Virus record (IMG/VR): IMGVR_UViG_3300005253_000047 | Location: 1-47,681 of that record | Direction: 5' to 3' (one strand) | Source: a virus | Length of the DNA stretch: 47,681 nucleotides | Part shown: positions 1 to 47,681 of the stretch, one piece after another | Numbering within the stretch: the first letter of the stretch is position 1 | Layout of the letters: every line of letters begins with the position of its first letter | Program-made: the position numbers and the translations under genes | Notes under the pieces: generated by a model | The model's input: the letters and a program-made list of their open reading frames with translations, nothing else | Database searches by the model: none | What the model was told of the DNA's origin: nothing

Positions 1-121
1 AAATGAGCGCGGACCTGTTTGCCCAGCTTGGCAAGTTCGGCCACGTACACTCGGAGTTCTACCCCTACCATGAACATGACCTGCCCGGTGGGTTGGGTAA
101 CGAAGAGCACGGGTATCGGGG
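1..121. repeat. Terminal direct repeat, left copy (circular overlap)
   Basis: These 121 bases are identical to the last 121 bases of the window. Together they let the contig close into a circle of about 47,560 bases. An open reading frame runs uninterrupted through the joint, which supports closure. The overlap is more likely an assembler artefact of a circularly permuted or circular molecule than a biological terminal repeat, but the sequence cannot decide this. Confidence 0.97.
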
Positions 122-350
122 TGAGGACTACGATGCTACCCAGTCACATGACGAGGATGCAGGCATCGTAGCGCCCGAAGGGACTGATGCGGAGTACCCA
201 GCAACCGACGCAGTACCACCGGCCAAGAAAAAGAAGACCAAGCCTGCGGTTGACCCGTTGCCTGGAGAGGAGACCAAGGCTCTGGCCACCAAGAAACCCG
301 CCGCGAAGAAAGCGACCAAGAAAGCGAAGACTAAGACGGCCAAGAAATGA
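3..350 (+). CDS. SprT-like metallopeptidase, C-terminal part (continues from the window end)
   Basis: This is the 3' part of the gene starting at 46720; after circularisation the protein has 396 residues. This segment lacks catalytic residues. It has an acidic, aspartate/glutamate-rich stretch followed by a strongly basic tail of lysine, alanine and threonine ending in KKAKTKTAKK, resembling histone-like or DNA-binding tails. The tail suggests DNA association, fitting known SprT/Spartan-family proteases that act on DNA-bound proteins. The next gene starts inside the stop codon region (ATGA). Confidence 0.85.
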   Translation: MSADLFAQLGKFGHVHSEFYPYHEHDLPGGLGNEEHGYRGEDYDATQSHDEDAGIVAPEGTDAEYPATDAVPPAKKKKTKPAVDPLPGEETKALATKKPAAKKATKKAKTKTAKK

Positions 351-523
351 GGATCGTCTGGGAATGGTTAATGGAGACTGAGTCTGGCCGAAAGGGTCGT
401 GGCCTGTACGAGCATGAGATAGGTACGTGGGCCTGGGAAATGACTTGCAACCTAGAGCGCATCCTATGGGTGACTATTTTGCTGGGGTTGGGCGTACTAA
501 TCGTGGCCGGGGTGGTATTATGA
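347..523 (+). CDS. Small single-pass membrane protein
   Basis: A 58-residue protein not resembling any family I can name. Its ATG overlaps the stop of the metallopeptidase gene in an ATGA arrangement, implying translational coupling. The first 38 residues are charged and polar; the last 20 are continuous hydrophobic residues, so a C-terminal membrane anchor is likely. It overlaps the following deformylase remnant by four bases. Confidence 0.6.
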   Translation: MRIVWEWLMETESGRKGRGLYEHEIGTWAWEMTCNLERILWVTILLGLGVLIVAGVVL

Positions 524-838
524 CCGTGCTGAAGCTGGTCGCAGTTACCAACCCAGGACTCAGGCGTCCGACTCGGGGAGTGGCACGGCTGCTTCCCCAT
601 CACCGGGACGTGGGCGTAACGTTCCCTGAGACCACCCAGGCTACGGAGGGTCTCGGTCTGTCCGCCAACCGGTAGCACCCATAAGATTGCCGTGGTGTAC
701 CTGCCTGAGTGGGCAGCGCCCATGGTGTTCATCAACCCCCGGCTTACGAAGCGGGGTGGGAAGTACCAGGTCAAAGAGGGATGTCTCAGCATTCCGGGAT
801 ACTTCGGTGTCGTGGAACGCTTCGAGAGGGTGACATGA
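520..838 (+). pseudogene. Peptide deformylase remnant, frameshifted
   Basis: Peptide deformylase removes formyl groups from nascent proteins and is found in several phages. From 520 the frame reads a typical N-terminus and deformylase motif 1 in the form EGLGLSANR, then stops at TAG (673-675). The continuation lies one frame over: STHKIAVVY, a VFINP strand and the signature motif 2 EGCLSIPG, ending at 838. A deletion of a few bases after the AAN codon region would explain the shift. The third motif, HExxH, is absent; the following gene begins with residues resembling the deformylase C-terminus but carries HGRQI there. A programmed frameshift or assembly error is possible but would not restore the zinc motif. 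Confidence 0.7.
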
Positions 839-1485
839 CACACCTATCAGATTTCGGAAACCCGCACTGGCTGGCAGCCACAGACATTCACTTCGGCCAC
901 TTAGAGCACGGTCGGCAGATAGAGGCCATCGTAAAAGCATTCGAGGGCATTGGGTTCGTAGCGGGTGGTGCGGCACGGTTTGCACTGATGCCCAGTGCAC
1001 CCAACCCCAGCGACATCGACATCTGGATGTTTAATAACCATCTGGACCTACGACCCCTGTTTGCTCTGGGGTACCACGATTATGGTGAGGCCAATGGAAC
1101 ACGTCGGTTCGCTCGTGATGAGGATGACCTCCCGGTTCAGATAATCCTACCTAGCTCTCCGCGTAGCACCAAGAGTTGGGGTACCCCGCTGGAGGTGTTG
1201 TTGACCTTCACCTTCACGACCGAGCAGTTTGTTCTGATGTACGGCGCCGGTGGTGCCTCGGGTTTACTGTCGACACAGGGTCGGGAGGATACCGAGAACC
1301 GGGTGATTCGGAACAACAACTTCAGGAAGAATCCCATCCTCAGTCTGTACCGGCTGCATAAATACGGACGGAAGGGATACACTCTCTCGATGGAGACCCT
1401 AATCGAAATCACCGAGGCCCTGCACGGGATGTCGCAACAAGAGTATGTCGATGCTCTCAGCATAGCTCTTTCGGTACAGTCCTGA
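835..1485 (+). CDS. Nucleotidyltransferase-like protein
   Basis: A 216-residue protein. Residues about 44-63 read GGAARF, then a loop, then DIDIW, matching the GG...D-h-D pattern of the nucleotidyltransferase superfamily (two metal-binding aspartates at about 60 and 62). Substrate is unknown. The first 25 or so residues resemble the C-terminal end of peptide deformylase, so the true domain may begin later or the gene may be a fusion with deformylase debris. The ATG overlaps the previous stop (ATGA). The next gene overlaps this stop by one base. Confidence 0.65.
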   Translation: MTHLSDFGNPHWLAATDIHFGHLEHGRQIEAIVKAFEGIGFVAGGAARFALMPSAPNPSDIDIWMFNNHLDLRPLFALGYHDYGEANGTRRFARDEDDLPVQIILPSSPRSTKSWGTPLEVLLTFTFTTEQFVLMYGAGGASGLLSTQGREDTENRVIRNNNFRKNPILSLYRLHKYGRKGYTLSMETLIEITEALHGMSQQEYVDALSIALSVQS

Positions 1486-1610
1486 TGTTGAACGGACTGC
1501 TATGCTGGTTAGGATTCCACGACTGGTCCGCCATCGTGTTCGATGACCGCTGGCATGTGGCTAACACCTACTACTATTGGGGTTGTTCCCGATGCCCGTG
1601 GAGGGTCTGA
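1485..1610 (+). CDS. Small zinc-ribbon protein (DUF1660-like)
   Basis: A 41-residue protein with CWLGFHDW near the N-terminus and CSRCP near the C-terminus. The C..G.H.W and CxRC pattern is that of the short phage DUF1660 family, thought to bind zinc; its role is unknown. Start and stop codons are coupled to both neighbours by TGATG junctions. Confidence 0.6.
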   Translation: MLNGLLCWLGFHDWSAIVFDDRWHVANTYYYWGCSRCPWRV

Positions 1611-1801
1611 TGTTCGACGTACCTGATAACACACCCTACGACGACGTGGTGGAACGGCTAAAGAAAAGTTTTGATGTCGTGGACGAAGTCTTCTTACACC
1701 TGATGCGGATGGCTCAAAGTGCCTATATTCTGGGATGGAAGGCAGCCCATGAAGAGTGTGAACAACAGCGTGAGTGGGACGCCTATGGAGAAGACCTCTG
1801 A
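1610..1801 (+). CDS. Hypothetical 63-residue acidic protein
   Basis: Unrecognised. Mostly helical-looking with many charged residues and a C-terminal acidic end. The ATG at 1610 shares its A with the preceding stop, and the stop overlaps the next ATG in the same way, so this short protein belongs to a translationally coupled chain. An upstream in-frame ATG at 1577 would lie inside the previous gene and is less likely. Confidence 0.6.
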   Translation: MFDVPDNTPYDDVVERLKKSFDVVDEVFLHLMRMAQSAYILGWKAAHEECEQQREWDAYGEDL

Positions 1802-1863
1802 TGTCCTTTAGTGGTGAGTACGAGTTCGCAAAGACAACCCAGCGAGAGTATGGTATACTGTAG
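1801..1863 (+). pseudogene. Truncated duplicate of the 5' end of the gene at 2303
   Basis: A 20-codon frame whose residues SGEYEFAKTTQRE closely match EGTYEYAKSTQRM at the start of the gene at 2303. It occupies the position expected of that gene in the coupled chain (TGATG start). The HNH endonuclease gene lies between this stub and the intact gene, so the stub looks like the original 5' end cut off by insertion. Confidence 0.6.
1831..1859 (+). promoter_or_regulatory. Candidate sigma70 promoter for the HNH gene
   Basis: AAGACA, a 17-base spacer, then TATACT preceded by TGG. The -10 match is good and the -35 moderate. The HNH gene starts seven bases after the -10, so its transcript would be almost leaderless. 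Confidence 0.45.
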
Positions 1864-1865
1864 GT

Positions 1866-2348
1866 GTGAAAACATCTGAAGTATTACCATCCCACTGCCC
1901 AGCAGGACATCCCTACTCTAAGTACGGTCGTATTCGGGCTGACAATGGCCGTCGCTTATGTAGAGAGTGTCGTCGACTATACGAAAGAGCCCGATATGAC
2001 CAACTCCCCAAGAGGCAACGGTCGAAGAAGACCCGGACCTACTACGCTCGGAACGCGTATGTAGTGAAAGACCGGATGCTTCGTCGAACATACGGCATCA
2101 CCATCGAGGATTACGATAGGATGTACACTGACCAAGATGGAGTATGTGCTGTGTGTAAGACTGAGCCGGACTATGAGCTTGTCGTAGACCACGATCATAT
2201 CACCGGTAAGGTTCGGGCACTGCTGTGTCGACCTTGTAACCTGAAGGTAGGTGTGTTGGAACACCCCCTCTTTCCCAGTTTAGTAAACTACCTGGAGGAA
2301 TCATGTTCGAGGGCACCTATGAATACGCGAAAAGCACACAGCGCATGA
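1866..2348 (+). CDS. HNH endonuclease, recombination endonuclease VII type
   Basis: A 160-residue protein with GTG start. N-terminal CPAGH and CRECRR pairs form a zinc-binding module; after YGITIEDYDRMYTDQDG comes CAVC, then VVDHDHITGKVRALLCRPCN, the signature of the endonuclease VII fold (zinc cysteines and the DHDH catalytic segment). Such stand-alone genes are often homing endonucleases. It has its own promoter and separates a truncated from an intact copy of one gene. Its 3' end overlaps the next gene by 46 bases. Confidence 0.88.
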   Translation: MKTSEVLPSHCPAGHPYSKYGRIRADNGRRLCRECRRLYERARYDQLPKRQRSKKTRTYYARNAYVVKDRMLRRTYGITIEDYDRMYTDQDGVCAVCKTEPDYELVVDHDHITGKVRALLCRPCNLKVGVLEHPLFPSLVNYLEESCSRAPMNTRKAHSA

Positions 2349-2524
2349 TAACGTTGGTCCACCGGACTGAAGCCATTCGCCGGTCGGATGTTCCCTACGT
2401 GTACGTCTCCAAGGAACTATACAAGAGACTAGGGGGCGTCATACCACGGGAGGGGGAGGCGCTGCCCGGACCAACGAGGATTCGGATTACGGTGGAGACT
2501 GAGGAGGAACCCGAAGATGAATGA
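2303..2524 (+). CDS. Hypothetical 73-residue protein
   Basis: Unrecognised; mixed alpha/beta character with an acidic C-terminal end. The start lies within the 3' end of the HNH gene, behind a strong ribosome site (CTGGAGGAATC). Its first 15 residues are paralogous to the stub at 1801-1863. A GGGAGGGGGAG motif copy lies in the coding sequence. Confidence 0.65.
   Translation: MFEGTYEYAKSTQRMITLVHRTEAIRRSDVPYVYVSKELYKRLGGVIPREGEALPGPTRIRITVETEEEPEDE
2448..2458 (+). repeat. GGGAGGGGGAG motif copy 1
   Basis: Exact 11-mer on the plus strand, within the plus-strand gene 2303-2524, starting at codon position 2. Confidence 0.9.
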
Positions 2525-2553
2525 GTACACTGAGAAAGCACAGCGATACCTAA

Positions 2554-2820
2554 GTGATAGACCTATTGGTATTGACAAAGGTCGATGCTCTGGTATCTAT
2601 CGCCCAGTCGTTGGAGACCCTGACGACCCTGGCCGAAGAGGTAGCGACAGCCTGGCGACACCCGGTTCGTCTTGTGACCACTGGAGAACCCATTACCTTG
2701 GCGGACTTGGGACATCCTCAGGCGTGTCCTAACTATGCGGAGATGGGTGGGTGTTTCCACCCGGATGGTAAGGGGCACGATGGGGATTGTCAAAGCGAAT
2801 CAGTAGCGAGGGGAGCCTGA
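2554..2820 (+). CDS. Hypothetical protein with cysteine/histidine C-terminus
   Basis: An 88-residue frame from GTG. The C-terminal part contains CPNYAEMGGCFHPDG and DGDC, a likely small metal-binding module. The start is problematic: an ATG at 2521 coupled to the previous stop is in the same frame but meets TAA at 2551-2553, directly followed by this GTG. Either translation reinitiates at TAAGTG, or a nonsense mutation has split a longer gene. No good ribosome site precedes 2554. Confidence 0.5.
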   Translation: MIDLLVLTKVDALVSIAQSLETLTTLAEEVATAWRHPVRLVTTGEPITLADLGHPQACPNYAEMGGCFHPDGKGHDGDCQSESVARGA

Positions 2821-2841
2821 GAAAGAGTTCGCGCTGGCGGC

Positions 2842-2870
2842 TTGACACGCCTGGGTAGGCTCGGTATAAT
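2842..2870 (+). promoter_or_regulatory. Strong sigma70-type promoter
   Basis: Perfect TTGACA, 17-base spacer and perfect TATAAT. The sequence CTTGACACGCCTGG is shared with the promoter at 15836. Probably the main promoter for the gene block starting at 3019. Confidence 0.88.
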
Positions 2871-3002
2871 AGGGGTATGCCCGTAGGCCCCTGCCAGGGA
2901 TTGTTTTATTCTTATCTTATATTGTCGTATAAGACTGGCGACAATACTAGATGAGAAGAGCACTTAGAGGGTTGAGAAAATCATGGGTAAGCCGAAACCG
3001 AA
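2871..3002 (+). other. Leader region with hairpin and tiny frames
   Basis: The transcribed leader between the promoter and the gene at 3019. It contains an inverted repeat, ATTGTCG (2921-2927) and CGACAAT (2939-2945), and a 25-codon frame from 2877 to 2954 that would begin at the predicted transcript start. The frame is not clearly a gene. The leader may be a structured 5' untranslated region. Confidence 0.35.
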
Positions 3003-3020
3003 TTGAGGTATATACCACAT
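3003..3020. promoter_or_regulatory. 18-bp palindromic site 1
   Basis: TTGAGGTATATACCACAT, matching consensus TTGAGGTATATACCTCAA except near the right end. It runs into the start codon of the gene at 3019, and its GAGG could serve as ribosome site. Confidence 0.65.
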
Positions 3021-3318
3021 GCCAGACCCGAAGTTCAAAGGCACTCACCCAAAGATTGACACGGCCAACCAGTGCGTTACTGAATTATCCGCAGCATGGT
3101 GGGCATATACCACTGCCCGTATCGTTTACGCGGAAGCGATGCTGCATCACAACTGGTCGCACCACGGCAATAAGAGACGTGAGGACTTGATTACTAATGC
3201 CACGATGAAAATCAGTGACGCCTACGATGATTATCTTGAAAAAATAGACACATTCAAAAGGGCTCATGCCGCATACAAGACAGCCATTAGAGAATTGTTA
3301 CGAGGCCACTTGCTTTAG
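3019..3318 (+). CDS. Hypothetical helical protein
   Basis: A 99-residue protein, unrecognised, predicted mostly helical from its alternating charged and hydrophobic residues. Start ATG lies at the edge of palindromic site 1. First gene behind the strong promoter at 2842. Confidence 0.65.
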   Translation: MPDPKFKGTHPKIDTANQCVTELSAAWWAYTTARIVYAEAMLHHNWSHHGNKRREDLITNATMKISDAYDDYLEKIDTFKRAHAAYKTAIRELLRGHLL

Positions 3319-3326
3319 GAGATGAC

Positions 3327-3707
3327 ATGACCAGAAAATTCAATCGGTTCATGCTTCGTAGTACTCACGAACGAGAGATAAAATCCGTTCAGAAAAAGGC
3401 CGAGTACGACATCGAGCGAGTCCGAAATGAAAATGACGGAGAACGTGCAAAGCTGATAAAGATTCTTCGTCAGTTCTACCAGGGATACGTTGGCTTCGAG
3501 GAACGAGACCTGAAGTTATTGTTCACGATGTCGAGTCATGTGCTACGAACCATTCCAGCACATGATACTCAGCTTTTCCGCTACGTTGCTCGTCAGATGG
3601 CAGGAGAATTGGAGCGCGAGTTGGCTTCAATCAATCTTACTAGAGTTCTTGAAATCACTGACCGCTTCGACCAACCAAGGCACGCGATACCCCACATGGA
3701 GGATTAG
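3327..3707 (+). CDS. Hypothetical charged helical protein
   Basis: 126 residues, unrecognised. The N-terminal 60 residues are rich in Arg, Lys and Glu and look like a coiled coil; the remainder is a mixed helical segment. Preceded by AGGAGATGAC, a strong ribosome site. Eight bases after the previous gene and three before the next, so part of one operon. Confidence 0.7.
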   Translation: MTRKFNRFMLRSTHEREIKSVQKKAEYDIERVRNENDGERAKLIKILRQFYQGYVGFEERDLKLLFTMSSHVLRTIPAHDTQLFRYVARQMAGELERELASINLTRVLEITDRFDQPRHAIPHMED

Positions 3708-3710
3708 AAC

Positions 3711-4103
3711 ATGACACCCGAAAGATTCCAAGCACTGCTTGACCGGCTCGAAGAGTACCATGAGCTTGTCGGTAACTTCTACCTGGAGAACCCCGAGTTC
3801 GCTCACTTCATTCGAATGGCGGACACGATAGGGAGTGTCATTGCTGTTGGAGCTTGTCGAGCCATAAGTATGCACTGGGAATGTTTCTGTAATATTTCGG
3901 GTGCCACTATGGGTCTCTACGCTCTCGCTCGTATCCGGCCCGAGATACTGGATGCCATCTACGAGGAGTTCAAAGAAGACTTCCAAGAGATGATACCTGA
4001 AGGTCAGATACTATGGAAAGTTGTCGAGAGTCGAGAGTACCCAATTCCTCCTGAACTACTCCAGTCCCCGGAACTACCTGGAGATGGTCTTGAAGACTGT
4101 TAG
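3711..4103 (+). CDS. Hypothetical protein
   Basis: 130 residues, unrecognised. A central stretch (about residues 42-72) is Ala/Gly/Ile-rich and could be a buried helix pair; the ends are acidic. Same operon as its neighbours. The following gene starts 20 bases before its stop. Confidence 0.65.
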   Translation: MTPERFQALLDRLEEYHELVGNFYLENPEFAHFIRMADTIGSVIAVGACRAISMHWECFCNISGATMGLYALARIRPEILDAIYEEFKEDFQEMIPEGQILWKVVESREYPIPPELLQSPELPGDGLEDC

Positions 4104-4302
4104 ACGGTTCCTGGTATCGGACCAAGCCTGGTTCGTAGACCAGTCCATATCCATCGGTGAGTTGGGTGGTCCTAGTATCACTTGGTCTCTACCCCAGCAC
4201 CGATGTTACGATGTTACGTTCCCAATGGATGATGTGACATTCATATTCCTAAGAAAGTCAGCCTTCCAGAAAGATGAGCCACAGGAGGAGGAGATACCAT
4301 GA
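4084..4302 (+). CDS. Hypothetical 72-residue protein
   Basis: Unrecognised; ends with an acidic EEEIP tail. ATG 4084 was chosen over the in-frame ATG at 4021 because CCTGGAG precedes it and the overlap with the previous gene is smaller. The stop is coupled to the next ATG (ATGA). Confidence 0.55.
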   Translation: MVLKTVRRFLVSDQAWFVDQSISIGELGGPSITWSLPQHRCYDVTFPMDDVTFIFLRKSAFQKDEPQEEEIP

Positions 4303-4559
4303 GAGACATGATGACCACCATTGACATGACCACCGGCAAGCTGGATCGCTGCATATCTGAGATGAAGGTCTGGGCGAAACGGGCTGAGGCCGGATACCTG
4401 GACGAGGCTGATGTCCAGACTATCAAGCATCACGCTGAGGACATGAAAGCCATGGGTGACTACGTCCTTCGCAAAGTGGAGTTCGATTACCGGGAAAAGC
4501 GCGTAGTACCAGTTTCGGCTGGTATGGACCAGGGGTTGGGGCCGGAAGGTGGGCTGTGA
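4299..4559 (+). CDS. Hypothetical helical protein
   Basis: 86 residues, unrecognised, methionine-rich at the N-terminus and probably alpha-helical. Preceded by ACAGGAGGAGATACC, a near-perfect ribosome site. Its stop overlaps the GTG start of RNase H. Confidence 0.65.
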   Translation: MRDMMTTIDMTTGKLDRCISEMKVWAKRAEAGYLDEADVQTIKHHAEDMKAMGDYVLRKVEFDYREKRVVPVSAGMDQGLGPEGGL

Positions 4560-4972
4560 GCATCACCATCTATACTGATGGTTCATGCAAGGGCAACCCC
4601 GGTCCTGGTGGGTGGGCGGCTGTGTTCCTTCATTCTCGGGCTCCGAGGGTCGACCGATTCATCAGCGGAGGAGCCGCGCAGACCACTAATAATCGGATGG
4701 AACTCACCGCTGCCATCAAGGGCCTGGAGGCTATAGGTTGGGGTACTCCCATCACCATTTACTCGGACAGTATGTACATAGTGGGAACCATGACCAAGGG
4801 CTGGCAACGCCGGTACAATGTGGACCTGTGGGACCGGCTCGATAAGGCTGCCGAGGGTAAGGACATTGAGTGGGTGTGGGTGAAGGGGCACGACGGTAAC
4901 GTGGGTAACGAAGAAGCCGACCGGATAGCTCAAGCGGAGGCCGAGAAGTGGCGTTCAATAATCCGAGACTGA
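4556..4972 (+). CDS. rnhA: Ribonuclease HI
   Basis: 138 residues, GTG start in a GTGA overlap with the preceding stop. Cleaves RNA in RNA-DNA hybrids, here probably removing lagging-strand primers. Catalytic signatures are in order: TDGSCKGNPGPGGW (Asp8), NNRMELTAA (Glu), TIYSDSMY (Asp) and VKGHDGNVGNEEADRIA (His and Asp). Length is near the usual 150 or so residues. It begins a run of replication genes. Confidence 0.96.
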   Translation: MSITIYTDGSCKGNPGPGGWAAVFLHSRAPRVDRFISGGAAQTTNNRMELTAAIKGLEAIGWGTPITIYSDSMYIVGTMTKGWQRRYNVDLWDRLDKAAEGKDIEWVWVKGHDGNVGNEEADRIAQAEAEKWRSIIRD

Positions 4973-5223
4973 CTAAAAAGGAACGGAAAGCCCTTCCAAT
5001 ATATTGGCGTGACTCACCCAATTGGAAGCCACGGGAAGAAGTGGTAGTTGACGCCCAGCTTCGGAAGGCACTGACGTGGGCTTATCAAGAAATTATGGAA
5101 TTAGCAACCCATTTCCATGAACTGCCACACAAAGATGGAGTGTTACGTGCCGGGGTTGAAACTGCGGCTGAAGAATTGGTAGAACGGGCAAGGCTAGTGG
5201 GCGTCGAGCCCTGGGAGGAATAG
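4948..5223 (+). CDS. Hypothetical protein, paralogue of the gene at 13057
   Basis: 91 residues from a GTG inside the RNase H gene. N-terminal NNPRLTKKE, central LRKALTWA and C-terminal VGVEPWEE recur in the gene at 13057 as DPRLTDEE, TRKALTWA and a post-stop PWED, so the two are duplicates. Function unknown. Its stop overlaps the next gene (TAGTG). Confidence 0.65.
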   Translation: MAFNNPRLTKKERKALPIYWRDSPNWKPREEVVVDAQLRKALTWAYQEIMELATHFHELPHKDGVLRAGVETAAEELVERARLVGVEPWEE

Positions 5224-5225
5224 TG

Positions 5226-6341
5226 ATGTTCGACTATGACCTCAATCGTGTCGGATGGTTCGGCGCCGCTCAGGACTTCGCTAGTATCTTAATGCCCGCC
5301 AGTAATTATCCCGCGTCCTATGTGTACGCACTGTTCATGGCGCTGTCGGGTCATCTAATTGGCCGGGAGGCATACCTGCGTTACCCAACTCGACTATACC
5401 CTAACCACTACATCTGCCTGGTCGGACCCTCAGCCTTAACTCACAAGTCCACGGCCATTACTCTTGCACTGGAAGCCCTTGGTGGCCGAGAAAATGAAAT
5501 CCAAACCATGCGGTCACTCACTACGGTTCAGGGCCTACTCATCTCCATGGGTGAAGGGATGGGCTCAACCCTAGTGGTATTGGATGAGCTTGCAACGATG
5601 ACCCAGAAGAAGAAGGTGGACTATGCTAGTGACTTACTGAGTCGCCTCGTTGAGTTGTATGCTTGCCCACCGACGGCTGGTACCTTCACTAGGCACGACC
5701 CCATACGTGTTACCGATACATTCCTGACCATCGTGGCTGGGTCTACCACTGAGTGGCTCCAGTCTACGCTGAGTCCCAACGACTTGCTAGCGGGTTTCGG
5801 CAATAGGATGACCTTTGTGTTAGGTGACCCTCGACCTGAGAAGTCATGGCCGGGGGCGCCCAGGTGGATGAACCTTGACTGGGACCGGCTTCAAGAGTTC
5901 GAGGGTGAGCTACGTCTTGACGAGAATGCCCGTGATGTTTGGGACGATTACTACCAACGTTTCACACGGCAACAGAAACAGTCCGCTCCCTTTACGCGGA
6001 CCCTAGCGGAACGAGTACCCGAGAAGATTCTGAAGGCAGCTATTGTGATGGGTGCCTGGTACCAAGACCTTATAATTGGTGAGGAAATCCTGTCCCAAGC
6101 TATTGATTGGGGTGAGTACCTCCACGAGTGCGTTGACCGATTGACTCCCACCTTCGACGCACCCGAGCGAAGGGTTCTCAAACTGATTCAGCTTGAGCAT
6201 ACCGTCAACAGGGATACCCTCTTCCGGGAGTTTTCCCACGACATGTCCGTCAAGCGGATACGGGAGGCCCTGGAGAATCTAAAATGGCTCGGCTATGTGA
6301 CGATAGCTAGGAACGAAATCATCATAGTGGAGGACGAATGA
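5226..6341 (+). CDS. DUF3987-like P-loop ATPase, likely replicative helicase/primase partner
   Basis: 371 residues from ATG 5226 (GTG 5223 is also possible). The Walker A region reads LVGPSALTHKSTA (about residues 66-78), an atypical P-loop with HKS in place of GKS; the Walker B region reads TLVVLDELA (about 118-126). The C-terminal 60 residues look like a winged helix. The overall pattern resembles DUF3987 proteins found beside phage primases and polymerases. No separate DnaB-type helicase or primase was recognised, so this may supply that activity. Confidence 0.65.
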   Translation: MFDYDLNRVGWFGAAQDFASILMPASNYPASYVYALFMALSGHLIGREAYLRYPTRLYPNHYICLVGPSALTHKSTAITLALEALGGRENEIQTMRSLTTVQGLLISMGEGMGSTLVVLDELATMTQKKKVDYASDLLSRLVELYACPPTAGTFTRHDPIRVTDTFLTIVAGSTTEWLQSTLSPNDLLAGFGNRMTFVLGDPRPEKSWPGAPRWMNLDWDRLQEFEGELRLDENARDVWDDYYQRFTRQQKQSAPFTRTLAERVPEKILKAAIVMGAWYQDLIIGEEILSQAIDWGEYLHECVDRLTPTFDAPERRVLKLIQLEHTVNRDTLFREFSHDMSVKRIREALENLKWLGYVTIARNEIIIVEDE

Positions 6342-6658
6342 AGAAGAAAGACCCTTTACCGAAACCTACGGAATCACCTGTTCTACGAGTACCCAAGCGG
6401 CCACATCTCACACAACGTGGCGTGTTTCGGTCGGACAAGTTTCCCTGGTGCAAGCCGGGGTTCCTGGCCCTGAAGTTCACCGATAAGACAGCCCAACCCT
6501 GGATATGGGGATACGCACTACTGCGTGGGCATCTCGACCGAGCGTTTCAGGAGGACGTACACTACGCCCTCATCAAGCAGGGTTATAAGCCTGGCCTGGT
6601 TTACTCCCTGTTCCTTCGGGCACTGGAGTACATTCAGTTCCGAGGCCGAAGAGCTTGA
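6338..6658 (+). CDS. Hypothetical basic protein
   Basis: 106 residues, unrecognised. N-terminus rich in lysine and proline; C-terminus aromatic and basic. ATGA overlap with the ATPase gene suggests co-translation and a possible partner role. Promoter 6655-6683 overlaps its stop. Confidence 0.65.
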   Translation: MKKKDPLPKPTESPVLRVPKRPHLTQRGVFRSDKFPWCKPGFLALKFTDKTAQPWIWGYALLRGHLDRAFQEDVHYALIKQGYKPGLVYSLFLRALEYIQFRGRRA

Positions 6659-6683
6659 CGATGCTCCCCCTCCGTGGTAAGCT
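6655..6683 (+). promoter_or_regulatory. Candidate sigma70 promoter
   Basis: TTGACG, 17-base spacer and TAAGCT. The spacer contains CTCCCCCTCCG, a one-mismatch copy of the GGGAGGGGGAG motif on the minus strand. Probably drives the SSB-like gene at 6742. Confidence 0.5.
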
Positions 6684-6741
6684 GGAAGTTACCTGCACGT
6701 CAAATCAGGATGACGTATTCAAATAGAATAGGAGAGAACAC

Positions 6742-7461
6742 ATGCCAGCAGTATGGAATGATGACGACTTTACCGAGGGAGGTCTAGCCAGCGTTATAGA
6801 ATTCATTGGCAAGATGACCGGCCTTGATGAGGATGTCGAGGGCCAATACGGTGACCAAATCGAACTTCACTTCGAGGATGTGGAAATCGTTGAGGCTGGT
6901 GACGGTGTCACCCTTGATGAGGGCCGCTTAACCTCCTGGGTGAGTCAGTCCAACAAAAAGAACTCCACCAACGGGCGCATGTTCGCGGACTGGATAGAGT
7001 TCGCCAAGGCGCACGACATGGGACCACTCCCATCGTGTTTCTTCGGTGTTCTCATGCGGTACAAGAAAGCCACTTACGAATTCGGCCAGGACATGAACCC
7101 CGGTCGGGCTTTCATTCCGGTCGAAGTCATCGAAGAAGGCGGTAAGAAAACCAAGGCCAAGAAATCCGGCGCCAAAGCTTCGGCGAAACCCGCCAAGTCT
7201 GACCCACCTCCCGCAGAGGAGGATGACGACGAAGGCAACGGTGTCCCCGAGGTACTGGTTGAGGCCATCCATAAAACCATCGGCGAAGATGGTGCTACCC
7301 AAGAGATGATTCGTCGGGTCATCAAACAAAAGGCCGTACTGCGTAAAGCACTGGCTGAGTTTGGTGAACTTGGCGCTCTTCTCACGGCGATGGAAGATAC
7401 CATTGACGAGGACGAAGGCACCTACACCCGCGTTGAGGCCGACGAGGACGACCCCGTTTAG
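6742..7461 (+). CDS. Putative single-stranded DNA-binding protein
   Basis: 239 residues. Residues about 1-130 form a beta-rich domain; then a lysine/alanine-rich linker, a short helical domain (about 170-215) and a very acidic C-terminus ending EADEDDPV. An OB-like domain plus acidic tail is the architecture of SSB proteins, which coat ssDNA and recruit partners through the tail. Own promoter, strong ribosome site (AGGAGAGAAC) and a terminator behind it suggest high expression. No sequence motif proves the assignment. Confidence 0.45.
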   Translation: MPAVWNDDDFTEGGLASVIEFIGKMTGLDEDVEGQYGDQIELHFEDVEIVEAGDGVTLDEGRLTSWVSQSNKKNSTNGRMFADWIEFAKAHDMGPLPSCFFGVLMRYKKATYEFGQDMNPGRAFIPVEVIEEGGKKTKAKKSGAKASAKPAKSDPPPAEEDDDEGNGVPEVLVEAIHKTIGEDGATQEMIRRVIKQKAVLRKALAEFGELGALLTAMEDTIDEDEGTYTRVEADEDDPV

Positions 7462-7533
7462 GGTGTCGAGGGCGGAAAGCGTAGAGCCCGGTACCAGGAC
7501 TACGTAAGCAGTCCGGCCCTAATCCTGGGTGTT

Positions 7534-7544
7534 GGGAGGGGGAG
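7534..7544 (+). repeat. GGGAGGGGGAG motif copy 2
   Basis: Exact 11-mer on the plus strand, intergenic. Confidence 0.9.
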
Positions 7545-7565
7545 ATGCCAAGCCTTCCCCTCCCT
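7534..7565 (+). terminator. Hairpin terminator containing the GGGAGGGGGAG motif
   Basis: GGGAGGGG (7534-7541) pairs perfectly with CCCCTCCC (7557-7564) across a 15-base loop, followed by TCTTGTT. It ends the SSB-like transcription unit. The left arm is a GGGAGGGGGAG motif copy. Confidence 0.55.
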
Positions 7566-7569
7566 CTTG

Positions 7570-7587
7570 TTAAGGTACAGACCTCAA
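7570..7587. promoter_or_regulatory. 18-bp palindromic site 2
   Basis: TTAAGGTACAGACCTCAA, 16 bases upstream of the gene at 7604. Confidence 0.75.
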
Positions 7588-7603
7588 TAAAAGGAGACCA
7601 GTA

Positions 7604-7864
7604 ATGGAAAACACAGTCACAGGAACTCAAGAACTGGCTCAGAGAGCCAATGCGATACACGACCGCATAGCCCATGCCGTGACTCAAATTCATGCTATCG
7701 CGGACCACCTCTTGGGAGTCGTACCCCCTGCGGCCCAGTCCCAAGACCAAGGTGTCATGGAGCATCCAGGATGGTACGAGGAAATGCTCGGTTTTTACGA
7801 CGGGCAATCCCAAAGTATGACTGCTTTAGAGCAGGGCATCGACCGGCTCCGTACCTTCATCTAA
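7604..7864 (+). CDS. Hypothetical helical protein
   Basis: 86 residues, unrecognised; His/Ala/Gln-rich helical pattern. Strong ribosome site AAGGAGACC. It is the first gene after the terminator and palindromic site 2, so it may be controlled by that site. Confidence 0.65.
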   Translation: MENTVTGTQELAQRANAIHDRIAHAVTQIHAIADHLLGVVPPAAQSQDQGVMEHPGWYEEMLGFYDGQSQSMTALEQGIDRLRTFI

Positions 7865-8058
7865 ACTACCACGCGAAAGCTGTCTGTGGTAGTCAGCTTA
7901 GGAGAGTCTCGGACAGGGACCACACCCGATGCAGTGTTCGAGCATACCGGCCTCATAAGCCGGAGGAACGAAGGCTCTCCGATGCCGCGTAAGACGCATA
8001 ATCAACATGCGGTGGTTGTAAGATTGCGAGACGCGGCGAGGAATTATCAGAAATTATT
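7865..8058 (+). other. Intergenic region with two hairpins and a possible tiny gene
   Basis: Contains CTACCAC (7866-7872) paired with GTGGTAG (7886-7892), and a perfect 5-bp stem at 7947-7963 whose loop, CTCATAA, equals an elongator Met tRNA anticodon loop. A 29-codon frame from ATG 7982 to the stop at 8071 reads as a plausible small basic peptide but has only a distant GGAGG. No complete tRNA can be folded here. Confidence 0.35.
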
Positions 8059-8442
8059 ATGGGAACACTAGGTTGGAGGAAATACGGGTCAGACGAGGCC
8101 CGAGACGAAGCGCGGCGTCAACGTTATCGAAGCCGATACGCTTGTATATCTAGTGACGAGCGGGAAAAGCGGCGTGACTATGGTCGAGAATTTCGACGAG
8201 AACTTCGGCGACGTGCGCTTCAGGTTCTTGGTGGGAAGTGCAAAAGATGTGGATTCGGTGATGAACGAGCCCTTCAGATAGACCATATCGAGGGTGGTGG
8301 GCGCCAAGAACATGCTGATATAGGTGCACGAGGAATATTACGGTCAGTTCTGATTAACCCAGTACCCTACCAACTCCTCTGCGCCAATTGCAACTGGATT
8401 AAACGAGCCGAGAACGGAGAAGAACATCGTGAAGGTTTATGA
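8059..8442 (+). CDS. HNH endonuclease
   Basis: 127 residues. A long basic N-terminal region (residues 10-55) is followed by CKRCGFGD, LQIDHIEGGGRQEH and LLCANCNWIK, the CxxC-DH-CxxC pattern of HNH nucleases with a structural zinc. It is distinct from the endonuclease VII-type gene at 1866. The weak upstream ribosome site and intergenic setting fit a mobile HNH gene. The next gene overlaps its end. Confidence 0.85.
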   Translation: MGTLGWRKYGSDEARDEARRQRYRSRYACISSDEREKRRDYGREFRRELRRRALQVLGGKCKRCGFGDERALQIDHIEGGGRQEHADIGARGILRSVLINPVPYQLLCANCNWIKRAENGEEHREGL

Positions 8443-9139
8443 AAACGCCCGAATGACAGATTGGGCCATCAAGCAGGTGGGCAAGAAGATGCTGGTAAAC
8501 CAGGCTCGGACCGGTCCGTTTCACGCCAGCGAAATCTACTCTTGCTTCCGGCGTGTGTTCCTTAACCGGACAAATCCTCATCAGTACGATGCCAAGACTA
8601 TCCTGATATTCGCACTGGGCTTCGCCATGCAGGAGTGGTTCTTTGGTCCCGAGGATGAGGGTGAAGAAATCAACGGCGTCGTCTTCTCGCCCGACCGCAT
8701 GGTCGAAGACAACGTGCTGGAGTTCAAGACTACTCGACGCTCATACGAGACCTACGCCAAGGATGCGAATGGAAAGATGGACAAGACCGTACCCAAGGTC
8801 AAGTTCAACCTAGAGGCTAACGAGTCCTGGATTACCCGGACCGGCGCTTACTGTGCTGAGTTTGGGGTAAACAAGGCACATATTCTCGTGTTCTTTCTAT
8901 TCCAGAATGACCTCCGCGCATGGACGCTTGAGTTCACAGACCAAGAACTCGACTTCATCCGTAAGGAAGTGGAGGAGCGTCGAGTTGAACTGACCGCAGC
9001 CTTCGAGAAGGCCAGTAAACCCAAGGGCAAACCGCCCTTAGTCCAGACCCGCACGGGTGACTGGGAGTGTCGCATGTGTCCCTACCTTGACAAGTGCTTG
9101 ACTGAACTCAAGAAAGATGGATGGCAGGAGGAAGACTGA
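8429..9139 (+). CDS. Cas4/RecB-like PD-(D/E)XK exonuclease with probable Fe-S cluster
   Basis: 236 residues from GTG. Nuclease core: VEDNVLEFKTTRRS supplies Asp, Glu and Lys of the PD-(D/E)XK fold. One cysteine in YSCFRR near the N-terminus and three in CRMCPYLDKC at the C-terminus match the four-cysteine Fe-S arrangement of Cas4/AddB-type nucleases. No CRISPR array or other cas gene is present, so recombination-linked end resection is the likely role, with the adjacent RecA-like ATPase. A start at ATG 8453 is possible but lacks a ribosome site. Confidence 0.85.
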   Translation: MKVYENARMTDWAIKQVGKKMLVNQARTGPFHASEIYSCFRRVFLNRTNPHQYDAKTILIFALGFAMQEWFFGPEDEGEEINGVVFSPDRMVEDNVLEFKTTRRSYETYAKDANGKMDKTVPKVKFNLEANESWITRTGAYCAEFGVNKAHILVFFLFQNDLRAWTLEFTDQELDFIRKEVEERRVELTAAFEKASKPKGKPPLVQTRTGDWECRMCPYLDKCLTELKKDGWQEED

Positions 9140-9978
9140 TGCCAGACGACCTAAATTTGGCGTTGGACCGGGAAGTAATCTTAGTTGGTGGTGGACCCAG
9201 TACCGGCAAGTCTCTTAGCATCGTCAAGTTGGCTCTGACCGGCCTCGAAGAGGGATTCAATGTAGTGGTCATCGACCGGGACCGAGGCGTAGCCAAAGCA
9301 GTTAAAGAATTGTGTGGCCGAAAAGCGCCGGATAACATGGACTACTTCATCGCCAAAACCTGGGATGACGTAACTGCCGGGATGGACCACGCCTTCGCCA
9401 ATCTGGAGGCTGGAGACTGGCTCTGCTTTGATATGCTGGGCGCCCTTTGGGACTTGGCTCAAGATGAGTTCACTCGTATGGTCTACAAGGAGGGGTCAAC
9501 CGAGAAAATCCTGGCTCTTCGTATGGAGGCTGAAGCGGTGGTCCGAAAGCACGGTGGGAAAGACGCCGCCAAGGACCGGGCCAAGGGTGTAGGGTTCGAG
9601 GGTCTCGAAGGCCGGTATGACTGGCCTCTCATCAAAAAGATGCACAATGGTGACGTTCGGGACCATGCTATCCTCGATGGGGACTTCAATGTCCTATCTA
9701 CCACCACCATGACTCCTCTTCAGGATGGACAGGGTGACAAGGACAAGTGGCCAATGTTCGCCTCGTTGGGGCGCCGCCCGGAGGGTGAGAAGAACAACGT
9801 GCATAAGCATGACACCTTTCTATTGGCGAAGCAAATGGACAGCCAGTGGACTTGGTCTACACTCCTTGGAGAAGGTCAGGGCAAGGACCGAGGTCGGGAA
9901 CTGGTACGCAACGTGGATTACACAGGTCAAGGCATAGTGGAATCCTACCTGGAGTATCATGCCGAGGACGAAGAGTGA
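9139..9978 (+). CDS. RecA-like AAA ATPase (phage recombinase/Sak4-like)
   Basis: 279 residues from ATG 9139, chosen because GGCAGGAGGAAGACTG lies just upstream and the ATG overlaps the previous stop (TGATG). Walker A is GGGPSTGKS at about residues 18-26; a Walker B-like LCFDML lies near 99. The layout resembles phage RecA-fold ATPases such as Sak4 that anneal or exchange strands. Placement between a RecB-like and an ERCC4-type nuclease supports a recombination or replication-restart role. The acidic C-terminus may contact an SSB partner. Confidence 0.78.
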   Translation: MPDDLNLALDREVILVGGGPSTGKSLSIVKLALTGLEEGFNVVVIDRDRGVAKAVKELCGRKAPDNMDYFIAKTWDDVTAGMDHAFANLEAGDWLCFDMLGALWDLAQDEFTRMVYKEGSTEKILALRMEAEAVVRKHGGKDAAKDRAKGVGFEGLEGRYDWPLIKKMHNGDVRDHAILDGDFNVLSTTTMTPLQDGQGDKDKWPMFASLGRRPEGEKNNVHKHDTFLLAKQMDSQWTWSTLLGEGQGKDRGRELVRNVDYTGQGIVESYLEYHAEDEE

Positions 9979-10226
9979 TGGACTTTTTACTGGGTCTCCT
10001 AACCTGGACGATGGGCATTTCTTTGTGGGCCTCTATCCAGGCTCTCGTTGGGATGTATTTCCTGACTAACCTGAAGAACCGATGGGGTTGCCTAATTAGC
10101 TTGACCAACCAGGTTCCGTGGGTTATCCTGGCCTTCATGGTTGGAACCTACGGTACTCTTCTACTCAGTGGTGCTATGATTTTCATCACTGTCCGGGGTT
10201 GGCTCCGATGGAACAAGAATGTTTGA
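9978..10226 (+). CDS. Two-helix membrane protein, holin candidate
   Basis: 82 residues, ATG in a TGATG overlap. Two hydrophobic segments (about residues 2-30 and 45-73) are separated by a short polar stretch with KNRWG, and the C-terminus is basic. Size and topology are like class II holins, but many phage membrane proteins look alike and the recombination-gene setting is unusual for lysis. Confidence 0.55.
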   Translation: MDFLLGLLTWTMGISLWASIQALVGMYFLTNLKNRWGCLISLTNQVPWVILAFMVGTYGTLLLSGAMIFITVRGWLRWNKNV

Positions 10227-10974
10227 CATCACAGTTGATACCCGAGAGGTCAATGCGAAATCTAATGCGGCTCTCATCCCGGACCTCAAAGACCTGGGTC
10301 TTAGTGTCGACAAGCAACAACTTGATGTGGGTGACTACATACTGCACGACGCCGAGGGTGAAATCTCCCTGGTGACTCGTAAGGCCGGTGACCTATACAC
10401 CTCCATTTTCGACGGCCACTTCGCTGACGAACTGAACCGGTGTATGAAACTCATTGAGTCTCTCGGGGGCCGGGGTAAACTGTTCTGGATACAGGAGGGA
10501 TTATGGTCGACAGTGTATCCCAATGGTGGGAAGGGGGGGATGGATTACTTCAAGCGTTCCGGTCCCAAATGGTTTCGCTCGACCTTTCACAACGGCTCCT
10601 CCGAGAAGGTCTATTCCAACGTCCAACTTTCCCTTACGATGGCCGGGATAATCTTCCTCTCAACTGGAACTCTACACGAGACGGCGCTGATGCTGGCGGC
10701 GATACACGAGAGGGGACAGCAGGGATGGCCCAGCAAGTTAACGTCATCCTTGAGACGACCACAATTACGGTGGTCCGAAGACAGCCGGGTACAGAGGTTG
10801 ATGTCGATATGGCCACACTTGCAAGAAGCATCAGCGACCGCATTGATTCACGAATTCTCGTCGGTCTTCGCTATCTGTTCGCTGGCGATGCACCCTTCCG
10901 ACTACAAGAAACTCCTCGTCGTTCAGGGTATTGGCAAGAAAGGTTTATCCAACTTCCAGGAGGCTCTTAGTTGA
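10219..10974 (+). CDS. ERCC4-type structure-specific nuclease with altered motif
   Basis: 251 residues. N-terminal VDTRE, then VGDYIL and VTRKAGDLYTSIFDGHFADE follow the XPF/Mus81 nuclease pattern VDxRE-GDY-ERKxxxD, and LLVVQGIGKKGL near the C-terminus looks like a helix-hairpin-helix. The expected ERK glutamate is threonine here (TRK), so catalysis may be changed. Such proteins cut branched or flap DNA during replication and recombination. Confidence 0.75.
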   Translation: MFDITVDTREVNAKSNAALIPDLKDLGLSVDKQQLDVGDYILHDAEGEISLVTRKAGDLYTSIFDGHFADELNRCMKLIESLGGRGKLFWIQEGLWSTVYPNGGKGGMDYFKRSGPKWFRSTFHNGSSEKVYSNVQLSLTMAGIIFLSTGTLHETALMLAAIHERGQQGWPSKLTSSLRRPQLRWSEDSRVQRLMSIWPHLQEASATALIHEFSSVFAICSLAMHPSDYKKLLVVQGIGKKGLSNFQEALS

Positions 10975-11318
10975 GTGAGGCACAAAAGTTTGATGTTGAT
11001 AAGCCTCCTTTAGGACTACTATCTCGGATAGCTCTTGAAGAGACAGCCCAGGTTCTGGCCTTTGGCGCCTACAAGTATGGTCGAGATAACTGGCGTGGTG
11101 GGGTGAATTGGCAACGTTACATCGACGCGGCACTTCGACATATCATGGCATTTGCTGAGGGTGAAGATTTGGACCCCGAATCAGGATTGTCGCACATGGC
11201 TCATGCAGCCTGTTGTATCATGTTCTTATTGGAATACGCGAAGACTCACCCCGAGTTCGACAACCGGTATAAGGTATATACCTCAACCGAGGAGGACACT
11301 GATGGAACCCAAGACTAA
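10971..11318 (+). CDS. dATP/dGTP diphosphohydrolase N-terminal family protein (DUF5664-like)
   Basis: 115 residues from TTG overlapping the previous TGA. KFDVDKPPLGLL, LAFGAYKYGRDNWRGG, AALRHIMAF and GEDLDPESGLSHMAHA match the phage family annotated as dATP/dGTP diphosphohydrolase, N-terminal. It probably hydrolyses purine dNTPs or helps a partner do so. The other genes for diaminopurine genomes (PurZ, DatZ) are not present. Confidence 0.75.
   Translation: MSEAQKFDVDKPPLGLLSRIALEETAQVLAFGAYKYGRDNWRGGVNWQRYIDAALRHIMAFAEGEDLDPESGLSHMAHAACCIMFLLEYAKTHPEFDNRYKVYTSTEEDTDGTQD
11269..11286. promoter_or_regulatory. 18-bp palindromic site 3
   Basis: ATAAGGTATATACCTCAA, in the 3' end of the preceding gene and 15 bases before the MazG-like start. 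Confidence 0.7.
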
Positions 11319-11703
11319 AAAATCAACTCGTGCACAGGCGATCAAGGATGCTTACTCTGAAGGATTTTTAGTAGGTAGTCAGGAGACCTCAGTTCTTGGT
11401 CCACTGCAACCTATCTGGGATGCGTGGCGTAAGCATGATGAGTTCATTGACGGCATCCCTAATATCTATTTCCAGACCGTCATCGCTATCCAGTTCAATG
11501 AGATTGATGACCATGTTGAAGCTGGACACCCACCCGAGAAGATTGACAACGAGATAGTGGATGTCATGTCTATCTGTCTGAATTGGCTCCGGTCTCGTGG
11601 CAAGGATGACAAGGGCGTAGCCGCTGCCATCGAAGCTCGGCTGACCCGGTATGCCGACACGCAGGGTATCATCGACAAATATGCACGGGAGTACGGGCTA
11701 TGA
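11302..11703 (+). CDS. MazG-like nucleotide pyrophosphohydrolase
   Basis: 133 residues from ATG 11302. The segment FNEIDDHVEAG, then DNEIVDVMSICLNWL about 20 residues on, resembles the metal-binding ExxE...ExxD arrangement of all-alpha NTP pyrophosphohydrolases. It lies beside the dATP/dGTP hydrolase-like gene, so control of nucleotide pools during replication is likely. The exact substrate is unknown. Stop overlaps the next ATG (ATGA). Confidence 0.6.
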   Translation: MEPKTKKSTRAQAIKDAYSEGFLVGSQETSVLGPLQPIWDAWRKHDEFIDGIPNIYFQTVIAIQFNEIDDHVEAGHPPEKIDNEIVDVMSICLNWLRSRGKDDKGVAAAIEARLTRYADTQGIIDKYAREYGL

Positions 11704-11969
11704 GTAATGATTCGGGACAGTGGGACGGCGAGACCCTTCAACGTAAGGGTAGTCTATACAACTCTTTAAGAGGTATAACTCCTGATGGGGGCCGACCTCG
11801 TGAAGAGCCATTTCGGAACTTCGGTGGTTGGAAATGTCAGAACTGTGGTAGTGGAAACACTGTCATCGAAGGGTATGACTCCGGTCCCGAGGGCTACTGC
11901 ATGACCTGTACCCGGTACATCCCAATTCCCAAGGAGAATCGTCTTGCTTACTCTCGACACTCTCGCTAG
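11700..11969 (+). CDS. Zinc-ribbon hypothetical protein
   Basis: 89 residues, unrecognised. WKCQNCGSGN and GYCMTCTRYI form a two-CxxC zinc ribbon at about residues 44-75. Its 3' end carries the AAGGAG ribosome site of the glycosylase gene. Confidence 0.65.
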   Translation: MSNDSGQWDGETLQRKGSLYNSLRGITPDGGRPREEPFRNFGGWKCQNCGSGNTVIEGYDSGPEGYCMTCTRYIPIPKENRLAYSRHSR

Positions 11970-12549
11970 TTATGTTCGGGACTGCACTGACTGTCCTCTT
12001 CATCGCAAGTGTCGACGCCGGATACCTGGTGTCGGGAGGGGGAGCGCCCGAATCATGGTTGTTGGTCAGGCCGGGGGAATCGAAGAGGACTCCGAGGGTC
12101 TTCCATGGATAGGACAGGCTGGGCAGTGGCTTACTTCCCTTCTTGATATCATGGGTCTTCACTCCAGCACTATTTACTGGACCAATATCATCAAGTGCTT
12201 TCCTGGTCGGAAGAGAGGCAAGGGTGGTGGTGACAACGAGCCTCCGCCGTATGCTGTGGAAGCGTGCCAGGGCTATCTCATTGAGGAGATGCGCCTGGTT
12301 GACCCAGACATCATCGTCGCGGTCGGCGCCTTCGCTATGAAGTGGTTTGGTATCAAGGGCGGCATCAAGATTAACTCGGGCCGCGTCTTTGATACCAAGT
12401 ATGGCCGGGTCATCCCCATCTTGCACCCGGCTGGTATCTTCCGTCACATGGCGGATGCCCCTATGCTACCAACCGCGTTGCACTCCATCCTGACTCAGTT
12501 GGCGGACCCCATTGAGCCGCCCAAGTTCGTGGAGGCTACCAAGTGGTAA
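11944..12549 (+). CDS. Uracil-DNA glycosylase, family 4 (Fe-S type)
   Basis: 201 residues, TTG start supported by AAGGAGAATCGTC. Excises uracil from DNA. VVGQAGGIEEDSEGLPWIGQ matches the family 4 active-site motif, and ILHPAG matches the second catalytic motif. Cysteines in CTDCPL, NIIKCFP and EACQGYL fit the four ligands of the Fe-S cluster. The presence of a phage UDG argues that the genome does not contain uracil in place of thymine. Confidence 0.92.
   Translation: MLTLDTLASYVRDCTDCPLHRKCRRRIPGVGRGSARIMVVGQAGGIEEDSEGLPWIGQAGQWLTSLLDIMGLHSSTIYWTNIIKCFPGRKRGKGGGDNEPPPYAVEACQGYLIEEMRLVDPDIIVAVGAFAMKWFGIKGGIKINSGRVFDTKYGRVIPILHPAGIFRHMADAPMLPTALHSILTQLADPIEPPKFVEATKW
12034..12044 (+). repeat. 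GGGAGGGGGAG motif copy 3
   Basis: Exact plus-strand 11-mer in the glycosylase gene, starting at codon position 1. Confidence 0.9.
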
Positions 12550-12812
12550 CTCGAGTTGTCCACTGCAAACGAGAGGCCTACGATATTCTTATTGACCGAA
12601 GCACTGAGATGGGTAACCCATTTAGAATTGGACGTGATGGCACACGGAAAGAGGTTATTGCCAAGTACCGTGAATGGGCACCCAAACAACCGTGGTTTCA
12701 GTTGGCACTTAAACGAATCCGAGGGAAGATAATTGGTTGCTGGTGTGCTCCTCGGCCATGTCATGGCGACATATTGGCAGAGTTCGCCGATATGGAGGCT
12801 GACCAATGGTGA
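12543..12812 (+). CDS. DUF4326 protein
   Basis: 89 residues, GTG start overlapping the glycosylase stop. MGNPFRIGRDGTRKEVI and IIGCWCAPRPCHGDIL are the conserved blocks of DUF4326, a small phage and bacterial family of unknown function with conserved cysteines and a histidine suggestive of metal binding or catalysis. Confidence 0.85.
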   Translation: MVTRVVHCKREAYDILIDRSTEMGNPFRIGRDGTRKEVIAKYREWAPKQPWFQLALKRIRGKIIGCWCAPRPCHGDILAEFADMEADQW

Positions 12813-13072
12813 TGTGTAGCATCAAGGACTACCCTCTTCGAGCGTATATGCAAGGGGAACTGAAGGTGGCACGACAGAGATTACAGGACCACATGCCGGG
12901 GTGCTACATATCCAGTTGTCTGAGACACGGGACCATCCGCTGTAGTCACGGAATTGAGTGGAGTACGTTCATTCTCCTATGGCCTGACCTCGATTGGAAA
13001 TTGGTAGGGGGTCTTCACGATAGGATGGTAGAGTCTACAGATACGGAGGCCGACACATGGACCCGAGACTGA
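12806..13072 (+). CDS. Hypothetical cysteine-containing protein
   Basis: 88 residues, unrecognised. Cysteines in PGCYISSC and IRCSHG may bind metal. ATG 12806 is eight bases after GGAGG; ATG 12812 would form a TGATG junction instead. Its end overlaps the gene at 13057. Confidence 0.6.
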   Translation: MVMCSIKDYPLRAYMQGELKVARQRLQDHMPGCYISSCLRHGTIRCSHGIEWSTFILLWPDLDWKLVGGLHDRMVESTDTEADTWTRD

Positions 13073-13251
13073 CGGATGAAGAGATAGCCGCCGCGCTGGA
13101 ATTGGGAGGTAGGCTAGATACGGTAGTCAAAGGGCGTGACCGAATCGTAGTCCACGCCGCTACCCGGAAGGCGCTGACGTGGGCTGCTAAGGAATTCAAT
13201 GACCATTCAACGAATCATAATCGGCGCACCATGGTAAATTTGGGAATCTAA
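13057..13251 (+). CDS. Truncated paralogue of the gene at 4948
   Basis: 64 residues. DPRLTDEE and TRKALTWA match the 91-residue paralogue. The homologous C-terminal PWE motif lies just after the TAA stop, so the gene appears cut short by a nonsense change and an internal deletion. Function unknown. Confidence 0.5.
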   Translation: MDPRLTDEEIAAALELGGRLDTVVKGRDRIVVHAATRKALTWAAKEFNDHSTNHNRRTMVNLGI

Positions 13252-13271
13252 CCCTGGGAGGATGGTGCGGA

Positions 13272-14933
13272 ATGTCGCTAGTTAAACCCAAACCCATAGT
13301 TGGCCTCGACACTGAGGTTCAGAATGAGCCGGATGTGTGGTGTGTTGGAATAGCGGACAACAAGAGGCGAACGGCTAGCCAGGACTTGGAAACGTTTCCC
13401 CTCCGTGAGGTGATGCCCGTATTCCACAATGCGAAGTACGACGTGCCCCGTTTGGCTAGAGCCGGTGTGAAATATGATGACTGGCACGACACCATTATTG
13501 AGGCCCATCTCTTAGGATACAAGCCCTTGAACCTACCGTTCCTGTCCGAAACGTTCAATGGAGTCCATCTGGACAAGACCTTCGTCAAGGAGCGGAAGAC
13601 CAAGACCTTCGATCAGCGTCCACAAGAGACCCTGGAGGGCTGTTCACTGGATGCCTGGGCGTCCTACCAACTACATCAGCAATGGTACCCCGAGCTTGAG
13701 CACCGGGGCCTGATTCCGCTGTACGAGAAAGAGAAGAAGGTCACCCGTGTCCTGTGGGAGATGGAGAACCGAGGGCTCCCCCTCGATGAGGGCCGAGTCA
13801 AGATTGCAGCCCGGAATCTCATTCAGAGTATGGGCCGACTTGAGATTACGCTACGTCGCTATGGGATTGAGAATCCTAATGACAAGACGCTCATCGGCCA
13901 GAAGTTCTGGCGGGGTAAAGGGCGTGTTAAGACTACGAAGACTGGTCAATTGGCTACTGGAAAGGACATTCTAAAAGCCTACCGAAAACCCGAGGAGGTA
14001 GAGTGGACCGACGCTGTTATTGAGTGGAGGGCACTGGATAAGCTGAAGTCTACTTACCTCAATAAGTATCTAGGACTGGAGCGTCTTCATCCTAACTTCA
14101 ACCAGACCGGTACCATCTCCTGGAGGTTCTCTTGCTCAGACCCGAATCTCCAGAACGTGCCAAAAAGCAAAACGATGCCCCTGTACCAGCTATTCGTAGC
14201 TCCCGAAGGGTGGACATTCATCAGTGCGGACTACTCTCAGCTTGAGTTACGTCACTTGGCTAATATCTCTCGGGATAAGGCAATGCTGGATGCGTACCTA
14301 CGTGGGGATGATCTTCACCAGGATGCCTTGGACAATACGCCCATTCTCCGCAAGATGTACGAGACAGGCGACCCCTTCCTCATGGATAAGGCTCGACGAT
14401 GGGCCAAGGTCCGTAACTTTGGAATCGCTTATGGAATCACAGCCATCGGCCTGGCACCTAAGATGGAAGTCGAAATAGAGGAAGCCGAGGAATTTATCCA
14501 GGACTGGTACCGTCGCTACCCCGACGTATTACCGTGGCAAGCACTCCAGGTGGCCCACGCTGAAGAGTTCGGGTATGTCCTGACCGGTGAGGACCGGCCC
14601 TTGTATGTACCCGGTATCCATCTGGAGCGCGGGCGTCTTCGTGGCCATGCTGAGAATCAGTGCATCAACCTCCCGGTACAGGGAGGGGGAGCCGAGATAG
14701 TCAAGGACGCGATGCTCCGGTGCAATGAGTACCTAGTGTGTCAAGTCCATGACGAGTTGCTCTATCTAGTACCCACCCACCTGGCTGAGGAGTACGAGAA
14801 ATACCTCTTCGAGGCTCTGGCCGATGACCGATATGAGGTACCATACCCGGTGGAAATCCACGTTGGTGCTTCGTGGGGTGACATCAAGCATATCCCCGAG
14901 GTGATGTTTGACGACGATGACGAAGAGGAGTAA
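13272..14933 (+). CDS. polA: DNA polymerase, family A, with 3'-5' exonuclease
   Basis: 553 residues; the replicative polymerase candidate. The exonuclease domain shows GLDTE (Asp13, Glu15), HNAKYDV and LDAWA. Polymerase motif A is FISADYSQLELRH (Asp320), motif B RRWAKVRNFGIAYGIT (about 376-391) and motif C VHDE (492-495). The 5' nuclease domain of bacterial Pol I is absent, as usual in phages. Ribosome site GGGAGGATGGTGCGG is reasonable. A motif copy (GGGAGGGGGAG) lies in the QGGGAE codons. Confidence 0.97.
   Translation: MSLVKPKPIVGLDTEVQNEPDVWCVGIADNKRRTASQDLETFPLREVMPVFHNAKYDVPRLARAGVKYDDWHDTIIEAHLLGYKPLNLPFLSETFNGVHLDKTFVKERKTKTFDQRPQETLEGCSLDAWASYQLHQQWYPELEHRGLIPLYEKEKKVTRVLWEMENRGLPLDEGRVKIAARNLIQSMGRLEITLRRYGIENPNDKTLIGQKFWRGKGRVKTTKTGQLATGKDILKAYRKPEEVEWTDAVIEWRALDKLKSTYLNKYLGLERLHPNFNQTGTISWRFSCSDPNLQNVPKSKTMPLYQLFVAPEGWTFISADYSQLELRHLANISRDKAMLDAYLRGDDLHQDALDNTPILRKMYETGDPFLMDKARRWAKVRNFGIAYGITAIGLAPKMEVEIEEAEEFIQDWYRRYPDVLPWQALQVAHAEEFGYVLTGEDRPLYVPGIHLERGRLRGHAENQCINLPVQGGGAEIVKDAMLRCNEYLVCQVHDELLYLVPTHLAEEYEKYLFEALADDRYEVPYPVEIHVGASWGDIKHIPEVMFDDDDEEE
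14681..14691 (+). repeat. GGGAGGGGGAG motif copy 4
   Basis: Exact plus-strand 11-mer in the polymerase gene, starting at codon position 3. Confidence 0.9.
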
Positions 14934-14968
14934 AATAGAGAGACCCCGTATACCAAGGAGGCCCTCTT

Positions 14969-15826
14969 TTGGAACTATATGAGATTGCCGTAGACACTCA
15001 ACCGTCCCTTACCCTACCATGGGACGAAACACGTCTGATGCCAGTAGGAGATGTCCAAGCTGGAGCATCCGGCGCCGACATCGACAAGTTCAAGCGGCAC
15101 ATTGACTGGGGAATGAAACAAGGTGCATACTTCATAAGTATGGGGGACATGGTGGATATGCCCTCTCCCAGTGGACGCCGAAAGATTAAGAACGCCGACT
15201 TCTACGACTCAGTAATGGATGACCTAACCGATGCTGCTGAAAGGCATTTAGAAGAAATCCTCAGTATCGTCAGAGGTACTGAGGGTCGTTGGTTGGGGTG
15301 GTTAGAGGGCCACCACTACTGGGACTTTGGTGGAGGAGTCACTACCGATACCATCCTGGCTCAGAAGACGAAAGCTCCTTTTCTAGGGACTTGTTCGATT
15401 GTCCAGTTAAAGTTTAACGATGGCAACAAGCATGGTATTAAATGCCAGATATGGAGTCATCACGGGGAAGGTTCAGGAATGACTATGGCAGCACCCCTGA
15501 ACAAGCTGGAACGTATGATGTCCCGGTTCCCTACGGTGGATATATTTATCCTGGGCCACTACTCCCGGAAGGCGGGGTATCCTGTTGATGCTCTAGTCCC
15601 AGTATTCGGCAAGCGACCTAAATTGGTTGCGAAGCGTCGTATACTGGCAGTTACCGGAGGATTTGCTAAGGGATATGAGGCCGGTTCCCGTCGCAACGGT
15701 CGAGCAGGTGGTAGCTATGTTGAAGCGGCCATGATGCCCCCCACCAATCTGGGTGGTGTGGTAATTTATATCCGGCCCGTACATTCTGGCGGCGAGTCGC
15801 GCTTGGACTTGAATATCAGTTTGTAG
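14969..15826 (+). CDS. Calcineurin-like metallophosphoesterase
   Basis: 285 residues, TTG start with AAGGAGGCC upstream. VGDVQAG, SMGDMVD, LEGHHYW, WSHHGEG and LGHYSRK correspond to the metal-ligand motifs of the binuclear metallophosphoesterase fold, with substitutions (Q for H in motif 1, EGHHY for GNHD). Many phages place such a protein next to replication genes; it could be a nuclease or phosphatase. Last gene before the promoter at 15836. Confidence 0.8.
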   Translation: MELYEIAVDTQPSLTLPWDETRLMPVGDVQAGASGADIDKFKRHIDWGMKQGAYFISMGDMVDMPSPSGRRKIKNADFYDSVMDDLTDAAERHLEEILSIVRGTEGRWLGWLEGHHYWDFGGGVTTDTILAQKTKAPFLGTCSIVQLKFNDGNKHGIKCQIWSHHGEGSGMTMAAPLNKLERMMSRFPTVDIFILGHYSRKAGYPVDALVPVFGKRPKLVAKRRILAVTGGFAKGYEAGSRRNGRAGGSYVEAAMMPPTNLGGVVIYIRPVHSGGESRLDLNISL

Positions 15827-15835
15827 GTATCCAAC

Positions 15836-15864
15836 TTGACACGCCTGGACCTATCCTGTATAGT
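15836..15864 (+). promoter_or_regulatory. Strong sigma70-type promoter
   Basis: TTGACA, 17-base spacer, TATAGT. Shares CTTGACACGCCTGG with the promoter at 2842. Predicted transcript start is near 15871, where TGGAGGGGGAG, a near-copy of the genome-wide motif, begins. Confidence 0.85.
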
Positions 15865-15885
15865 AAATGATGGAGGGGGAGAACA

Positions 15886-15940
15886 GGGGAGGCGGAACTA
15901 AGACCGTATGAGACAGTCAGTTCCGGCCTCCCCGCTCTTT
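15886..15940 (+). terminator. Long hairpin, terminator or attenuator
   Basis: GGGGAGGCGGAACT (15886-15899) pairs with AGTTCCGGCCTCCCC (15919-15933), 13 pairs with one small bulge, followed by GCTCTTT. It begins about 15 bases after the predicted transcript start, so most transcripts could end here as a small RNA of about 70 bases. Confidence 0.65.
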
Positions 15941-15963
15941 AACCTCAACAGGAGCAAACCAAT

Positions 15964-16311
15964 ATGAACATGCTAGCCAAAGATTACATCAAGAGGTACG
16001 TCCACCCAGACTACCAGTCCTATTCCCAGGTGGTTATGTCTTATGCCCGTAAGGGCATACACATGCCTCTTCAACCGGACCAGCCGGTCCCGGACAATGA
16101 CCCTGGTGGACCAGCCGGTGATAACGTCACCGTCTTTATCCAGATGGATACCGATGCGATGCCTGCTGAACTTATCAGGGACCACAATTGCAAGGATGGC
16201 TGGGTCTGCAAGGACCATGAGGACCAACCCGAGGGTCACACCGAGTGCTTCGGTGGGTCCGTCCGCTGTGAATATCCACACTGCACCGCCGAGGCCGACG
16301 CAGCGGTGTAG
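15964..16311 (+). CDS. Hypothetical protein with cysteine-rich C-terminus
   Basis: 115 residues, unrecognised. The C-terminal half has cysteines and histidines (DHNCKDGWVCKDH, TECFGG, RCEYPHC) that could bind metal. Preceded by AACAGGAGC. It is the gene read through the hairpin at 15886 and lies just before the tRNA-like array. Confidence 0.65.
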   Translation: MNMLAKDYIKRYVHPDYQSYSQVVMSYARKGIHMPLQPDQPVPDNDPGGPAGDNVTVFIQMDTDAMPAELIRDHNCKDGWVCKDHEDQPEGHTECFGGSVRCEYPHCTAEADAAV

Positions 16312-16376
16312 AACAGTTCCTAATCCTGCGGTGGCCTTTCCGGTGGGGCCTGCTATCGCATCAACATCGGTATCAT

Positions 16377-16453
16377 TGGGGGGTAGAGAAACGGCAATCT
16401 CACTGGCCTCATCAAGCCGGAGACACCTGGTTCGACTCCAGGCCCCCTTACCA
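16377..16453 (+). tRNA. tRNA, Met-like (CAT) with 8-base anticodon loop
   Basis: Cloverleaf: acceptor TGGGGGG with CCCCCTT (first pair mismatched), D stem GAGA/TCTC, anticodon stem CTGGC/GCCGG, T arm CCTGG-TTCGACT-CCAGG, discriminator A and encoded CCA. The anticodon loop is CTCATCAA, the elongator Met loop CTCATAA with an extra C after the anticodon. Decoding ability is uncertain. Confidence 0.75.
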
Positions 16454-16529
16454 TGGAACGATTAGTGTAACGGAAAGCACATGGGCAGGCCGTAACGTCT
16501 GAGGAGCCGTTCGACTCGGCTAGTTCTAC
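16454..16529 (+). tRNA. tRNA-like gene, irregular anticodon arm
   Basis: Begins directly after the CCA of the preceding tRNA. The T arm AGCCG-TTCGACT-CGGCT is perfect and the acceptor TGGAACG/AGTTCTA has six of seven pairs. D arm GTG/CAC contains CGG. The best anticodon arm is CAGGC/GTCTG with a 6-base loop, CGTAAC, and abnormal spacing. No encoded CCA. Anticodon cannot be assigned. Confidence 0.45.
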
Positions 16530-16536
16530 TACTTAA

Positions 16537-16609
16537 CGGGTGAAAGTGTTAAGTGCACACCGGTCGTGGAGGCCGGAAGTACCGGGGTAGCGTCCGGCAG
16601 ACCCGACCA
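16537..16609 (+). tRNA. tRNA-like gene with G33 anticodon loop, encoded CCA
   Basis: Acceptor CGGGT pairs with ACCCG (two inner mismatches), D stem GTG/CAC, anticodon stem CCGGT/GCCGG with loop CGTGGAG, T stem with four pairs and an 8-base non-canonical loop, then A and CCA. By position the anticodon is TGG (Pro), but position 33 is G where nearly all tRNAs have U. Confidence 0.4.
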
Positions 16610-16610
16610 T

Positions 16611-16686
16611 GGCGCGGTAGCTCAATTTGGCAGAGCACCACCGGTGGACGGTGGAGACGAAGGTTCGTTCCCTTCCCGCGCCTCCA
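16611..16686 (+). tRNA. tRNA, TGG by position (Pro-like), G33 anticodon loop
   Basis: Well-formed cloverleaf: acceptor GGCGCGG/CCGCGCC (7 pairs), D arm GCTC-AATTTGGCA-GAGC, anticodon stem CCACC/GGTGG, T arm GAAGG-TTCGTTC-CCTTC, discriminator T and encoded CCA. The anticodon loop GGTGGAC lacks U33. The neighbouring gene starts eight bases downstream. Confidence 0.75.
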
Positions 16687-16693
16687 ACCTCTT

Positions 16694-17197
16694 ATGAACA
16701 CCTACAACGGGCATGACCCGTCTATCCACACTCTCTTCTCGGAAGACCGCGTGTATCGTTACCTGTGGGTCAAACAGGTCATTCCGGGCAACCCCCGTAT
16801 CTGTCTCTTCCTCATGCTCAACCCGTCCACGGCGGACGAGTTCGGCCCGGACCCTACTGTAGCCAAGTGCATCAAGTTCGCTCGTAAGTGGGACTATGGC
16901 GTGCTGATCGTAGTCAATCTATTCGCATTGAGGAGCACAGACCCTACGAATCTCAAGCGGGTGGTGGACCCAGTCGGTCCCGCGAACGACTTCTACATCC
17001 GAGCCATGGCTCTTAAGGCACAGCACGCTATCTGTGCATGGGGTAATCACGGCGCCCTGAACGGTCGGTCGGACGAGGTAGTGAAGATGCTCAAAGAAAC
17101 TGGCGTATTGCTGTATTGCTTGGATACTAATAACTCGGGAGAACCTAAGCACCCACTATACATCCCGGATAAACAGGAGCTTCAATGTTTCTCTTAA
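16694..17197 (+). CDS. DUF1643 protein
   Basis: 167 residues from ATG 16694, just after the tRNA. YRYLWVKQV, LFLMLNPSTAD, VVNLFALRSTDP and AWGNHG are the conserved blocks of DUF1643, a family found in phages and bacteria with no firmly known function. A longer frame from 16553 would run through tRNA sequence and was rejected. Overlaps the next gene by 13 bases. Confidence 0.85.
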   Translation: MNTYNGHDPSIHTLFSEDRVYRYLWVKQVIPGNPRICLFLMLNPSTADEFGPDPTVAKCIKFARKWDYGVLIVVNLFALRSTDPTNLKRVVDPVGPANDFYIRAMALKAQHAICAWGNHGALNGRSDEVVKMLKETGVLLYCLDTNNSGEPKHPLYIPDKQELQCFS

Positions 17198-17409
17198 TGA
17201 AGATTAACCTACTCATGCTAATTGGCGCGATTGCGGCAGTAGTGGTGCCATTCGTCCTCAGCTTACTGGTGCTTGTGGTTCCAGTGGTTGTAGTTCCCTG
17301 GGCCATCTACCAGATAAGCAAAGGTCCAGGAGCCCCGAAATCTGGCGACGTGGTAAGGCAGACCGGCCCTAACACTCCTCCACAGGTCTTCCAGGTCACC
17401 CCGGCCTAG
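17185..17409 (+). CDS. Small hydrophobic membrane protein
   Basis: 74 residues, unrecognised. Residues about 5-45 form one or two membrane segments dominated by Val, Leu and Ile, followed by a polar, Pro-rich tail. Second holin-like candidate by topology only. Confidence 0.6.
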   Translation: MFLLMKINLLMLIGAIAAVVVPFVLSLLVLVVPVVVVPWAIYQISKGPGAPKSGDVVRQTGPNTPPQVFQVTPA

Positions 17410-17421
17410 TTATCAAACTTT

Positions 17422-17439
17422 TTGAGGTTTATACCACAA
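17422..17439. promoter_or_regulatory. 18-bp palindromic site 4
   Basis: TTGAGGTTTATACCACAA; its last base is the A of the macro-domain start codon, and its GAGG can act as ribosome site. Confidence 0.7.
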
Positions 17440-17882
17440 TGAAAATTGTGACTGGCGATATTTGGAAATACCCCGCCGACGTAATTTGCATCCCGACCAA
17501 TGGATTCATCAAGCGAAACGGCGCCGCAGTGATGGGTCGGGGAGTGGCAAAGCAAGCCACACAGAGATTTATCGGCATTGAGTTCACAATAGGTGAACAT
17601 CTCAAGTGGAATGGTAATGAGGTAGGATGGATTGACTGGTTCAACCAGTGGTTCCTCACATTCCCAACCAAACATCACTGGTCCCAGGAATCGGATATGG
17701 ACCTAATTGATGAGTCAACCTATGTACTAAGAAACCTGGCCCTGGATAATCCCGAAGCTATCTTTGTACTACCCCGACCAGGCTGTGGAAATGGAGGTCT
17801 GGACTGGAACGATGTGGAACCTCGGATAGCGGGACTCTTGCCGGACAACGTACACGTTATTGACCGAGAGGTATCGCCATGA
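17439..17882 (+). CDS. Macro-domain protein (ADP-ribose-related)
   Basis: 147 residues. GDIWKYPADVICIPTNGF, AAVMGRGVAKQA and LPRPGCGNGGLDW match the nucleotide-binding segments of macro domains, which bind or hydrolyse ADP-ribose derivatives. In a phage such a protein could reverse host ADP-ribosylation of DNA or protein, or process ADP-ribose metabolites; that role is inference. The start codon abuts palindromic site 4, suggesting regulation separate from upstream genes. ATGA overlap with the next gene. Confidence 0.82.
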   Translation: MKIVTGDIWKYPADVICIPTNGFIKRNGAAVMGRGVAKQATQRFIGIEFTIGEHLKWNGNEVGWIDWFNQWFLTFPTKHHWSQESDMDLIDESTYVLRNLALDNPEAIFVLPRPGCGNGGLDWNDVEPRIAGLLPDNVHVIDREVSP

Positions 17883-18055
17883 CTTCCACGCCTAACACAA
17901 GATGTTCTCACGACGAGCAAGGATTCAGCTTACATGGAAGATGCCTTGATTGCGGGGCGCAGGTACACTACAGTGCGGTTCTGGAGCGTCGGGCCTACGA
18001 GCGTAGGATGGCGGGAGGGGGAGCAGGAAAGCCAGTACGGAAGGAGGAAAGCTGA
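17879..18055 (+). CDS. Small zinc-ribbon protein
   Basis: 58 residues, unrecognised. RCSHDE and GRCLDCGAQ give a C-H...CxxC metal site; the C-terminus is basic. Coupled to both neighbours (ATGA and TGATG). Contains a motif copy at 18013. Confidence 0.55.
   Translation: MTSTPNTRCSHDEQGFSLHGRCLDCGAQVHYSAVLERRAYERRMAGGGAGKPVRKEES
18013..18023 (+). repeat. GGGAGGGGGAG motif copy 5
   Basis: Exact plus-strand 11-mer in the zinc-ribbon gene, starting at codon position 3. Confidence 0.9.
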
Positions 18056-18252
18056 TGGTACACCTATATTCGGTGACGTTCCTAGAGCATACGACTCAAC
18101 AGATCGCGGACACACCCGAGCAGGCCGAAGTATTTGCACTGGCTTGGTTAAAGTCTCATCTCACCGATACTAAAGGGCGGGAGCATACGACTTGTGCGGT
18201 GGTTGTAAAGCAGTCCAAACCGGGGAAGGGAAACCATCAGATAGTGGACTAG
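18055..18252 (+). CDS. Hypothetical 65-residue protein
   Basis: Unrecognised; small alpha/beta pattern. Last gene of the left plus-strand block. AAGGAGGAAAGCTG upstream is a strong ribosome site. Its TAG stop shares CTAG with the stop of the convergent minus-strand gene. Confidence 0.65.
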   Translation: MVHLYSVTFLEHTTQQIADTPEQAEVFALAWLKSHLTDTKGREHTTCAVVVKQSKPGKGNHQIVD

Positions 18253-18494
18253 CTGCCGATAAAGGAGAAGATGTTCTCGGCTAGCCAGGCACCACCGGCG
18301 CCCAGTATGCCACCAATCCCGGCCCATCTTCCCTTCGATGAAGAGGAAGTGTGAGGCCGGGATTCTTTTATGATGTGGGCCAGGTAGCCGAAGCCAAAGA
18401 ACATGAGGTCCGCTTGGGAGGCGTTCTCAATTCCTTTCTCGAAGACCCGCTCGGTGGCCTCATCAATGTGGCGTTGTGCCTGGTCACCGTTCAC
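18249..18494 (-). CDS. Small protein with C-terminal membrane segment
   Basis: 81 residues, GTG start overlapping the upstream stop (TAGTG). The N-terminal half is charged and helical; the C-terminal 28 residues (GIGGILGAGGAWLAENIFSF and flanks) could cross the membrane. Last gene of the late operon, where lysis genes often lie, so a holin or spanin-like role is possible but unproven. Confidence 0.6.
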   Translation of the reverse strand: MNGDQAQRHIDEATERVFEKGIENASQADLMFFGFGYLAHIIKESRPHTSSSSKGRWAGIGGILGAGGAWLAENIFSFIGS

Positions 18495-18700
18495 TACTCG
18501 TCTTCAACCTCGGGTTCTTCATTGACGTTAACCAGAGCGGAGAGTCGGGCTATCTCAGCAGCCTGTTTCCTCAACAACCGCTTCTGGACGATATTCACTA
18601 GGGATAGTTGTAATTGGGGATTAGCTTTAAGTAGTTCTTCAAAGTCTTCTGGTAAAACTGCCAAGCCTTCCGGGGTTTTTTCATCGACTAGGTCTTGCAT
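18494..18700 (-). CDS. Hypothetical helical protein
   Basis: 68 residues, unrecognised. A likely coiled coil over about residues 20-55 with an acidic C-terminus. Strong ribosome site AAGGAGGAATCT. Confidence 0.65.
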   Translation of the reverse strand: MQDLVDEKTPEGLAVLPEDFEELLKANPQLQLSLVNIVQKRLLRKQAAEIARLSALVNVNEEPEVEDE

Positions 18701-18710
18701 AGATTCCTCC

Positions 18711-18941
18711 TTAAAATGTCGGTTTGACCACGTTGTCTTGCGCTATGCTTAACTCGAACGCCAGCATTCCCTCAATTAATCGGTCGAATAGGAGGTCAAT
18801 AAGCTGGCCAGCATTTGACCCCGAAACTCCGATAGTGAAATCTATATAAGTCTGGAGACGTACTAACCTTGAGTTAGTAATTTCCAGGTTGTTATCAGTG
18901 AGAGCGAAGAAGTCCTTAATATTTTGGTTCGTCGCGGCCAC
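18711..18941 (-). CDS. Hypothetical protein
   Basis: 76 residues from GTG, unrecognised, helical. It lies downstream of the fibre-like gene and may be a tail accessory protein by position. Confidence 0.5.
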   Translation of the reverse strand: MAATNQNIKDFFALTDNNLEITNSRLVRLQTYIDFTIGVSGSNAGQLIDLLFDRLIEGMLAFELSIAQDNVVKPTF

Positions 18942-18953
18942 ATTAAATCCTGT

Positions 18954-19031
18954 TCAAACTGAGGTTGATATCTCGGGTAGAGGTATAGCACCGGCATCAT
19001 CGAACAGGACATTCCCGCCTCTACTAGCCAT
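18954..19031 (-). CDS. Possible 25-residue peptide
   Basis: A 25-codon frame whose ATG overlaps the stop of the fibre-like gene (TAATG), indicating translational coupling. Too short for family assignment. Confidence 0.4.
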   Translation of the reverse strand: MASRGGNVLFDDAGAIPLPEISTSV

Positions 19032-20299
19032 TACAGCACTGACCTCCCAATCTCACGCCAAGCTTGAGTTCCACCAATCTCACCCAACCTCAAAGTCAGA
19101 GTATCACCTGCGGAGGGAACAAAATCGGCGGACCCGTCAAGAAGGATTGTGATGTTTGTGGTCGAAGTCGCTTGAGCATCCTTCACTGTAGCAGTTGAGG
19201 TAAACATCAGAGTGACCTTAGCCCCATTCTGCCAGCCCAAGTTGGATAAAAGGTTGATGTCCGTAGTGCCTGTGATTTCAAAAGTGTTGCCATCAGTCCC
19301 AAGGACTAAGTTGTTGGTCGAGCCTACATCAGCACCTTGAGATTCCAGCAACCGACCGCTGACAATAGCAACACCACCAGACGCTACATACACTGTCCAG
19401 CTTTCCGTCTGCGTAATATTACTGCCAGCTACAGGTGCACCCTTCAAATACAGTGAAGAGGCACGGGATACAACAGTACCTTGATCCGCAGTATTGGTAA
19501 TCTGACCCAGGTAAAGTGATTGGCCATCCAAGGCGGTTATCAGTACACCACCATCCCAGTCTACGTTTACATCTTTAGTTTCAATTAGCCGCCAGGTAGA
19601 GCTATTGGCTGAAGTTAAACTTACTTGATCTGCGGCATCGAACAGTGCGGCAACATAGTTGGCAACGGCTATACTCTCAGTAAGCCGGAGCATCTCGTGG
19701 GCACCGGCGATTAGGGAGTATTGGTCCGCTCCATTAGAACCGCCTCCAGTATCTAAGTCGTTTGTAAACGCATAGACTGGGTTAGTACCAGTAGCCGTCT
19801 CGTTTCGTATAGATACTGTAGGAGATGAGACTGCACCATTAAAAGCAGAACCAGCCCAAATAAATCTATTAACGCCAGCAATGCTCACGCCGATAATATC
19901 GTCAGCAATGGCATAAAAACCAAACCCACCATTACCGAATCCAATGGTAGGAGTAACCGGATCATTAAGGACTGGAAATAATACCTGCTGGTTGCTGGCA
20001 TCAATCCGCATCGCTTCGATGCTATTGCCGCCCGTATTAGTGAAGAATACGATGTCGCCATCCGCCGTGATGTTGGAAACAATGAGAGAGTTGGCGGGGA
20101 TGGCTACGGCATAGACAGATGTCCCGACAATGACGTTGGTTAGTTCCTCATTAGCGGACAACCCGGCACTATTTAGGACTAAGACAATATCGCCGTCTGT
20201 ACCAAGCCGAAGAAGAATGTTGTCGTTGAGGGTGAGGTTCGCCCGAAGAATACCCAGAGGACCCGAACCTACAGTTATTTGAGAGTTAATCATGTTCAT
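19031..20299 (-). CDS. Putative tail fibre or receptor-binding protein
   Basis: 422 residues, rich in Gly, Ser, Thr, Asn and hydrophobic beta strands, with no obvious catalytic motifs. Repeated short strand-turn patterns such as DGDIVLVLNSAG and DGDIVFFTNTGG resemble fibre or spike shafts. Located after the propeller-like tail gene at the end of the late block, a usual place for host-recognition genes. Confidence 0.6.
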   Translation of the reverse strand: MNMINSQITVGSGPLGILRANLTLNDNILLRLGTDGDIVLVLNSAGLSANEELTNVIVGTSVYAVAIPANSLIVSNITADGDIVFFTNTGGNSIEAMRIDASNQQVLFPVLNDPVTPTIGFGNGGFGFYAIADDIIGVSIAGVNRFIWAGSAFNGAVSSPTVSIRNETATGTNPVYAFTNDLDTGGGSNGADQYSLIAGAHEMLRLTESIAVANYVAALFDAADQVSLTSANSSTWRLIETKDVNVDWDGGVLITALDGQSLYLGQITNTADQGTVVSRASSLYLKGAPVAGSNITQTESWTVYVASGGVAIVSGRLLESQGADVGSTNNLVLGTDGNTFEITGTTDINLLSNLGWQNGAKVTLMFTSTATVKDAQATSTTNITILLDGSADFVPSAGDTLTLRLGEIGGTQAWREIGRSVL

Positions 20300-20571
20300 T
20301 AGACAGCCACCCAGTCTAGGCCCTCACCATTTACAGCGACATCAATCTTGATGAGGGCTGGATTGGAAATAGGAATCGTTAAACCGGTACTGGGAATAGT
20401 AATCTTCTGGGATTCCGTGGTTAAATCCACCAACTGAACGACATCAGTATTGGTAGTCAGAGGCAGTAGAAATACCGAAGTACAATTGATATCCCGAGTT
20501 GTGAGTTCTTCGGCAGTTCCCGTTACCGCAACGGTCTTGGTGCCTACCGCTATTGGTATTGCTTCAGCCAT
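20299..20571 (-). CDS. Small beta-rich virion protein
   Basis: 90 residues, predicted all-beta, unrecognised. Ribosome site GTGAGGGATTATT. Sits between the propeller-like protein and the fibre candidate, so a small tail component is likely. Confidence 0.55.
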   Translation of the reverse strand: MAEAIPIAVGTKTVAVTGTAEELTTRDINCTSVFLLPLTTNTDVVQLVDLTTESQKITIPSTGLTIPISNPALIKIDVAVNGEGLDWVAV

Positions 20572-20602
20572 AATAATCCCTCACTAAGAGTGTATCAGAT
20601 AC

Positions 20603-20613
20603 GGGAGGGGGAG
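20603..20613 (+). repeat. GGGAGGGGGAG motif copy 6
   Basis: Exact plus-strand 11-mer in the gap between two minus-strand genes. Confidence 0.9.
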
Positions 20614-20621
20614 CGCTACCC

Positions 20622-22448
20622 CTAGATTACTTCCTGGGCTACGATGCGATAAGTTCGGACGGGCTCCTTGAGGACTTCATCGGTCTGCTCTTGCTCGATG
20701 GGAAAACCCGGTAGCATGAAGACTGTCCGGTCAGTATCGAAGCGGTCGGTGACCGTAAAGAACTGGGTCACGTCCGTCCGTAGCGCATTGATGAAAGTTA
20801 TCTCCGTGGATGTCTGAGCCCGGATGGTGAAATCAAAGATAGGCTTACGGTCAGGACGAAGGAGGCCCTCCAGGTTGAAGGACCGCATGTCCACCTTATG
20901 CGTATCCGTGGCGCCCCTGGTCCCTGTGATTTTAAGCTGGACCTTCTTGCCGTTGATAGGCGTTGCTAGCTTCAACTGGTTGAAACCACTGACGGTCATG
21001 TCGTTGTTACCAGCGGTGGCATCATCGAAGTCGGTGTAACCTGTGTCGTTATTCAGCCGATAGGATATCTCGGCCTTGGCACTACCCGTAATGACAAGGA
21101 AGGCTTCGATGAGGGTCCACATCTTGTCCCAGGTCTCCAGAGTCGCTGTGAACTGAGGAGTCTCTAACTCCCAGGTAGTAGCAAAGGTGGTCCAATTCTC
21201 AGTTTTGAATCGGAGAACCTCCAGAGTATTACCGACATAGAGGTAGGGGTCCGCGTCTCCTGTAACCTTCAGGACCGCAGCCGCCGCGTTGGTGCCGGTA
21301 TACTTAGCCCATGGGGTCCAGGCAAACTGTCCACGGGTTAACTCGACACCCTTGTAGACGTAGATGTCTCCACTACGGTTGGCCAGAATGTATACGGCAT
21401 CCAGGTCCATAGCCATGGACTTGGGGTCTCCCTTGATATCGGCTGTTACAGGCCGGGAGTCAAAGGACCGGAAGGGACCATCAGGTCGAATGTCGAACAA
21501 CTCGAATCCTTCGGCCACTACGCGCATGATGTCCCGGCCATCGGAGAGCCAGGCATCCGACCCCGACTCAGCTTTGATGGAGAAGGCAGTAGAAGACCGG
21601 CGCGTAGCCAAGCGCTTGTCTAGTTCAATAGGGACCGACACTCCATCGGAATCAGTGGCCAGAATATATACGGTAGATTCAGTACCTACAAATGGGAAGC
21701 CCGAGACGACAAAGATGCTGTTGATGGTGTCGCCTTCCCCTACTTTGACGCCGGGAGCATCCCAGGACGTAACATCATTCGGGTCGATAGCAGTACTGAT
21801 GAAATTGTTGTTGAGAACCCGGATTAGGATAGGGTTTAACGCACCCTGTGTGGCCAAGAACAACGAGGCTCCATCCGTAACTGTCTTTGATGTTGCAGCG
21901 GAACCATTCCATTCCCAGTAGGTATCGGCGGTGTCCACAGCGATGTATAGCTTGTCGTTGAAGACCGCCATGCTCAAGGTGACTGCGGCGCCGAAGTCCT
22001 TCTCTTCGGTCAAGGTAGCACCATCAGTGCTGTATAGCTTGTTGGTGGTACGAAGGTAGACCTTGTCCTGGAAAAGGATGAACTCCAAGATGGTTTCGCC
22101 CGCAGAGACAGAGCCTAAAGACTCAGCGAGAGGACCATGCTGAATTATCCCGGCCTGACTGGTGTCAATATTGAAACCATCGGCGTACCGGAAGAGATGA
22201 CCCCGGTCAAGGGCCTGAGAGCCAAAGCGTTCGAGGCCCACACCCCATACCCAATCTTCCATGACGAAAGGAAGCTCCCGGTCAGGCCGGAAACCTTCCC
22301 GAGATGCCGCTTCCGTCTCAACACGAGGGTTGGGAGGAGACTCAGAGACGGTCCACGCCTTCTGTCCCCGTTGCTGAAGCAATCGGAACTTATGGGTAGT
22401 GGCACCCTGAGTCAACTTGATATCCCAGTCTTTATGTGCAGTAACCAT
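20622..22448 (-). CDS. Beta-propeller-like tail protein (nozzle-like)
   Basis: 608 residues. Repeating blade-like units such as LEFILFQDKVYLRTTNKLY, SMAVFNDKLYIAVDT and DLDAVYILANRSGDIYVYKG indicate a beta-propeller, followed by a beta-rich C-terminal part. Podovirus tail tubes and nozzles (T7 gp12, P22 gp10) are propeller-like, which motivates the call; I cannot show homology. Palindromic site 5 abuts its start codon, so it may have its own regulated transcript. Confidence 0.55.
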   Translation of the reverse strand: MVTAHKDWDIKLTQGATTHKFRLLQQRGQKAWTVSESPPNPRVETEAASREGFRPDRELPFVMEDWVWGVGLERFGSQALDRGHLFRYADGFNIDTSQAGIIQHGPLAESLGSVSAGETILEFILFQDKVYLRTTNKLYSTDGATLTEEKDFGAAVTLSMAVFNDKLYIAVDTADTYWEWNGSAATSKTVTDGASLFLATQGALNPILIRVLNNNFISTAIDPNDVTSWDAPGVKVGEGDTINSIFVVSGFPFVGTESTVYILATDSDGVSVPIELDKRLATRRSSTAFSIKAESGSDAWLSDGRDIMRVVAEGFELFDIRPDGPFRSFDSRPVTADIKGDPKSMAMDLDAVYILANRSGDIYVYKGVELTRGQFAWTPWAKYTGTNAAAAVLKVTGDADPYLYVGNTLEVLRFKTENWTTFATTWELETPQFTATLETWDKMWTLIEAFLVITGSAKAEISYRLNNDTGYTDFDDATAGNNDMTVSGFNQLKLATPINGKKVQLKITGTRGATDTHKVDMRSFNLEGLLRPDRKPIFDFTIRAQTSTEITFINALRTDVTQFFTVTDRFDTDRTVFMLPGFPIEQEQTDEVLKEPVRTYRIVAQEVI

Positions 22449-22465
22449 TGAGGTTTATACCTTAA
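22448..22465. promoter_or_regulatory. 18-bp palindromic site 5
   Basis: TTGAGGTTTATACCTTAA, spanning the stop of gene 22462-23307 and adjoining the start codon of the propeller-like gene. Confidence 0.75.
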
Positions 22466-23307
22466 ATACTGAAGTCAAGACCGATGGTTGCCGCTCGATA
22501 GGCTTCAGAGCGGGCGGTCGCCGGAATCCCTATTTCCACGAACTTGGTGAGACGCTCACCATACAAGGCTGTGGCCCTTCCCAAAAGAAGTTGGTATCGA
22601 GCAATGTCCTCAACAGGCGCCTGATTGACAATCGTATCGTATATGTGCATCGCGGCCCGAGCCGAGAGGATGAGAGCGAATCCCTCCCCATCCACCAGGT
22701 CGCCGAGGACTACCACTTGATGACCGAAGACCCGGATGGTCTCACCAGCCTGAAGTCGACTGAAGAAGTGGATGTCGTTTCCACCGCCCGAGTCAACACG
22801 AATTTCCCAGTCAAATACTTCTCGGCTGACCTCAGTGTCTCCGGCTGATACCAGATGAACTTGTCGTAACTGGTCCCGATAGAAACCAGACGGGACATCG
22901 TAATCGAACTGGTCAGCAACCAAAGTAAACTCAGCCTGAGCTTTCTTGAACAGGATGGTTCCATTCAGAAGGTTAAGGGCATGGGTTATGGCGTCATCCT
23001 TTTCGTCGGGGATAGCGAGACGATGAATCTCGTAAGTATCACTACTGGCCACACCGTTTGGAAGAGCAATGTGCGTGACTAGCCCATTAACTTTACCCGT
23101 TATACGCCGAGATAACCCAGTATCCGTGCCGCTAGTAACTTTCAACCAGGTGATGAACTTGGTGACGAAGATATCGTCATCGTAGTTCGCCAGGAGAGAG
23201 TCCGTGAAAGTAGTAGTATTCCCTGTCGAAGTTGCAGCAGACGTGAAGAAGTCGCCCGTGTCCCGGCTTAGTTGAGTCCGCGCTAGGACTGTCGTCAAAG
23301 CTACCAT
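22462..23307 (-). CDS. Putative head-tail or tail adaptor protein
   Basis: 281 residues. The order (capsid genes, small genes, this gene, tail) and a helix-rich middle (HALNLLNGTILFKKAQAEF) resemble tail-tube adaptor proteins of podoviruses, such as T7 gp11. Assignment is by position and length; no motif proves it. Start overlaps the preceding stop. Confidence 0.45.
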   Translation of the reverse strand: MVALTTVLARTQLSRDTGDFFTSAATSTGNTTTFTDSLLANYDDDIFVTKFITWLKVTSGTDTGLSRRITGKVNGLVTHIALPNGVASSDTYEIHRLAIPDEKDDAITHALNLLNGTILFKKAQAEFTLVADQFDYDVPSGFYRDQLRQVHLVSAGDTEVSREVFDWEIRVDSGGGNDIHFFSRLQAGETIRVFGHQVVVLGDLVDGEGFALILSARAAMHIYDTIVNQAPVEDIARYQLLLGRATALYGERLTKFVEIGIPATARSEAYRAATIGLDFSI

Positions 23308-23903
23308 TACGTTGTCACCTTAACGGTGTAGGTTACGGTTAGAACCTGACCATCTCCGACCGCCACCGAGGACGATAGCACATCTCGAACCAGAGCAAAG
23401 AACTTGGCCGTTCCACCCGAGTTATCGGAGGCACAGTACACGGCAGTCTCAGTAACTGTGATGGTCCCTCCACTACTATTCGAGAAGGTACGGACAGCCG
23501 TAAATGATGCTTCCGCAGCCCCACCCGCGTGTGTGCTTATGGTGGTGGCTCCATGAGTTAGTTGACCCGACCCAGTACCCTCAGCCACGGGGGTTTCGAC
23601 ACTATCATCGGTCATGGCCACGGCAGTAGTTCCAGTACCGACTCGTAGTCCGTTATTGGTAACACCGACCGCAGCAGCTACCGCAAAGAGGGGAACGTTG
23701 CCGGGGATGTCAATGTTACCTGAGGCGCTGCCGGTATCAATGAGATTGGACTCAATGGCATTATTCCAGAAACCACGCAAGTGCTGTATGTAGGCAACCA
23801 GGAAAGAGTGGGCACGATACTTCCGGGTCCGCCGGACCAGTTTACTGGTCCTGATGTTATGAACCTCAAGTTGATAATACAATTGCATACTGGGCGCGAA
23901 CAT
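23307..23903 (-). CDS. Virion protein, beta-rich
   Basis: 198 residues. A basic N-terminal helix region (residues 15-50) precedes a Gly/Thr/Val-rich beta domain. Unrecognised; probably structural by location and composition. Confidence 0.55.
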   Translation of the reverse strand: MFAPSMQLYYQLEVHNIRTSKLVRRTRKYRAHSFLVAYIQHLRGFWNNAIESNLIDTGSASGNIDIPGNVPLFAVAAAVGVTNNGLRVGTGTTAVAMTDDSVETPVAEGTGSGQLTHGATTISTHAGGAAEASFTAVRTFSNSSGGTITVTETAVYCASDNSGGTAKFFALVRDVLSSSVAVGDGQVLTVTYTVKVTT

Positions 23904-24151
23904 CAGACCACTCCTGTTACTACACTCACTGATTGGGAAGGTTCGGCAGATGGTGTAGGGTCGGTAGCTACCGTGACAGTGATGGACGGGATAAGTCCTA
24001 GACAGGTTCCACTCAGGTCCACTTCAGGACGCCCAGGGATGGTGATTACTCCGGGCACTCCCAGTGTACCATCAGGTGGCGCCAGAGCACGCATGAAGCG
24101 GCGCCGTCCGAACACCAGATTACCAGGAGGTCCACCAGTGTGTTCAGACAT
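23903..24151 (-). CDS. Hypothetical Pro/Gly/Thr-rich protein
   Basis: 82 residues, unrecognised. Coupled by single-base overlaps to both neighbours. Low complexity suggests an extended or beta structure. Confidence 0.55.
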   Translation of the reverse strand: MSEHTGGPPGNLVFGRRRFMRALAPPDGTLGVPGVITIPGRPEVDLSGTCLGLIPSITVTVATDPTPSAEPSQSVSVVTGVV

Positions 24152-24384
24152 TATCTTCCCTTCGCAGCCTCTCTGCGAATCCGGTCTTCCGATTCTCGAC
24201 GAAGTCGGGTGGGTCTAGTCGCCTTATCCTTTTCCACGGCCCTCTTCCGAGTTATATCCGTTGGAACCGGAGGACGTGTCTTGGATGGACTCTGTGGTTT
24301 GGTACGCTGGGCGCTAGTACGAGGGATGTGATGATTAAGCCCTGTGATACTCCCCCCGTCTCGGTCATGGTCGTGGTCAGCCAT
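24151..24384 (-). CDS. Hypothetical basic protein
   Basis: 77 residues; N-terminal His/Asp-rich stretch (ADHDHDRD), then Arg/Lys-rich to the end. Probably disordered and nucleic-acid-binding; unrecognised. Confidence 0.55.
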   Translation of the reverse strand: MADHDHDRDGGSITGLNHHIPRTSAQRTKPQSPSKTRPPVPTDITRKRAVEKDKATRPTRLRRESEDRIRREAAKGR

Positions 24385-24435
24385 AATACCTCGGACGGGA
24401 GGAGGGCATTGCTGCTTCCCCTCCCGTCGTGCTGG

Positions 24436-24600
24436 TTACTTGGAGTCGCTGGACTCTTCTTCGGGCTCCGCATCGCAGAGACCTATCAAGTAGTGGCAGT
24501 TCTGGATAGCGCCAATCACGGCGTGGGTGTCCTTGGTCAGGTCACTCAGTTGCTCTTCCAGAGCGGCCAGGTTTCCCGCTAGTTGCTCTTTGGTAAGCAT
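24436..24600 (-). CDS. Hypothetical acidic helical protein
   Basis: 54 residues from the ATG at 24598-24600, with an amphipathic helix and an acidic C-terminus. Unrecognised. The upstream AAGGAGGTCC is a strong ribosome site. Confidence 0.6.
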   Translation of the reverse strand: MLTKEQLAGNLAALEEQLSDLTKDTHAVIGAIQNCHYLIGLCDAEPEEESSDSK

Positions 24601-24608
24601 GGACCTCC

Positions 24609-25316
24609 TTAGTCGGCTAGGTTACCGATGTCGTAGAGGGCGATGTACTTGTTAACGTTGTTGACGATAACTTTGATATAGCCCTTCACGGTGCCACCAG
24701 GCAGGTTCAACTCGGTGGTGGGGTCATCATTCCATACCCCGCCCTGGGTACCCGACAGTTTCAGAACGGCGTCCCAGGTTTTGCTGTTCTCGGACGAGGC
24801 CATACGGAATCCCACGGTATGGACGTTGGAGTCGAAGGTATGTCCACTCACCATGGCGATACCGCGAACATCGAAGCCGACCAAGTCATCGCTAAAGGTT
24901 TTCCCGGCACCGGCCTCGTCGGTAAGCTCGGCCCTGAAACACTGGACACCGTTGGTAATGGTACCGGAAACCCCGGAGCTTCCCTTGATAATGGGAGCGG
25001 CTTGATAGCCCACCAGACGATTAGCGCCAACAGCCGCTTGGACACGAGGCTGCATCTGAGCGCCGTACACGTCACCGGTGGTGGTAACGGTCTGATTGGG
25101 CTTGGAGGTATACCCTATGGTGTCACCGGTGGCATTGTCATAGCTCCGGTGGTTGATGCGAACTTGCTTGTCGTTGCTTTGTACCTGTAGGCCCAAGTGA
25201 CTTCCCTTTTTGGCCTTAAAGGTATCGAGACCGCCTTCCTCATCAGGAACGACGGGCTTACCTGCCGTAACGGTCCCTACTACGACATTGTATAGGTCAC
25301 GAACTGGATTGGTCAT
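24609..25316 (-). CDS. Virion structural protein
   Basis: 235 residues from ATG 25316. Beta-rich with many Gly, Thr and Val, no catalytic motifs. Located just after the capsid genes, so a decoration or head-tail protein is likely. Preceded by a strong ribosome site. Confidence 0.55.
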   Translation of the reverse strand: MTNPVRDLYNVVVGTVTAGKPVVPDEEGGLDTFKAKKGSHLGLQVQSNDKQVRINHRSYDNATGDTIGYTSKPNQTVTTTGDVYGAQMQPRVQAAVGANRLVGYQAAPIIKGSSGVSGTITNGVQCFRAELTDEAGAGKTFSDDLVGFDVRGIAMVSGHTFDSNVHTVGFRMASSENSKTWDAVLKLSGTQGGVWNDDPTTELNLPGGTVKGYIKVIVNNVNKYIALYDIGNLAD

Positions 25317-25320
25317 GGTC

Positions 25321-25488
25321 TTAAGCCTCCTTGAGTTTCTGCTGGACATAGGACAACAGAGTGTCTATCTCAGCAGAGGTTTCTTCTTCGCACTGGGTTT
25401 GTTTTGAATGAAGTCCCGCCTCGCGCTTCTGCTTCATAGCAACGAGACGGTTCTTCACATGTTGCATGTGTCCCTTTGTTATCGGCAT
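25321..25488 (-). CDS. Hypothetical 55-residue helical protein
   Basis: Lysine/glutamine-rich helix, unrecognised. Its ATG lies two bases after the decoration-like gene and its stop four bases before the next gene, so it is part of the capsid operon. Confidence 0.55.
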   Translation of the reverse strand: MPITKGHMQHVKNRLVAMKQKREAGLHSKQTQCEEETSAEIDTLLSYVQQKLKEA

Positions 25489-25490
25489 GA

Positions 25491-25880
25491 CTATGCTGCC
25501 GGGACATTGGCCAGTTCAACCCCTTCCAACCAGGCTTCGACGGCGCCGAAGTCAGGGCTGGTCCCACCGACCGTGAAGACCACCGATAGGGCCTCGTCAT
25601 CGGTGTGCGGGAGGGGGAGCACCAATGTGAACGGGTAGGTTTGCGCATCATCCAGGTTCTCGGTATGGGTTACCTCAATGGCTTTTCCATCGGTGGTGAA
25701 CTTGGCCGCGACCTTCAGGGTCGGAGTGGTACCCGCCTGGGAGGGAACCAGAACCTTTAGGCACAAAGGCCGGGTCATGTAGATTCCCCCGGTGACGGTA
25801 ACGCTTTTGGTCTCGGTAGCCGTCAGGTCGCTTGCGCTTCCGGTACGGACTATCAGGTCTGCATCTCTGGGTCCGGGCAT
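25491..25880 (-). CDS. Putative capsid decoration or head protein
   Basis: 129 residues, beta-sandwich-like pattern with alternating hydrophobic residues. First gene after the major capsid protein and the hairpin at 25904, a usual position for decoration proteins. Contains a motif copy on the non-coding strand. Confidence 0.5.
   Translation of the reverse strand: MPGPRDADLIVRTGSASDLTATETKSVTVTGGIYMTRPLCLKVLVPSQAGTTPTLKVAAKFTTDGKAIEVTHTENLDDAQTYPFTLVLPLPHTDDEALSVVFTVGGTSPDFGAVEAWLEGVELANVPAA
25609..25619 (+). repeat. GGGAGGGGGAG motif copy 7
   Basis: Exact plus-strand 11-mer inside a minus-strand gene; on the coding strand CTCCCCCTCCC starts at codon position 1. Confidence 0.9.
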
Positions 25881-25903
25881 AGTGTTGCCTCCTTCAGGTT
25901 AAA

Positions 25904-25921
25904 GGGGGGCCGAAACCCCCC
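25904..25921 (-). terminator. Hairpin after the major capsid gene
   Basis: Six G-C pairs, GGGGGG and CCCCCC around a six-base loop, read on the minus strand and followed by TTTAA. The short T run suggests partial termination, which would raise capsid over downstream transcripts. Confidence 0.6.
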
Positions 25922-25946
25922 ATTAGAATTCGATTGAGCATCTCCC

Positions 25947-26912
25947 TTAGATGGGAACCACTCCCCGTAGCCGGACCACCGACTTGATGGCGAAGGACGA
26001 GAGACCCACGGGCCACTCGAACACCGTCCGATGGGTGACACCGTCGTTGATGATGTCATCGTAGATGCGCCTGGGCTCGTGCATCTGCCAGCCCTGGATG
26101 TGCTGTTTGTCGAACCGTATGAAGTAGAAGCTGGTGGCGGTGCCTCCGGTCGAGGCGCCAGCGTTCGTCTCCGTACTGGTTATAATCTGGGTGGTCTGGT
26201 CACCGGTGGTACCGGCCTCCTCGAAGGGCATACCCCGGAACAGAGGAACAGTCTTATCGAACTGGTCCTTGGTGGTATCCAAAAGACCTTCCCGACGTGC
26301 CACCCGGCCAAGGGCGAACCTTCCTTTCTTGGAGGTAAGGATTAGGTCTACCTGACCTTCGTCCACCTCGTACATTGCCGTCTCTAGGTGGTCCAGGAAA
26401 GTTTGCCGGTTGGCACTGGAGGAACTGATGTCCAGGCCCGCAGCCTCAATGACCTGGTCCAAGCCCACGCCACCAGCGACAAAAGCGGCTTCAACACGCT
26501 TTTTGATACCGTCAAAGCGGTCGGGGTTGACATCCCGGTCTCCGTTGATAAAGGTATTGGTGAAACCGTATTGGTACCGCTTGGACTGCAACAGAAGGTT
26601 CTCAGCCCAGGCGTCAATTTCCCGCTGGCCAGGGAGTCGAAGCGCCCGGTCAACGTCAATGGAGCCGCCCAGGAGGTAGATGCCTTCGTTCAGTTCAGAG
26701 AACTTGTCCTTGGTCTCGGTATAGGGACTTCCGATGTCCCGGAAGACCGCGTCAGTCACCGACTTGTTCTGCCAGGTCTTGATGGTGAAACTGTCCGTGG
26801 CCTCGAAGGAGATTTTCTGGAAGAGTTGACTGGCACGGGCATATTGCAAGATGATTCCAGCCATCACCTGGTCTTTCATGCCAGCAGCCATTTCTGCTAT
26901 GGTCAGAGCCAT
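25947..26912 (-). CDS. Major capsid protein
   Basis: 321 residues. Located directly after a scaffold-like gene and in the portal-scaffold-capsid order. The N-terminal helical region, FRDIGSPYTETKDKFSELNEGIYLLGGSIDVDRAL strand-helix pattern in the first third, and NTFINGD suit an HK97-fold shell protein. Strong ribosome site and the downstream hairpin fit high expression. No cleavage protease gene is evident. Confidence 0.75.
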   Translation of the reverse strand: MALTIAEMAAGMKDQVMAGIILQYARASQLFQKISFEATDSFTIKTWQNKSVTDAVFRDIGSPYTETKDKFSELNEGIYLLGGSIDVDRALRLPGQREIDAWAENLLLQSKRYQYGFTNTFINGDRDVNPDRFDGIKKRVEAAFVAGGVGLDQVIEAAGLDISSSSANRQTFLDHLETAMYEVDEGQVDLILTSKKGRFALGRVARREGLLDTTKDQFDKTVPLFRGMPFEEAGTTGDQTTQIITSTETNAGASTGGTATSFYFIRFDKQHIQGWQMHEPRRIYDDIINDGVTHRTVFEWPVGLSSFAIKSVVRLRGVVPI

Positions 26913-26921
26913 GATTTACTC

Positions 26922-27596
26922 CTATTCCTCCATGCCCCGTATTGCCTCCCACTTGCCGCCCGAGGTCATAAGGTCTATGGGTTTCATTTGGGTGATATCC
27001 CGGCTGGTTCCGGCACCCCGGCTGGTATCTACGTTGTTTTGGCCGGACTTCCCGGACTTGTCATCGTCCTTGTTGGCGTCATCACCGGCACTACTCTGGC
27101 CAGCTTTGGCTTGGTCAACTATGCTACCCAAGAGGGCCTTGAGGTTTTCGTTACCATCTAGGCTGGTACCCCAATTCACTTTACTTGGGTCGAGCCCCAT
27201 CTCTTTCAGATGATTCCCGATGGTCTCCCGAACCTGCTTCTCGGCTTCCTCGTTGGAAACTCCAGGGCTGTCGTTGGTCGCTTTGCTGTCGGGTGCCGGA
27301 GAAGAAGATTTTACTCCCCCTCGGTCCTTATACAGTTCCTCAACCATTGCCCTCGTGCGTTCCTCTACCGGGAGAGTTTCGATTTGCGCGGCCTTCATGG
27401 TGTCGATGGTCTTCGCTAGTTCAGCTTCTCGGGTAGAACCCTCGTTCTTGGCAGCGGAAATTTGTTTATCCGCCTCGCTCTGGAAATGACGCCAGGACTC
27501 GCTAGCCCCTTCTTTCTTTCCAACCGCAACGAGTTCGGCTACCTGGTCCTCGCTGAACGTCTTTGGTTCAGGTGTTCCACCATCTTCTTCTGCCAT
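26922..27596 (-). CDS. Scaffold protein
   Basis: 224 residues from ATG 27596, chosen because TTAGGAGGCATCATC precedes it; a longer frame to 27752 would overlap the previous gene. Highly charged, Glu/Lys-rich, coiled-coil-like, low in aromatic residues, with a disordered Ser/Asp/Lys region near the C-terminus. Composition, length and place just upstream of the capsid gene are typical of assembly scaffolds. Confidence 0.75.
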   Translation of the reverse strand: MAEEDGGTPEPKTFSEDQVAELVAVGKKEGASESWRHFQSEADKQISAAKNEGSTREAELAKTIDTMKAAQIETLPVEERTRAMVEELYKDRGGVKSSSPAPDSKATNDSPGVSNEEAEKQVRETIGNHLKEMGLDPSKVNWGTSLDGNENLKALLGSIVDQAKAGQSSAGDDANKDDDKSGKSGQNNVDTSRGAGTSRDITQMKPIDLMTSGGKWEAIRGMEE

Positions 27597-27626
27597 GATG
27601 ATGCCTCCTAATTTGAATGTAACTTC

Positions 27627-27655
27627 ATTATATAGAACTGGAGAAATCCTGTCTC
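27627..27655 (-). promoter_or_regulatory. Candidate promoter for scaffold and capsid genes
   Basis: Read on the minus strand: GAGACA, 17-base spacer, TATAAT. It lies in the only sizeable gap of the late block, next to palindromic site 6. Confidence 0.55.
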
Positions 27656-27661
27656 CCCAGG

Positions 27662-27679
27662 TTGAGGTATAAACCTTAA
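27662..27679. promoter_or_regulatory. 18-bp palindromic site 6
   Basis: TTGAGGTATAAACCTTAA, covering the stop of the 2018-residue gene and lying about seven bases upstream of the -35 of the scaffold promoter. Confidence 0.75.
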
Positions 27680-30600
27680 CGGGAGCCAAATGCGCCGAAC
27701 GAACCGAATGAGCCAAACGAGCCTGTTCTTCCCCGACGACGTTGAGGAACACCAGGAGGAGGAATACTACCTGGACGTGCTATGAACAGTTGGTAGACCC
27801 TCTCCATATCAGGATTCTCAGCCCGCATCCGGCGTCGTGTCTGACGAATGATGGCCTCAGCCATCGAAAGTTGTGGGTTAGTCGATAGGATACTACGAGC
27901 TTGATTGGTAAGGAATTGCTTCTCTTGTGGGGTACTAGCCCTCTGTACAAAGTTCATTAGGCGCCGGTACTCCGCATAAGCCTCAGCTACTATAGGGTTA
28001 ACTTGTTCAATCTCGTCCATAACCCCCGAGCGAATACCAAAGTATTCCCGCATGAGAGGAGAGGCCACTTCGAGGAGACGCTCTGACTCAGTTTCGGCAC
28101 GACGTATCTCAGACTGCATGATGGACCGAATAGGCTCATCGTATTGGTTGAGGACATCCTCACGCTTGTCGAAGTATTCACCCCAGTCTATGTCACCCGT
28201 GCGAGGGTCCATAGAGTCCTCAGCCGAGATGGAATAGTATTGTTCCAATGCCTCGTCAATAGGACTGACCAAGGGAGAAGGTTTACCATATTTTTTGATG
28301 TGGGCCAATCGTGCTTCGAGACCAATAGGAACCTCAATGAATTCGGGCAGAGCACTGACAGCCTTGAATATGGCGCCACGTTCCCTAGCAAGAGCCGACC
28401 GCTCGTCGAGAAAATCGGGGCCGGATACAAAGCCTTGCTTAAACCGGTCACTCAATGTTTGACGAGCCTCTAGGTTCTCTTCCCGTTGCGTCTCGATGGC
28501 CTGCCAGAAGGCAGTTATTTTACGTAGAATACGCTGTTCCTCCAGAGGACGAAGAGCAATAGAGGCCCCTATGAAAGCATCAAAGTTGGTACTGGCTTCC
28601 CGAATGGCACGGTGCTGAGGACCAGAGATAGCTGTTATCTCATAGTAGGTTATACCTAACTTCTGAGCATCCCTCATCACATCCTGGGGAATACCGGCGA
28701 TACGTTCAATGGCCTCATTGGTAGATTCGATAAAGTCACGCTTCGACTCAGGACGGTATCGGAGTACGCTAGACTGGTTAATCGCTATCATCCGTAACGC
28801 CGCTTCTTTCTCGGCTAAATAGAGACGGGAGATAGCTTTCTCGTCACCATTCTCAGCTAGATGACGAGTCTCAACGGGGTTCGCCCCAAACTTGTCCGCT
28901 ATCACCTGGTCGATTAGGAATTGACTATAGCGACTGTCGAAGGCTAGTTCTCGTAGACCCGAGGGAAGAGACACACCTGCTGCGGCCATCCCATGCAATA
29001 TCAGGCTGACGGGAGGGGGAGGGATAGCAGCGGGTTCGCCTTGCAGCAGATTGACTGCCGATGTGACTAGCGGGTTGAAGTAAACGCCTCCACGAGCGAA
29101 CCAGTCGAAGCCCTGCTCAATAGTTCCCCGGTAACCCGATTGTAGTTCAGGAAAGTCCCGAGCGAGAGTACGACGAGTAGCACCAGCGGCGGTGCCCTTC
29201 ATCGGGTTGAACTCAAAGCCGCCAGGAACCGGGGTATATCCGTAGTCCCAATCGCCCCCAGACAGCATTATGCTTTTGGCCAGTACCGGACGCTTCGCCG
29301 CGAGGGAGGCTAGGCGGGGCCAGCGCCGGGATTCATACATCCAGAATGGTACGAAACGCTGCATGACGTAGTCAAGAGTGGACCGGTTATCGTAGTTTAC
29401 GAACCAACGATTGTAATTAGTGACAGCCCTCTTCATACCAACCTGACGGGCTACCTGGATGGCGTCGTTCAGAACTGGGCGCTGGTCCATATAGTCGGCA
29501 ATGCGGTCGAAAGAAGAACCCAACGCGGATTCCTGGTCTGTACGTAGAGGGGGATTGTCCCACAACCGGACCATGTCGTCGGCCATTCCTTCTACTGTAG
29601 CCATCTGGGTTTCGACAACGGTGTCCAACTCGCGTACTACGGGAGGCATATCGGCTGTTAGGCCGTCGATGTCACGGTCAGGAGAGCGAGTTTGAAGAGC
29701 ATCCTCCCCAGATTCAGTCACTTTGACCCGACGCTTACCGTTCTTCAGACGTGTGATAGGTTCGATGAGACCTTCCTCAATAAGTTCATTCAGAATCGGT
29801 GTCGGAAGAAGGTCATTAGTCTTAGCCTGGAGTAGAATATCCAGCTTATCAGGAGACAGGATAGGAGCCTCACTGATTTGGACCACACGGGAGTATAGCT
29901 CTTCATAGACTTGCTGTCGTCCCGCAACAAAGGGAGTGGCAATTTCCTCGGTGGGAAGTACCTCTCCTGATACGGCATCAAAGATGGAATCCTGGTTCTT
30001 GAGTTTCGACAGCCTCATGGCTGAGTTACGTTCCTCAACCGACACCGACACGTCTAGGACCAATGCTTCTTCATCCACGAAAGTTCCCACGTAGTGGTTG
30101 CGTTTACGAAGAAGCTCGACATGCTCTTGGGTGAACTGCCTGATTAAATCCGAACTGGCTTCAGAGAGGGGGATACGTACCTCCAGGTCCGGGAAGGCCC
30201 CGACTAGGTAACGTCCGATTTTACCCTCAGCGGCTAGTACCTTAGCGTCTTGGCCGGTAAGACTGGTTATGGACCCACCCTCCGCTAGAGTGCGTTCCAG
30301 GATGGTCTCCGAGTTCGCCTTGGTAAGGGGACGTTTTGGATGAATGACAGGCTGAGTCTCAATGGCAGCGACAATGTCGGGCTCGGCGAATGTGGTGGTA
30401 CCCTTCTCCAAGTTATTACGGAAAGATAGTGCCGCTTCATCCCCAGCGTCGGCTAGGGCTTCGACACGCTCAATCATCTCTTCGATGGTAGTGGGGGCTC
30501 CTCCCTCATCAATAAGTCTCTCGGCAGTCTGGGTCATAGACCGACGAGTTATACCGGTAACATTCTCGACCTCTTGAGCAGCCTCGCCTCGTTCGATACG

Positions 30601-33600
30601 GTCACGGAAGCGTTTTATCTTGGTAGTAAGCTGAGTCTGTTGACGTTTAATAGACTGTTGTCCCAAGGTAGTGGGCTCTTCGGCAGCGAGGCGAACTAGA
30701 TTGAGACGCTGGGCCTTAAGTGACTCCCACTCTGGTTTGAGAATAGCGGGAATGAACGACTGAAAGACCTCGTCCCGGTGTGCCTGTAGCTCGGCAATAT
30801 CGTCAAGGATTTCGGATGTGTGCTGAAACAGGTCGTGCGACTGAGCTTCGGGTATGCTGGCTTGCATCAGTTTGAGATTACGGTCGATATCGCGGAGAGC
30901 CTGTGGCGTGGCATTACGAGGCCGGACCTTAGTAAACTTCTCCATCTTGGTAACCAACTCATTTAGCTGACGTTTGTTGACGGCTAACGAGTCAGAGAGA
31001 GTAGAGATTCTTTGCCTTTTTTGGTCAGCTAGAGGACCAGTAGGATTTGCGTCTAGTGCGGCGGTAGCATCGTCTATGGACATACGAATTTTATTAATGT
31101 CCGCGTCAACGGCATTGATGGACGAATCTAACCCACGTCGAACTAGCTCACGGTCTTTCGGAGTTAGGTCTCGGGGAAGCATATCAAAGATTTGATTCCA
31201 TCCATCTCGGATACGAGTAGCGGCTTGAGCACGAGAGGAATACTCAGCAGACCATGATTCAATACCTATATCTTCTAACTCATTCCAGAACCAGTTACCT
31301 CGTTCTTCCCTCGGAGTACCGGCGAAGAGGGCTTCTTTTTGAGTACGATAATTGGTCCAGGTGTTTCGTAGATTCTCACTAATACCTCGATAACCGCCGA
31401 AGATGTCGTCAATAGCTTGTATAGCAGCACCCTTTTTGAGTGGAGTGCCAGCATTCTCGACTATCAAACGTTCAATATCAGGACGAGCTTTAACCAGTAT
31501 TTCCTCTAGCTCTTTTCGCGCACCTCCAATCTCCACATCAATAGTTTCAAAACCCTCATCCAATATCTTGGAGCGTTCAGTAGGAGACAGTCCCTTAGCT
31601 CGGAGACGGGCATGGGCGTTTATTTCCCTGGGCAACTGGGTGAGGTCATCGAACGCTTGTTGGAACATCCTCAGCATACCAGTAGCTTCCGCCGCCGACC
31701 GAGGGGGACGTTGAGGTATAGACCTCAATATGTCTTGGAAGGTGTCCCGGATACTTGCCGCCGAGAACTTATGGTAATCGAAGAGACGAGTACGAACCTT
31801 CGCCATAACCTCTTCGACGTTGTCTGCGGTGATAACATCATCCTTGAGGACATCGGTAAAGGCTCGACGGACATCGGTAGGTACATCAGGATTCTTGAGC
31901 AAGATATCCATCTGGGATTTCCGCAGGATTGTCGAGGAAGTCATGGTCTTCTTTAGGTCACGAATTACCTGTGGGTTACCAGTGCTGACAGCCGCCCACA
32001 CCTTCATACTTATTTCGTCTCGGAGATGTTCAAGGCCCTGAGGAACTTCAGTCTGCATGAAGTCCCGCATGGCATTGATTTCGGGAATTATGTCAGCACC
32101 GGCCTCACGCAGGGCACCGTCGAACTCTTTGAAGTAGCGATTGGTAAGAGCCGAGCGCCGGATAGCCCACCCTGCTTTGGAGGATAGCGTGACAGGCCAC
32201 AGAACCGCTTTCTTGAATATCTTCTTGATGACTCCGGGTTCGTCTACAGCATTGTTGTAGAGGTTGGGTCCAGTATCGAGGAGGATACGTTGCTGAACCT
32301 CGGCATTGAAGAGGTCGATGGGAACATCGTTCAAGCCAGCCGTCAACCATTTGAACTCGGCATCATTCCAACCTCGTTTCCCCAGACCACCCATCCCGAG
32401 GGTGGACACGGCAATATCTTCCACCATGTTCATAGGAAAGAATCCCGTGAAGGCTAGGGCGGAAACAGCCCATGGCCGGATTATCATAGGCTCCACTTTC
32501 TTGAGCCAGATGTTATCCCACAGTAAGAAGATTTTGTCGTCGATGGCTTCCGCTACACCTTGAGCCACAGTCTCGTCAATGGCGAGTTTCTCCAGCAGAC
32601 TTCCGATGGTCTTGGCCCGGCGTTGACGAATGGTACCTTCTATGACTTCACCCGATAGTTTACGTCCCCCTTTCGTAATGGCCTTGAGTTCAAGACTAGA
32701 GACGAAACCAGACAAAGAAGCTGAAGCATCAGCAGGAGTCAAAGCCTGAAGGTCATCGTGGAACTTGGTCCACTTTTCGAGACCGTTCGGACTATCAGCG
32801 AAAGTCTGTTCGATGTGATTGAATACATTACGAAGGGAGTAGGGAGACCCATCCTCAGGAAAGAGCGATAGGTTCCCCAACTTTTCGGCAGTATCCTTGG
32901 CCACTCCATCAGCTAGGAGAGCCGGACCAAAGCGCCCATCAACGGTAGCCCGAACACGACGCTCTACCTCTTTGACCTGGGTAGTAAAGTGGGGGGTCGT
33001 CAGTTGTTTCAGTCCGGGAATTTGTTTAGCTACCGTGGTTCCCCCTCCTATGATTTTACGGACTACTACGTCGGGGGTCCGGTCAATGACGTGGATGGGG
33101 AATAACAACGGGCGCAGGAGGGGGAGAGCTTTCATGGCCTTGCCCGGTATCCCTAGTCCTACTAGATTGAGAGGGTCGACCAGGAGTTCCAAAGCACCCT
33201 TGAGACCCCATACAGCATCCGTCTCGCGGTAAGCCTCAGTAGCCGCCTCTATGTAATCCCGAATCCGATTAGATTTGTCTTCGATGCTTTTTCCGGCAGT
33301 TATGCGTTGACGAGCTTTTTCCAAGCGGGTATCAAAGGAATTTTGTCCGGGAATAACTTTGGCGGCTCCCGCAATAGCAATAGCAGCCGAGGGTTGAGAT
33401 ACGTTCTCTTGCCACCACTCCGCACCTGCCGCTGCCTTAGCTAGACCACGACGATACCAGGGTACACCCTTCTTGGCATCCTCTACCTGAGCAATAGCTT
33501 GTTCGCGGGATATAGGGTCTATCGTGGGTGTCTGATTGAGGAAAGAAGTCATGTCTTCCCCAATGATGTCACCCGTGCGTAGAAGAACCTCGAAGGAATT

Positions 33601-33732
33601 TAGTTCACTACGACGCTGCCCGATTTGCTCCGCGAAGAGCCTCTTAGCTTTTTCGCGGTCCTCGGGCAGTTCTAGTACGTCGTAGCCTTGGGCAAATTTC
33701 TGGGCTATGTCTTCAATTATTGGGTCTCGCAT
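27676..33732 (-). CDS. 2018-residue virion protein, probable internal/ejection protein
   Basis: The longest gene, about 13% of the genome. Mostly helical with long charged stretches; coiled-coil-like regions near residues 800-1100. A segment around residues 1440-1600 is aromatic and hydrophobic (FVPFWMYESRRWPRLASLAA, FDWFARGGVYFNPLV), and the C-terminus ends in repeated GSFGSFG. No lysozyme, polymerase or peptidase motif was recognised. Size and place between portal and capsid genes suggest an internal protein injected with DNA, as in some podoviruses; this is inference. Contains motif copies and palindromic site 7. Confidence 0.6.
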   Translation of the reverse strand: MRDPIIEDIAQKFAQGYDVLELPEDREKAKRLFAEQIGQRRSELNSFEVLLRTGDIIGEDMTSFLNQTPTIDPISREQAIAQVEDAKKGVPWYRRGLAKAAAGAEWWQENVSQPSAAIAIAGAAKVIPGQNSFDTRLEKARQRITAGKSIEDKSNRIRDYIEAATEAYRETDAVWGLKGALELLVDPLNLVGLGIPGKAMKALPLLRPLLFPIHVIDRTPDVVVRKIIGGGTTVAKQIPGLKQLTTPHFTTQVKEVERRVRATVDGRFGPALLADGVAKDTAEKLGNLSLFPEDGSPYSLRNVFNHIEQTFADSPNGLEKWTKFHDDLQALTPADASASLSGFVSSLELKAITKGGRKLSGEVIEGTIRQRRAKTIGSLLEKLAIDETVAQGVAEAIDDKIFLLWDNIWLKKVEPMIIRPWAVSALAFTGFFPMNMVEDIAVSTLGMGGLGKRGWNDAEFKWLTAGLNDVPIDLFNAEVQQRILLDTGPNLYNNAVDEPGVIKKIFKKAVLWPVTLSSKAGWAIRRSALTNRYFKEFDGALREAGADIIPEINAMRDFMQTEVPQGLEHLRDEISMKVWAAVSTGNPQVIRDLKKTMTSSTILRKSQMDILLKNPDVPTDVRRAFTDVLKDDVITADNVEEVMAKVRTRLFDYHKFSAASIRDTFQDILRSIPQRPPRSAAEATGMLRMFQQAFDDLTQLPREINAHARLRAKGLSPTERSKILDEGFETIDVEIGGARKELEEILVKARPDIERLIVENAGTPLKKGAAIQAIDDIFGGYRGISENLRNTWTNYRTQKEALFAGTPREERGNWFWNELEDIGIESWSAEYSSRAQAATRIRDGWNQIFDMLPRDLTPKDRELVRRGLDSSINAVDADINKIRMSIDDATAALDANPTGPLADQKRQRISTLSDSLAVNKRQLNELVTKMEKFTKVRPRNATPQALRDIDRNLKLMQASIPEAQSHDLFQHTSEILDDIAELQAHRDEVFQSFIPAILKPEWESLKAQRLNLVRLAAEEPTTLGQQSIKRQQTQLTTKIKRFRDRIERGEAAQEVENVTGITRRSMTQTAERLIDEGGAPTTIEEMIERVEALADAGDEAALSFRNNLEKGTTTFAEPDIVAAIETQPVIHPKRPLTKANSETILERTLAEGGSITSLTGQDAKVLAAEGKIGRYLVGAFPDLEVRIPLSEASSDLIRQFTQEHVELLRKRNHYVGTFVDEEALVLDVSVSVEERNSAMRLSKLKNQDSIFDAVSGEVLPTEEIATPFVAGRQQVYEELYSRVVQISEAPILSPDKLDILLQAKTNDLLPTPILNELIEEGLIEPITRLKNGKRRVKVTESGEDALQTRSPDRDIDGLTADMPPVVRELDTVVETQMATVEGMADDMVRLWDNPPLRTDQESALGSSFDRIADYMDQRPVLNDAIQVARQVGMKRAVTNYNRWFVNYDNRSTLDYVMQRFVPFWMYESRRWPRLASLAAKRPVLAKSIMLSGGDWDYGYTPVPGGFEFNPMKGTAAGATRRTLARDFPELQSGYRGTIEQGFDWFARGGVYFNPLVTSAVNLLQGEPAAIPPPPVSLILHGMAAAGVSLPSGLRELAFDSRYSQFLIDQVIADKFGANPVETRHLAENGDEKAISRLYLAEKEAALRMIAINQSSVLRYRPESKRDFIESTNEAIERIAGIPQDVMRDAQKLGITYYEITAISGPQHRAIREASTNFDAFIGASIALRPLEEQRILRKITAFWQAIETQREENLEARQTLSDRFKQGFVSGPDFLDERSALARERGAIFKAVSALPEFIEVPIGLEARLAHIKKYGKPSPLVSPIDEALEQYYSISAEDSMDPRTGDIDWGEYFDKREDVLNQYDEPIRSIMQSEIRRAETESERLLEVASPLMREYFGIRSGVMDEIEQVNPIVAEAYAEYRRLMNFVQRASTPQEKQFLTNQARSILSTNPQLSMAEAIIRQTRRRMRAENPDMERVYQLFIARPGSIPPPGVPQRRRGRTGSFGSFGSFGAFGSR
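29011..29021 (+). repeat. GGGAGGGGGAG motif copy 8
   Basis: Exact plus-strand 11-mer inside a minus-strand gene; CTCCCCCTCCC starts at codon position 2. Confidence 0.9.
31711..31728. promoter_or_regulatory. 18-bp palindromic site 7
   Basis: TTGAGGTATAGACCTCAA, with perfect 7-base half-sites, in the middle of the 2018-residue gene, more than 2 kb from any gene start. Confidence 0.75.
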
Positions 33733-35450
33733 TAACGTCCTCTGAGTGAACCACCTGGTAGTTGAGACTGCCGAGCTTTACGTTGTTCTTCCTCAAGGGT
33801 GGTACCACTGGCTATCAGAACAGCTTCTCCGACACCCCTCTGCTCAGGACTGAATTGACGAAATGTTCCGGGAGTAATTTGTCCTAGAAGAGTGGGAACA
33901 TCTCCCGAGAAACCACTAGCTTCCCCGGTTATACTACGGGGAGTACCAGTCAACTCAGCTTCCGCAGGACCACCCGGACCTAGAGGGGCACCCTGACCAC
34001 CCGTAATAGCACCCGGTTGGCCCGAATCCCCCAAACTAAATCCTTGCCCAGGTTCAAGACCGAATAAAGCGCCTAGTTGTCCAGGTAGATTCAGCGCTTT
34101 TCCTCCCAGTAGACGAAGTAAATTGAACGACCTGGGATTGCTCAACAACTGAGGAAGCAACTGTAGGAGTTGAGACTGTTGCTGAGAAGCAAACTGACGT
34201 TGCCCTTCCTCAAAAGTTCTGGTGGCCTCAAACTGTCGGCGTTCCTCTCGTTCTTGGGCTACCCTAGCTTGCCCTGACCGTATGTTTTGCTGTCGACTAC
34301 GCTCGGTAGCCTCGGTAGTGGTCTCCCGTTGACGCTGTTCTGTAACCTGGGATTGCTCAAGTTCAAATTGAGCCTGATTCAAGCGGGGAATGACCGAAGA
34401 CACATCCCGCTCGACGGTTATGAACTGGCCTATGTTGTTTGGGTCCGGGATTCTCTCTGTGATAAAAGTGACATGCTGGTCGAAGTCTTCGATTTTTCCA
34501 GTTAAGGGATTGAACCGACGAACCTTAACTGTTTCGATTCGTATGGTTTGGCCTGTGGCCGTCCTAACTTCTTCTTCCGCATCTTTAGGGGTACCACCTG
34601 AATCTAATATGGCGTCGACTAGGGCCTTAATCGGGTCAATAGACGAACTAGTCTCTAGAGCTTCTAGTGCCGTCCCACCTTGCGAGACCGGTATGGATTC
34701 AGGACCAAGTTGGGTTATATCGGGGGGCGTATCCTCACTGATAGCACCACCCGCAGCAAGACCGGCTCCGGCAATTCCGGTACCGAGAAGCGCAGCCGTT
34801 CCGACATTAGTGGGTCTACGACCCACTACCCGACGAGCACCCGCCGCCAATCGACCAGCGGCCCCCGTGAGAGCACCACCAGCCGCCCTAACTCCCGCAC
34901 TACCACCCGCTGCCGCAACTGTGGGGAATGTGCCCGCTCCAGCCGTAGCCGCAGCAGGGGCCGCAATACCCGCACCAGCCGCAACCAGTCCGGTCTTAAC
35001 GGGTACGGGACCGATGTCTATAGTTCCACGAGGATCAGTCGGGTCGAAAGCGGCACGGAAGGTATCCAGCAACCGGCCACCGATTGATTCGGGACGGGAA
35101 ATGGTCTGGTCCCGGCGCTCCAGGAACTCAAAGGTCTGTTCTTTATTGATGAGACCAGCGGTACGAAGCTCGAAGATACCATCTCGGGATATATCCCGGA
35201 AGTTAATTTCGATTTCGTTGTCACCCGAAAGGGTTACACCATCCGGGAGAAGAGAAGCCGTCGAACCGGCCTGGTCAGCAATCTTTTGAGATACGTTGAG
35301 GACTCCACCCTTTTCCAGGATAGACAGCCAATCGGCTGCACGTTCCTTGGTAATAACCCCTTTGTCCCGGAGGTCGATGACCTGGAGTCGGGTGATTACA
35401 GTCCCAGTACCACCCGTGGCTGTACCAAGAGTTTGCGCTGCTGTTACCAT
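33732..35450 (-). CDS. Ala/Gly- and Gln-rich virion protein
   Basis: 572 residues. Residues about 150-235 are extremely rich in Ala and Gly, like a flexible or membrane-active segment; about 350-420 are Gln/Arg/Glu-rich and coiled-coil-like; the C-terminus is Gly/Pro-rich. No family recognised. Its position next to the 2018-residue gene suggests a partner in DNA ejection or an internal core protein. The start of the larger gene overlaps its stop by one base. Confidence 0.55.
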   Translation of the reverse strand: MVTAAQTLGTATGGTGTVITRLQVIDLRDKGVITKERAADWLSILEKGGVLNVSQKIADQAGSTASLLPDGVTLSGDNEIEINFRDISRDGIFELRTAGLINKEQTFEFLERRDQTISRPESIGGRLLDTFRAAFDPTDPRGTIDIGPVPVKTGLVAAGAGIAAPAAATAGAGTFPTVAAAGGSAGVRAAGGALTGAAGRLAAGARRVVGRRPTNVGTAALLGTGIAGAGLAAGGAISEDTPPDITQLGPESIPVSQGGTALEALETSSSIDPIKALVDAILDSGGTPKDAEEEVRTATGQTIRIETVKVRRFNPLTGKIEDFDQHVTFITERIPDPNNIGQFITVERDVSSVIPRLNQAQFELEQSQVTEQRQRETTTEATERSRQQNIRSGQARVAQEREERRQFEATRTFEEGQRQFASQQQSQLLQLLPQLLSNPRSFNLLRLLGGKALNLPGQLGALFGLEPGQGFSLGDSGQPGAITGGQGAPLGPGGPAEAELTGTPRSITGEASGFSGDVPTLLGQITPGTFRQFSPEQRGVGEAVLIASGTTLEEEQRKARQSQLPGGSLRGR

Positions 35451-35451
35451 T

Positions 35452-35709
35452 TTATTCCTCTTGGTCTAGTTGGACTTCTTTCGCTGCCATTATCTTACAA
35501 ACACGACAGGGAGTTTCTTCACTGTCTTCGTGTCCAAGAGCCGTTTGTATCTGAGCGATATCATCTATAGACAGTGTACCATACTTGCGCTGGAATCGTC
35601 TCATCAGGTTCTCATGCCCGTCACTACGGAGGAATTCGTGAACCTCTCTCATCGCCGCACTAACGATGGGGGAGATATCCTTTGCCATATCATCGAAGAA
35701 TCCAGGCAT
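35452..35709 (-). CDS. Hypothetical small head-region protein
   Basis: 85 residues, unrecognised. Contains a single CRVC pair near residue 68 and an acidic C-terminus. Start overlaps the portal stop by one base. Confidence 0.55.
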   Translation of the reverse strand: MPGFFDDMAKDISPIVSAAMREVHEFLRSDGHENLMRRFQRKYGTLSIDDIAQIQTALGHEDSEETPCRVCKIMAAKEVQLDQEE

Positions 35710-37460
35710 TAGAGATTCTCCCCATTAGCACCGGCCACACCGGCCTGAACCCGCTGTTGACCTTGGTCCTCAAGGGAACCTGTTAGGGCTCCTTCTGGAC
35801 CCGCAGGAGGTTGCCGGGTTGCCCGGCCCCCTCCTTGTACTTCAGCCTCCGCCTCTTCCAGCATTCGGGTCAAGACCTCTTCCAGTCCAGCTTCATCAGC
35901 AACCTTCTCGACGACGGCGGCTGAGACCAGAGCCGTGAGTTGAGGTCCAAACATGATTCGGGCTGCTAGGATACGGCCCAGTTCCGAGTTCGAGTCAACC
36001 TGTGGGAAGAGTGTCTCAATGGCCATTTGCGGCGATTGGAGACCCGCAGCCACTAGGTTAATTGCACCTTGCTGCTTGCGTATTTCATCTTCTGGCGCCA
36101 GTACATTGACCTTTACTTTGACTGAGTGGTGACCACCAAAGTTACTGCCTTTGATAGACTTGAATTCTTCCTGGGTGGCGCCGGGGCCAAGGGAGACAGG
36201 ACCGGGAACAATCTTCTCCATATAGATTCCGGCCTTCACACACATCATGGTCATCATTCGTTCAGTGGCTTCAGCTAGGGGAGCGTACCGGAGACGGGCC
36301 TCACCAATAGCGAGTTGCTGTTGGAACCCGGCTCGGGTACCGGGGTTCTGACCGCCTCGAACCACACGAGGAGCGGCGGCGGCTGAGATAATATTGTTAG
36401 CCAGCGAGAGATGTTGGAATACTTCCGAAGGAGGAAGTGAAGGATTTATATCGACAACCTTAACACCAGGAGGCATAGGTTGTAGTGTACCAAACTCGAG
36501 AGTTAGAGCGGGTACTTCATTGGCTCGTTCCCCCTCCAGCATACGAACGGGCCAGGCACCAGTTTTCATTACGATATCCGCGATAGAGTAGTTCCGTGAC
36601 TCGGAGAGAAGTATACCCTTGAGATAGCGAAGTAGACCTACGAACCGTTTCTCGGGCTGATGCTCTGACCCATCGATACCAAGACCGGAGCTACCGATGA
36701 TAAACGGATGGGTACCCCAACCATGCTCTACGATTTCGTCACCGAGTCCAGGTTGGCCCCCAATAATGACGGAACGTTGAAGGTCGCTCCAGAACTCAAA
36801 CATGTCAACTTTGGTAGTCTTCTTGAGATTTCGAGGATTTCCCCACTCAGGGTAAGTACTTTCGAGTTCTCCTACCATCTTTTTAGATACCTGGATGGCC
36901 CACTCAGGCGGGTCATGCCATGGGTCGAAAAGGACTTCACTAGGATGAAGTATCTGAAGAGTGAACGGCATCGTAGTAGCCTGAAAGTTTCGCCAGTCCT
37001 CTCGCAAACTTTGGCTTGAGCCGGGCGGGGGTTCGTCCTTCCACTTGTTCTCGTCGTATACGAACTTAGCCGTACTGATACCCCACACAGAGAGATGCTT
37101 GGTAATCTCACGATAGGGAGATACAGGTGGTCCTTGTTCCAGGAAAGTGAGAAGAGCACCATAGAACCGACGCAGGAGTTTAGATTGTTCGGCGGCTCCT
37201 CGACTACCCGAGCGCCGGGGTACATCAATCCGACGATTGGTGGGCGAGATGTGGTCAACTGCTGTCTCAACGACTTCTCTGGCTGTAGGGAGAACAACGC
37301 CCTGATTGGCAAACTTCTGGGGAAGAGCAAGGAGATGTTCAATATTCAAGTCGTGGAAGTTCTCGTCCTCAAGCATAGCTGTATGGAGTTGACCATAGAA
37401 GCTAACCATGTCATTCTTGAGTTCTTTGACCTCTTTGATATTAGATAGATTAATAGCCAT
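35709..37460 (-). CDS. Portal protein
   Basis: 583 residues. The portal forms the dodecameric ring for DNA passage. Supporting signs are position directly after the terminase genes, length, a mixed alpha/beta N-terminal half with wing-like segments (FEFWSDLQRSVIIGG), a long helical region with SLANNIISAAAAPRVVRGGQ and a disordered Gln/Gly-rich C-terminus. The conserved pattern resembles podovirus-type portals but the exact family is uncertain. Confidence 0.75.
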   Translation of the reverse strand: MAINLSNIKEVKELKNDMVSFYGQLHTAMLEDENFHDLNIEHLLALPQKFANQGVVLPTAREVVETAVDHISPTNRRIDVPRRSGSRGAAEQSKLLRRFYGALLTFLEQGPPVSPYREITKHLSVWGISTAKFVYDENKWKDEPPPGSSQSLREDWRNFQATTMPFTLQILHPSEVLFDPWHDPPEWAIQVSKKMVGELESTYPEWGNPRNLKKTTKVDMFEFWSDLQRSVIIGGQPGLGDEIVEHGWGTHPFIIGSSGLGIDGSEHQPEKRFVGLLRYLKGILLSESRNYSIADIVMKTGAWPVRMLEGERANEVPALTLEFGTLQPMPPGVKVVDINPSLPPSEVFQHLSLANNIISAAAAPRVVRGGQNPGTRAGFQQQLAIGEARLRYAPLAEATERMMTMMCVKAGIYMEKIVPGPVSLGPGATQEEFKSIKGSNFGGHHSVKVKVNVLAPEDEIRKQQGAINLVAAGLQSPQMAIETLFPQVDSNSELGRILAARIMFGPQLTALVSAAVVEKVADEAGLEEVLTRMLEEAEAEVQGGGRATRQPPAGPEGALTGSLEDQGQQRVQAGVAGANGENL

Positions 37461-37701
37461 ACAACTTTGTCCTTAGAAGAATTGAGTCGAGACCACTCTG
37501 GTCCGCCCACCATTGGAAATCGGGACTGTCTATAAACTGACGTGCTTCATCTTGGAGTTGTACACGTTCAAGTGTAACACGTTCAGCGTATGAAAGTCTA
37601 CGTTGTGCATACGGACGGCTATCTAGTGTACAGCCTCTTCCGGCTAGGTCACTACATATGCACTTCCAGAATGCTGCTAGAAGTAGTTCTTCAGGATGCA
37701 T
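37450..37701 (-). CDS. Hypothetical protein between terminase and portal
   Basis: 83 residues from ATG 37701, overlapping the terminase end by 11 bases and the portal start by 11. Unrecognised; cysteines in CICSDLAGRGC may bind metal. A longer frame to 37866 would lie inside the terminase gene and is unlikely. Confidence 0.6.
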   Translation of the reverse strand: MHPEELLLAAFWKCICSDLAGRGCTLDSRPYAQRRLSYAERVTLERVQLQDEARQFIDSPDFQWWADQSGLDSILLRTKLYGY

Positions 37702-39271
37702 AGACCAACACCTTTCCTCTGCCACGACATGTCCGGCATTTAGCTCTCTCTTCGGGGATATCCTCACACGTCCAGCAAATAATTGTTTTCGTCCCTTCAA
37801 ACGGATTACTCTTGCCCCAGTCAATGTGGATAACCGGCTCCCCCTCCCTATGGGCTTTTCCGTCAACGTAGGACTTGGGAGTAAGGTCTCCTATTGGGGC
37901 AGGTTGATTCACCGACATGTGCCAGGCAAGGGCAAGGGACATTACCTCATCGTCGTTACCGGATAGACCCTCAAACTTATTTTCCTCCTCGTTGTAACCA
38001 AATCCTAGCATCTCATTGATCGTTGACTCAGAGAAGAGGGAGAGTGCTCCTGTACGTATGGCCTGTTCAAGCCCTGAGAGCAATTCCTGGCGGTTATCGT
38101 GGGTAGTGTGCCAACAGGGTATGTTTTTGCTCCGATGGTAGATACGGTGCTTAGGATGCCGTCCTAGTAGGTCCGTACCATCGGTAAGAACCTTGACTAC
38201 CAAGCGCCCCTGCGGTTGCTCCTCAATGTTAGTCATCGGGAAGTTGTACATGGAAAGGAGCTTTAGAGCCTCATCGGAGAACTGTTCGATGGGTATCTGA
38301 GTATGAATCTTGGCAGCCTGACATCCTAGTGTCACGTCGATGATTTGAAGAACGGAGTAGTCCCGACCAGCGATGCCTAGTGCTGTGTCGATACCGGCCA
38401 CGTAGGTGTGCTCAGGGTCGTATTCTACCCATATCTCAGCAGGCCCCAGTTGCCGGGAGGGGGAGCAGACGGGCATCTCGTGAAGCATCTGGACCGCGAA
38501 CATACAGGTACCAGCTACGAGGAAGGCATCAGCCTCCTTGAGCGGATACTCTTGCCAGGCCATGTACGCAGCCATATCGGATTCTTGTTTCTTGTGCCAC
38601 GCCTCGTCGCGGCCTGGACGGACCGTGTAGGGAATGAAGACCGGGATGAAACTGTTGAGCTTCTTCTTTGCCTCAATCCAAATACGATGGAAGGTATTAT
38701 TCTTTCCGTTGGCCGTAGAGAGGCCGACTAGCTTGCCGTGTTCTACTACGGGGAGAATGGCTGTGAAGTTGACCTCAGCATACTGCTGGAAGGCCCACTC
38801 GTCCAGGAAGACGATGGAGGCGTTCTCCATTCGACCCGAACCCTCTGTGGCGGGGAAGGATTGAATCTTCGAGTTCATTAGCGGGAAGTTGACCAACTGG
38901 TCGTTGTTCTTGTCGAAAGGAATTTGGAGCCATTCGGGGAGTAGACCGTGCATAAATACCACACGGTTCTTCATACCGATGGATTCAGTCTCACGACGGG
39001 AAAACATTAGGACGTTGGAAGAGTGCTTAAATGTGACGTACCAAAGAGCGATGGCGCAGACTAACCAGGTGATACCTATTTGCCGGGCCTTGAGGATGAT
39101 GACTCGGTCATTCGCGTCTATAATTTGGGTGAGTTGCTGAAGATGAAGCCATGGCGCCAGAGAAATGATTCCTTCAGACGGGTCACTGATTTGAGCGTAG
39201 TTCGAGATGAAGTGCCACTTGTCAGCGGCGCACTTGGCATACTCGTCGATATACTCGGGAGGAACTATCAT
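37691..39271 (-). CDS. terL: Terminase large subunit
   Basis: 526 residues; packages DNA using ATPase and nuclease domains. Walker A-like KARQIGIT at 61-68, Walker B IVFLDE with Asp157-Glu158, and nuclease acids in GIDTALG (Asp295) and NDDEVMSLALAWH. An unusual addition is a C-terminal zinc module, CWTC and CRTCRGRG, in the last 35 residues. Overlaps the small-subunit gene by four bases. Confidence 0.95.
   Translation of the reverse strand: MIVPPEYIDEYAKCAADKWHFISNYAQISDPSEGIISLAPWLHLQQLTQIIDANDRVIILKARQIGITWLVCAIALWYVTFKHSSNVLMFSRRETESIGMKNRVVFMHGLLPEWLQIPFDKNNDQLVNFPLMNSKIQSFPATEGSGRMENASIVFLDEWAFQQYAEVNFTAILPVVEHGKLVGLSTANGKNNTFHRIWIEAKKKLNSFIPVFIPYTVRPGRDEAWHKKQESDMAAYMAWQEYPLKEADAFLVAGTCMFAVQMLHEMPVCSPSRQLGPAEIWVEYDPEHTYVAGIDTALGIAGRDYSVLQIIDVTLGCQAAKIHTQIPIEQFSDEALKLLSMYNFPMTNIEEQPQGRLVVKVLTDGTDLLGRHPKHRIYHRSKNIPCWHTTHDNRQELLSGLEQAIRTGALSLFSESTINEMLGFGYNEEENKFEGLSGNDDEVMSLALAWHMSVNQPAPIGDLTPKSYVDGKAHREGEPVIHIDWGKSNPFEGTKTIICWTCEDIPEERAKCRTCRGRGKVLVYAS
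37838..37848 (-). repeat. GGGAGGGGGAG motif, the only minus-strand exact copy
   Basis: CTCCCCCTCCC on the plus strand, inside the terminase gene. The only exact copy in this orientation. Confidence 0.9.
38455..38465 (+). repeat. GGGAGGGGGAG motif copy 9
   Basis: Exact plus-strand 11-mer in the minus-strand terminase gene; CTCCCCCTCCC starts at codon position 3. Confidence 0.9.
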
Positions 39272-39708
39272 TCGGGTAGTTCGTCCCAGTCAAAGGTCTT
39301 GCGTGGGCGCTTCTCAACCATCTCGATGATTCTATCATTTGGTTCAGGAGTATCAGGACTATTCGTGTCAATAGGAGTGTCACCAAGGACGTAGACCCCA
39401 TCCTCGACGGCAGGAGGAAGAGCCACTTGGGACTGAAGATGTTGTGCATAGGCTGAGGCAAGTAGGCGGGCCATCTCTGCTTCGACACCACCCGTTTGCT
39501 CAATGGCTTGCTTGGGCTTACCCATCACCATCTCAGCCACCCAGATAGCGGCGTTGTAGGCCAGCTTCTCGTCGAGACCTTCCATAGTCGCCTTGATTAC
39601 AGTGAGAGCTTTTTCAAGGTACTCGTCAGCGAGCTTCTGGCGGTGATTGAGTGAAGATGAAGGGTCTTCGGTTGACGGTACGGCTAGTACACGGCGTTCA
39701 TTTGGCAT
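39268..39708 (-). CDS. terS: Probable terminase small subunit
   Basis: 146 residues. The place immediately upstream of the large subunit with a 4-base overlap, the size and a central helical region (residues 20-75) fit a small terminase that recognises the packaging site. The C-terminus is acidic with KTFDWDELPE. First gene of the late block; palindromic site 8 ends the control region just ahead of its ATG. Confidence 0.7.
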   Translation of the reverse strand: MPNERRVLAVPSTEDPSSSLNHRQKLADEYLEKALTVIKATMEGLDEKLAYNAAIWVAEMVMGKPKQAIEQTGGVEAEMARLLASAYAQHLQSQVALPPAVEDGVYVLGDTPIDTNSPDTPEPNDRIIEMVEKRPRKTFDWDELPE

Positions 39709-39710
39709 AC

Positions 39711-39728
39711 TTGAAGTTTATACCTTAA
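39711..39728. promoter_or_regulatory. 18-bp palindromic site 8 in the divergent control region
   Basis: TTGAAGTTTATACCTTAA, two bases ahead of the small terminase start codon. On the minus strand TTGACA lies 15 bases upstream of TATAAA, which is inside this site, so it may overlap the late promoter. Confidence 0.7.
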
Positions 39729-39746
39729 CATATAGGATGTCAATAT

Positions 39747-39776
39747 TTGACGTATTATCGGTAGGTGTGTTAATAT
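39747..39776 (+). promoter_or_regulatory. Candidate promoter for the right plus-strand block
   Basis: TTGACG, 18-base spacer, TAATAT, ending seven bases before the start of the gene at 39783. It lies in the 74-base gap between divergent gene blocks. Confidence 0.55.
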
Positions 39777-39782
39777 AGGAGT

Positions 39783-40058
39783 ATGCCATTCCACAATGAA
39801 GACCCCCTTACGCTTAATCAGTTGCAGACCCCGGCATCACAGGTGTCGAGGGATGCAGCGCGTGGTGGCGCCTTCCCCGGTCCTAATGTGCCCAGTCAGC
39901 AGTTCACCATAAAAGGCGGATTGCAGCAATTGAACTCTAGTGAGAGTGCCCAGTTGCAGCGCGTGGTGAATCGGTTGCGTCGGCGAAGAGAGGCCGAGAG
40001 TGCCCCCGTGTCTACCAGCGCTGAGAGAACTATCGGCCAGGCGTTCAGTCTCTTCTAA
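39783..40058 (+). CDS. Hypothetical Gln/Arg-rich protein
   Basis: 91 residues, unrecognised. Gln/Ser/Pro-rich N-terminal half and an arginine cluster (RLRRRREAE) at about 64-72. Its start is only a few bases from the predicted transcript start, so it may be translated with little or no leader. Confidence 0.6.
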   Translation: MPFHNEDPLTLNQLQTPASQVSRDAARGGAFPGPNVPSQQFTIKGGLQQLNSSESAQLQRVVNRLRRRREAESAPVSTSAERTIGQAFSLF

Positions 40059-40126
40059 TGCGTCATAACTGTGGCTGTTGGCGTTGCCTCACGGGGATGA
40101 AATGTCATTCCCATCCTCACAAGTAA
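40058..40126 (+). CDS. 22-residue Cys/His-rich peptide
   Basis: Starts in a TAATG overlap with the preceding stop. CGCWRCLTGMKCHSHPH has four cysteines and three histidines, a possible mini zinc-binding peptide. Short length limits confidence. Confidence 0.45.
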   Translation: MRHNCGCWRCLTGMKCHSHPHK

Positions 40127-40728
40127 CTCCTCTTTCAGATTTCAGTAAAAAAAATCTCATCGTCTGATATACCATTTCACTACTACAGGCTCGAAGGTCC
40201 AATACCCCCCCATCATAGTTGTGTGCACAACCATTCGAGTGGCTCTAACTATCCGTACTGCCCGTACTATATCCGTGCCTAAGTCCCGACCTCTAGCTGT
40301 AGAGGCATAGGTCCATCGATACTGAGGTATGTACCTCAATGCAGAGCGTAGCCATGCTGATACTCGCCTACGAAACCATGGATTGCGGGGATTTGTGTGG
40401 ATTCTCCGCTCTTCTGACTGATAAAACCAGTCCCTATCGGTGCCTAAAGTACTTCGAGTCACTCTAACTATTCGACCCATCCATATATAACGTCCTATCC
40501 GAACTATCCACGCCACTCCAACTATTAGCCCTATCGCTTGCACTTAACATCTCGTTATGCTACCGCACTACCACGTCATCGCCTTAACTTCAAGCCCCAC
40601 CGGACCGTACATCGGAACCGGGCGCGAGTCTACCATATCCCTTCGTTAACATCCAAGGTGCTAGCACCCTATTACACTGCCGTCCAGGGGTGTAGAGTTA
40701 TACGAAATCGAATAAGTGAGGTTATCAA
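40127..40728. other. 600-base non-coding region with direct repeats
   Basis: No convincing gene. Four copies of an AACTAT element are seen: CTAACTATCCG (40245), CTAACTATTCG (40464), CGAACTATCCA (40500) and CCAACTATTAG (40518); the first two share a longer TTCGAGT-CTCTAACTAT context. Also present are palindromic site 9, hairpin CCTCTA-GCTG-TAGAGG (near 40290) and runs of C or T on the plus strand. Candidates are a replication origin, packaging site or regulatory leader. A 128-codon minus frame here has a GTG start, no ribosome site and a repeat-derived composition. Confidence 0.5.
40322..40339. promoter_or_regulatory. 18-bp palindromic site 9
   Basis: CTGAGGTATGTACCTCAA in the non-coding region. 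Confidence 0.75.
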
Positions 40729-40920
40729 ATGGACATCGCTAAGTCATTCATTAGGGCTTACGGGCCAATTGGCGCATCAGCCATCCGTAATCACCTACGT
40801 GAGCAAACCAATCTGAATCTAGCGGAACGTCAGGCCGCAATCGATACCCTCGTATCCACGGGCGAGATTTCGGAAACAGAGGATTCTAATCGCTTCAGGC
40901 GCATATACGACATAGTCTAA
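40729..40920 (+). CDS. Small winged-helix-like protein
   Basis: 63 residues. The pattern IGASAIRNHLREQTNLNLAERQAAIDTLVSTGEI is compatible with a winged helix-turn-helix. Ribosome site GTGAGGTTATCAA. It is the only small DNA-binding candidate near the palindromic sites and could be their regulator; this is speculative. The hammerhead ribozyme begins right after its stop. Confidence 0.55.
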   Translation: MDIAKSFIRAYGPIGASAIRNHLREQTNLNLAERQAAIDTLVSTGEISETEDSNRFRRIYDIV

Positions 40921-40978
40921 ACCGCAGTCCACCCTTAATTGGGTGCTGATGAGCCCAGGCAACGGGCGAAACTGAGGT
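40921..40978 (+). ncRNA. Type III hammerhead ribozyme
   Basis: All core bases are present. Stem III: ACCGCA with TGAGGT (one G-A mismatch) next to the conserved GTC/GAAAC pairing. Stem I: CACCC (40930-40934) with GGGTG (40941-40945), loop TTAATT. Core CTGATGA (40946-40952). Stem II: GCCC with GGGC, loop AGGCAAC. Then GAAA (40968-40971). Self-cleavage is predicted after C40929. The GAGG in stem III is the likely ribosome site for the gene at 40984. Confidence 0.92.
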
Positions 40979-40983
40979 AAAAC

Positions 40984-41169
40984 ATGGCTATCACACGGAC
41001 CAAACAGGATTGGTCGATTGGTGCGATTGTCAAGGTGGGATTTCTATCCCTCCGGGTGCTTTCACACCGTGCGGAGTATGACGGCTTGCCAGACATCTAT
41101 ACCCTAGAATCAATAGACGGCAGTCGCCAGTACGAGTTCATCCCGCACAACGGCCTACATCGGATTTAG
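40984..41169 (+). CDS. Hypothetical 61-residue protein
   Basis: Unrecognised; a small beta-rich, possibly SH3-like sequence (SIGAIVKVGFLSLRVLS). Its ribosome site lies within the hammerhead ribozyme, so ribozyme folding or cleavage may affect its translation. Confidence 0.65.
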   Translation: MAITRTKQDWSIGAIVKVGFLSLRVLSHRAEYDGLPDIYTLESIDGSRQYEFIPHNGLHRI

Positions 41170-41172
41170 GGG

Positions 41173-41201
41173 TTACATTTAACAATCGAGTCTGGTAGAG
41201 T
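41173..41201 (+). promoter_or_regulatory. Candidate promoter
   Basis: TTACAT, 17-base spacer, TAGAGT. It precedes a 21-codon frame starting at 41209 and the structured region. Confidence 0.4.
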
Positions 41202-41208
41202 ATCCACA

Positions 41209-41274
41209 ATGACAAGTGAGCCACTAGCACCCAAGCCTAACGGCACAGACGGTGCAAAGCTCACGAATCATTAA
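41209..41274 (+). CDS. Possible 21-residue leader peptide
   Basis: Starts eight bases after the -10 above and would be nearly leaderless. Its stop overlaps palindromic site 10. Product unrecognised. Confidence 0.3.
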   Translation: MTSEPLAPKPNGTDGAKLTNH

Positions 41275-41288
41275 GGTACATACCCCAA
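41271..41288. promoter_or_regulatory. 18-bp palindromic site 10
   Basis: TTAAGGTACATACCCCAA, intergenic, overlapping the stop of the small leader frame. Confidence 0.7.
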
Positions 41289-41289
41289 G

Positions 41290-41404
41290 AGGCCACCGGG
41301 TGGCGAATAGCGGTCCTAGCGACGGCAAGCAACCCATCGGCTATCGTGTAGGTGAGGTGAATCGGGGTACTTAGCGTACTTACTAAGTCATCCCCTACAC
41401 GATA
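41290..41404 (+). ncRNA. Structured non-coding region
   Basis: An 11-bp perfect outer stem, TATCGTGTAGG (41342-41352) with CCTACACGATA (41394-41404), encloses an inner stem ACTTAG/CTAAGT. Just upstream a GCCAC-CGG-GTGGC hairpin occurs. No standard ribozyme, tRNA or riboswitch pattern was recognised. Perhaps a leader RNA controlling the gene at 41443. Confidence 0.5.
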
Positions 41405-41442
41405 ATCAAATCTATAGGTAGCGTCTTACGCTCGGAGTCAGA

Positions 41443-41700
41443 ATGGCTTCACACAAGAGCCCAAGCTCTAAGCGATGGCTCGATCAACGGGATACCAGAG
41501 AAATACTGGCAACCCGGAGAGCTAAAGCTAAGTATAAGGCTGAGGGTCTGTCTTGCAAAACCTTCGACGAACCTTCAGGCCATGGCTACGAATCAGCCGG
41601 TCACTATCACTGGCGATCCGATCACAAGAATCTTGCCAAGCCCGTTCTACGGACACGGCGAGTCAAGGTGGTAGAGCCTGCGGTGTGGAGTAACGGCTAA
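41443..41700 (+). CDS. Hypothetical basic protein
   Basis: 85 residues, rich in Lys, Arg, Ser and His; unrecognised. Possibly nucleic-acid-binding from its charge. The stop overlaps the next start (TAATG). Confidence 0.65.
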   Translation: MASHKSPSSKRWLDQRDTREILATRRAKAKYKAEGLSCKTFDEPSGHGYESAGHYHWRSDHKNLAKPVLRTRRVKVVEPAVWSNG

Positions 41701-41789
41701 TGAATTGCCCAAATTGTGGTCAATACACGATACGCCTTGACCGTTGCGTACACTGCGGAGTCTGGCTCAAGGGGTGGACTAATGGCTAA
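41700..41789 (+). CDS. 29-residue zinc-ribbon peptide
   Basis: MNCPNCGQY and RCVHCGVW give two CxxC pairs, a minimal zinc ribbon. Translationally coupled on both sides. Confidence 0.6.
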   Translation: MNCPNCGQYTIRLDRCVHCGVWLKGWTNG

Positions 41790-41958
41790 ACGCTGGTACA
41801 TATGCGAAGTCATCGCACCTAATGGCGAGATATTCCGGCACCGTAGGCAGGCGTCGAATCCACGAAACGCCATACGCGGCCTACAGAGTCTAGTGCGTCG
41901 TTGGCAAGGTCCGGGACCATGGCGTAACATCAAGTGCGTGGAGGTACCTAATGGCTAA
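41782..41958 (+). CDS. Hypothetical 58-residue protein
   Basis: Unrecognised; small alpha/beta with Arg-rich helix (RGLQSLVRRW). ATG 41782 lies in a CTAATGGCTAA junction shared in form with the next gene. Confidence 0.6.
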   Translation: MAKRWYICEVIAPNGEIFRHRRQASNPRNAIRGLQSLVRRWQGPGPWRNIKCVEVPNG

Positions 41959-42061
41959 CATACTGTACATCTGTGCATGGTGTATGCCACCTGGTATCCC
42001 AGGAAGTCACGGGATGTGCTCAAAGTGCCTGCTACGGGTGGTGGGACCACCCAAGGCTTGA
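41951..42061 (+). CDS. 36-residue zinc-ribbon peptide
   Basis: Contains CAWC and CSKC pairs. Starts in the same CTAATGGCTAA junction as its upstream neighbour. The promoter at 42058 overlaps its stop. Confidence 0.6.
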   Translation: MANILYICAWCMPPGIPGSHGMCSKCLLRVVGPPKA

Positions 42062-42086
42062 CATTAACAAGTGCACCTGTTAGTGT
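42058..42086 (+). promoter_or_regulatory. Candidate sigma70 promoter
   Basis: TTGACA, 17-base spacer, TAGTGT. It starts transcription just before the inverted repeat at 42110 and the genes from 42357 on. Confidence 0.6.
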
Positions 42087-42109
42087 ACTCAAAAGGGTAG
42101 CGACCTACG

Positions 42110-42195
42110 CTTGAGCTTGTTGGCTCTATTCACCGGCCTAGTCTAGGGGGCACTCGCCGGAGTATTGCTAGCTCCCACATCCGGGGAAGCTCAAG
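42110..42195 (+). ncRNA. 86-base stem-closed structured element
   Basis: CTTGAGCTT (42110-42118) and AAGCTCAAG (42187-42195) form a 9-bp stem enclosing CCGGC/GCCGG and smaller helices. It resembles no RNA class I can name; a tRNA fold was tried and failed. Confidence 0.45.
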
Positions 42196-42326
42196 AATGG
42201 ACAGAGACGAATATCTACCCCGAATCTTGGCCTGATTGGGTAGGCGGTGCATTTTACGGTGAGCCTCCCATGATGGAAGAACTAATCTCCGGAGCCGCAC
42301 AAGAGGGCTTCACCTTTAGCCACTAG
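42165..42326 (+). CDS. Possible small secreted or membrane-linked protein
   Basis: A frame from TTG 42165 reads 53 residues ending in FTFSH, acidic and aromatic, with ESWPDW. In the same frame upstream, a hydrophobic signal-like segment beginning at TTG 42111 is interrupted by TAG at 42144. Either an amber codon breaks a signal-peptide gene or the frame is chance. It overlaps the structured element. Confidence 0.3.
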   Translation: MLAPTSGEAQEWTETNIYPESWPDWVGGAFYGEPPMMEELISGAAQEGFTFSH

Positions 42327-42356
42327 CGTACCCCATCAGGTTAGGAGAGTGAACCC

Positions 42357-42527
42357 ATGGAATATTTCAAGGGCGACAAGATTGAATACACCGGCGAGAC
42401 CCAAACTCTATCTGGCAAACTCGCTTATGCCTTCCGTTACGTAGAGGGGCACAAGATCGGTCAAGTGGGCTGGACTTACACCCCGGCAAATGTCCCGTCT
42501 GCCATGAGTCACCTATTCGTAAATTAA
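42357..42527 (+). CDS. Hypothetical 56-residue protein
   Basis: Unrecognised; beta-rich small domain. Upstream TTAGGAGAGTGAACCC is a strong ribosome site. Confidence 0.65.
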   Translation: MEYFKGDKIEYTGETQTLSGKLAYAFRYVEGHKIGQVGWTYTPANVPSAMSHLFVN

Positions 42528-42537
42528 GGAGTGAATC

Positions 42538-42819
42538 ATGCGGCCAACAACACATCAACCATACGGCCCCGGCAAATTCGAAGACGAGTCCTGCATCGCC
42601 AGGTTTGCCTACAATGTAATGCTGAATGGATTCAGCAAACCAAAGGATGATGATCCGGGCGTAGACGTTATCACGGGTCCATTCGCGATGACAGACGTTG
42701 ACCAATTCGAGCAAGACACCAAAGAACAAATGTGCCAAGAGTGCGTGGATACTCTGATAACGCTGGACCACGTATCCATATATGAGACGGACAATGGGTT
42801 TGTTTACGCCTCTGCGTAG
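42538..42819 (+). CDS. Hypothetical acidic protein
   Basis: 93 residues, unrecognised. Asp/Glu-rich with cysteines in EQMCQEC. Ribosome site AAGGAGTGAATC. Confidence 0.65.
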   Translation: MRPTTHQPYGPGKFEDESCIARFAYNVMLNGFSKPKDDDPGVDVITGPFAMTDVDQFEQDTKEQMCQECVDTLITLDHVSIYETDNGFVYASA

Positions 42820-42826
42820 GCCGAAA

Positions 42827-42860
42827 CGCCTTCGGGCACTCCCAGGTGCCCGGTATGGCG
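42827..42860 (+). ncRNA. Two-part hairpin in an intergenic gap
   Basis: CGCC/GGCG encloses GGGCAC-TCCCAG-GTGCCC, all in the 62-base gap before the gene at 42882. No T run follows, so a terminator is unlikely; it may be a translation-control or mRNA-processing structure. Confidence 0.4.
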
Positions 42861-42881
42861 GACCCAAAAAAGAGGTAAAAC

Positions 42882-43028
42882 ATGGCTAACAACCGAACAC
42901 AGTGTCCATACTGCCCGGCCAAACTCAAGGCTAAGTACGAAGCATCCCACATCGCCAGTCACAAGGCAAACGGGGACAAGCTTATCGACCACCGGGAGGT
43001 GAAGTATGGACAAGCAACGCATAGCTGA
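42882..43028 (+). CDS. Small zinc-finger-like protein
   Basis: 48 residues. CPYCPAK followed by HIASH gives a C2H2-like metal site. Ribosome site GAGGTAAAAC, the same as that of the gene at 40984. Overlaps the next gene. Confidence 0.6.
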   Translation: MANNRTQCPYCPAKLKAKYEASHIASHKANGDKLIDHREVKYGQATHS

Positions 43029-43347
43029 GGCATACGAAGCCGCACCAGTCTTACCGTGGCTAGACGGTAACCCGGATGTCATTCGGTGTTACAATGCTCT
43101 GGCCGCTGAGTCGATACACCCGGCCAGAGAGATTCGACATCGTATCGATGTTACCGAGGTCGAGAATGCCGAACCTTACAAGACTGCTGAGATGTTCTCT
43201 GGTCACTCGCCGGTCAAGTCATTCGGACACCGGGGAGATGGTCCACGGACTGGTGCCAGCCGGTCATCGGGACGCCATCACACCCGTGCCCACGAAAAGC
43301 GCCTTCGTACCATACGCAAGGCCAGCCAGCGTCGGAACCGGAACTAG
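43006..43347 (+). CDS. Hypothetical protein with basic tail
   Basis: 113 residues, unrecognised. The N-terminal half is mixed charge; the last 40 residues are Arg/His/Ser-rich, suggesting nucleic-acid binding. Ribosome site GGGAGGTGAAGT. A competing frame from 43076 continues to 43531 but lacks a ribosome site. Confidence 0.55.
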   Translation: MDKQRIAEAYEAAPVLPWLDGNPDVIRCYNALAAESIHPAREIRHRIDVTEVENAEPYKTAEMFSGHSPVKSFGHRGDGPRTGASRSSGRHHTRAHEKRLRTIRKASQRRNRN

Positions 43348-43360
43348 GGAAGGGGAACGC

Positions 43361-43531
43361 ATGGTATCCTACGTATGGAACTACCAGTGGAAGCATGTAC
43401 AGACGGGCCAAGGTGGTCAGGCTATGACTGACAAGGCCATGACTAGGCTGGAGTTCCTGGAGCTACTCAACAAGTGGAACTCCCGAAGCTACGGGCACAA
43501 CGGAGTCAATCACTGGGTCTACTGGAGTTGA
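43361..43531 (+). CDS. Hypothetical 56-residue protein
   Basis: Unrecognised; aromatic-rich with YVWNYQWKHV at the start and HWVYWS at the end. ATG 43361 follows GGGAAGGGGAACGC. Confidence 0.55.
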   Translation: MVSYVWNYQWKHVQTGQGGQAMTDKAMTRLEFLELLNKWNSRSYGHNGVNHWVYWS

Positions 43532-43532
43532 C

Positions 43533-43655
43533 ATGGTATGTAACCTATGCAGAGGCCAACTCATCAAGCTCGGCACGCTCGGCAACGTGACCTACTACAG
43601 GTGCCGGAACTGTGGGTTCGAGACATCTAGCAACGTGAAGCATCGGAGGGTCTGA
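43533..43655 (+). CDS. 40-residue zinc-ribbon protein
   Basis: MVCNLC and RCRNCGFE form a two-CxxC zinc ribbon with a basic C-terminus. TGATG coupling to the next gene. Confidence 0.6.
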   Translation: MVCNLCRGQLIKLGTLGNVTYYRCRNCGFETSSNVKHRRV

Positions 43656-43900
43656 TGGGTGACATCCTGTACTATCTTCTAGCATGGGTTGTGAATGGGT
43701 GGCTGAAGTTCTGGCGAGAACCTGCCCCGCCACCGATGATCCAACCCGAACCCAAGTACCGGCAAGTCAGGTGGTGTATCAAGTGCAAGCACCGGCTGAC
43801 CAAGAGTGAATGGGCCTATAGTGAAGGGTGTTGTCCACACTGCGGTAATCTTTCACTCGGTACATTCGTAGACTCAACAGCTACGTCGGAGGTAACATGA
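43655..43900 (+). CDS. Zinc-ribbon protein with hydrophobic N-terminus
   Basis: 81 residues. Residues 4-20 are hydrophobic and aromatic, perhaps membrane-associated; WCIKCKH and GCCPHCGN form a zinc ribbon. Function unknown. Confidence 0.65.
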   Translation: MGDILYYLLAWVVNGWLKFWREPAPPPMIQPEPKYRQVRWCIKCKHRLTKSEWAYSEGCCPHCGNLSLGTFVDSTATSEVT

Positions 43901-44166
43901 TTGTCTGGTACAAAGAGGCCAACGGCGACTACCTAGCCGTAGACACGGAGGGGGAGGGCTACGCGGGCATGGCTTATGCTCGGTCGGCTGCTATCGACGG
44001 GCTACCCACGTCAATGTCTACGGGCTCGGTCTCTCAAACCTACCTGGAAGAGTGCTGCGCCATCGTGCCCGTTGAGCAGGTGCCCGAAGACTGGGTCAAG
44101 TGGGCGAACATGGAGCCGCTGGTGATGGGCGTTGACAAGATAATCAACAAGGCATTGGAGGATTGA
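43897..44166 (+). CDS. Hypothetical 89-residue protein
   Basis: Unrecognised alpha/beta protein. ATGA overlap with the preceding stop and TGATG overlap with the next gene. A one-mismatch copy of the GGAGGGGGAG motif lies at 43947. Confidence 0.6.
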   Translation: MIVWYKEANGDYLAVDTEGEGYAGMAYARSAAIDGLPTSMSTGSVSQTYLEECCAIVPVEQVPEDWVKWANMEPLVMGVDKIINKALED

Positions 44167-44555
44167 TGAGTATGACAAGCACAACCGATAAGATTCTATC
44201 GTGGGTCATTGGTATCGTGGTGGTTATCGCGGTTGGAGTCACGGTTGGTGGCATAGGATTTGACCTCCTCGTCCGTGACGAAGCGCTACCTCATGAGTTG
44301 TATATCGAGACGCGCCTCCACCCACAAGATAGACCACAACCAATACTGTCGTGCATGGACATGGACGTTGTCATCACTACGGTGGACCGAAGCAATGTCC
44401 GGGTCAACATGAGGGGTGAGGCCATACTGTGTCCCGATGAACATGGTGGATGGCTTATCACTAGCACATACGGACCAAGCATTAAGGCTGCCCGTGAGTC
44501 CGGGACTGAGATTATCCTCAAGCCATGGGATGGTCCAGTAGTAGACCTGGACTAG
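44166..44555 (+). CDS. Hypothetical protein with N-terminal membrane anchor
   Basis: 129 residues. A single hydrophobic helix (about residues 12-34, VIGIVVVIAVGVTVGG in its core) is followed by a beta-rich soluble domain. Likely membrane-tethered; no family recognised. Confidence 0.65.
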   Translation: MSMTSTTDKILSWVIGIVVVIAVGVTVGGIGFDLLVRDEALPHELYIETRLHPQDRPQPILSCMDMDVVITTVDRSNVRVNMRGEAILCPDEHGGWLITSTYGPSIKAARESGTEIILKPWDGPVVDLD

Positions 44556-44560
44556 GACAC

Positions 44561-44653
44561 ATGTTTGAAGTAGTCACAGCCATCATCCTACTCGCCTGTG
44601 TGTTCGGCGGAATGGCCTGGCTGGTACACTGGGCTAAGAGGTACGGTCCCTAA
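44561..44653 (+). CDS. 30-residue single-pass membrane peptide
   Basis: Nearly all hydrophobic from residue 3 to 23 with a basic C-terminal end (HWAKRYG). Function unknown. Six bases after the previous gene. Confidence 0.5.
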   Translation: MFEVVTAIILLACVFGGMAWLVHWAKRYGP

Positions 44654-44656
44654 CAG

Positions 44657-44674
44657 ATGGGGTATATACCTCAA
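44657..44674. promoter_or_regulatory. 18-bp palindromic site 11
   Basis: ATGGGGTATATACCTCAA, in the gap before the gene at 44686; right half-site is a perfect match. Confidence 0.65.
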
Positions 44675-44685
44675 CGTGGCCCATC

Positions 44686-44856
44686 GTGAAGCAGTTGCCG
44701 ATGGTGTGTCGAGGGTGCAAAGTGAAGGTAGCTCAGTGGTTCGCCCATGAGCCACAGGACTGCTGTGACGTGGGCTGTGACTGTGAGGCCGAGTGTGAGG
44801 AGTGCATGAGGTACCACCTCCACCTGTTGGAGTGGATTCGATTCAGCATGAACTAG
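44686..44856 (+). CDS. Cysteine-rich small protein
   Basis: 56 residues from GTG, or 51 from ATG 44701. Ten clustered cysteines of the form CRGC, DCCDVGCDCEAECEEC, a probable multi-metal binding protein. Unrecognised. Confidence 0.55.
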   Translation: MKQLPMVCRGCKVKVAQWFAHEPQDCCDVGCDCEAECEECMRYHLHLLEWIRFSMN

Positions 44857-44864
44857 GAGACATC

Positions 44865-45128
44865 ATGGCAACCAAGATTACAGTCACGGAAGAGGATATC
44901 CGGCAGGGAGAGTGGTCACGAGACCGCTCAGAACCACGAACCATGTCATGTCCTGTTGCTAGGGCTGCCCGTCGTATATGGCCCGAAGCTAGAGTAAGTC
45001 ACCATACGATTCTTCATGGTGGACTGGCAAGTTTCGGTTCTTCCTACCTACCGCAGAAAGCTACGCGATTCATAATGCAATTTGATGGACGCAAACCTGT
45101 CAAACCGTTCTCATTCTGGACTCGCTAA
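44865..45128 (+). CDS. Hypothetical 87-residue protein
   Basis: ATG 44865 chosen for the AGGAGACATC site upstream. Unrecognised; basic C-terminus. Confidence 0.65.
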   Translation: MATKITVTEEDIRQGEWSRDRSEPRTMSCPVARAARRIWPEARVSHHTILHGGLASFGSSYLPQKATRFIMQFDGRKPVKPFSFWTR

Positions 45129-45137
45129 GGAGAAGCC

Positions 45138-45935
45138 ATGAGTACACCACTGAAGACATTCCTATGCCGGGTCAGTCGCTCGGGACCACACCTGTTGCAC
45201 GTCCATGACCAGCCCAGCTACTACGCCGACGTGCTGAGGCACCAAGAGATGGGCTGGGAGATGTCCGATACGTGCCAACTATCTGGTCACGAGGCATCGG
45301 ACGGTAACCCGGTACCCAAGCCGTTCCAAATTGTTGACTTGACTCAGAAGAACCGGATACCAACACGATGGAGTCAGGAACAGTTTGGTGATGACCATCA
45401 AGCGAGACCCCATATCATCGGTATGGTTCACGATGACCCAATATACGAAGAGTCTCCCTACCCACCCATATACCCAACCGATAGGAGTGTCCTCGGTCAG
45501 TTATCCGAAGACTTTGCTTCTTGGATGTCCGATCTTAATGCGATGGACCAAGAGTTCGACAGGTTGGAGAAACTTGACGCTGAGAAGGACGTATTGGAAG
45601 CCAAAACATATCCTACTCAGAGCGAACAGGCTCGACTCCAAAATATACGCAAAGAAATAAGAAGAATAGTGTGGCCCGAGGATGTATCGGTAAGTGAACA
45701 ACCCGATCCTAGGGAGGGGGAGCAGATCATCATGGTGGGTATCAAGTTCACGGAGGCATTGGACCTAATCAATCTCATTAACTATCCCGAAGAGTGGATA
45801 GCGGATAGGTTCAGAAAAGACATGGCGGAAGCACTACTCAAGTGGGTGGTGACTCACGAACCTAGTATCCTAGAACACGAGATAGAAAGAAGAAAACATG
45901 AACGAACAAGAGGTCAAGACCCTCATGGAAAGTAG
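45138..45935 (+). CDS. Hypothetical 265-residue protein
   Basis: Unrecognised. N-terminal mixed domain with many His and Pro; residues about 120-185 form a coiled coil (LEKLDAEKDVLEAK); the last 30 residues are basic. Ribosome site AAGGAGAAGCC. Contains a motif copy at 45712. Confidence 0.65.
   Translation: MSTPLKTFLCRVSRSGPHLLHVHDQPSYYADVLRHQEMGWEMSDTCQLSGHEASDGNPVPKPFQIVDLTQKNRIPTRWSQEQFGDDHQARPHIIGMVHDDPIYEESPYPPIYPTDRSVLGQLSEDFASWMSDLNAMDQEFDRLEKLDAEKDVLEAKTYPTQSEQARLQNIRKEIRRIVWPEDVSVSEQPDPREGEQIIMVGIKFTEALDLINLINYPEEWIADRFRKDMAEALLKWVVTHEPSILEHEIERRKHERTRGQDPHGK
45712..45722 (+). repeat. GGGAGGGGGAG motif copy 10
   Basis: Exact plus-strand 11-mer in the gene 45138-45935, starting at codon position 2. 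Confidence 0.9.
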
Positions 45936-46098
45936 CCAATCCCCCGAAGATTGGAGATCCAATTGCGACAAGGTGAAAGCCGCGTGCAGTGGGTATCCCC
46001 CCTTCTGGTGGGGGTCCATAATCCAATCCGGTCTGGCCAAGACCGTGATGGCAAGATGGGGAAGTTCCCCCGAAATCAAATTCCAAGTCCTAAGCTAG
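45898..46098 (+). CDS. Small phage protein with GYPPFWW motif
   Basis: 66 residues. The pattern LMESSQSPEDWRSNCDKVKA and GYPPFWWGSI resembles short conserved proteins seen in many tailed phages, without a known role. Start inside the 3' end of the previous gene. Confidence 0.6.
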   Translation: MNEQEVKTLMESSQSPEDWRSNCDKVKAACSGYPPFWWGSIIQSGLAKTVMARWGSSPEIKFQVLS

Positions 46099-46106
46099 GA
46101 GGAGAC

Positions 46107-46709
46107 ATGCCTACCATCGAGACCACGGCAATTGAGACCAGGGCAGTAGCAAAAATCCGACGTGAGGTAGGGGGACTGGGAGACACGGCTCGTGAGCTTG
46201 TCGTTGACAACGAAGACACCGCCAGGAACGCCACTGGACTGTTGGTGTTTGTAGCTAATGCCAAGAGAAAACTAGAAGAGCAACGGGTCTTCCTAGTCAA
46301 GCCGCTTAACGACCACGTCAAGAACATCAACGCCAAGTTCAAAGAGTGGGTCCAGCCATTGGATGTCGCCGACCGGGTGGTACGTGGCAAGATGCTGGAC
46401 TTTCAGAAGTTGCAAGAGGCCCTTCGCGCTGAGGCTCAACTGGAGCAAGAGCGCCTAGCTGAGGTACCAGAGGGTTTCGATGACCTACCTGAAGACCTGC
46501 CAGTGGTAGCGTCCCGTTTGATTCGAGGGGACACGGGTAGCACATCCATGAAAAAGACCTGGACCTTTGAAGTAACGGATGAGGCCCTGGTACCCCGTAA
46601 GTATCTCATGCTCGATGAGGGGGTGATTAACCTGGCTGTCCGGGGAGGAGAGCGAGACATCCCCGGCATTCGTATCTATCAACAGGAATCCCTATCCGTA
46701 AGAACTTAG
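46107..46709 (+). CDS. Coiled-coil hypothetical protein
   Basis: 200 residues from ATG 46107, behind AGGAGGAGAC. Residues about 45-125 form a long charged helix pattern (AKRKLEEQRVFLVKPLNDHV); the remainder is a beta-containing domain ending in SLSVRT. Resembles helical phage proteins beside recombination genes, but I cannot name a family. Confidence 0.65.
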   Translation: MPTIETTAIETRAVAKIRREVGGLGDTARELVVDNEDTARNATGLLVFVANAKRKLEEQRVFLVKPLNDHVKNINAKFKEWVQPLDVADRVVRGKMLDFQKLQEALRAEAQLEQERLAEVPEGFDDLPEDLPVVASRLIRGDTGSTSMKKTWTFEVTDEALVPRKYLMLDEGVINLAVRGGERDIPGIRIYQQESLSVRT

Positions 46710-46719
46710 AGGAGAAGAC

Positions 46720-47681
46720 ATGGCAATCAAACAAGTGGAGTCCCTGCAACCGGCCCTGGCTGAACTGGAACGGGCAGTCAACTGGGTGGCCCAGGACATA
46801 GCAGATATCCCGTTTCATATAATCCCCGTCATCCAGACCAGGGGCCGAAAGTCTGGCTGTGCCGGATGGTTCAGCCCTGACCAGTGGTCAACTCGGGAGG
46901 GTGGGTTAGTACATGAGATTACCTTCTGTGCTGAGAAACTGAACTCTGACCCGGTCGACATCATCACCACCGCTCGGCATGAAGTGGTGCACTTATGGAA
47001 CCACTCACTCGGCCTGAAGGATGTGTCCACGGGTGGACGCCATAACAAGACGTTCAAAGAGCAAGCAGAACTGGCTGACTTGGTGGTGGCCAAGCCCTTC
47101 GACTCAAAAGGGTATGCCTATACCACCCCGACCGAAGAATTCAAAAAGCGTATCGAGAAGGAGTTCAAGCCGGACGTGGCTGCGTTCAGCCTGTTCCGAC
47201 TGGTGAAACCCAGTACGGCCAAGCCGGTGAAGACTAACGCCTGGATATGCAAGTGCGATGGCCTGACCCTGCGTATCCCGGCCAAGCAAGTGCTGGATGC
47301 GACGTGCCACAAGTGTAACAAGAAGTTTGTACCCAAAGACGCACCCGTGGTTGACCCGCCACCCGCACCGAAGACGGTCAAGAAGCACAAACATGTGGAC
47401 GGCCAGCCCGTGCACGCCGATGACTTCGCCTTCCACGAGCACGCGGAGGGGGAAGGCCACTTCATACCTGAGCCCTTACAAGAACCTGCGGACCCCGATG
47501 CAGCCAAAGAGATGCTGGCGGCTCAGGAAGAGACCGTTGAGATTAACGAGCCAGCCCCCGAAATGAGCGCGGACCTGTTTGCCCAGCTTGGCAAGTTCGG
47601 CCACGTACACTCGGAGTTCTACCCCTACCATGAACATGACCTGCCCGGTGGGTTGGGTAACGAAGAGCACGGGTATCGGGG
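46720..47681 (+). CDS. SprT-like zinc metallopeptidase, N-terminal part (continues at 3-350)
   Basis: Runs off the window end and continues at position 3; full length 396 residues. HEVVH at 87-91 with a third ligand at about His108 (GGRHNK) is the SprT active site. A zinc ribbon follows, CKC at 177-179 and CHKC at 196-199. The C-terminus is acidic, then lysine-rich. SprT/Spartan relatives cleave proteins on DNA; here it could clear crosslinks or act on host DNA-bound proteins. Ribosome site AGAGGAGAAGAC. Confidence 0.88.
   Translation, partial: MAIKQVESLQPALAELERAVNWVAQDIADIPFHIIPVIQTRGRKSGCAGWFSPDQWSTREGGLVHEITFCAEKLNSDPVDIITTARHEVVHLWNHSLGLKDVSTGGRHNKTFKEQAELADLVVAKPFDSKGYAYTTPTEEFKKRIEKEFKPDVAAFSLFRLVKPSTAKPVKTNAWICKCDGLTLRIPAKQVLDATCHKCNKKFVPKDAPVVDPPPAPKTVKKHKHVDGQPVHADDFAFHEHAEGEGHFIPEPLQEPADPDAAKEMLAAQEETVEINEPAPEMSADLFAQLGKFGHVHSEFYPYHEHDLPGGLGNEEHGYR
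47561..47681. repeat. Terminal direct repeat, right copy (circular overlap)
   Basis: Identical to positions 1-121. It lies inside the SprT-like metallopeptidase gene, whose reading frame is the same in both copies. Confidence 0.97.

Follow-up and report, generated by a model that had tools for sequence, protein, structure and literature searches.

A candidate type III hammerhead ribozyme between two small ORFs of a tailed phage, with the downstream Shine-Dalgarno sequence inside stem III

Background

Clustered hammerhead ribozymes have been described between the genes of phages and prophages, among them HHphage of the haloviruses HF1 and HF2, with a start codon 13 nt downstream of it (Perreault et al. 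2011, PMC3088659). In that paper, clustered phage hammerheads were shown to be active, a halovirus transcript 5' end maps no more than 3 nt from the hammerhead cut, and hammerheads were proposed to process long phage transcripts into single-gene messages (PMC3088659). The role of hammerheads in phage and bacterial DNA was regarded as an open question in a 2017 review (PMC6155905).

No report of a natural hammerhead that sequesters a Shine-Dalgarno (SD) sequence was found in the open-access literature, subscription papers and preprints being largely outside the scope of the search. An artificial hammerhead switch design based on SD sequestering reportedly came from Wieland and Hartig in 2008. 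Artificial hammerhead and twister switches, including twister P1/P3 designs, work by SD sequestering (PMC5052635).

Here we analyze a hammerhead in the virus record IMGVR_UViG_3300005253_000047, whose whole stretch of 47,681 nucleotides is referred to as the window. The preliminary description presented this element as a lone curiosity; only one copy was found in the window, and inter-gene phage hammerheads are documented (PMC3088659) and common. The element resembles the hammerheads of Perreault et al. in that it is located in phage DNA between co-directional small genes, and differs from them in its single copy, in its near-exact fit to the gap, and in an SD held by stem III, a feature not mentioned for those phage hammerheads in the available part of the paper (PMC3088659). 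It would share with the artificial SD-sequestering switches an SD in an outer ribozyme stem, the partner strand of which would be parted by cleavage, whereas it is natural, has no ligand domain that could be seen, and has an SD helix broken by a mismatch.

Results

The window is the record of a tailed phage, as indicated by its terminase, head protein and DNA polymerase. The genes and open reading frames (ORFs) used for orientation are:

13272-14933, plus strand: DNA polymerase
25947-26912, minus strand: major head protein
37691-39271, minus strand: terminase
40729-40920, plus strand: upstream small ORF of 63 aa, with an SD-like GAGGT before its ATG and its TAA at 40918-40920
40984-41169, plus strand: downstream small ORF of 61 aa, with 14 IMG/VR relatives of 58-78% identity

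The ribozyme is located in the rightward arm, past a stretch of roughly 1 kb with few called genes. A promoter-like site was noted at 39747-39776, where promoter matches were not clearly above those in shuffled sequences. The hammerhead is outside coding sequence, between two small ORFs on the same strand. The upstream ORF is an open frame but has a weak coding score, no relatives of it were detected and family searches gave nothing significant; it may not be a gene. Elsewhere in the window, a 14-bp inverted repeat (93% complementary, with a 35-nt loop) was found at 41342-41404, where no gene was called, and two tRNA genes were found at 16377-16450 and 16611-16683 (41.0 and 51.1 bits, respectively), the weaker of which was missing from the default gathering scan despite exceeding the gathering score.

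The intergenic gap from the TAA (40918-40920) to the ATG (40984) is 63 nt long, and the hammerhead takes the first 58 of these. Its parts, with the basis of each assignment, are:

40921-40978, plus strand: type III hammerhead ribozyme, complete by sequence (sequence, RF00008 and R1 models, fold)
40921-40928, plus strand: 5' strand of stem III, ACCGCAGU, covering the downstream SD as well (sequence, fold)
40929-40930, plus strand: predicted cleavage site, C17 (40929) / C (40930) (alignment to RF00008 and R1)
40930-40945, plus strand: stem I hairpin CACCC-UUAAUU-GGGUG (sequence, fold)
40946-40952, plus strand: catalytic core CUGAUGA (sequence, RF00008 alignment)
40953-40967, plus strand: stem II hairpin GCCC-AGGCAAC-GGGC (sequence, fold)
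40968-40971, plus strand: core GAA (40968-40970) and A15.1 (40971) (sequence, RF00008 alignment)
40974-40978, plus strand: SD GAGGU of the downstream gene, in the outer part of the stem III 3' strand, 5 nt before the ATG

As RNA, 40921-40978 reads ACCGCAGUC / CACCC-UUAAUU-GGGUG CUGAUGA GCCC-AGGCAAC-GGGC GAA ACUGAGGU, with the slash at the predicted cut. Stem I has 5 pairs (CACCC 40930-40934 with GGGTG 40941-40945) and stem II has 4 (GCCC 40953-40956 with GGGC 40964-40967). In stem III, 40921-40928 faces 40971-40978 in the order A-U, C-G, C-G, G.A mismatch, C-G, A-U, G-C, U-A, that is, 7 pairs and one G.A mismatch (40924/40975). All core letters are standard, the A15.1-U16.1 pair is present (A40971-U40928), and GTC stands before the predicted cut, so that H17 is C40929 and not G. 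Stems I and II are closed by loops and stem III is open, which is the type III topology. The preliminary description had listed GTC, CTGATGA and GAAA as present, had the ribozyme start directly after the stop codon (TAA 40918-40920, element from 40921) and had assigned it to type III, all of which agrees with the sequence, the topology and both models. Its cut nine bases past the upstream stop also coincides with the predicted one, at 40929/40930, where C17 is placed at 40929 by alignment. Its helices of 5 and 4 pairs were correct, while its third helix of about 8 pairs is the interrupted stem III, and the six bases given to the next start codon are actually five (40979-40983).

A covariance search, suggested in the preliminary description as a check, supported the assignment. 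The Rfam model RF00008 (Hammerhead_3) aligned with the element end to end at 42.1 bits (E 6.9e-8 for 501 nt and 1.5e-9 for the genome). A second model, R1, which was built from 43 aligned phage type III hammerheads among the matches listed and from which the window was left out, scored 40921-40978 at 46.1 bits (E 2e-11), and the runner-up in the window reached 10.9 bits. Of 2000 Markov genomes that matched the window in length and dinucleotide composition, not one combined an exact core with stems of 5/4/4 pairs or longer. At the level of sequence, 40921-40978 is confirmed as a real type III hammerhead, beyond chance. It shares with RF00008 all core nucleotides, the three stems, the open stem III, the U16.1-A15.1 pair and C as H17, and differs in its score, in its short 5-pair stem I, in the G.A of stem III and in having no evident pseudoknot between loop I and loop II.

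The score of 42.1 bits is below the RF00008 gathering score of 48.5, which is an annotation cut-off and not a structural property. Because of this, and because a window-wide cmscan with Rfam did not list a hammerhead at 40921-40978, routine annotation would miss the element. The Rfam cut-off under-calls phage hammerheads, since L109 was the only clear type III case in the scans to reach 48.5. Hammerheads of types I, II and HH9 were also sought in the window and none was found; a weak type II match at 40914-40964 is an overlap with the type III element itself and not a second hammerhead.

The search for the element at the same locus in relatives was negative. The 14 phages that encode a relative of the downstream protein have no hammerhead, either at this place or in the rest of their records. 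L003 and L005, which keep the order of terminase, divergent genes and downstream 61-aa gene, are among them, and a hairpin-bearing gap in L003 had no Rfam family match. As the upstream ORF and the major head protein have no relatives found and identity to the terminase relatives is only about 30%, there was no close genome for comparison, and conservation at the locus could not be demonstrated. As far as can be seen from the hammerhead-free relatives, the ribozyme is specific to the lineage of the window. Annotated phage records gave no match for the region or for either flanking protein, and a search for the same loop II gave only unrelated cases, in L153.

To place the element among other phage hammerheads, sequences were gathered by the pattern CTGATGAGNCCN{4,16}GGNCGAAAC and then classed by topology, the sample being the matches listed. 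Stem positions were 98.5% paired in this collection, a value that is partly circular because the sequences were picked by their stems. Genes around the non-redundant phage hammerheads were called with a simple purpose-made finder. Inter-gene hammerheads are common in phages of IMG/VR, and the placement seen in the window recurs in 167 others among the matches listed: 156 of the 167 avoid the called genes (about 20% expected by random placement), 124 of the 132 with genes on both sides are between co-directional ones, and 73 are within 60 nt of the neighbouring gene on either side, against some 2.5% expected. In L107, type III copies have zero bases between stop, ribozyme and ATG. L207 carries one type III and then six type II hammerheads, nearly all exactly between consecutive genes of about 100 aa.

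Several further features of these loci were observed. The hammerhead row of L207 spans 9440-13575, and L207, L175, L219, L229 and L239 have operons led by an SD-bearing type III hammerhead and followed by a type II row among small genes, with a tmRNA-like match near the hammerhead operon in L207, L219 and L229. In all 19 phage type III hammerheads among the matches listed that have 15-60 nt between the stop codon and stem III, this space is taken up by a hairpin reaching as far as stem III (z -1.5 to -7.5); the loci include L018, L037, L045, L046, L047, L062, L071, L076, L079, L083, L087, L091, L096, L101, L105, L115 and L134. After cleavage such a hairpin, which is absent from the window, would close off the upstream mRNA at its 3' end in a terminator-like manner. 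In phage type I hammerheads (L016-L135), stem I mostly overlaps or abuts the upstream stop (gap about -10 to +4), and the ribozyme is often 16-48 nt before the next start, a mirror image of the type III placement.

The SD of the downstream gene, GAGGU, has a computed energy of -6.9 kcal/mol with the anti-SD and forms part of the 3' strand of stem III. This arrangement raises the question of ribozyme-gated translation, in which stem III would hide the SD until cleavage, acting as an on-switch or insulator; such gating would extend the cis-cleavage reading set out below and is not opposed to it. All contigs of IMG/VR were searched for the hammerhead core followed by GAGG. Type III topology was assigned to 12 of the matches, one of them the window. 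A start codon follows 6-12 nt beyond in 12 of 12, although the search itself demanded GAGG, several of the loci are related, and a nearby start is in part to be expected of a phage hammerhead. The length of stem III is the non-trivial part of this survey, with a median of 8.5 pairs in the SD-bearing hammerheads against 5 in the others (p 3e-4).

In L175, L194, L215, L219 and L220, stem III has as its 5' strand an anti-SD sequence (for example CTCCTCGTC) that pairs with the entire SD, in one of two registers (CTCCTCGTC with ACGAGGAG, or CCTCACGTC with ACGTGAGG), and the computed cost of opening the SD falls by 3.2-9.2 kcal/mol on cleavage. The same layout of an SD in stem III was found in L239, a contig labelled Acidimicrobiaceae MAG, and the artificial hammerhead and twister switches run on identical logic (PMC5052635). 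In the window, by contrast, the G.A mismatch falls within the SD, and the predicted unmasking by cleavage is just 0.3-1.4 kcal/mol in most flank choices, so that strong SD unmasking is not clearly supported there. Moreover, a fast ribozyme that is always cut would leave no room for switching. We consider gated translation at this locus rather doubtful. A tentative proposal of wider scope is that phages naturally use hammerheads as cleavage-gated ribosome binding sites with an SD/anti-SD stem III, of which the window would be a weaker instance. L175, L194, L219, L220 and L239 might then be the strong instances, and the downstream gene would possibly be translated well only once the ribozyme had severed it from the upstream message.

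In L175, L207, L215 and L229, the type III hammerhead is preceded by a conserved non-coding leader that is GC-rich and at least 150 nt long (200 nt were examined). The leader had no Rfam match, and most of these loci differ in their downstream genes, which suggests that leader, ribozyme and SD form a reused cassette in these four.

Discussion

The lowest-energy fold computed for the element is the hammerhead itself (-21 kcal/mol, z -1.6). Its ensemble probability is 0.24-0.38, varying with the flank, which is ordinary in comparison with the median of 0.33 in 48 other phage type III hammerheads among the matches listed. Roughly half of the computed ensemble has another pairing in place of stems I and II, each of which is CCC/GGG. 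By inspection, loop I (UUAAUU) and loop II (AGGCAAC) offer a UU/AA contact at most and no clear pseudoknot, and the speed of cleavage at cellular magnesium is uncertain for this reason. Loop pseudoknots occur in about 40% of known hammerheads (PMC3088659).

The alternative pairing and the score under the Rfam gathering level would also be compatible with a degenerate hammerhead, a relic or chance match that has stopped cutting, and in the experiments of Perreault et al. no cleavage was seen for 4 of the 18 hammerheads that fitted the consensus (PMC3088659). An inactive element is nevertheless unlikely, because the core is unaltered at every position, the scores are far over background, and the placement from stop to start is exact. 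That the two stable hairpins just upstream of the SD are an ordinary structured 5' leader or attenuator, hammerhead-like by chance, is highly improbable, because the unpaired CUGAUGA, GAA and GUC are all exact and the chance of this is less than 1 in 2000 same-size genomes.

The reading preferred here, to which we give a probability of roughly 85%, is that of a type III hammerhead acting in cis, located on the right-hand arm of the phage, that cuts itself at 40929/40930 and separates two cistrons. Both ORFs would be carried on one RNA by co-transcription, and once the polymerase had passed 40978 the RNA would fold and cleave itself at the 40929/40930 junction. The upstream messenger would then carry a 2',3'-cyclic phosphate at its end, nine bases past the stop codon, and the downstream messenger would begin with a 5'-OH and with the stem I hairpin at its first base, its SD freed from the partner strand. 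A 5'-OH together with a 5'-terminal hairpin could shift the lifetime of a bacterial mRNA either way. With the cistrons separated, the stability and translation of each could differ, which may affect expression. While terminating at 40920, a ribosome would sit over the 5' strand of stem III, and cutting may therefore compete with upstream translation. The placement of hammerheads in the phage survey agrees with the proposal of single-gene messages and with the halovirus 5' end, both of Perreault et al. (PMC3088659).

Conclusions

Hammerheads between phage genes are already known, and the specialist interest of this locus is the SD in stem III, a feature which the preliminary description overlooked and which is weak here and strong in relatives. 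The survey provides a testable anatomy, in which the ribozyme fills the space from stop to start and the predicted cut falls just after the stop, with a subset in which stem III keeps the SD locked. If the cut sets that SD free, phages would have evolved a switch that synthetic biologists built later.
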